Positions 1-28,722 of a stretch of DNA of 28,722 nt are shown here, piece after piece. Source of the stretch: a virus. Within the stretch, counting starts at the first letter, position 1. Each line of letters opens with the position of its first letter. The translations under genes and the position numbers were made by a program. The notes under the pieces were generated by a model. The model worked only from the letters and a program-made list of their open reading frames with translations. It searched no databases and had not been told where the DNA came from. The stretch spans positions 1 through 28,722 of the IMG/VR virus record IMGVR_UViG_3300025759_000498. One strand, given 5' to 3'.

Positions 1-134
1 ATGGTGGGGGTAGTCCGCTTAGTTACTTAATGGCTGCGGGAGTTTTAGCAGCTGGTTTAAAAAGTGTACAATCAATATATGATACTGACGTAGGAAGCGG
101 AGGCGGAGGAGGTTCTACGCCACCAGCTGAAGTA
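1..134. repeat. Terminal direct repeat, left copy
   Basis: The first 134 bases recur at 28589-28722 with one difference, at base 8 (G here, T in the right copy). The repeat lies inside the tape-measure gene and joining the copies keeps that gene in frame. It is therefore best read as the overlap of a circular or circularly permuted molecule, not as a functional repeat. Confidence 0.95.
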
Positions 135-278
135 ACACCAGCACCTCAAATGGTTAGTGGTTCTTTTGACTTAACTAATGTACAAGAGCCAGAACCTCTA
201 AAAGCGTTTGTTGTAACTGACGAAATGACCTCGAGTCAAGACCAGCTTGCAAATATAAGAAGACGAGCTACAATTTAA
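1..278 (+). CDS. Tape measure protein, C-terminal part (gene continues from the window's right end)
   Basis: This is the 3' end of the tape-measure gene that starts at 27019. The frame runs from base 3, after a split codon, to a TAA at 276-278. The ATG at 30 is internal and not a true start. The segment encodes a hydrophobic stretch (SYLMAAGVLAAGLKSVQSIY), a glycine-rich linker and a polar tail ending in QDQLANIRRRATI. A hydrophobic patch, Gly/Pro linker and short basic end near the C terminus is what I expect from Bacteroidota phage tape-measure proteins. The full product is 615 aa. The next gene, the prohead protease, begins 36 bases downstream behind a repeated leader element. Confidence 0.9.
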   Translation, partial: GGGSPLSYLMAAGVLAAGLKSVQSIYDTDVGSGGGGGSTPPAEVTPAPQMVSGSFDLTNVQEPEPLKAFVVTDEMTSSQDQLANIRRRATI

Positions 279-301
279 AAATCAAATATATTAACTAAAA
301 A

Positions 302-317
302 TCTATTATATAATATG
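302..317 (+). promoter_or_regulatory. Repeated leader element, copy 1
   Basis: TCTATTATATAATAT followed by G forms the ATG of the protease gene. The same 15-mer occurs at 4879-4893 and 19160-19174, and a variant lies at 17547-17560. The bases just upstream (AAATCAAATA, TTAACTA) resemble those before the scaffold gene at 2320-2342. It may be a phage promoter giving near-leaderless transcripts or a translation-initiation element. The function is inferred. Confidence 0.5.
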
Positions 318-1025
318 CCTTGTAAAAAATGTGAAGACGGAAAATATAAGCACGGAGAAACTGGAGAATGTAAATACGATTCTAAAGCTGAGTGCGAAGA
401 AGCAAACAAAGACTACTACGAGAATCTTAAAACAACTCGTATAGTAGAATTAATTATAGAAGAAGACAACGAAGAATTAACTATTGACGCAATATCGCTA
501 GTGAATTCTCCAGCAATAGAACAAGATTTTGTTTATTTTGGAAAAGAAAAAAATAATCTTACTTTTGCTAAAGTCGACGAAGAAAAAAGAATGTTAGTTA
601 GCCCAGCGCTAATACCTAACAAACAGATATTTAGATACGATCCAAATACAGACTCAGAATACTACGTTTATTTTAGCCCTGAGACTGTCAGAAAAGCTAG
701 TGAGTTGTACTTAAAACATAATAACCACCATAAGGCTACATACGAACACCAAGACCGTGTAAGCGGCGTTTTAACTGTTGAGTCTTGGGTAAAAGAAGGC
801 GATCAAGATAAGTCTAAATTATACGGTTACGACTTACCAAACGGTACTTGGTTTGTAAAAATGAAAATAACAAACGACGAGCTTTGGTCTAAAATTAAGG
901 ACGGAGAATTGAAGGGGTTAAGTATCGAGGGTTATTTTGCTGACCGCTTTGAAGCTATGCAGCATAAAAAACATTCAGACGAAGAAGTATTAAAAGCGTT
1001 ATTAGAAATTATAAACAGAAAATAA
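315..1025 (+). CDS. Prohead maturation protease, XkdF-like (Peptidase_S78_2 type)
   Basis: This 236-aa protein probably cleaves the scaffold and capsid proteins during head maturation. The C-terminal two thirds match the XkdF-type serine protease layout: a helix region with SPETVRKASELYLKHNN, then TYEHQD with candidate catalytic His145, a strand-rich stretch (VESWVKEG, GTWFVKMKI), and GLSIEGYF with candidate nucleophile Ser203. The N terminus is a short Cys-rich segment (PCKKCEDGKYKHGETGECKY) reminiscent of a Cys-rich motif inside the portal at 6601. It starts a head operon in which three coiled-coil proteins, a scaffold-like protein and the capsid protein follow, which fits the usual order of protease, scaffold, capsid. 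The family call is fairly sure. The catalytic residues are inferred from motif position. Confidence 0.82.
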   Translation: MPCKKCEDGKYKHGETGECKYDSKAECEEANKDYYENLKTTRIVELIIEEDNEELTIDAISLVNSPAIEQDFVYFGKEKNNLTFAKVDEEKRMLVSPALIPNKQIFRYDPNTDSEYYVYFSPETVRKASELYLKHNNHHKATYEHQDRVSGVLTVESWVKEGDQDKSKLYGYDLPNGTWFVKMKITNDELWSKIKDGELKGLSIEGYFADRFEAMQHKKHSDEEVLKALLEIINRK

Positions 1026-1026
1026 A

Positions 1027-1467
1027 ATGGATAAACATAAATTTTTTAAAGAAGTAAGATTAAAAAGTAAAAAACACCACTTGTCTTTAGTTGGAGATTT
1101 AGATAGTTTACTTTCAAATACTAACGACACTATTTCAAGGTTAGATGGTTACACTAGAGAATATAAAGCAGATGATGAAGTTTTACAAGAGAGATACCAA
1201 AGGCGTTTAGTTTTAGAGGAAGAATTAAGAGAAATAGAAGCAAATCAAGAGAGGTTAAGTCAAAGTATGGGCGTAACGTACGACGCTCACGAAGAAGCTA
1301 TGAACGAATTAAAAAGTGTTAGAGATGAAATAACGCAAGGTATAGCAGAGTTAGAAAATGCCCAACAACAACTAGGGGTTGATTTAAATGTAGGTAAATA
1401 TTATCAAGCGTTAGATGACGTTACTAATTCATTAAGAAATAACATAATAGACGATTTACCATTTTAA
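1027..1467 (+). CDS. Coiled-coil head protein, first of three tandem paralogues
   Basis: This 146-aa, highly charged, largely helical protein begins one base after the protease stop. It opens with a KHKFFKEVRLKSKK segment followed by LSLVGDLDSL, then long heptad-like stretches rich in Glu, Leu, Arg and Gln, with an LGVDLN turn near the C terminus. The N-terminal signature and the LGV turn recur in the genes at 1478 and 1930, so the three look like diverged duplicates. Lying between protease and scaffold, it is probably a minor head, internal or scaffold-accessory protein. No assigned family is recognised and the function is unknown. Confidence 0.7.
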   Translation: MDKHKFFKEVRLKSKKHHLSLVGDLDSLLSNTNDTISRLDGYTREYKADDEVLQERYQRRLVLEEELREIEANQERLSQSMGVTYDAHEEAMNELKSVRDEITQGIAELENAQQQLGVDLNVGKYYQALDDVTNSLRNNIIDDLPF

Positions 1468-1477
1468 ATATAATAAT

Positions 1478-1918
1478 ATGAGTAAAAAAGAAAAAATACT
1501 AGCAAAATTAAGCGAACAAAGAAAAGGTCTTAAAAAAGTAAACTTATCTTTAATAGGAGATTTACAAAATGATAATGAAGCTATAAAAAGTATTGATTTA
1601 CAAAATGCTTATGATTTGGCTTTTACTGATTACGAATACGCACTTGGTAAATTTGAAGAAGCTCAAAGGTCAGTAGAAGAATTTATAGGCTCTTTTGATA
1701 GATTATCTGACGCAGTAGATAATGTAGAAGATTTATTAATATCAGCAGGTCAAAGTTTATCAGAAATAAAAAATCAATTAGACTCTTTAGGCATAGAGCC
1801 AAACGCTGAAATAAATATGATAGAAGAAGAATTAAGAGAATCTGAAACTATGGTTGTTAACGCTAGACAAGACTTACAATCTTTTCAGTATAATAGATTA
1901 GAACGAATAATTGATTAA
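1478..1918 (+). CDS. Coiled-coil head protein, second of three tandem paralogues
   Basis: This 146-aa acidic helical protein has the same length as its upstream neighbour. It begins KKEKILAKLSEQRKGLKK and then has NLSLIGDLQND, the counterpart of LSLVGDL in the gene at 1027. The rest is predicted coiled coil with QLDSLGIEPNAEI near residue 105, matching the LGV turn of the other two. It starts 10 bases after the preceding stop with an A/T-rich leader. Function unknown; an internal head or scaffold-accessory role is inferred from position. Confidence 0.7.
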   Translation: MSKKEKILAKLSEQRKGLKKVNLSLIGDLQNDNEAIKSIDLQNAYDLAFTDYEYALGKFEEAQRSVEEFIGSFDRLSDAVDNVEDLLISAGQSLSEIKNQLDSLGIEPNAEINMIEEELRESETMVVNARQDLQSFQYNRLERIID

Positions 1919-1929
1919 AATATAAAACA

Positions 1930-2319
1930 ATGACTAATAAAAGTAAATTCTTTGCAGAATTAAAAAAGCACGAAAACGCAGAAAAATTTGGTTTAACTAC
2001 TCACAAAATAACACTTTCAGCGTTAGATAGTATCAGACAAGAATTAGACAACTCTTATTTTGCAGACGAAATAAATGACAGAATAGACGAAGCCGAGTCT
2101 AAAATGATAGAAGCTAGAGACATATTCAGATTTGACGTAGGGCCAGCAATTCTTAATGCAGAAGAAGAATTAAATAATCTAAAAAGCAAACTTGACGAAT
2201 TAGGCGTAGAGTACCCAGCTGAAGTACAAAGTTTAGAAAGCGAGTTATCTGAAAGAGAGAAAGTTGCAGACGACATAAGACAAAGATTTAGAGACAACGG
2301 TTACGACCCAATGTATTAA
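1930..2319 (+). CDS. Coiled-coil head protein, third of three tandem paralogues
   Basis: This 129-aa acidic helical protein starts NKSKFFAELKKHENAEKFGL, then HKITLSALDSIRQEL, equivalent to the K-F-F and LSL-GDL segments of the two upstream genes. Its C-terminal half has KSKLDELGVEYPAEVQSLE, aligning with the LGI/LGV turn and glutamate-rich helix of its neighbours. It is somewhat shorter and its LSL motif is degenerate. It is probably co-expressed with the protease and scaffold and has an unknown role in head assembly. Confidence 0.7.
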   Translation: MTNKSKFFAELKKHENAEKFGLTTHKITLSALDSIRQELDNSYFADEINDRIDEAESKMIEARDIFRFDVGPAILNAEEELNNLKSKLDELGVEYPAEVQSLESELSEREKVADDIRQRFRDNGYDPMY

Positions 2320-2352
2320 AAATCAAATAAACTTAATATAAATCTATTTAAT
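2320..2352 (+). promoter_or_regulatory. Diverged copy of the repeated leader element before the scaffold gene
   Basis: The spacer before the gene at 2366 contains AAATCAAATA, then TTAATATAAATCTATTTAATA. This resembles the 279-314 spacer (AAATCAAATA, TTAACTAAAAATCTATTATATAAT in two parts). The core is shortened to TCTATT and lies about 18 bases from the ATG. It may be a weak or decayed copy. Confidence 0.3.
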
Positions 2353-2365
2353 AAAAAAAGAACCT

Positions 2366-3202
2366 ATGGACATTAAAGATCAAATTATAAAAGCTCTAGG
2401 ATTAAGCAAGGAGCTTAAATTAAATTATCAATCAAAATCTGAAGACGGAACTATTTTTGTATCTACGGCTGACGAGTTAGCTAGTGGCGTTGATATTTCA
2501 GTATTAACTGAAGACGGTACAACTATTCCTTTACCAGCTGGAACGTATAAAACTGAAGAAGGCGTTACTTTTAGAGTAGAAGAAGAAGGTATTGTAGCTG
2601 AAGTTATGGAAACTGAAACGGAAGAAACTGTTACTGAAGAAGAACAAATGGCTGAAGAAGAAGCTGACGTACAAGACTGGGAAGGTATGGAAAAAAGAAT
2701 AAAAAACCTTGAAGACGCTATTGCAGATTTAAAAGCAAAAGTAGGCGAAGGTAAAAGCGAGGAAGTAGAAATGGCTGACGAAGAAGCTACTGAAGAAGTA
2801 GTTGAAGAAGTAGTTGAGACAGTAGAAGCGGCAGTTGAAGAAATTGCAGCGGCTATAAACGAAGCTACTCCAGACGAGGTTACTGAAGAAATTTCTAAAA
2901 TTGCAGCTGAAGTATCAGTAGAAGTAATGCAAGAAAAAGCAGAAGAAGTAGTAGAAGAAGCAGAGCCTACTGATATGAAGAAGAAGAAAAAGGATAAAAT
3001 GAAAGATAAAAAGAAAAGAGAATACAAAAAAGTATCACGTTTAGAAAAGCAAAATAAAGAGCTTAGAGAAAAGTTAAGAAGAAAACCAGCTGACAGTCCT
3101 TTAAGTGTAAATAAATTTGCTAGTGAAAGACCTACTTTATCTAAAAGTGAATTAAGTAAAATGTCAAAAAAGGAAAAGTTCCTTTACAACTTATATAAAT
3201 AA
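2366..3202 (+). CDS. Scaffold-like head assembly protein
   Basis: This 278-aa protein lies directly before the major capsid gene, the usual position of a scaffold. The first 80 residues form a small beta-rich module with two repeated units (DGTIFVSTADELASGVDI and TEEGVTFRVEEEGIVAEV), a type I associate with scaffold-like proteins of Bacteroidota phages. The middle (about 80-200) is very acidic, dominated by Glu, Ala and Val and probably helical or coiled. Residues 203-240 are a strongly basic block (KKKKKDKMKDKKKREYKK), and the C terminus (SKMSKKEKFLYNLYK) is a short amphipathic helix that could bind capsid subunits. The low complexity produces a long antisense Ser-rich frame that is not a gene. 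Role inferred from position and composition. Confidence 0.75.
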   Translation: MDIKDQIIKALGLSKELKLNYQSKSEDGTIFVSTADELASGVDISVLTEDGTTIPLPAGTYKTEEGVTFRVEEEGIVAEVMETETEETVTEEEQMAEEEADVQDWEGMEKRIKNLEDAIADLKAKVGEGKSEEVEMADEEATEEVVEEVVETVEAAVEEIAAAINEATPDEVTEEISKIAAEVSVEVMQEKAEEVVEEAEPTDMKKKKKDKMKDKKKREYKKVSRLEKQNKELREKLRRKPADSPLSVNKFASERPTLSKSELSKMSKKEKFLYNLYK

Positions 3203-3231
3203 TAATAAATAATAATTAAAAACAAAAAATT

Positions 3232-4146
3232 ATGGCTTTAGCAGTAACGAGTAATTACTCGGGAAAAGCGGCTGGGTTTTATATCTCGGCAGCTTTAAAA
3301 CAAGCGAACTCTATGGAGTTCTTAACAATGATAGAAAATATCAAATTTAAAAGTAACCTGCAAAAAATGTCGGCGGCATCTTTAATTCAGGACGCCACGT
3401 GTAATGTAAATTTAGCTGGTACACTTACAATGACTGAGGCGGTTTTACAACCAAAAAATCTAATGATTCAGACGGACATTTGCTCAAAAACTCTTCTTGA
3501 GTCTTGGGAGGCGTTGCAAATGAGAGCAGGAGCTGGTGCGCCACCTCCAGCATCTTTCAACGACTATGTTATTTCTTACTTAGGAGAAATTATAGCAGAA
3601 GGTACTGAGACTTCTATATGGAGTGGTAACGACGCAACGGCTGGAGAATTTACTGGATTTACACACGGTGGAGTTGGTCGTTTAGTAACTGACGCAACAG
3701 TAACTGACGTTGCAAATGTTGGTGGAGCTGGTAACGCTTATACTGCTGCAAACATTATAGAAAATTTACAAAATTGTTCAGCAGCTATTCCAACAACTGT
3801 TTATACAAAAGACGATTTATATCTTTATATGTCGCCTAAGACTTACAGATTATATATTTCTGCAATCTCTACTTTAGGATATGTTAATGCATACTCTATG
3901 AACGGAGACTACGACGCAGTTTTTGAAGGTCTAAAATTAGCAGTATGTAACGGAATGATGGACGACGTAATAGTTGCGGCTGAGAAGTCAAATTTATATT
4001 TCGGGACAGATCTTTTGAGTGACGCTGCAAATATAAATCTCCTAGACCTCAGTTCGATCGACGGGAGTCAAAATATTAGAGCAATTTGCAGATACTCTGG
4101 TGGTACTCAAGTAGGTATCGGAGCTGACGTAGTTTTAGTATCGTAA
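3232..4146 (+). CDS. Major capsid protein
   Basis: This 304-aa protein follows the protease, coiled-coil and scaffold genes and is closed by a strong terminator, as expected for the most highly expressed late gene. The sequence is soluble, without signal or membrane segment, with long helices at the start (AALKQANSMEFLTMIENIKF), Gly/Ala-rich loops (RAGAGAPPP, NVGGAGNAY) and strand-rich parts at the end. The length suits an HK97-fold capsid subunit. Codons are noticeably richer in G and C than in neighbouring genes, for example CTG, CTC, GAG and GAC, which fits selection for high expression. No catalytic motif is expected. The call rests mainly on context. Confidence 0.8.
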   Translation: MALAVTSNYSGKAAGFYISAALKQANSMEFLTMIENIKFKSNLQKMSAASLIQDATCNVNLAGTLTMTEAVLQPKNLMIQTDICSKTLLESWEALQMRAGAGAPPPASFNDYVISYLGEIIAEGTETSIWSGNDATAGEFTGFTHGGVGRLVTDATVTDVANVGGAGNAYTAANIIENLQNCSAAIPTTVYTKDDLYLYMSPKTYRLYISAISTLGYVNAYSMNGDYDAVFEGLKLAVCNGMMDDVIVAAEKSNLYFGTDLLSDAANINLLDLSSIDGSQNIRAICRYSGGTQVGIGADVVLVS

Positions 4147-4162
4147 TAAATTAATTAAATAG

Positions 4163-4190
4163 GCAAGGGCGTAAAAACCCTTGCTTTTAT
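4163..4190 (+). terminator. Rho-independent terminator after the capsid gene
   Basis: GCAAGGG (4163-4169) pairs perfectly with CCCTTGC (4178-4184) across an 8-base loop and is followed by TTTTAT. It lies 17 bases after the capsid stop, closing the head operon. Confidence 0.85.
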
Positions 4191-4210
4191 AACCTTAAAA
4201 ATAAAAAAAT

Positions 4211-4798
4211 ATGTCTTGTACAGCACTTACAAAAGGTAGAGGTCTTGACTGCTCCAGAATCGCAGGGGGAGTAAAGAATATTTATTTTTCGGTTTACTCA
4301 GACTTTGGTAGTACGGACTGGTCTTACGACGGTACGCACCCTCAAGAAATAGACTCTATTGACTGGAATAGTAACAGTATTTACAAGTATGTAATGCCTT
4401 TAGGCGTTGCAAACGTAACTGATACAATTACTGGATCAACAGAAAACGGTACTATTTTTTACACTCCTACGGTAAACATAATGTTAAATAAATTAACTAA
4501 AGAAGACCAAAACCAAATTAGACTTTTAGGACAGACTAAAGTTAGAATATTAGTAGAACTTAACGCAAAATTATCGTCAGGACACGACGTTATTTTAGCT
4601 TGTGGTTTCGAAAACGGTATGGATTTAAACACGGGAACGGCTGATACTGGCGCTGCGTTTGGAGACAGAAACGGTTACACTCTTACCTTTACTGGTATGG
4701 AGTCTAGGCCTATGGCGTTTTTAGAAGATTATACTACTAGTATTTTTGATAACTCAGGATTCACGAACAAAGGAACACCATTTGTAGTTTCTGTGTAA
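4211..4798 (+). CDS. Major tail-tube-like structural protein
   Basis: This 195-aa protein stands alone between two terminators, implying separate, probably high expression. It starts MSCTALTKGRGLDCSRIAGG and then alternates predicted strands (KNIYFSVYSDFG, TIFYTPTVNIML, VRILVELNAK, DVILACGFENGMDL, GYTLTFTGMESRPMAFLED). It ends with a short strand, FVVSV. A stand-alone all-beta protein of this size immediately after the capsid gene, with the LTF-GME-RPMAFL segment, fits the tail-tube or major tail protein of Bacteroidota siphophages. An alternative is a capsid decoration protein. Its promoter is not obvious, and it may depend on read-through from the capsid operon. Confidence 0.65.
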   Translation: MSCTALTKGRGLDCSRIAGGVKNIYFSVYSDFGSTDWSYDGTHPQEIDSIDWNSNSIYKYVMPLGVANVTDTITGSTENGTIFYTPTVNIMLNKLTKEDQNQIRLLGQTKVRILVELNAKLSSGHDVILACGFENGMDLNTGTADTGAAFGDRNGYTLTFTGMESRPMAFLEDYTTSIFDNSGFTNKGTPFVVSV

Positions 4799-4820
4799 TT
4801 TATAAGTAGTTTCATATATT

Positions 4821-4853
4821 AAAAAGGAGTAACTAATGTTACTCTTTTTTTTT
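4821..4853 (+). terminator. Rho-independent terminator after the tail-tube-like gene
   Basis: GAGTAAC (4827-4833) pairs with GTTACTC (4838-4844) across a TAAT loop. The stem is flanked by five A and nine T (4845-4853), so it can be extended by A-T pairs and could also work from the other strand. Confidence 0.85.
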
Positions 4854-4878
4854 ATTTACCAAATAAATTTATACTTTT

Positions 4879-4894
4879 TCTATTATATAATATG
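4879..4894 (+). promoter_or_regulatory. Repeated leader element, copy 2
   Basis: This is identical over 16 bases, including the ATG, to 302-317. It follows a terminator by only about 25 bases and precedes a long gene block, so some promoter activity in 4854-4894 is expected. The element is the best candidate. Confidence 0.5.
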
Positions 4895-5371
4895 ATACAA
4901 GCTACAACGGAGTCAGACTTTATATTTTATATACAAACGGAAGACAATCGTATAGACACTTCAGCGGCTACAAGCAAAATAAGACACTTGCTAAAATTTA
5001 CAAATGATATGGATAAGTCTATACATTATGTATACGCAACCGCTCAAGAGATATACGAAAGGTATACTAAATTTGAAGTAGACTACGATAGTACGCCTAG
5101 CGTATATACTTCAGTAAATTTAAAACCAGCTGGATATTATCAGTTTGAAATATACGAAGTTGTTTGGTCTGGTACAGTTACAATTTCATCTGGTAACGCT
5201 CCAGTAAATGAAAACGACGTATTAACACCAGCTGCAAGTACAAAAGGCGTTGTTAAAGGGCTTGTAACAAAAGGAAAAATGTATGTCGCAGATAAAAGCG
5301 GTACTGAGCAAGTTAAATACACTCAACACCCAGAACCTAGCGGCTCTAATTATATATATTACGGACAATAA
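4892..5371 (+). CDS. Structural protein of the portal block, function unknown
   Basis: This 159-aa protein opens a new gene block directly behind a terminator and the repeated leader element. It is strand-rich: FIFYIQTEDN, KIRHLLKFTNDM, YQFEIYEVVWSGTVTIS, then GVVKGLVTKGKMYVADKS and a Tyr-rich end, YIYYGQ. There is no signal peptide or membrane segment. I recognise it as the kind of small virion protein found near capsid and portal genes in flavobacterial phages, but cannot name its role. A head decoration, neck or fibre-attachment protein is possible. Confidence 0.6.
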   Translation: MIQATTESDFIFYIQTEDNRIDTSAATSKIRHLLKFTNDMDKSIHYVYATAQEIYERYTKFEVDYDSTPSVYTSVNLKPAGYYQFEIYEVVWSGTVTISSGNAPVNENDVLTPAASTKGVVKGLVTKGKMYVADKSGTEQVKYTQHPEPSGSNYIYYGQ

Positions 5372-5384
5372 AAAAAAATAAAAA

Positions 5385-5648
5385 ATGGCGATCGAAAACG
5401 TACAACAACTATTAACAGAACAATTAGGCAAAAACGGTAATACAGAAATATTTACTACTGCGGCGCAAACTAGTAAAAATTTTTACTGCGTACATTTTCC
5501 AGTAGAAAGCGTAGTCTCTGCAATAACAGTAGCGGACGCAACTGGAGAATCTGCTTTGCAGACTACTTTACCAGCTGGTACTACTTTATTTATGAATATT
5601 ACGGCTATTACTTTAACAAGCGGAGTAGGAATAGGATATAACGACTAA
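5385..5648 (+). CDS. Small virion-like protein, function unknown
   Basis: This 87-aa soluble protein starts 13 bases after the preceding stop behind an A-rich leader. It has a helix (NVQQLLTEQLGK) followed by beta-rich sequence (KNFYCVHFPVESVVSAITV, AGTTLFMNITAITLTSG). The TTLFMNITAITLTSG end is typical of small phage structural subunits, perhaps head decoration proteins. Its stop overlaps the next start (TAATG), suggesting coupled translation with the LamG-like protein. Confidence 0.6.
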   Translation: MAIENVQQLLTEQLGKNGNTEIFTTAAQTSKNFYCVHFPVESVVSAITVADATGESALQTTLPAGTTLFMNITAITLTSGVGIGYND

Positions 5649-6370
5649 TGTTAGCACTAAGACTTGGACAAAGCATAGGGGCAAGTAGCAGCCCAGTTAC
5701 TTTTAGCAATATTTATTCTTTAAGTTTTGCTGGAGTAGACGATTATGTTAATTTAAATAGCGCTGCTAGTATTGTCGACGTAAGTAGAGGTACTATTTCT
5801 GCTTGGGCTAAATTATCTAATGTAAGCGACAATACTCCTATATTTAAATTTTATACAAATTCTAATAATCAAGCTACTATTATATATTTACATTCTTCTA
5901 ATGAGTTCAAATTTATGTATAAAGCAGCTGGAACTAATACGCAAGTTATTACGTCAGCTGGTAGTATTGAAGGAGATGGTAACTTTCATCATTTTGCTTT
6001 TACTTGGAACGTAGGAGGTAATGAATTTAAAGCATATATAGACGGTTCGCAAGTAGGTACAACACAAACTACGTTCGGAACTTGGTCTGGAACTCCTAGT
6101 GTTTTTGAGTTAGGTCGTAACGGACTTAGCGGAACTGGATATTGGATAGGTAATATTGACGAAATAGGCTTGTTTAATGCAGCTAAAACTTCTGGAGATA
6201 TAGTTTCTATATATAACTCTGGAACTGTAACTGATTTATCAGAGGACACTAATTTAGTAGGCTATTGGAGAAACGAAGAAGGTAGCGGAACAACTATTGC
6301 AGACGGTTCTACAAACTCAAACTCTGGTACATTAGTAAACGGTACAACTTTTAGTACTGACGTACCATAA
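5648..6370 (+). CDS. LamG/concanavalin-like surface protein
   Basis: This 240-aa protein carries a LamG-like jelly-roll domain over nearly its whole length. Typical signatures are SLSFAGVDDYVNLNSA near residue 25, GTISAWAKLSN, FHHFAFTWNVGGNEFKAYIDG, FELGRNG, GNIDEIGLFNAAKTSGDI, and LVGYWRNEEGSGTTIADGS at the end. Such folds bind carbohydrates or proteins. On a virion this suggests a capsid- or neck-exposed protein that helps attach to host polysaccharides. It is translationally coupled to the preceding gene (TAATG). No secretion signal is present, as expected for a virion component. The fold is clear. The ligand is unknown. Confidence 0.75.
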   Translation: MLALRLGQSIGASSSPVTFSNIYSLSFAGVDDYVNLNSAASIVDVSRGTISAWAKLSNVSDNTPIFKFYTNSNNQATIIYLHSSNEFKFMYKAAGTNTQVITSAGSIEGDGNFHHFAFTWNVGGNEFKAYIDGSQVGTTQTTFGTWSGTPSVFELGRNGLSGTGYWIGNIDEIGLFNAAKTSGDIVSIYNSGTVTDLSEDTNLVGYWRNEEGSGTTIADGSTNSNSGTLVNGTTFSTDVP

Positions 6371-6380
6371 AAAAATAAAT

Positions 6381-6599
6381 ATGAAATACGTTATATTTAA
6401 CATAGAAAACATAGATTTAATAGACTTTACAAAAGTTAAAGAAACTAGCAGAGATACATTAAGACTTTCTTTAGATGGTACGAAATGCGTTTTAAAATTT
6501 GAAGGCGAAACGCCAGAATTTTTAGTAGGTTTGCAGCAATACAACTATGAAGAAATATTAACAATTATGTATTCTCCAGAATGGACTAACAACGAATAA
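6381..6599 (+). CDS. Small hypothetical protein before the portal
   Basis: This is a 72-aa soluble protein, MKYVIFNIENIDLIDFTKV, with alternating short strands and a C-terminal helix (QYNYEEILTIMY). Ten bases of A-rich spacer precede it and the portal gene begins one base after its stop. Its small alpha/beta make-up resembles phage accessory proteins placed between head genes. No family is recognised and no function can be assigned. Confidence 0.6.
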   Translation: MKYVIFNIENIDLIDFTKVKETSRDTLRLSLDGTKCVLKFEGETPEFLVGLQQYNYEEILTIMYSPEWTNNE

Positions 6600-6600
6600 T

Positions 6601-8775
6601 ATGAACGATAAAATTTTAAGCATAAATTTAGAAACTCAAACTGCGCCTATAATACAAGAAGTTAGAGGTAAAGATTATATAGAATACGGTACTGAAGACT
6701 GGAAAAATTTATACCCGCAGTTTCTAATTGACCTTTACTACAACTCAAGTACTCACGCTGCTATTGTTAACGCTACTGCGGATATGATAGCTGGAGAAGA
6801 TATAGTTATAGAAGCTGACGAAGACGAAAATTTAGATATGTACGTTAAGCTAAAGAAGTTTTTTAGACACGCTAACGGTAAAGAGACACTACATCAAGTG
6901 ATAAAAAAGATAGCTTTTGATTTTAAACTACAAGGAGCGTACGCTATACATATTATTTGGAATCAAGAAAAAACAGAAATAGCAGAAATTTATCACGTTC
7001 CAGTCGAAAGGGTTAGAGCTGGTCGACCAAACGAGTTAGGAAAAATAGATACTTATTTTATTAGCGCTGACTGGTCTAATTTAAGAACTCATAAACCGTA
7101 CCCTATTGCAGCGTTTAATGTTAACGATAGAACCTCTGCTAGTCAATTATTATATACTGGATCATATAGCCCTAATATGGACTGTTACCATACGCCAGAC
7201 TATATAGCTGGTTGTAACTGGGCTTTAGTAGATCAAAAGGTAGCTGAGTTTCATTTAAACAATATAGAAAACGGTTTTAGCGGATCGTATTTTATTAGCT
7301 TTGCAAACGGTATACCAACGGCTGAGGAGCGCTATCAAATAGAAAAAAGCCTTATAGATAAATTTACTGGCGCTAAAAACTCTGGAAAATTTGTTTTAAC
7401 ATTTTCGGACGACAAAACTCGTACTCCAGAAATAACTCCTATAAGTGTAAGCGACGCTGACAAGCAATACTTAGCCTTACAAGAACTGCTTGTACAAAAC
7501 ATTCTTACGGCTCATAGGGTAACTTCTAAGACACTTATGGGTATTGATAGTACTAACGGGTTCAGTTCTAATACAGACGAGCTTATAAACGCTGCAAACT
7601 TCTATGTACAAACAGTTGTAAGAAGTTTTCAATTAAACATATTAGACACTTTACAGACTATATTCTCTGTAAATAATATGGATTTAGAAGTCGGGTTTGT
7701 ACAATTAAAACCTATTACAGTACAATTTGACTCTAAAACTGTTCGTGAGGTTATGACCCAGAATGAGATAAGAGAGGATTTAGGTTTACCAGCCTTAGAC
7801 GAAGAACAAACAGTAGAAGAAAAAGCTACATTTAGTAAAGTAGGATCTATGATAACTGACGGAATAGAGCTGCCTTTATTTGATACAATAGAAGAAGCTG
7901 AAGCTGAAGCTGAAAGGTTAGGTTGTAGCGGTTATCACGAACACACTCAAGACGGTAATACTTACTATATGCCTTGCGAAGACCACGATCAAATAATGAA
8001 TCTTAGTAAGTGTAATTGTAAAGAAGAATTTATAAGTCCTAATCCTTGTACTGAAGGTTACGAGCCTTACGGACATAAAATAAAAGACGGTAAAAAAGTA
8101 CCTAATTGCGTACCTATAAAAGCTAACAGACAAAACTTGTCTAATTTTATACAAGAATTTGGCGAAGACATAAACGAAGACTGGGAACTTGTAGACGAAG
8201 AAGTAGTACACGGAGAACACCAAGATTTTAATTTTGAAGAAGAACTTAATATTTTAGTAAACGACCGTACGGACTTAGCTTCTACTGGTACTGCTAGACC
8301 GAACTCTAGGAGTGAGCAAGACGGCGTAAATGAGTCATTTAATAACTACTATAAAGTAAGATACGAATATAAAAAAGCATCTGGTACTGGTAGCAGCGCT
8401 AATAGTCGAGACTTTTGTAGGGGTATGATGTCAGCAAATAAAGTATATCGTAAAGAAGACTTGTTAAGGTTGACAGATATACAAGTAAACGATTCTTATT
8501 ACTCTGATAGACAAGGACGTGAAATAGGTTTCGGGCCTAACGGAGATTTAACATACTCAATCTGGTTATACAAGGGCGGCCCTAGATGTAAGCACTACTT
8601 TAACCGTTTAATTTTTAAGACTTCTTTAAGAGGTGCTAAATCGCCTATAAACGATAGTCAACTAATTAGCGAAGCAAAAGCAAGGTCAGAAGGTTTTACT
8701 ATTGATATGAACGACGATTTAGTAGCTACTGCGCCTATAAATATGATTAATGAAGGATTTTTAACACCAAGATAA
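6601..8775 (+). CDS. Portal protein with composite C-terminal extension
   Basis: At 724 aa this is long for a portal. Residues 1-420 look like the portal core: YGTEDWKNLYPQFL, AIVNATADMIAGEDI, the wing region with HVPVERVRAG, and the clip/stem region with LQELLVQNILTAHRVTSKTL and SSNTDELINAANFY. Around residues 428-510 is a Cys/His-rich segment (ERLGCSGYHEHTQDG, YMPCEDHD, CNCKEEF, NPCTEGYEPYGH) that could bind metal. Residues about 566-724 form another module with RDFCRGMM (Cys606), YSIWLYKGGPRCKHYF (Cys663, His665) and a basic C terminus. I have seen this FCR-MM/KGG-CKH module at the ends of Bacteroidota phage head proteins, but its role is unknown. The portal assignment is secure. The extension is discussed as a finding. 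Confidence 0.83.
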   Translation: MNDKILSINLETQTAPIIQEVRGKDYIEYGTEDWKNLYPQFLIDLYYNSSTHAAIVNATADMIAGEDIVIEADEDENLDMYVKLKKFFRHANGKETLHQVIKKIAFDFKLQGAYAIHIIWNQEKTEIAEIYHVPVERVRAGRPNELGKIDTYFISADWSNLRTHKPYPIAAFNVNDRTSASQLLYTGSYSPNMDCYHTPDYIAGCNWALVDQKVAEFHLNNIENGFSGSYFISFANGIPTAEERYQIEKSLIDKFTGAKNSGKFVLTFSDDKTRTPEITPISVSDADKQYLALQELLVQNILTAHRVTSKTLMGIDSTNGFSSNTDELINAANFYVQTVVRSFQLNILDTLQTIFSVNNMDLEVGFVQLKPITVQFDSKTVREVMTQNEIREDLGLPALDEEQTVEEKATFSKVGSMITDGIELPLFDTIEEAEAEAERLGCSGYHEHTQDGNTYYMPCEDHDQIMNLSKCNCKEEFISPNPCTEGYEPYGHKIKDGKKVPNCVPIKANRQNLSNFIQEFGEDINEDWELVDEEVVHGEHQDFNFEEELNILVNDRTDLASTGTARPNSRSEQDGVNESFNNYYKVRYEYKKASGTGSSANSRDFCRGMMSANKVYRKEDLLRLTDIQVNDSYYSDRQGREIGFGPNGDLTYSIWLYKGGPRCKHYFNRLIFKTSLRGAKSPINDSQLISEAKARSEGFTIDMNDDLVATAPINMINEGFLTPR

Positions 8776-8776
8776 T

Positions 8777-9349
8777 ATGAGTTACGTTTTATTTATATCA
8801 GAACAAAAATTAAAAGACAGTACGGCTATTAACCTTAATGTCGACACCAATTTAATATTGCCTTATATACGTCAAAGTCAAAAATTGTATGTAGAACCAA
8901 AACTTGGTTCACGGCTCTTTGAAAAATTGAAAAGCCTTATAACGGCTGGTACAATAGGAAACGTAGGTAACGAAGCGTATAAGACGCTTTTAGACGAGTA
9001 TATAGGCGATATGCTACCTAACTGGGCTTTTTATCACGCAATCCCTTTTTTAAGGTTTAAAATAGAAAACGGTAACATATTTTCTAAAACATCTGAGACT
9101 GGTACGGCTTTAAGTACGGCTGAAGCGCAACACCTTAGAGAAGAAGTAAGGAATACGGCAGAATATTATACTGAGCGTATGATCGAGTATATAAGAAATA
9201 ACAAAACATTATTCCCAGAATACAATCTTAATACTGGAGCTGAAATAGACCCAGACGAAAACGCTTATTATAACGGTATGAATTTAGAACGACCTACAAA
9301 AAATCTAAACGACTATACTTTAAGAAATACAATAGGCAATTTAAATTAA
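8777..9349 (+). CDS. Head-tail connector (neck) protein, DUF6712-like
   Basis: This 190-aa protein starts one base after the portal stop. It has the pattern of the DUF6712 family: FISEQKLKDSTAINLNVD, LILPYIRQSQKLYVEPKLG, then SRLFEKLKSLI and a helical C-terminal half with EYIGDMLPNWAFYHAIPFL. These proteins are predicted adaptor or neck proteins beneath the portal, analogous to gp6-type connectors. Directly following the portal supports that role. Its TAA overlaps the next ATG. Confidence 0.72.
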   Translation: MSYVLFISEQKLKDSTAINLNVDTNLILPYIRQSQKLYVEPKLGSRLFEKLKSLITAGTIGNVGNEAYKTLLDEYIGDMLPNWAFYHAIPFLRFKIENGNIFSKTSETGTALSTAEAQHLREEVRNTAEYYTERMIEYIRNNKTLFPEYNLNTGAEIDPDENAYYNGMNLERPTKNLNDYTLRNTIGNLN

Positions 9350-9468
9350 TGAAAAAGTATTATAAAACTAAAACAATTAATATAACAAAGCTAAAGTCCT
9401 ATTTGGATAAGCTCAAAACTAAAAAAGATGAACAATCTAAAGGACACGGTACAAGTAGGAATAGCTAA
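9349..9468 (+). CDS. Small basic protein at start of lysis cluster
   Basis: This is a 39-aa, lysine-rich protein (MKKYYKTKTINITKLKSYLDKL and onward, ending GHGTSRNS). Its ATG overlaps the neck gene stop (TAATG), which supports coupled translation. The last 41 bases overlap the holin-like gene in another frame. No family is recognised. The charged make-up and the overlaps at both ends make it plausible but not certain. Confidence 0.45.
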   Translation: MKKYYKTKTINITKLKSYLDKLKTKKDEQSKGHGTSRNS

Positions 9469-9583
9469 CGGAAGCGCTATTGGTTTTAGTATTACAGACT
9501 GCAACGAAGTATTAACTTTTGTATCTTTAATATTAGCAATAGCTTTTACTATATATAAATTTATAAAATTTGACAAAAATTAA
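9428..9583 (+). CDS. Small holin-like membrane protein
   Basis: This 51-aa protein begins MNNLKDTVQVGIANGSAIGFS. It has one strong hydrophobic segment at about residues 28-46 (VLTFVSLILAIAFTIYKFI) and a short basic end, FDKN. The polar N-terminal helix, single membrane span and basic tail resemble the tiny holins that I associate with lysis cassettes of flavobacterial phages. The neighbouring DUF5675 protein supports a lysis role. It could instead be another small inner-membrane protein. Confidence 0.6.
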   Translation: MNNLKDTVQVGIANGSAIGFSITDCNEVLTFVSLILAIAFTIYKFIKFDKN

Positions 9584-9586
9584 AAA

Positions 9587-9712
9587 ATGGCTAAAAAGTT
9601 TACTGTTAACTCTTTTAGAGCTACTAGAAAAAAAAGAAAAGGAGTACACTCCAAAAACGCAAGTCGAGGACAAAATGCCTACAAAAAACATTACAGAGGA
9701 CAAGGGCGTTAA
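9587..9712 (+). CDS. Basic 41-aa protein, conserved-looking C-terminal GQGR motif
   Basis: The ATG at 9587 opens a 41-aa frame ending at a TAA at 9710-9712. The product is very basic (SFRATRKKRKGVHSKNASRG, then YKKHYRGQGR). The motif G-V-H-S-K-N-A-S followed by a C-terminal Y-K-K-x-Y-R-G-Q-G-R matches a mini-protein family I recall from Bacteroidota phages, with no known function. It follows the holin stop by 3 bases with an A-rich leader. Its last 38 bases overlap the start of the DUF5675 gene in another frame. If the DUF5675 frame instead starts at TTG 9570, this gene is wholly nested in it. The high charge suggests binding to nucleic acid. Confidence 0.62.
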   Translation: MAKKFTVNSFRATRKKRKGVHSKNASRGQNAYKKHYRGQGR

Positions 9713-10109
9713 TTTACTTATAATTAGAGATACTTTTACGGATAAATCTACTATTGGTAAATTATACCTTAACGGAGAATTATTTTGCGATACTTTAGAG
9801 TTGCCTTATAAAGACAATCAAAGAAGTATATCTAGTATACCAGCTGGAGAATACAAAGTAAACTTAAGACCAGCTAGACAAAGCGCAACTAGAGACTATT
9901 TACACTTAATAGTTGAAGACGTGCCTAACCGTTCTTATATATTATTTCACAGAGGTAACAAACCGTCTCATACTAGAGGTTGTATTCTAGTAGGTCAAAC
10001 TCGTCAACAAGACTTTGTTGGTAACTCTACTTTAGCTATGGATTTACTAATGAAAGAAATAATAAATTTAGGCGGCGAAAACATTAAATTAATAATTAAA
10101 AATCGATAA
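9675..10109 (+). CDS. DUF5675 protein, candidate cell-wall enzyme (lysis cluster)
   Basis: Starting at ATG 9675, this protein is 144 aa. It shows the DUF5675 layout: LLIIRDTFTDKSTIGKLYLNGELFCDTLE, here given in parts (LLIIRDTFTDKSTIG, KLYLNGELFCDTLELP), SIPAGEYKVNLR, and YILFHRGNKPSHTRGCILVG with His92 and Cys103. The H-x-G-N...G-C-I arrangement recalls the active site of L,D-transpeptidase-like (YkuD) folds, so action on peptidoglycan is plausible. With a holin-like gene upstream it may be the phage lysin or an accessory. I see no other recognisable endolysin. The same frame is open upstream to a TTG at 9570, which would add a hydrophobic N-terminal helix but fully overlap the 41-aa protein. 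Confidence 0.72.
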   Translation: MPTKNITEDKGVNLLIIRDTFTDKSTIGKLYLNGELFCDTLELPYKDNQRSISSIPAGEYKVNLRPARQSATRDYLHLIVEDVPNRSYILFHRGNKPSHTRGCILVGQTRQQDFVGNSTLAMDLLMKEIINLGGENIKLIIKNR

Positions 10110-10112
10110 ACT

Positions 10113-10256
10113 ATGAAATGGACTGAAATTTTATTAGCAATCTTAGGAATTGCTGAAATTATTGTAAGGTTAACGCCAACAGAAAAAGACAACTCAATCT
10201 TAAATAAGATTATGTGGGTTGTAAATAAGTTGATACCTAACAAAATTAAAAAATAA
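10113..10256 (+). CDS. Small membrane-associated protein of lysis cluster
   Basis: This 47-aa protein is MKWTEILLAILGIAEIIVRL, then TPTEKDNSILNKIMWVVNKL and a basic end, IPNKIKK. One hydrophobic helix (residues 5-20) is followed by the polar motif TEKDNSILNKI, which I associate with a small family common in phage lysis regions. It may assist the holin or anchor a partner at the inner membrane. It starts 3 bases after the DUF5675 gene and its TAA overlaps the next ATG. Confidence 0.62.
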   Translation: MKWTEILLAILGIAEIIVRLTPTEKDNSILNKIMWVVNKLIPNKIKK

Positions 10257-10972
10257 TGACAAACCGCTTTAGGTTAAAACCTCACGAAATAGCGGCTTTA
10301 AAAAAAATGCGAGAATCCGAAACTAGAAATATTCTAGTTATCGGAGACTTGCACGAACCCTTTTGTTTAGAAGGTTATTTAGAGTTTTGCATACAACAGT
10401 ATAAAACTTATAATTGTAACCAAGTAATATTTATTGGAGACATATTAGATAACCACGCTTATTCATATCACGAACCAGATCCTGACGGGCTTTCGGCGGG
10501 TATGGAGTTAGAAGAAAGTATTAAAAAAATACAAAATTGGTATAAAGCTTTTCCAGTAGCCGACGTATGTATAGGCAATCACGACCGTATGGCTGCTAGA
10601 AAAAGTTTTAGTGGCGGTATACCTTCTGCGTGGATTAGGTCTTACAACGAAGTTTTAGGAACTCCAAATTGGAACTGGGTAGAAAGTGTTACATACGACG
10701 AAGTTCTTTACGAACACGGCGAAGGAGGTCAAGCTCAAACAAAAGCAAAAAACAACTTAATGTCAAGCGTATGTGGTCATACTCACACTGAAGCCTATAC
10801 TCGCTGGTATGTAGGTAAAAAATTTAGAGTATTTGGTATGCAAGTGGGCTGCGGAGTAGACAGTAAAAGCTATGCTTCAGCTTATGCTAAAAACTTTAAA
10901 AAACAAGCGATAGGGTGCGCAGTTATCTTAAACAATGGTACTTTACCGATTAATCTATTAATGCCTTTATAG
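10256..10972 (+). CDS. Calcineurin-like metallophosphoesterase
   Basis: This 238-aa protein has all metal-binding blocks of the calcineurin-like fold: GDLHE (Asp31, His33), GDILDN (Asp62), GNHD (Asn108, His109), a downstream His in YEHGEGG, and GHTHTE (His175, His177). It should hydrolyse phosphodiester or phosphomonoester bonds using two metal ions. The substrate cannot be read from the sequence. In phages such enzymes are usually linked to nucleic-acid or nucleotide processing. Its place at the end of the lysis cluster, coupled by TAATG to the small membrane protein, is not informative about its role. The TAG stop overlaps a GTG start of the next small gene. Confidence 0.82.
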   Translation: MTNRFRLKPHEIAALKKMRESETRNILVIGDLHEPFCLEGYLEFCIQQYKTYNCNQVIFIGDILDNHAYSYHEPDPDGLSAGMELEESIKKIQNWYKAFPVADVCIGNHDRMAARKSFSGGIPSAWIRSYNEVLGTPNWNWVESVTYDEVLYEHGEGGQAQTKAKNNLMSSVCGHTHTEAYTRWYVGKKFRVFGMQVGCGVDSKSYASAYAKNFKKQAIGCAVILNNGTLPINLLMPL

Positions 10973-11091
10973 TGAAAAATCTATTAAGGATAATTTCTAA
11001 ATCTCTTTTATATACAATAATAGTAGGATCTCTTGTATATATTCTCAATCTTATAGTAGTAATTATATTTATTATACTAGGAATATATTAA
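10972..11091 (+). CDS. Tiny membrane protein with GTG start
   Basis: This is a 39-aa frame beginning with GTG that overlaps the phosphoesterase stop (TAGTG), so translation could be coupled. After a basic start (KNLLRIISK) the rest is almost wholly hydrophobic (LLYTIIVGSLVYI, LIVVIIFIILGIY), enough for one long or two short membrane spans. It could be a second holin, antiholin or superinfection protein. The GTG start and lack of recognisable homologues keep confidence low. Confidence 0.4.
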   Translation: MKNLLRIISKSLLYTIIVGSLVYILNLIVVIIFIILGIY

Positions 11092-11106
11092 CATTTTTTG
11101 TTAATA
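11086..11106. repeat. Inverted repeat upstream of the early promoter
   Basis: TATTAAC (11086-11092) is perfectly complementary to GTTAATA (11100-11106) across a 7-base ATTTTTT spacer. It ends three bases before the promoter's TTG element. It could be an operator or the end of the lysis transcript, although no clear T-tract follows. Confidence 0.45.
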
Positions 11107-11109
11107 AAC

Positions 11110-11140
11110 TTGTATATGTCATATATTTTGTTTAGTTTTG
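11110..11140 (+). promoter_or_regulatory. Bacteroidota-type promoter for the early operon
   Basis: TTG at 11110-11112 and TAGTTTTG at 11133-11140 are separated by 20 bases, matching the host housekeeping promoter form (TTG, about 20 bases, TAnnTTTG). Transcription would start near 11147, about 20 bases before the first early ATG at 11168. Confidence 0.65.
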
Positions 11141-11167
11141 TTGTATATTAACTAAAACAAACACAAA

Positions 11168-11383
11168 ATGACAAAGAAAGACATTAGACAGACAATACTA
11201 GGGAGATACATTAGACTGCTAGTTAATAATCACTATGAGTTCGAGAGTATTTTAGGAACATCACTAAGAAAATTTGACTACAAAAAAATTATGGAATTAA
11301 TGCAGAAGTTTACTAGTAATGATTATGACTGGTTAACACAAAACGAAATTAAAGAGTACGAGTTATTAATTGAAAAATTATAA
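11168..11383 (+). CDS. Early hypothetical protein 1
   Basis: This 71-aa soluble, largely helical protein is the first gene behind the early promoter. It begins TKKDIRQTILGRYIRLLVNN and ends with a charged helix (NEIKEYELLIEKL). First-expressed small proteins often act on host functions, but no motif supports a specific claim. The A-rich leader (AAACAAACACAAAATG) suits Bacteroidota translation. No family is recognised. Confidence 0.6.
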   Translation: MTKKDIRQTILGRYIRLLVNNHYEFESILGTSLRKFDYKKIMELMQKFTSNDYDWLTQNEIKEYELLIEKL

Positions 11384-11386
11384 AAA

Positions 11387-11638
11387 ATGAAATACGATTA
11401 CAAAATGCTAGAAGCTACTGATAAAGAAGAAGCTATTGTGTCTATATTAGACGCAGTAAAACATAACGCAGTCTGGCTTAACAAATGTCAGAGTTATTTT
11501 TCAAGAACTGTTATTGCCTTAAACGAAGAACTTAGAAAAAAGTTTTTAGACGAATTATCTAAAGACGATATTATTGATTTGTTTATAGAGTTTAAAACAG
11601 AATACTATAACTATAAAGACAATACAGTATGGAGTTAA
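11387..11638 (+). CDS. Early hypothetical protein 2
   Basis: This 83-aa helical protein starts 3 bases after the previous stop. It contains TDKEEAIVSILDAVKHNAVW and LSKDDIIDLFIEFKTEYYNY, both likely amphipathic helices with acidic faces. The end overlaps the next gene by 10 bases. There is no membrane segment, cysteine cluster or catalytic signature. Function unknown. Confidence 0.6.
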   Translation: MKYDYKMLEATDKEEAIVSILDAVKHNAVWLNKCQSYFSRTVIALNEELRKKFLDELSKDDIIDLFIEFKTEYYNYKDNTVWS

Positions 11639-11976
11639 TTTGTAAAGAATATCACTTTTATAATAACGGTATATATAAAACTATAAGTAAGTTATCTCCT
11701 GAAGGCTGGTTTACTGATATTGAAAAAGTAGAACCAAGTATAAGAATATTTGGTACGCCTAAGCAAGTAGACAAAGCCTATAAAGATTATGTAAAAATGA
11801 CTGGTTTAAATTTAAACGAGACTTATGACTTTAAAGTAGAGCCTAAAGGATCTTGGTGGTATGATATATATGGTAAAGACGCAGAAAGTATAAATAAAAA
11901 GACTCAAGAAAAATTAGATAAATATAAAGAACTATACAATAAACAAAATAAAAAAGCACTAATTACAACGATATGA
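11629..11976 (+). CDS. Early hypothetical protein 3
   Basis: This 115-aa protein has a strand-rich first half (LICKEYHFYNNGIYKTISKL, GWFTDIEKVEPSIRIFG) and a helical, lysine-rich second half (TQEKLDKYKELYNKQNKK). It has a conspicuous aromatic patch, GSWWYDIYGKDA. It overlaps its upstream neighbour by 10 bases and the downstream gene by ATGA. No known family is recognised. Its place before the recombination-like genes suggests an early accessory role. Confidence 0.6.
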   Translation: MELICKEYHFYNNGIYKTISKLSPEGWFTDIEKVEPSIRIFGTPKQVDKAYKDYVKMTGLNLNETYDFKVEPKGSWWYDIYGKDAESINKKTQEKLDKYKELYNKQNKKALITTI

Positions 11977-12359
11977 CAACTGAAAAAATAAAAAACGCTT
12001 ATAATAAATACGGACTAACTAGAGACGACGTATACAAACATCAACACTATATAATAATAACTCGTAGCGGTATTGAAAAAATACAAGCTATTGAAAACAT
12101 AAAACTTGACTATGAAATAGTAAAATGCGAAAAAGACTTTTGTGTTATGAAAGCTATTGCTATAAAAGGTAAAGAAATTATACAAACTTTTGGATCTGCT
12201 TTAAAAGGCGAAGGTTTTAAAGACGGCAACACTATGTCTTGGTATGTAGTCGAAATGGCTGAAAAAAGAGCTATGTCAAGAGCGGTACTTAAAATGACTG
12301 GTCTATACGAGTTAGGGGTATTTGGAGAAGACGAAAGCGAAGAATTTAAACGTAAATAA
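11973..12359 (+). CDS. Putative single-strand annealing-like or recombination protein
   Basis: This 128-aa protein contains MSWYVVEMAEKRAMSRAVLK followed by MTGLYELGVFGEDESEEF. The run A-E-K-R-A-x-x-R-A-V-L-K-x-x-G resembles the helix of Rad52-like annealing proteins and short phage proteins of this kind (compare EKKAVTDALKRALRNFG in Rad52). The first half has strands (HYIIITRSG, EIVKCEKDFCVMKAIAI) that could form the DNA-binding sheet. The SSB-like protein two genes downstream, and NinB and NinG later, make a recombination role sensible. It is shorter than typical annealing proteins, so the call is tentative. Confidence 0.42.
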   Translation: MTTEKIKNAYNKYGLTRDDVYKHQHYIIITRSGIEKIQAIENIKLDYEIVKCEKDFCVMKAIAIKGKEIIQTFGSALKGEGFKDGNTMSWYVVEMAEKRAMSRAVLKMTGLYELGVFGEDESEEFKRK

Positions 12360-12366
12360 TAATAAA

Positions 12367-12579
12367 ATGAAATACAAAGTAAAAAATTTAAAAATTACTG
12401 GTTACGATTTAGACGTACACCAAGATAGGTTAAGCGACGTATTAACATTATCTAAAAAATGGTCTAAAAATGGAGTTGTTAAATGCAAAGTAGAAGCAGC
12501 TGACGGCTACGAGTATATAATAACTGAAGACAACTTAGAAAAAATTAAAACAAAGTCTAATAAAAAAACAAAGAAATAA
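12367..12579 (+). CDS. Small basic hypothetical protein
   Basis: Starting at ATG 12367, the product is 70 aa. The frame is open further upstream to a TTG inside the previous gene, but the A-rich leader AATAATAAA and the lack of overlap favour this ATG. The sequence is basic, with strands at the start (KYKVKNLKITGYDLDV), a helix, another strand pair (GVVKCKVEAADGYEYIITED) and a lysine-rich tail (KTKSNKKTKK). It may be a small DNA-associated protein. Its TAA shares bases with the start of the SSB-like gene. Confidence 0.6.
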   Translation: MKYKVKNLKITGYDLDVHQDRLSDVLTLSKKWSKNGVVKCKVEAADGYEYIITEDNLEKIKTKSNKKTKK

Positions 12580-12905
12580 TGCAAATAGAAGGTAAATTAA
12601 TTAAAATACTAGAAGCTGAAGGAGGTACAAGTAAAAACGGTAAAGCGTGGATTAAGCAGTCTTGTATAGTACAAACAGAAAACGAATACAATAACGAAGT
12701 ATGTATAACTGCTTTTGGAGACGATAAAATAAAAGATTTAAATAAATTAAAAATAGGAGAAAACGTACAAATTTGGTGCAACGTATACTCAAGAGAATAT
12801 AACGGTAAATATTATAATCAAATAGACGGTTGGCGATTTTCTAAAAGTGGATCAGAATTTAAAGCTCAAGACTTTGTAACCTCTGATAACGATATGCCTT
12901 TTTAA
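12579..12905 (+). CDS. Single-stranded DNA-binding-like OB-fold protein (DUF3127-like)
   Basis: This 108-aa protein starts QIEGKLIKILEAEGGTSKNG, followed by AWIKQSCIVQTENEY, EVCITAFGDDKI, LKIGENVQIWCNVYSREYNG and YYNQIDGWRF. This is a five-strand OB-fold pattern like DUF3127. It ends with an acidic tip, SDNDMPF, closely resembling the DDDIPF tip with which bacterial SSB recruits partner proteins. It probably coats phage single-stranded DNA during replication and recombination and may dock host replication proteins through this tip. Its gene lies directly before the DnaA-like and initiator genes. Confidence 0.75.
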   Translation: MQIEGKLIKILEAEGGTSKNGKAWIKQSCIVQTENEYNNEVCITAFGDDKIKDLNKLKIGENVQIWCNVYSREYNGKYYNQIDGWRFSKSGSEFKAQDFVTSDNDMPF

Positions 12906-12906
12906 A

Positions 12907-13422
12907 ATGGTTGACAAGCATAATTTTAAAGCTATATGTAAACTAACAGAAAAGGTTTTAGAAATACCAAAAGGTTTAATGCAAGATAAAAGCAGAAAAA
13001 GACCTTTAATAATTGCTAGACAAATAGCGTCTGTTATAGGTCTTAAAGAAGCAAATGTACATAAAAAAATTATCGGCTCTATGTTAAATAGAGATAGAAC
13101 TTTAATTAATTACTATGAGCATCAACACGAAGGCAACTATAAAAACTGGGAATTATACAGAGAATCTTATAATAAAGTTTACAAAGCATATAAAAACATA
13201 GAAGGTTTAAAAGAAATATTTAGTAAAGGATCTGATATAAAAGAATACTTAATTAAAAAAGGAGTTAAAGAAGCTCCTAAAAATTTAGACGATATAATTA
13301 TTGCAGTAAAAAGCGGCGAAGCGTCTACATTAATTAAAGTTGCTGAGTTAGATTTTGTAAAACAATTAGAAAATATTAAGTTAGCACTTAAAAATTATTA
13401 TTATACAATAGAGATTTTATAA
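12907..13422 (+). CDS. Orphan DnaA domain IV-like protein
   Basis: This 171-aa protein has KRPLIIARQIASVIG near residue 31, then IGSMLNRDRTLINYYEHQHE near 58-77. It matches the arrangement of DnaA domain IV, whose box-binding signature is a helix ending before IG..F.GRDH.TV. The ATPase domain of DnaA is absent. The C-terminal half is helical and unassigned. It probably binds a specific DNA sequence, either a phage origin or host DnaA boxes. The next gene, overlapping by one base, encodes the replication initiator, so an origin role is likely. Confidence 0.68.
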   Translation: MVDKHNFKAICKLTEKVLEIPKGLMQDKSRKRPLIIARQIASVIGLKEANVHKKIIGSMLNRDRTLINYYEHQHEGNYKNWELYRESYNKVYKAYKNIEGLKEIFSKGSDIKEYLIKKGVKEAPKNLDDIIIAVKSGEASTLIKVAELDFVKQLENIKLALKNYYYTIEIL

Positions 13423-14039
13423 TGAATAAACCTAACTATTACGCTATACTACCTTCTACAATAAGATACGACGAAAATCTTAAACCAAATGTAAAATTAT
13501 TATATGCAGAAATTACTGCTTTATGTAATATGAACGGAGACTGCTTTGCTAGTAATAGATATTTTGCAGATTTATACGGTAAAAGTAAAGGTACAATTTC
13601 TGGTTGGGTTAGCGATTTAGTTAAAGCTGGTTACATTAAAATAGAATATACTTATAAAAAAGGTACACGACAAATAGATCATAGGTATATTAGAATTATC
13701 GCAGGGGCTATACCAGAAAAGTTGAACGACCTATACGATAAAAGTTTAAAGAATAATAATACAAGTATTAATAATAAACTTACAGTTAGTAATAATAAGC
13801 GCTTTAAAAAACCAACTTTAGATGAAGTTAAGATTTATTGTAAAGAGCGAAATAATAATCTTAACGCAGAAACTTTTATTAATTTTTATGAATCTAAAGA
13901 CTGGTATGTAGGTAAAAATAAAATGAAGTCTTGGAAGGCAGCGGTACGAAACTGGGAGTCTCGAGATAAAGGTAAATTAACTATGAGTAAAATTGATAAA
14001 CAACTAAACGAATATATGGACGGAAAAAAATATTTATGA
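13422..14039 (+). CDS. Replication initiator-like protein (winged helix plus DnaD-like end)
   Basis: This is a 205-aa protein. Residues 1-95 form a helix-turn-helix/winged-helix domain of the replication-initiator type: YYAILPSTIRYDENLKPNVK, LLYAEITALCNMNGDCFASN, RYFADLYGKSKGTISGWVSD and LVKAGYIKIEYTYKKG. An Asn-rich linker (KNNNTSINNKLTVSNNKR, about 108-125) follows. The C-terminal domain (PTLDEVKIYCKERNNN, FINFYESKDWYVGKNKMKSW) has a DnaD/DnaB2-like pattern that usually recruits helicase or loader. This resembles the layout of lambda O and similar initiators. The linker-coding DNA holds repeated AATAATAA units that might form the origin. Confidence 0.7.
   Translation: MNKPNYYAILPSTIRYDENLKPNVKLLYAEITALCNMNGDCFASNRYFADLYGKSKGTISGWVSDLVKAGYIKIEYTYKKGTRQIDHRYIRIIAGAIPEKLNDLYDKSLKNNNTSINNKLTVSNNKRFKKPTLDEVKIYCKERNNNLNAETFINFYESKDWYVGKNKMKSWKAAVRNWESRDKGKLTMSKIDKQLNEYMDGKKYL
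13752..13859. repeat. AATAATAA repeats in the initiator linker, possible origin
   Basis: AATAATAA-type units start at 13752, 13770, 13791 and 13851, the first three spaced 18 and 21 bases apart, in the DNA coding for the initiator's Asn-rich linker. Lambda-type origins also lie inside the initiator gene. The repeats could instead simply reflect Asn codons. Confidence 0.25.
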
Positions 14040-14404
14040 AGACACTAAAACAAGAAGAGCTAAAAGAATTAACAGAAAAAGTATATGAGCTATTACATAA
14101 AACTGCAATAGAAATAGGTCAAAATCCAGACGGTAAAACAATAGCAGCTTTAAGTAAAATATTTGCAAATGATTTACAAAAGGAAAATAGATTTAAAAAC
14201 CTGACTTTCAATCAGTTAGAAGACGCTTTCTCTATTGGAGTTAGATTTGGTAAAGACGAACCTTTTTTAAATATTAGAACTTTTTATAAGTGGACTTACG
14301 AACACAAAAAAAAAGTTGATAACGCTTACTACGAAGTACATACTTTAGGTAAAGAAAAAGACAAAACACTTTATTATCAAGACCCTATAATATTTTTAGA
14401 ATGA
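14036..14404 (+). CDS. Hypothetical protein after the initiator, possible replication accessory
   Basis: This 122-aa helical protein overlaps the initiator by 4 bases (ATGA). Key stretches are EIGQNPDGKTIAALSKIFAN, NLTFNQLEDAFSIGVRFGKD and EPFLNIRTFYKWTYEHKKKV. I recognise this NIRTFYKW-EHKK pattern from proteins next to initiators in Bacteroidota phages, but no biochemical role is known to me. Its position matches that of helicase loaders (compare lambda O then P). This is an inference from order only. Confidence 0.55.
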   Translation: MKTLKQEELKELTEKVYELLHKTAIEIGQNPDGKTIAALSKIFANDLQKENRFKNLTFNQLEDAFSIGVRFGKDEPFLNIRTFYKWTYEHKKKVDNAYYEVHTLGKEKDKTLYYQDPIIFLE

Positions 14405-14511
14405 AAAAAACAAAACTAATAGGCATATCTATTCTAGGTTGGATAGGTATTCTAATAACAGTAGCAGTATATGTTATAACTGTTATATCACTAATAAAAC
14501 TAATACAATGA
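14401..14511 (+). CDS. Tiny single-span membrane protein
   Basis: This 36-aa frame starts with ATG inside the previous stop (ATGA) and ends with TGA inside the next ATG (ATGA). Such exact linkage on both sides strongly suggests a real, coupled gene. After MKKTK, nearly all residues are hydrophobic (LIGISILGWIGILITVAVYV, ITVISLIKLIQ), forming one membrane span. Its function is unknown. An early inner-membrane protein could alter the host envelope or block superinfection. Confidence 0.55.
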   Translation: MKKTKLIGISILGWIGILITVAVYVITVISLIKLIQ

Positions 14512-14816
14512 ATACAAAACAAAAAGTCAGATATTATTTAGAAAAATTTTCACACTTAAGAGATAACGATTATAGATTATGTAGTAATATTTGGCACGAA
14601 GAATTTAAAACTTTTGATATTAACGGAGACTGTTCAGCTCAAGATTTTTTAAAAATATATTCTTTAGGTAAATTAACGTCAGCTCCAAGTATTAAAAGAG
14701 CAAGAGCAAAACTACAACAAGACAATCCAGAATTAAGAGGTCAAAAATATATAACTAGAAAAAATAAATTACAAAATGAGTGGCGTAAAGACTTGGGCTA
14801 TGAAATCAATAAGTAA
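14508..14816 (+). CDS. Hypothetical protein upstream of NinG
   Basis: The product from ATG 14508 is 102 aa. The frame is open upstream to a TTG inside the membrane-protein gene, but the ATGA junction marks 14508 as the start. The sequence is helical and basic: TKQKVRYYLEKFSHLRDNDY, LCSNIWHEEFK, DFLKIYSLGKLTSAPSIKRA and RAKLQQDNPELRGQKYITRK. The segment KLTSAPSIKRARAKLQQDNPEL resembles, in two parts, a small phage family found near NinG-like genes. It may bind DNA. No function is established. Confidence 0.65.
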   Translation: MNTKQKVRYYLEKFSHLRDNDYRLCSNIWHEEFKTFDINGDCSAQDFLKIYSLGKLTSAPSIKRARAKLQQDNPELRGQKYITRKNKLQNEWRKDLGYEINK

Positions 14817-15204
14817 ATTAAAAAAAGAGTTAGATAAAGTATTTAGTTTGTTTATTAGATTAAGAAACGCAACTGAGTACGGTTTAGCTCAATGTTTTAC
14901 TTGCGGTAAAGTAGACCATTATAAAAAATTACAATGCGGACACTTTCAAAGCCGTAAACATATTAGTACAAGATTTGACGAAAAAAATTGTCAAGTCCAA
15001 TGCGTAGCCTGTAATATGTTTAGAAGTGGAGAACAATATCGTTTTGGCTTAAATTTAGACGCTTTGTACGGCGAAGGCACGGCTGAAGAACTAGAAGTAG
15101 TTTCTAGGTTTACTATAAAAATGAGTAGACCAGATTATGAAGAAAAAATAACTTATTACAAATTAACTGTTAAAAACTTAAAAAAAGATAAAGGTATCGA
15201 ATAA
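14800..15204 (+). CDS. ninG: NinG-like recombination nuclease
   Basis: From ATG 14800 the protein is 134 aa. An in-frame ATG at 14776 would add 8 residues and lengthen the overlap with the preceding gene to 41 bases. It begins KSISKLKKELDKVFSLFIRL and then shows the NinG Cys/His pattern: CFTCGKVDHYKKLQCGHFQS, TRFDEKNCQVQCVACN and MFRSGEQYRFG. The paired cysteines and His in CGHF suggest a zinc-bound, HNH-like nuclease fold. NinG (Rap) of lambda promotes recombination by acting on branched DNA, and the same role is likely here together with NinB and the annealing-like protein. The family call is solid. Substrate preference is inferred. Confidence 0.78.
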   Translation: MKSISKLKKELDKVFSLFIRLRNATEYGLAQCFTCGKVDHYKKLQCGHFQSRKHISTRFDEKNCQVQCVACNMFRSGEQYRFGLNLDALYGEGTAEELEVVSRFTIKMSRPDYEEKITYYKLTVKNLKKDKGIE

Positions 15205-15227
15205 GTTTTTTTACATATACTTGTCGT

Positions 15228-15584
15228 ATGGTAACTCCTATATATGCAAGTAACGAACACAGACAAGCCGTAGAATTGTATATAAACACTTGTTTTGAGT
15301 TTGCTAAGGACTTATCTACAAAAACAAAATACAACAACTATATAGACGTTGTAAACACTATCATAGAATATCATAACGGTTACGGTAAAGGAGTAAAAGA
15401 AAATAATTATTACGACTGGTTAATGATTATACCTATAAATATATCAGTTGCTACAAATGGTTTTTTTGCTGGTATTGAATCAAGAAATAATAGAGCTACT
15501 GTAAGAGCGTATAAAGTTGTTTTAGAACAATTACTATTAGATACCGTAGATAAAATAGAATTACTAGAGCCAGAAAATGAATAA
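15228..15584 (+). CDS. Hypothetical protein before the sigma-like gene
   Basis: This 118-aa soluble helical protein has CFEFAKDLSTKTKYNNYIDV, TIIEYHNGYGKGVKENNYYD, and SVATNGFFAGIESRNNRATV followed by an amphipathic helix (YKVVLEQLLLDTVDKIELLE). It follows a 23-base spacer with a T-run and overlaps the sigma-like gene by 8 bases, so the two are probably translated together. No family is recognised. A partner or regulator of the sigma-like protein is possible by position only. Confidence 0.6.
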   Translation: MVTPIYASNEHRQAVELYINTCFEFAKDLSTKTKYNNYIDVVNTIIEYHNGYGKGVKENNYYDWLMIIPINISVATNGFFAGIESRNNRATVRAYKVVLEQLLLDTVDKIELLEPENE

Positions 15585-16182
15585 GATTTATATTGAAATA
15601 GCAGATCTTACAGAAAAATTTAGAAAAATGGCTTATGGTATATGTAAAGACGAAAACAAAATTAATAACGCAGTACAAGAATTAATGCTTTATTTCTTAC
15701 AAATGAACCCAGAAACTCTAAAAAATATATATGATAAAGACGGAATAGAAGGGGTTACAAGATACGGAGCGGTTGCTTTAAAAAGAGCTTTAACAAGTAC
15801 AAGATCTAATTTTTATTACAAATATGAAAAATATTATACGAATATTGATAATTCCAATTATGTTTATAGTTCAACTATGGATAATTGTAGCAAGTTGGAA
15901 TCTTACTCTGACGCTAAGATGCTACGCTATATTTCAGAAAGTGAAACTGTATACGACGAAGACAAAGAAAAGAAAATTGTTTTAATTGAAACGGAGTTAG
16001 ATAAACATCACTGGTACGATAAAGAAATTTTTAAACTTTACTACTATGAAGGGAACACGCTCGACTCACTTGCTAAAAAAACAAAAATAAGTAGAAATAG
16101 TTTGTTTACGACAATAGACAAAGTAAGAACGGAACTAAAAACAAAATGTAATGAAATTGTACAATCCGATAAAGAAAAATAG
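15577..16182 (+). CDS. Sigma factor-like transcription regulator
   Basis: In this 201-aa protein the C-terminal part (about 145-195) reads like sigma region 4: DKEIFKLYYYEGNTLDSLAK, then KTKISRNSLFTTIDKVRTEL. This is a helix-turn-helix with the usual leading helix. The N-terminal part (LTEKFRKMAYGICKDENKIN, VQELMLYFLQMNPETL) resembles a shortened region 2 core-binding helix set. The middle is rich in Tyr, Asn and Ser and unassigned. I interpret it as a phage sigma-like factor for late genes. It sits between early genes and the terminase/tail/head blocks that carry the repeated TCTATTATATA element. It is divergent, so it might instead be only a DNA-binding regulator. Confidence 0.6.
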   Translation: MNKIYIEIADLTEKFRKMAYGICKDENKINNAVQELMLYFLQMNPETLKNIYDKDGIEGVTRYGAVALKRALTSTRSNFYYKYEKYYTNIDNSNYVYSSTMDNCSKLESYSDAKMLRYISESETVYDEDKEKKIVLIETELDKHHWYDKEIFKLYYYEGNTLDSLAKKTKISRNSLFTTIDKVRTELKTKCNEIVQSDKEK

Positions 16183-16189
16183 TTTTATT

Positions 16190-16279
16190 ATGCAGTTTGG
16201 ATTTCAAAGTCCAAATTGGAAAAAATGTAGTATTGAAAACTTAGAGAGACAAATTAAAACAAAGAAAAAAGAAAAATGA
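16190..16279 (+). CDS. Short basic protein (29 aa)
   Basis: ATG 16190 opens a 29-aa frame, MQFGFQSPNWKKCSIENLER, then QIKTKKKEK, whose TGA overlaps the next ATG (ATGA). It is basic, with an N-terminal aromatic part. The ATGA junction and the lack of other coding frames in this gap support it, but no homologue is recognised. Confidence 0.45.
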   Translation: MQFGFQSPNWKKCSIENLERQIKTKKKEK

Positions 16280-16680
16280 AATTTTTTGTAGCAAATGAAG
16301 TTTACAAAGAACGTATGTCAATATGTAAATCTTGTGAACACTATTTAAGTCTATTAGGTAACTGCGCAATTTGTAAGTGTTTTATGAAAGTAAAATCAAG
16401 GATAGCGCCTATGGAATGTCCTAAAGGTAAATGGTTAAAAACAACTAAAGTAGAAAACCCAAAAGATTTACCTCAAGATATAATCGAAGAAATATTAGAG
16501 TTGTACCCTAAAATAAAAAGCGGTCGAGCAAAAAACCATACTGACAAAGCTAAACTTATAACTTTGTACAATACAATATATAATACTAATTATAGCACGG
16601 GTACAAATTGCAGCTCTTGTATAAGTACTTGTTTTGACGCTATAACAAAACTTTACGAAAAATATAATACAAATGAATAA
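16276..16680 (+). CDS. Zinc-ribbon-like hypothetical protein
   Basis: This 134-aa protein has an N-terminal metal-binding pattern: ERMSICKSCEHYLSLLGNCA, ICKCFMKVKSRIA, and APMECPKGKWLK. The C-x-x-C, C-x-x-C-x-C and C-P-x-G-K-W spacing is typical of small zinc-ribbon proteins often seen in Bacteroidota phages. The C-terminal half is helical, with a second cysteine group (TNCSSCISTCFDAI). It may bind nucleic acid or RNA polymerase. It lies in the operon with the sigma-like gene, overlaps its neighbours, and its role is unknown. Confidence 0.65.
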   Translation: MKFFVANEVYKERMSICKSCEHYLSLLGNCAICKCFMKVKSRIAPMECPKGKWLKTTKVENPKDLPQDIIEEILELYPKIKSGRAKNHTDKAKLITLYNTIYNTNYSTGTNCSSCISTCFDAITKLYEKYNTNE

Positions 16681-16909
16681 TATACCAAAATACTATATAG
16701 GTAAAAAATACAAAATAGAAGCTAGAAAAGTAATAGAAGACTTTCAAGCTGACAACTATAATTTAGGAACGGCTATAACATATTTATTAAGAGCTGGTAA
16801 AAAAGACGGCAACCCTATTGAACAAGATATAAAAAAAGCAATAGATCATTTAAACTTTGAACTAGATAGAGTAAAAAGTAATACAATAACTGGAGGCTTA
16901 GCAAAATGA
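16673..16909 (+). CDS. DUF3310-like small protein
   Basis: This is a 78-aa protein with PKYYIGKKYKIEARKVIEDF, NYNLGTAITYLLRAGKKDGN and QDIKKAIDHLNFELDRVK. The order (Tyr-rich start, helix, N-x-x-x-A-I-x-Y-L-x-R-A-G-K-K, D-I-x-K-A-x-x-H-L) is diagnostic of DUF3310. Members are common in phages and have been linked with the nucleotide kinase gp1.7 of T7, so a role in nucleotide metabolism is possible, though this is an extrapolation. It overlaps its neighbours by 8 and 4 bases. Confidence 0.75.
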   Translation: MNNIPKYYIGKKYKIEARKVIEDFQADNYNLGTAITYLLRAGKKDGNPIEQDIKKAIDHLNFELDRVKSNTITGGLAK

Positions 16910-17160
16910 AATACAAATGTGAATGCGGAGACTATGAAAAAGAGATTAAAAAAATCTCTATTGTATACAGAGACGGTAACTGGGTAACTAAAGGGTCAGA
17001 ATGTCCTTGCGGTAAATATATGACTAGCGAACCAAAAGAGGGTATGCCTACAATAAAAAGAACTGAAGCGTCTTTGAGTAAAAAGAAAAGACACGAAAAA
17101 TTATGGGACGGAGCTAAAGAAATGTTAATAGGCGAACGAGGTATTAACGACGATTTTTAA
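16906..17160 (+). CDS. Small zinc-finger-like protein
   Basis: This 84-aa protein has two C-x-C pairs (YKCECGDYEK and SECPCGKYMTSEP) likely to bind one zinc ion. A conserved-looking tail follows: GMPTIKRTEASLSKKKRHEK, then LWDGAKEMLIGERGIN. I recognise the IKRTEASL-KKK-H-KLW pattern from flavobacterial phages, where it is uncharacterised. The basic middle suggests nucleic-acid binding. It overlaps DUF3310 by ATGA and is directly followed by ninB. Confidence 0.68.
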   Translation: MKYKCECGDYEKEIKKISIVYRDGNWVTKGSECPCGKYMTSEPKEGMPTIKRTEASLSKKKRHEKLWDGAKEMLIGERGINDDF

Positions 17161-17544
17161 ATGAATTTTGTAATACATACAAGCCAAGATAAACAGACGT
17201 TATATAATTATCTAAAAGAGTTAGATAGCGATTATATAGTTAAAGTAAGTAAGCAAAGAAATAACAGATCAAATATGCAAAACAATTACTACTGGGCTTG
17301 TATAGTACAACCGTTAGCAAATGAGCTAGGATATTTTCCTGACGAAATGCACGATACACTTAAAGTAAAGTTTGCTAGTCTTTGGGAAAGTATAGAGGTT
17401 AACGATAAACAAATAGGTTTACAAAAAGTAAAAAGTACGGCTAAAATGAATAGTAAAGAATTTGAGATATATGCAGACCAAATAAGAATTTGGGCGCTTA
17501 CAGAATTAAATATCAAGTTAATGTTACCAAATGAATACGAATAA
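17161..17544 (+). CDS. ninB: NinB-like recombination protein
   Basis: This 127-aa protein has the NinB layout: an N-terminal strand/helix (FVIHTSQDKQTLYNYLKEL), then KVSKQRNNRSNMQNNYYWAC, the acidic helix LGYFPDEMHDTLKVKFASLW, and KVKSTAKMNSKEFEIYADQI followed by RIWALTELNIKLMLP. R-S-x-x-Q-N-x-x-Y-W and S-T-x-x-x-x-x-x-E-F match the family. NinB (Orf of lambda) binds single-stranded DNA and mediates loading of recombinase at gaps. Here it should work with the SSB-like, annealing-like and NinG proteins. It starts at the base after the preceding stop. Confidence 0.75.
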   Translation: MNFVIHTSQDKQTLYNYLKELDSDYIVKVSKQRNNRSNMQNNYYWACIVQPLANELGYFPDEMHDTLKVKFASLWESIEVNDKQIGLQKVKSTAKMNSKEFEIYADQIRIWALTELNIKLMLPNEYE

Positions 17545-17546
17545 AA

Positions 17547-17560
17547 TCTATTATATATAA
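17547..17560 (+). promoter_or_regulatory. Repeated leader element, variant before small terminase
   Basis: TCTATTATATATAA differs from copies at 302, 4879 and 19160 only after the first 11 bases. It lies 27 bases upstream of the small-terminase ATG, leaving room for a leader. This spacing favours a promoter over a ribosome-binding function. Confidence 0.45.
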
Positions 17561-17564
17561 AGAC

Positions 17565-17576
17565 TTGATTAATCAA
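17565..17576. promoter_or_regulatory. 12-base perfect palindrome upstream of the terminase
   Basis: TTGATTAATCAA is a perfect palindrome located 11 bases before the small-terminase ATG and 4 bases after the leader element. It could be an operator bound by a dimer, or part of a terminase recognition (pac or cos) site. No direct evidence separates these. Confidence 0.35.
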
Positions 17577-17587
17577 ATTATTTCAAA

Positions 17588-17848
17588 ATGAGTACACACG
17601 GAGGTAAAAGAATAGGAGCTGGACGTAAGCCAAAAGCTGAAGAACAAAAGCTAATAGAAAAATTAACACCTTTAAACGACTTAGCTTTAGAGTCATTAAA
17701 AAAAGGTTTAGAGAAAAAAGAACAATGGGCGGTCAAGTTATACTTTGAATATTTTTACGGTCGACCTCAACAAAGAGTAGATGTAACTAGCAACGAAGAA
17801 ACTTTAAATATGCCGCTAATAACATTTATAGATTCTGAAACTGAGTAA
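17588..17848 (+). CDS. terS: Small terminase-like DNA-binding protein
   Basis: This 86-aa protein has a basic N terminus with GGKRIGAGRKPKAEEQKLIE, an AT-hook-like R-K-P-K element common at the start of phage small terminases. A helical core follows (KLTPLNDLALESLKKGLEKK, EQWAVKLYFEYFYGRPQQRV). The Y-F-x-Y-F-Y-G-x-P-Q-Q-R-V-D-V segment matches short terminase small subunits of Bacteroidota phages. It should recognise phage DNA and recruit the large terminase for packaging. It is short compared with typical small subunits and overlaps the large terminase by 8 bases when that gene starts at CTG 17841. Confidence 0.75.
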   Translation: MSTHGGKRIGAGRKPKAEEQKLIEKLTPLNDLALESLKKGLEKKEQWAVKLYFEYFYGRPQQRVDVTSNEETLNMPLITFIDSETE

Positions 17849-19037
17849 AAAATATAATCCGCTATTTGATTCTGATGCTAGATATTTTATAATAACTGGG
17901 GGTCGAGGGTCTGGTAAATCTTTTGCTGCAACTGTATTTCTTACGCTACTTACAATGACCGCAGGAATACGAGTATTGTTTACTAGGTTTACTATGGTAT
18001 CTGCGCACCTATCAATAATACCAGAATTTTTAGAAAAAATAACTTTGTTAGGATATGATAATATATTTAGTGTAAACAAAGCAGAAGTAATAAACACTAA
18101 AAACAATAGCGATATATTATTTAGAGGTATAAAGACTAGCGCTGGTAACCAGACCGCAAGTTTAAAATCTTTACAAGGTATAAGTTGCTGGGTACTTGAC
18201 GAAGCAGAAGAATTAATAGACGAAGACATATTTGATACTATTGATTTAAGTATAAGAGAAAAAGGTATACAAAATAGAATCATACTTATATTAAATCCAG
18301 TAACAAAAGAACACTGGATATATAAAAGGTTTTTTGAAGACAAAGGCGTACAAGCTGGTTTTAACGGCGTTAGAGACAATATATGTTATATACATAGTAC
18401 ATACCTTGACAACAAAGATAATCTGTCTCAGAGCTTCCTAGAGCGTGTAGAGGCTATAAAACATAGGAACTTTAAAAAGTACAAACATAAAATACTTGGG
18501 GGCTGGTTAGACAAAGCAGAAGGAGTAGTCTTTGAAAATTGGTCAATAGGAGAATTTAATCCTGACGGACTACAAACCAGTTGCGGTATGGACTTTGGTT
18601 TTAGTGTTGATCCAGATAGCTTAGTAGAAGTAGCAATAGATAAAAAGAAAAAAATAATATATCTAAAAGAACACTTATACAAGAACGGATTAAAGTCTCA
18701 TCAATTAGCAGAGCTTATATTAGAGAAAGTAGGAGATAAATTAATTATAGGCGATAGCGCAGAACCTAGACTAATAGAGGACTTAAGACATTTAGGAGTA
18801 AATATAAAACCAGTCAAAAAAGGAACTATTGAAAGCGGTATAACTAGAATGTTAGACTACGACATAGTAATAACAAAAGAGTGTATAAATTTAGCTAAAG
18901 AATTAAACAACTATATATACGCAGATAAAGGTTCTAAGTTATTTGTTGACGCTTATAATCACGGAATTGACGCAGTAAGATATAATATAATTTACCATTT
19001 AGATAACCCGAACTTAGGTAGGTATTATGTACAATAA
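17841..19037 (+). CDS. terL: Terminase large subunit, apparent CTG start
   Basis: Taking CTG 17841 as start gives 398 aa. The N-terminal ATPase has Walker A GGRGSGKS (20-27), the region LFTRFTMVSAHLSIIPEF, and Walker B WVLDEAEEL (Asp120, Glu121). The C-terminal nuclease has Asp251 in GMDFGFS, Asp305 in IIGDSAEPR, and Asp370/Asp377 in VDAYNHGIDAVRY, an RNase H-like metal site. It drives DNA into the prohead and cuts it. The first ATG in frame, at 17955, would remove Walker A, so it cannot be the true start. No ATG, GTG or TTG lies between the upstream stop (17829) and Walker A. Only ATT 17832 and CTG 17835 or 17841 remain. CTG-AGT-AAA-AAA gives the expected SKKYNPLF start. A +1 frameshift from the small subunit is an alternative. 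Confidence 0.88.
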   Translation: MSKKYNPLFDSDARYFIITGGRGSGKSFAATVFLTLLTMTAGIRVLFTRFTMVSAHLSIIPEFLEKITLLGYDNIFSVNKAEVINTKNNSDILFRGIKTSAGNQTASLKSLQGISCWVLDEAEELIDEDIFDTIDLSIREKGIQNRIILILNPVTKEHWIYKRFFEDKGVQAGFNGVRDNICYIHSTYLDNKDNLSQSFLERVEAIKHRNFKKYKHKILGGWLDKAEGVVFENWSIGEFNPDGLQTSCGMDFGFSVDPDSLVEVAIDKKKKIIYLKEHLYKNGLKSHQLAELILEKVGDKLIIGDSAEPRLIEDLRHLGVNIKPVKKGTIESGITRMLDYDIVITKECINLAKELNNYIYADKGSKLFVDAYNHGIDAVRYNIIYHLDNPNLGRYYVQ

Positions 19038-19042
19038 AAAAA

Positions 19043-19101
19043 GGGGTTAGAAAAAATAGAAAAACAGTAATAAAAATAAAGAAGAATTAATCTCTAACCC
19101 C
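19043..19101 (+). terminator. Long-loop inverted repeat after the terminase
   Basis: GGGGTTAGA (19043-19051) pairs perfectly with TCTAACCCC (19093-19101) across a 41-base A-rich loop. It begins 5 bases after the terL stop. It lacks a T-tract, so it may be an RNA-stabilising or processing structure rather than a simple terminator. Confidence 0.45.
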
Positions 19102-19159
19102 CTAACTTCACTAACTAAAACGCCGCAAATATAATACAATAAACTAAAAAACAAAATTT

Positions 19160-19174
19160 TCTATTATATAATAT
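19160..19174 (+). promoter_or_regulatory. Repeated leader element, copy 3
   Basis: TCTATTATATAATAT is identical to 302-316 and 4879-4893 and directly abuts the ATG of the tail chaperone gene. The preceding 58 bases hold no gene, so this element probably drives or initiates expression of the tail block. Confidence 0.5.
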
Positions 19175-19771
19175 ATGAAAGTACAAGTTAAACAAAAGGG
19201 CAAAAAAAAGTCCTATAATGTTATAAGTAATTGGTCAGATGTAACATTAGAAAATTGGGCTAAATTAGTTACTATACAAGGATATAGTAAAATAAAAGAG
19301 GCAAAAGAAACGATACTTGCGTTATCTGATATACCAGAAAAAGTATTAAACAAATTAGAAGTATATCATATCGCAGCTATTTTGCAAGGACTTTCTTCTA
19401 TGCAAAAAAACGAAGAAACTTGCTTGAGAGAGATAATAGAAATAGAAGGAGTTGAGTACGGTTTCCACCCTGACCTTGAGCAAATGACTCTCGGAGAATT
19501 TGTTGATTTAGAAACCTACATACAAGACATACAAAATAGTATGCCTGAAATAATGGCTATATTGTTTAGACCCGTTGTAGAAAAAAAAGACAACTATTAT
19601 AATATAGAGGCTTACGACGGTAACATAAAGAAACGGGCTGAGATAATGAAAAAAATACCAGCTGAGAAAGTACAAGATTCTCTGGTTTTTTTTTACAATT
19701 TCGGGTCGATATTATTAACGATTTTGCTATCGTGTTTGACTCAGGACACAAAGGCAACGAACAAGCAATAG
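19175..19771 (+). CDS. Tail assembly chaperone, zero-frame product (gpG-like)
   Basis: This 198-aa protein opens the tail block. It starts with a basic strand (KVQVKQKGKKKSYNVISNWS), then DVTLENWAKLVTIQGYSKIK and a helical body (VLNKLEVYHIAAILQGLSSM, EQMTLGEFVDLETYIQDIQN, MPEIMAILFRPVVEKKDNYY). This is a familiar arrangement for chaperones of Bacteroidota phage tails. Near the end it reaches a run of nine T (19686-19694), where a -1 shift joins the open frame ending at 19953. Without the shift it terminates at a TAG (19769-19771). This is the pattern of lambda G and G-T proteins, which bind the tape measure and deliver tube subunits during tail assembly. Confidence 0.73.
   Translation: MKVQVKQKGKKKSYNVISNWSDVTLENWAKLVTIQGYSKIKEAKETILALSDIPEKVLNKLEVYHIAAILQGLSSMQKNEETCLREIIEIEGVEYGFHPDLEQMTLGEFVDLETYIQDIQNSMPEIMAILFRPVVEKKDNYYNIEAYDGNIKKRAEIMKKIPAEKVQDSLVFFYNFGSILLTILLSCLTQDTKATNKQ
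19687..19693 (+). other. Predicted -1 ribosomal frameshift site in the tail chaperone
   Basis: T TTT TTT lies in the correct phase (zero-frame codons GTT TTT TTT TAC) for tandem slippage by one base. The -1 frame is open from 19666 to the TAA at 19951-19953. Fusion would add 86 residues after residue 173, giving 259 aa. A weak 5-bp stem (CGATA 19707-19711 with TATCG 19728-19732) lies downstream. Confidence 0.65.
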
Positions 19772-19953
19772 GAGATGGAGACTTTGCTAAAAAGTGGAAT
19801 TGGTTTGGAGTAATGTATAGGTTAGCAAATGGTAATATAATTAATTTAAATGAAGTAACAAAAATAAATTTGCTAGAGGCTTTAACTTGGTTAAGCTACG
19901 AAACAGATTTACAAAGTCAAAATAACGTAAAACTAAATAATGTCAGTCAATAA
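19732..19953 (+). CDS. Tail chaperone extension (gpT-like), probably made by -1 frameshift
   Basis: The only standard start in this frame is GTG 19732 (73 aa), but the frame is open from 19666, so it is best read as the second half of a G-T fusion. The sequence contains FAKKWNWFGVMYRLANGNII, LNEVTKINLLEALTWLSYE, and a polar end. The K-K-W-x-W-x-x-x-M-Y-x-L-A-x-G-x-I...V-T-K...L-x-x-L-x-Y-E pattern matches the C-terminal part of tail chaperones in other Bacteroidota phages. This supports a single functional protein. It overlaps the next gene by 14 bases. Confidence 0.68.
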   Translation: MFDSGHKGNEQAIGDGDFAKKWNWFGVMYRLANGNIINLNEVTKINLLEALTWLSYETDLQSQNNVKLNNVSQ

Positions 19954-20488
19954 CAAAACATATAATAACGTAGTCAATTTTATGGCTAGGCTAGGAGAAT
20001 ATCACGAACAAATTTCTACGGTATCAGTAGGCGACATATACGACGTAGCAATTAGCAAAAATTTAAAAATGCCTTTGCTACATATAAACCCAGTAAACGT
20101 AACAACTGGAGATAGTGAGTTAGTATATAACTTTCAGTTATTTATTATGGACTTAGTAGATAACGATATGGGTACTGAAGTTAAACCTATTGCAGACTTG
20201 ACTAAGTTAATAAATAGAAATAATAATCAACAAGAAGTTTGGAATAACACTTTAAATATAGCTACTGATTTTATTGGTATGTTAAGACATAGTTCGAGAC
20301 AATCTTTAGCTGGAGTAAATGATATTAATTTTCCAGTTTATTTTACTCAAGATCAATTTAACTTAGATCCTTTTCAGGAACGGTTTGACGATCTAGCTAG
20401 TGGCTGGGTTTTTAATGTAGGGGTAAAAGTTATTAATGATTTTGATACTTGTCAAATACCAGTATCAACTAACGGAGCTGGTTACTAA
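19940..20488 (+). CDS. Tail structural or completion protein
   Basis: This is a 182-aa protein: KTYNNVVNFMARLGEYHEQI, STVSVGDIYDVAISKNLKMP, LLHINPVNVTTGDSELVYNF, and FIMDLVDNDMGTEVKP. It ends WVFNVGVKVINDFDTCQIP. The mix of one helix and several strands and its position right after the chaperone resemble tail completion or tail-terminator proteins of siphophages. The DSELVYNFQLFIMD and ASGWVFNVGVKV stretches are familiar from flavobacterial phages. Overlap with both neighbours (14 bases, and TAATG) indicates coupling. The exact position in the tail is inferred. Confidence 0.65.
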   Translation: MSVNNKTYNNVVNFMARLGEYHEQISTVSVGDIYDVAISKNLKMPLLHINPVNVTTGDSELVYNFQLFIMDLVDNDMGTEVKPIADLTKLINRNNNQQEVWNNTLNIATDFIGMLRHSSRQSLAGVNDINFPVYFTQDQFNLDPFQERFDDLASGWVFNVGVKVINDFDTCQIPVSTNGAGY

Positions 20489-20553
20489 TGAAATTTAAAA
20501 TAGGTAAATATAAAATAACAATAGGTTTTTTTAAAATAACAATACATTTATGA
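20488..20553 (+). CDS. Very short frame (21 aa) linking two tail genes
   Basis: ATG 20488 overlaps the previous stop (TAATG), and its TGA overlaps the next ATG (ATGA). The product, MKFKIGKYKITIGFFKITIH plus Leu, is amphipathic with alternating charged and hydrophobic residues. It may be a small peptide or only a relay keeping ribosomes on the message. Confidence 0.35.
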   Translation: MKFKIGKYKITIGFFKITIHL

Positions 20554-20936
20554 ACTACGACGATTTATTAGAAAAGTTAGAAGCTATTAGCGTAAAGTTT
20601 GAAACTTACAACGACTACCCAGAAAGCGCAAGTAATAACGCTTGTAAAGTTTTACGTTGGATAGACGAACACGGTAGGGACGAAGTAAAAGGAATGACGA
20701 AAACAGGGTTAACCAGAGCCAACCAGCTCTGCTCAAAAACTAAGATTTCGAGAGACACGATCTCAAGAATGGCTTCATTTAAAAGACACGAAAAAAACGC
20801 AGAGGTTAGCGCTGAAAATAAAAGCACCCCGTGGAAAGATAAAGGTTATGTAGCGTGGCTAGGTTGGGGAGGTACAAGTGGCGTTAACTGGGCAATCAAA
20901 AAATTAAAACAAATAGATAATAAAAAGAAAAAATAA
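20550..20936 (+). CDS. Phage domain protein of unknown function (SASNNA/GWGGTSG type)
   Basis: This is a 128-aa protein with YPESASNNACKVLRWIDEHG, KGMTKTGLTRANQLCSKTKI, SRDTISRMASFKRHEKNAEV, and STPWKDKGYVAWLGWGGTSG, followed by a helix and lysine-rich tail. I recognise this domain as one usually fused to protease, portal or other head proteins in many phages (N-N-A-x-x-V-L-x-W, G-x-x-R-A-x-Q-L, I-S-x-x-T-I-x-R-M-x-S-F, W-G-G-x-x-G). Here it stands alone in the tail block. Its biochemical function is not known to me. The helical, basic nature suggests contact with DNA or with another virion protein. Confidence 0.6.
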   Translation: MNYDDLLEKLEAISVKFETYNDYPESASNNACKVLRWIDEHGRDEVKGMTKTGLTRANQLCSKTKISRDTISRMASFKRHEKNAEVSAENKSTPWKDKGYVAWLGWGGTSGVNWAIKKLKQIDNKKKK

Positions 20937-20938
20937 TT

Positions 20939-21388
20939 ATGGCGGATTTAGTAACAACAATTTCAGAATCAGTAACACTTAACGGATCAGTTAGAGGTTC
21001 TACAAATACAGTAACTACCACTGGTATTGTAGATGTATTCGAAAGAATCTTAACTTGTACACACTCACAAACTACGACAGTAGCAGTATTTAATTCTACG
21101 CCTCACGGATCGGCTGGAGCTTTAGATGTAGAAAATTGTAAGTATTTTAGAATTACAAATCTTAGTACTGATCAAGATATAATGGTTGCTTTTGTAACCT
21201 CAGGTACTAACTATCAAGTAACAATTAGATCTGGAGGGTCTCACGTTTTATACCAAACAGAAGACGGTATACTAGGAGAAGCAGACTCTACTCCAGCGTT
21301 TAGTGGTTTAGCAGATGTAGTTACAGTACAAGTAAGACCTTCAGCTACAACTGATGTACAAGTAGAAATATTTGCTGGGCTTGTATAA
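20939..21388 (+). CDS. Beta-rich virion protein, function unknown
   Basis: This is a 149-aa all-beta protein with many Thr, Ser and Val: LVTTISESVTLNGSVRGSTN, VFERILTCTHSQTTTVAVFN, and KYFRITNLSTDQDIMVAFVT. It ends with DVQVEIFAGLV. The core K-Y-F-R-I-T-N-L-S-x-D-x-D-I resembles domains of phage tail or decoration proteins. There is no signal peptide. It begins 2 bases after the preceding stop and its TAA overlaps the next ATG, so it belongs to the tail operon. No specific role can be assigned. Confidence 0.6.
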   Translation: MADLVTTISESVTLNGSVRGSTNTVTTTGIVDVFERILTCTHSQTTTVAVFNSTPHGSAGALDVENCKYFRITNLSTDQDIMVAFVTSGTNYQVTIRSGGSHVLYQTEDGILGEADSTPAFSGLADVVTVQVRPSATTDVQVEIFAGLV

Positions 21389-21987
21389 TGGGCGCTTACG
21401 AGTATAAACATTTACAACGATACCTTAAAAGTTGGGGTCGAGATGTTGTACAAGAGGCAAAAGAACGACTTGTAGCAGCTGGTAAAGGTGGCGGAGATTT
21501 AGAAAACTCTATATCATCAAGAGTTATAGACGAAGGCGAAAGCTACGTTGTAGAATTTTCTATGGCTAATTATGGGACTTTTGTAGATAAAGGAGTTTCA
21601 GGAGTTGGCGGTAGCATAAAAACTGGTATACACAAAGGAAGTCATAGCGGTATAAGAAAATATGTAGACTACAACGGCAATAGTCAAATTAGCCCTTATA
21701 GATTTGGTAGCGGAACTGGAAAAAAAGGCGGTATGGAAAAAGGTATAAGGTCGTTTATAAGAAAAAAGAATATTAATAGAAGCTCAGTTACTGGTAGGTT
21801 TATACCAGCTAAAAGCATAGCAATAGCTATAATGAGAGTGTTATGGATAAAAGGTATAAAAGGCGTAAGTTTTTTTCAAGACTCTTTAATGTTAGGTTTA
21901 TCTGAATTTAAATTAGAAGTAGCACCAGAAATAAAAGAAGACGTAATAGACACGCTAGTAACTTTTCCAAATATAGAACGAGCATAA
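21388..21987 (+). CDS. HK97 gp10-like tail/neck protein
   Basis: This 199-aa basic protein begins with a helix (LQRYLKSWGRDVVQEAKERL), then LENSISSRVIDEGESYVVEF and MANYGTFVDKGVSGVGGSIK. Y-G-x-F-V-D-x-G-V-x-G is the hallmark of gp10-type and related tail completion proteins. The central part is Gly/Lys-rich (YRFGSGTGKKGGMEKGIRSF), and the C terminus is helical. It probably sits at the head-tail junction or end of the tail tube. It is joined to the preceding gene by TAATG. Confidence 0.65.
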   Translation: MGAYEYKHLQRYLKSWGRDVVQEAKERLVAAGKGGGDLENSISSRVIDEGESYVVEFSMANYGTFVDKGVSGVGGSIKTGIHKGSHSGIRKYVDYNGNSQISPYRFGSGTGKKGGMEKGIRSFIRKKNINRSSVTGRFIPAKSIAIAIMRVLWIKGIKGVSFFQDSLMLGLSEFKLEVAPEIKEDVIDTLVTFPNIERA

Positions 21988-21997
21988 AAAAAATAAA

Positions 21998-23413
21998 ATG
22001 GCTAACTCAGTAATAGAACAAAAACCAAGATTTTTTCTAACTCCAGTAGGTTCAGAAATTATCTTTGTTATATCAAACAACGACGCAGTAGCAAATCAAA
22101 CAAAAGTTAAATTTGTTGCAGAAGTACATATAAGCAAATTATCTCCAAACGTAAATAATACTGCAAGTTTAATAGGTACTTTTAAAACGACGCCTAATAA
22201 CGCAGGAGTAGGAATATTTGATTTTAGTAATATAATAGAAAACTATGTAAGCTCAGATAATTTAGCAGCAAATGATAGTTTGTATAAAGGCGTTACTATT
22301 AATGAAGATAATAGAGTACCTATACATTTAACAGATAAATATTCTAAAAACGAAAATGTATTTAGATTTATGCAGATTAAATTTAGCGTAGAATACTTGC
22401 AAAACAATGTAGTATCTTTAGCAACTGGTACTGAAGTAGTAAGCGATATGTACAAGATATTTAACGGCTATGTAAAAAACGATAACGTATTGACAACCAA
22501 CGGAATAGACTTTGGTTTTGATTTAGAAGACTTTAAAGTAGGGTCTACGTCTAAGAAATTTTTAACAAATTCTCCTACTCAACTTTACGCAAATATAGAC
22601 GATTACGGAACTTTTGCTTTTTTACAAAGCTCACAAACTTTAGCAAACAAAGTAAACGATTTACTTTTTACATATTACTCAAGTACGGGTTCGCTGCTAG
22701 GTACTGACGTTGTTACAAAAAATGTAGATAATGGTGCTTTTCCAGTATCTGGTTTCTTTTTTTTAACACAAAGCGATAGATTTTTATTATACGCTGGAGT
22801 TTACCCAGCTAATTTAAGAAACGATACAACAAGTACTTTTTCAAGTTTAGTATCGCTAGGTACAATACAAGGCGGTTACTATACAGTTGTAGCAAGAGAT
22901 TCTACTCCTACCAATATGACTCAAACATATACTATAAATTTAAATTGTCCTGACGAAAGGCAGTTTGAAAGCGTACGTTTATGCTGGTTAAATCAATGGG
23001 GTGCGTGGGACTATTACACTTTTACTTTAAAATCAACTAAAAGTATAACTACGCAAGGAACTACTTATAGTCAATTACACGGAACTTGGAACGAAAGTAA
23101 GTATAGAAGTTATAGTCATAGAGGCGGTAAAAAAACATTTAGAGTTAATGCAACGGAATCTCTAAAAATAAATACAGATTATATAAGCGAAAATGACAAC
23201 GTAATATTAGAAGAGCTTGTAAACAGTCCTGAAATATATATGCTTAAAGGATATAAAGATATTACAGAAACGACTTTATTAAAAAATGATTATGTAATAC
23301 CAGTTACGTTACAAACAAAAACACACACTAGAAAAACAGTAGCTAACGATAAATTAATACAATATACATTTGATATATTATTAACTAGAACTCTAAAAAC
23401 ACAATCTATATAA
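21998..23413 (+). CDS. Tail tip or distal tail structural protein
   Basis: This 471-aa soluble protein is mostly beta. Recognisable stretches are FLTPVGSEIIFVISNNDAVA, AEVHISKLSPNVNN, GIFDFSNIIENYVSSDN, and, near residue 325, ESVRLCWLNQWGAWDYYTFT. The end has VNATESLKINTDYISENDN, LEELVNSPEIYMLKG and QYTFDILLTRTLKTQ. The C-W-L-N-x-W-G-x-W-D-Y-Y-T-F block is common in tail-tip proteins of flavobacterial phages. It is coupled to the next large gene by TAATG. It may form the distal tail or a baseplate ring. The precise part is uncertain. Confidence 0.65.
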   Translation: MANSVIEQKPRFFLTPVGSEIIFVISNNDAVANQTKVKFVAEVHISKLSPNVNNTASLIGTFKTTPNNAGVGIFDFSNIIENYVSSDNLAANDSLYKGVTINEDNRVPIHLTDKYSKNENVFRFMQIKFSVEYLQNNVVSLATGTEVVSDMYKIFNGYVKNDNVLTTNGIDFGFDLEDFKVGSTSKKFLTNSPTQLYANIDDYGTFAFLQSSQTLANKVNDLLFTYYSSTGSLLGTDVVTKNVDNGAFPVSGFFFLTQSDRFLLYAGVYPANLRNDTTSTFSSLVSLGTIQGGYYTVVARDSTPTNMTQTYTINLNCPDERQFESVRLCWLNQWGAWDYYTFTLKSTKSITTQGTTYSQLHGTWNESKYRSYSHRGGKKTFRVNATESLKINTDYISENDNVILEELVNSPEIYMLKGYKDITETTLLKNDYVIPVTLQTKTHTRKTVANDKLIQYTFDILLTRTLKTQSI

Positions 23414-26145
23414 TGAGTTTACAACTAATATTATTTCCGCAATATTTTAATGGTTTTACTCCTTTAGCTACAACTGGTAACGAATTTTATACTGACGGTA
23501 CGCAGTTTACTACTTTTAATAATTCAGGATCAAACGCAAGTATAACAAGCATAGATAATTTTATAAATAACTCAACTATTAACGTAAATAGTTTTAGACG
23601 TTTTGGTTTTACCGCTGCTTTACCTACTGAGTCAGGCGGTGCGGTTACTTTAGCGACAGAATCAGGTTTTGCTCAAAGGTTGTCTAGTTTACAAATAGGT
23701 ACAAATTATACTTGTTTTATTGACGTTGCAGTAAATTTATCTGGTTTAGAATTTAGACATTACTCTAATAATGTTTTAGTAACTTCTGGTTTAATAGGTA
23801 CGGGTCTTACGGGTACATTAACTTTGCCTTTTATAGCGCAAAGCACTAACGATATTATTGTTATTAGTACAGACGGAGTATTGGTTGCTGGAATAAATAG
23901 CGTATCTGTACAACAAGACAATTACACACCGAGCGGAGCAATACAAAATCTAAGCTCTGGCGAAGTACTGCTAGACTTATACGAAGAAGAAGCAATACCT
24001 TTAACCCTTAGTGTTGACGATTTTAAAAACGTCGCAGAAAAAGTACAATCATATAGCAAGGCTTTTAATTTACCAGCTAGTAAGAGAAATAATAAAATTT
24101 TTGACAATATATTTGATATAACTAGATCTACTTCTGGTTTTAGTTTTAATCCGTATGTTAAAACAAAGTCTATACTAAAACAAGACGGTCTTGTAATCTT
24201 TGAAGGATATTTAAGATTAATAGACATAAACGATAAAGACGGAGAAATAAGTTATAATGTAAATTTATATTCTGAAGCAATAGCTTTAGCTGACTTACTA
24301 AAAGATAGAACTTTTAACGACATAGATTTAGCAGAATTAACTCATACTTATAATTATACTAATATAGAAAATAGTTGGAATAGCGGAACGGGTTTACAAT
24401 TAGCGACTACTTTATCTACTGAAAGTTTTGCCTACGATCCAACTTTAGGTACTGGTAACACAAATGTTTTAAAATACCCTTTTGTAAACTGGATAGGTAG
24501 TATAAACTTGTCAGACGGTACAAACGGAACTTCTGGTATGCCTGAGCTTACAAGACTTGAAGAAGTATTTAGACCTTTTATACAAATTAAATATTTAATT
24601 AATAGAATATTTGAAGCTACGCCTTTTTCTTATACAAGTGAATTTTTTAATACTATTGGTTTTGAAAGTTTATTTATGGATTTTAACTGGGGTTCTGATA
24701 ACAATCCAGCACCAGCTGGAGTAGACGATTTGTATTATGGAGCTTTTTCATTTGATCCAGTAAATCCTACTGCTTCGCCTCCAGCCGTTCCTATTGGAAC
24801 TTCTTATACTAATATACCAGTATTACCAGCGGCGGGTACTTGGACTATCTGGACGCCTCCTAACTATGATACTACAACTGGAGTATTGACCGCTACTGTT
24901 ACTGGAGAATCGTATAATGTAGATTATAACTTAGGTTTTTTAGTAACTAATTCAAGCGCTCAAACAGTTACTGTTGAGTGGTTGCTTAATACAACTGCTA
25001 TAAATCAACAGACGTATAACGCTCAAGGTTTGCTTAATAATAATTATACATATCAAGGAAATTTTGACGTATATATGACCGCTGGAGACACCTTAACAGT
25101 AAGAGCAAAATCTACTATTAGTTCAGGGGTTACTTGTTATTATGCAGAAATATATTGGGATTCTAGCGTTTCAATAGTAGCTAGTAACTCTATATTACAA
25201 ACATTAAGAGGAGAACTTAAACAGTGGGATTTTTTAAGCGGTATAATGACAATGTTTAATTTAATTGCAATACCAGATAAAAACAATCCTAACAATATAA
25301 TTATAGAGCCGTACAAAGATGTATTTGTAAAAAATACAAACAGTCAAAATATTAACGATTTATCTTTAGATTCTAGAAGTATACCTCAAGACTGGACGGA
25401 TAAAATTGATGTACAAGATATAAAACTAGCACCTTTAACAGATTTAAATAAAACGACAATATTTCAATTTGAAGAAGATGGAGACGATTTTGCTTTTAAT
25501 CATTATAAAAATGCTGCGGGTGGTTTTTTATACGGAAGTAAAGTTTATGACGCCTCAGCTTTGACAGTATTAGATGGAGAAGAAAAAATAGAAGCAAACC
25601 CTTTTGCCGCAACTATTGTGAAGCCGTTACATAATGATTTTGATTTAGTTATACCAGTAATATACGGCGGTAACGAAGAAGAAGGTTACGAAGCTATTGA
25701 TAATTTACCGAGAATATTATTTAATAATGGTCTTGTAACTATGCCTACTACAACTTATTATGTACCTGAGCAAAACGGGGTAGCTGAAGTTTCAGCGGAA
25801 AATCAATATTTACAATTTAGTCATTTTAGCGCACTACCTATCGTTACGAGCCAACCCCCAGCAACTACTGATACTCAAGATTTTCATTTTGGAGAATGTC
25901 AATTAGTTGGTTTAGGTAACCCAACTTCTATGAATTTATTTAATATGTATTGGTTACCGTATCTAAGCGAACTATACAATCCAGATACTAGAACTATGAC
26001 ATTAAAAATAAATCTCAATGCAGCCGATATAAATACATTTAACTTTAACGATAAAATATATATAAAGCAAAGGGTTTTTAGAGTTAACAAAATTGACTAT
26101 AAACCTTATGAATTATCTACTATTGAATTAATACTTATACCGTAA
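23413..26145 (+). CDS. Large tail hub / tip protein
   Basis: At 910 aa this is the largest protein. The N-terminal 190 residues are beta-rich and look like an inserted or appended binding domain. From residue about 193 (SGEVLLDLYEEEAIPLTLSV) to 310 is a conserved-looking core (YSKAFNLPASKRNNKIFDNI, FEGYLRLIDIN, VNLYSEAIALADLL). Residues about 455-590 are another beta insert (VTVEWLLNTTAINQQTYN, AGDTLTVRAKSTI). The core resumes at LRGELKQWDFLSGIMTMFNL, NIIIEPYKDVFV, DWTDKIDVQDIKLAPL, and ends FNFNDKIYIKQRVFRVNKID. I know this core as a tail hub-like protein of Bacteroidota phages, perhaps the equivalent of a tail-tip protein J. The inserts probably face outward and contact the host. Confidence 0.68.
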   Translation: MSLQLILFPQYFNGFTPLATTGNEFYTDGTQFTTFNNSGSNASITSIDNFINNSTINVNSFRRFGFTAALPTESGGAVTLATESGFAQRLSSLQIGTNYTCFIDVAVNLSGLEFRHYSNNVLVTSGLIGTGLTGTLTLPFIAQSTNDIIVISTDGVLVAGINSVSVQQDNYTPSGAIQNLSSGEVLLDLYEEEAIPLTLSVDDFKNVAEKVQSYSKAFNLPASKRNNKIFDNIFDITRSTSGFSFNPYVKTKSILKQDGLVIFEGYLRLIDINDKDGEISYNVNLYSEAIALADLLKDRTFNDIDLAELTHTYNYTNIENSWNSGTGLQLATTLSTESFAYDPTLGTGNTNVLKYPFVNWIGSINLSDGTNGTSGMPELTRLEEVFRPFIQIKYLINRIFEATPFSYTSEFFNTIGFESLFMDFNWGSDNNPAPAGVDDLYYGAFSFDPVNPTASPPAVPIGTSYTNIPVLPAAGTWTIWTPPNYDTTTGVLTATVTGESYNVDYNLGFLVTNSSAQTVTVEWLLNTTAINQQTYNAQGLLNNNYTYQGNFDVYMTAGDTLTVRAKSTISSGVTCYYAEIYWDSSVSIVASNSILQTLRGELKQWDFLSGIMTMFNLIAIPDKNNPNNIIIEPYKDVFVKNTNSQNINDLSLDSRSIPQDWTDKIDVQDIKLAPLTDLNKTTIFQFEEDGDDFAFNHYKNAAGGFLYGSKVYDASALTVLDGEEKIEANPFAATIVKPLHNDFDLVIPVIYGGNEEEGYEAIDNLPRILFNNGLVTMPTTTYYVPEQNGVAEVSAENQYLQFSHFSALPIVTSQPPATTDTQDFHFGECQLVGLGNPTSMNLFNMYWLPYLSELYNPDTRTMTLKINLNAADINTFNFNDKIYIKQRVFRVNKIDYKPYELSTIELILIP

Positions 26146-27008
26146 TGACAAAAAAAGTTATTCCTTCTGAAATACCATTTATAGACGCAAGTCCTGTAAA
26201 ACCAGCGCAAGTACAATCTAACGGTTTAGTAACTTTTACAGACGGTACAAATATGGTTTTACCAAATCAACAACAATGTGAAGCGTATGGTTACACTTAT
26301 AATAAAGACACTTCGACTTGTAGCGCTTTTAGACCTAAAACAAAAATTAATAAAAATTTTAGTCAAATAGGTAACAAGTCTTTAGGTACTAATAATGTTA
26401 TAGAAACTGGCGTAAGAAATACGCAAGTAATAGGACAAAATAATAAAGTTAAAAGTTTTAGTAGAAATAACGTAATTAGTGGGAATAAAAATGAAATAGA
26501 AAACAACATAACAAATGCTCTAGTAAACGGTACGTTAGCTCAGGCTACCGCAAATAATAGTTTTGTTTTAGGGGGTAACGCAGCTGGAGATAATCTAGCA
26601 GAAAGACAGTCAATACAATTAATTTACGGAACTCAAACTACGGCTGGGTCAACTGTCGATAGTTATTTAAATAATGTTACAGATAGTTTTTTTGTTATAC
26701 CTGACAATACTATTATGTATTTTCACGCCGACGTTGTAGCGGTTAGAGTAGGCGGTACAAATACTGGTAATACTGGAGATTTTGCTTCGTTTGTTGAGCG
26801 TGGCGTAGTTATAAATAAGTCAGGTACACTTAGTATATCAAGAGAGAGAGACGCTATAAAAAGTAGCGGAACGGTAACAGACTGGCGACCAGTTGCGAAT
26901 ATATCTGGTACAAATTTTAGAATGACTGTTAGAGGCGAAACAGACGTAACGATAGAGTGGTGCAGCAATATAACCTTTACACAAATTAAAACAAATGTTA
27001 GTTTATAA
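26145..27008 (+). CDS. Tail fibre / receptor-binding protein
   Basis: This is a 287-aa protein. The N terminus is a linker with a Cys pair (PNQQQCEAYGYTYNKDTSTC). Residues about 65-130 contain short repeats (TNNVIETGVRNTQVIGQNNK, SFSRNNVISGNKNEIENNIT) of the kind found in the head domain of YadA-like trimeric adhesins and phage fibres. The C-terminal half is a beta domain (DNTIMYFHADVVAVRVGGTN, SGTLSISRERD, RMTVRGETDVTIEWCSNIT), probably a trimeric receptor-binding knob. It directly precedes the tape measure and follows the hub (TAATG). A host-recognition role is inferred from fold and place. Confidence 0.65.
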   Translation: MTKKVIPSEIPFIDASPVKPAQVQSNGLVTFTDGTNMVLPNQQQCEAYGYTYNKDTSTCSAFRPKTKINKNFSQIGNKSLGTNNVIETGVRNTQVIGQNNKVKSFSRNNVISGNKNEIENNITNALVNGTLAQATANNSFVLGGNAAGDNLAERQSIQLIYGTQTTAGSTVDSYLNNVTDSFFVIPDNTIMYFHADVVAVRVGGTNTGNTGDFASFVERGVVINKSGTLSISRERDAIKSSGTVTDWRPVANISGTNFRMTVRGETDVTIEWCSNITFTQIKTNVSL

Positions 27009-27018
27009 ATAAAAAATT

Positions 27019-28722
27019 ATGGCGGACGTAATAGTAAATGCAGAAGTAAGAAGTAATGTAGGTCAATTAAATCAAGACCTTAGACAAACACAACAAGAGG
27101 CAATTAGCATAAAAGACGCTTTTGGAGTTGCTAGTGGATCTATTGCAGCAGTGCAGGGCGGTATGAAATTATTTGGAGTAGAAAGCGAAAAAACCCAAGA
27201 AGCTATCTTAAAAGTACAAGCTGCTATGTCTATGAATCAAGGAATACAATCTTTGATAAAACAAAAAGATACTATAATGTCTATTGCTGGTTTTATAGGC
27301 AAATGGACTGGAGCGACTAAAGTTTTAACAGTAGCGCAAAAGTTGTTAAATATAGTTATGAGCGCAAATCCGATAGGTTTAGTTATTGCGGGTATAACTG
27401 CTTTAATAGGTCTAGGAGCTGCTATTGTTAGTTTTTTTAAAAATAATGCAGCTGCAACTAAAGAAGAGACAGAAGCTCTAAAACAAAATAATAAAGAAAT
27501 TCTTGCTAATATGAAGGAACGAGATAAGCAGCAAGACAAAGAGTCAGCAGAAGCAAAGCATAGGCTTGAATTGATGGCTTTAAGAGATATGACCATACAT
27601 CAGTACTATAAAGAACTAGAAGCAATACGTCTAACTGATTTAGAAAGAGAAAGATCAAATAGAGATCAAGCTAGGGCAGACAGAAAAGCTGCACAGGTTA
27701 AATTAGATGAACTAAAAAGAAATAACGATACTGATTCTGAAATTGTTAAAAATCAAAGAAAACATAGAGATGAATTACTTCAACAAGAAAGAAATTATCA
27801 AAAAGAAATAGATAAATTAAAAGAAGAAGGAGATAAAAATAGAAGAAATAAAGAGCTAGACAGAGAAAAGCAAACAATAGAAAACGAAAAAAGGAGAGTA
27901 CAATACGAGATAGATCAAGAAAAAAAGAGACAACAAAGAGCTTTAAGAGTTAAAAAAGAACGTATATCTGCTAATAAACAATTTTTATCTCAATTAAGAA
28001 AAATGAATCAAGACGCAGCTCTTTTAGAAATAGAAGACGATCAAGAGAGAGAGCTTAAAAAAGCAGAACAGGAAAAAGACAATCAGTTAAAAGCCTTAGA
28101 AAAAAGTAAAGTAGGCCCTAAAGTTAGGGCTGCTATGATCGAAGCTATTGAGCTAGAACACCAAAACAAAATGAAGGAGATAAACGATAAGTTTGAAGAA
28201 GAAGCGAAAGAAAAAAGAGAAGAAGAAAATGCTTTACTGCAAGAGATGATAAACGAGAATAACGACGCTTTAATAGAAAACGAAGTTGATCAGCAAATAA
28301 AAGCTCTTGAAAGGCAAAAGGAAGCAGATTTAGAAAAACTAAAATTACACGCAAATTTTAACGAATTAAAATTAGAGCTAGATAAAAAATACGATAGAGA
28401 AATACAAAAAATACAAGACGAACAAGTTGAAAACGATATAAAAGCTAAAAAAGAGTTAGTTAAAACTTCTTTAAAATCTAGCGCTGACCTTATGAAGCAA
28501 GCTAGTGAGTTTGCTGGAGATAATAAAGAGTTAGCTGCGGGTTCTTCTTTAATTAATACATATCAAGCGGTTACTAAAACTTTAGCAGATGGTGGTGGTA
28601 GTCCGCTTAGTTACTTAATGGCTGCGGGAGTTTTAGCAGCTGGTTTAAAAAGTGTACAATCAATATATGATACTGACGTAGGAAGCGGAGGCGGAGGAGG
28701 TTCTACGCCACCAGCTGAAGTA
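27019..28722 (+). CDS. Tape measure protein, N-terminal part (gene continues at 135-278)
   Basis: The 568 codons to the window end join in frame to positions 135-278, making a 615-aa protein. Residues 1-60 resemble the start of short tape measures (VRSNVGQLNQDLRQTQQEAI, GSIAAVQGGMKLFG). About 85-145 is hydrophobic (IMSIAGFIGKWTGATKVLTV, SANPIGLVIAGITALIGLGA) and may insert in the host membrane. About 148-500 is a long charged coiled coil. Near 505-552 a second hydrophobic region appears, then a Gly-rich linker and polar tail. At 1.5 angstroms per residue it would set a tail of about 90 nm. It lies after the tail-tip and fibre genes rather than next to the chaperone, which is unusual. Confidence 0.85.
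   Translation, partial: MADVIVNAEVRSNVGQLNQDLRQTQQEAISIKDAFGVASGSIAAVQGGMKLFGVESEKTQEAILKVQAAMSMNQGIQSLIKQKDTIMSIAGFIGKWTGATKVLTVAQKLLNIVMSANPIGLVIAGITALIGLGAAIVSFFKNNAAATKEETEALKQNNKEILANMKERDKQQDKESAEAKHRLELMALRDMTIHQYYKELEAIRLTDLERERSNRDQARADRKAAQVKLDELKRNNDTDSEIVKNQRKHRDELLQQERNYQKEIDKLKEEGDKNRRNKELDREKQTIENEKRRVQYEIDQEKKRQQRALRVKKERISANKQFLSQLRKMNQDAALLEIEDDQERELKKAEQEKDNQLKALEKSKVGPKVRAAMIEAIELEHQNKMKEINDKFEEEAKEKREEENALLQEMINENNDALIENEVDQQIKALERQKEADLEKLKLHANFNELKLELDKKYDREIQKIQDEQVENDIKAKKELVKTSLKSSADLMKQASEFAGDNKELAAGSSLINTYQAVTKTLADGGGSPLSYLMAAGVLAAGLKSVQSIYDTDVGSGGGGGSTPPAEV
28589..28722. repeat. Terminal direct repeat, right copy
   Basis: This is the counterpart of 1-134 with one difference (T at 28596, G at 8). 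Both versions encode Gly (GGT or GGG) in the tape measure, so the mismatch is silent. The overlap supports a closed or circularly permuted genome of about 28,588 bp. Confidence 0.95.

Follow-up and report, generated by a model that had tools for sequence, protein, structure and literature searches.

Where does translation of the large terminase gene (terL) begin in this virus? In the window, the 28,722-nucleotide stretch of viral DNA analysed here, the last in-frame stop codon upstream of terL (TAG, 17829-17831) is followed in the terL frame by ATT CTG AAA CTG AGT AAA AAA TAT AAT CCG CTA TTT. The initial annotation had noted that ATG, GTG and TTG are absent between this TAG and the Walker A motif at 17898, and both the sequence and its translation confirmed this. 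The only NTG codons ahead of Walker A are CTG 17835 and CTG 17841; the other start candidate is ATT 17832, upstream of both. The first ATG in the terL frame lies at 17955, and a standard ORF finder starts there, giving a protein of 360 amino acids; the loss of Walker A from such a start had been pointed out previously. Relative to the putative small terminase gene, terS, which ends across the terL start region (Table 1), terL is read in the +1 frame. Comparison with related phages leads us to propose, with good confidence, that terL in this phage and in a large clade of marine phages is initiated at CTG 17835, inside the last codons of terS, and is plausibly coupled to terS termination.

Table 1. 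Features of the terS-terL junction; positions are those of the window.
Feature	Position	Strand	Basis
Putative terS, 86 aa, last codons overlap terL start	17588..17848	+	ATG-start ORF directly upstream of terL; stop TAA 17846-17848
Last stop (TAG) in the terL frame before the gene	17829..17831	+	Sequence; stop in same column (codon -21) in 88/161 relatives
CTG, proposed terL start, read as fMet (M-K-L-S-K-K-Y-N-P-L-F)	17835..17837	+	Column conservation
terL, 400 aa counted from CTG 17835, Terminase_3 + Terminase_3C	17835..19037	+	
Second CTG, most likely an internal Leu codon	17841..17843	+	CTG in 116/161, otherwise CTT/CTA/CTC; first two bases invariant
Walker A motif GGRGSGKS	17898..17921	+	Translation
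First in-frame ATG of terL; a start there would delete Walker A	17955..17957	+	

The two genes and their relatives

Judged by its domains, the window gene is a genuine large terminase. The predicted protein matches Pfam Terminase_3 (PF04466, 1.3e-33, above cut-off) over the ATPase domain including Walker A, and Terminase_3C (PF17288, 1.8e-13), so that the C-terminal RNase H-like nuclease domain is present as well. By phmmer it matches Sf6 gp2 (4ife, 4.6e-13) from residue 8 of the CTG-started protein, and also the terminase nuclease 2wbn. Both domains and Walker A are shared with the Terminase_3 family of Sf6 gp2-like large terminases, and the start codon alone is unusual. A Pfam search with the upstream ORF gave no match even at E 5, and its sole match was to phrog_38011, a family to which no function is assigned. 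The name terS, which no family confirms, is one that we infer from the position of the ORF and its GGKRIGAGRKP N-terminus.

The 80 closest viral contigs and further scans yielded 226 distinct terL genes in total, the genome_contigs search contributing only 6 loci. The clade around the window comprises 164 distinct terL genes, 161 of them readable, and these 161 are the basis of the counts given below unless another set is named. In the tree, all CTG-bearing terL genes fall into this one clade of 164 (support 0.82; with one sister added to the clade it rises to 0.99). Codons were numbered by counting back from the residue two before the GG of Walker A, so that codon -19 corresponds to 17835 and codon -17 to 17841. 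No ATG was found before Walker A among the 80 closest viral contigs, nor any in-frame ATG or GTG before Walker A among the 161 readable clade members. In 88 of the 161 there is a stop at -21 and a CTG at -19, without ATG, GTG or TTG between the two.

In relatives outside the clade, at 56-69% identity, an ATG, TTG or GTG precedes the 17835 column by one codon or a few. Among cultured phages the closest relative is Nonlabens phage P12024S, whose terL is annotated as starting at a TTG one codon upstream. The sister locus L239, just outside the clade, carries an ATG exactly in the 17835 column and a CTG, as an internal Leu codon, in the 17841 column. The position of the start also drifts from locus to locus, inside the clade or out: in L386 a TTG lies farther upstream, and in the L076 group a TTG lies exactly in the 17835 column, so that the start codon of terL is subject to turnover in the wider family. 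One contig, L297 (PBGL02000003.1), is filed under a Euryarchaeota MAG and carries an 84% identical terL; it is probably a misbinned phage contig. The hosts of the clade are probably of flavobacterial (Flavobacteriia-like) type, as suggested by its relatives among the phages of Nonlabens, Riemerella and Olleya.

The choice among candidate start codons

Among the 161 relatives, 134 have CTG in the 17835 column, 6 have TTG and 21 have CCG; CTG or TTG is thus present in 140. The initial annotation had favoured CTG initiation at 17841, where an ATG was expected. The first part of that proposal is supported and the second is not. No clade member has an ATG in the 17841 column, and the ATG of the sister L239 falls at 17835 instead. 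It is true that the 17841 column is CTG in 116 of the 161, the CCG genes included, and that the first two bases of this codon never change, but the other 45 have CTT, CTA or CTC there and yet have CTG at 17835. The constancy of CT is explained by an internal Leu codon, since sister clades have CTA, CTT, CTC or TTA in this column together with an ATG, TTG or GTG upstream. In 40 relatives codon -21 is a stop, codon -19 is CTG and codon -17 is something other than CTG, which makes the -19 CTG in practice the sole NTG between that stop and Walker A; for these loci a start at 17841 is already implausible. We regard initiation at 17841 as improbable, and the terL start is most likely CTG 17835.

The 21 CCG genes form a single subclade, and they make clear that the 17835 column is not indispensable. 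All 21 keep a TTG two codons upstream, at -21. The terS wobble base overlying this TTG changes 27 times across the clade and not once inside the subclade, where the start looks to have moved two codons upstream. A TTG at -21, and hence a possible start there, also occurs in 34 loci that have the CTG. As a general start the upstream TTG was rejected, as it tracks the Val/Ile codon of terS and is conserved only in the CCG subclade. ATT 17832 was likewise rejected; its column contains AAA, GCT, ACA, GAA, ATT, GTT, ATA or GAG in the relatives.

In each of the 161 relatives an NTG stands at codon -19 or codon -21, a pattern that would also be expected if the start were loose, with ribosomes that end terS re-initiating at any nearby NTG (TTG at -22 or -21, CTG or TTG at -19, CTG at -17) and the window using both of its CTG codons. 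The CCG subclade, with its TTG at -21 plus CTG at -17, would fit such a scheme. However, conservation of the T in the -19 codon persists in genes that also have a TTG or a second CTG, whereas the TTG at -21 comes and goes with the Val/Ile codon of terS, and we consider a loose start unlikely, if less so than a start at 17841. An ATG at 17841, as an assembly error or a variant, had been named as a refutation of the unusual start. For a sequencing or assembly error, with A as the true base at 17835 or 17841, we found nothing in favour and see a negligible chance: the same state recurs in independent assemblies, in 134 distinct relatives from many metagenomes, with ATG in none.

Conservation of the 17835 codon within terS

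The middle T of CTG 17835 is also the wobble base of a codon in the overlapping putative terS. On a tree of 118 sequences with a total length of 14.5 substitutions per site this T does not change at all, whereas each of 20 terS wobble sites lying upstream changes 8-29 times; the adjoining terS wobble bases, at -2 and +4, show 16 and 15 changes. The only other terS wobble base without a change, at +7, is the second base of a conserved terL Leu codon. On the 161-gene tree the T of the 17835 codon changed once, on the branch leading to the CCG subclade. In a set of 119 loci, with CTG in 113 and TTG in 6, the terS codon lying over 17835 encodes Thr (85), Ser (27), Ile (5), Pro (1) or Val (1) and ends in T in 119/119, while Thr codons elsewhere in terS are ACA in 61% and ACT in 34% of cases. 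The TG of the 17835 codon is conserved beyond the requirement of the overlapping terS. For the C of the codon a single change was counted, a usual figure among terS second-codon positions. What the data show is hence the retention of an NTG rather than a preference for CTG over ATG.

Two other causes of this conservation were considered and rejected. A conserved internal Leu codon is excluded in genes in which -21 is a stop and -20 cannot serve as a start: the 17835 codon would then lie outside the translated part of the terL frame. A signal at the DNA level, such as a packaging site, does not agree with the flanking wobble bases, which vary freely.

The surroundings of the codon were also compared. 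Three nucleotides before the start, at -3, 161/161 relatives have a purine and 130 of them an A, which agrees with the preference of Flavobacterium johnsoniae, where an A at -3 promotes initiation (PMC6847099). A Lys codon, AAA 17850-17852, follows soon after the start, in columns +15 to +17 counted from the C of CTG 17835. It is AAA in 118/118 sequences, without a wobble change, and in 146/161 of the wider set. This constancy might mean that A-rich sequence is required downstream of the start codon.

Possible coupling to terS, known systems and other observations

Initiation at CTG 17835 would require that fMet-tRNA read this codon as Met, giving a TerL of 400 amino acids that begins MKLSKKYNPLF. 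Ribosomes finishing terS would be the likely source of terL initiation, by coupled re-initiation. In the window the proposed terL start precedes the terS stop by 11 nt, and in the relatives by 8, 11 or 14 nt; such an overlap suits termination-reinitiation. Overlapping stop and start regions, as found for terS and terL, are one feature of translationally coupled pairs, and coupling of terL to terS termination is plausible on this arrangement. Termination-reinitiation has been documented in bacteria, with a downstream start that overlaps the upstream stop region (PMC6728339); that work concerns ATGA and TGATG overlaps, whereas here the coupling is putative and a CTG lies 8-14 nt before the stop.

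The +1 frame of terL and its overlap with the terS stop also led the initial annotation to raise a programmed +1 ribosomal frameshift, at GAG-TAA, that would yield a TerS-TerL fusion. The comparison speaks against such a shift. The stop itself (TAA or TAG), the P-site codon, the base that follows and the offset all vary among the relatives, and eight different codons (GAA, GAG, TCT, CAG, CCT, AAA, AAG and CAA) occupy the P site before the terS stop, leaving no conserved shift site. No stable structure lies nearby, the local RNA at the overlap being not unusually structured (fold z-score +0.80). In addition, a frameshift gives no reason why the TG of 17835 should be held at a wobble site. We consider it highly improbable, more so than a start at 17841, and retain initiation at CTG 17835, plausibly coupled to terS, as the preferred reading.

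In E. coli systems CUG is a poor initiator (PMC11497404). This counts against a CTG start, and it makes a low output of TerL, as supposed in the initial annotation, possible. More speculatively, the clade, in Bacteroidota hosts poor in Shine-Dalgarno sequences, might have fixed CUG as a deliberately weak start, such that only ribosomes completing TerS would go on to make TerL and the ratio of motor subunits would be set during translation; we offer this tentatively and think it rather doubtful.

In prokaryotes CUG starts are very rare. A count quoted in PMC9845219 gives 20 annotated ORFs (0.024%) with such a start across 69 model bacterial genomes, and of 61,358 ancestral AUG starts 2 had switched to CUG (PMC5622118). 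In Bacteroides phage phiB124-14, whose host is likewise a member of the Bacteroidota, ORF10 was predicted to have a CTG start (PMC3338817). That case is a single prediction in one genome, whereas the CTG described here is found in terL, in 134 relatives, with support at the level of the wobble base. Inhavirus terL (Nonlabens phages P12024S/L) resembles the window gene in its 61% identical TerL, its terS-terL overlap and its non-ATG start, but this start, one codon upstream, is TTG, which is recognised as a start in bacteria, where the window clade has CTG. A search of the open-licence literature on phage and terminase genes with CTG starts brought up no earlier description of this case. Rare CUG initiation is thus already known, and what appears to be new is a clade-wide instance in terL with conservation at the wobble level.

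Of the 134 CTG-bearing relatives, 94 lack an ATG, GTG or TTG before Walker A. Gene callers limited to these three codons would miss the Walker A motif of TerL, a standard marker gene, in all 94. For bacteria without Shine-Dalgarno sequences, the clade also provides a clean natural setting in which to test CUG initiation and coupling.

Two further loci in the window deserve mention. The ORF at 9570-10109 (179 aa) has TTG as its first start, with the next ATG about 35 codons in, and is possibly a second non-ATG gene of this genome. In the 19175-19953 region, the gene that follows terL (198 aa) ends overlapping an ORF in the -1 frame that runs to 19953. A run of nine T residues (19686-19694, GGTTTTTTTTTAC) could be a -1 slip site, as in the G/GT pairs of tail assembly chaperones. 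It is kept in 12 of the 15 loci examined, the window included; in L006, L008 and L014 the longest ORF extends beyond the point of the T run, possibly in the second frame.
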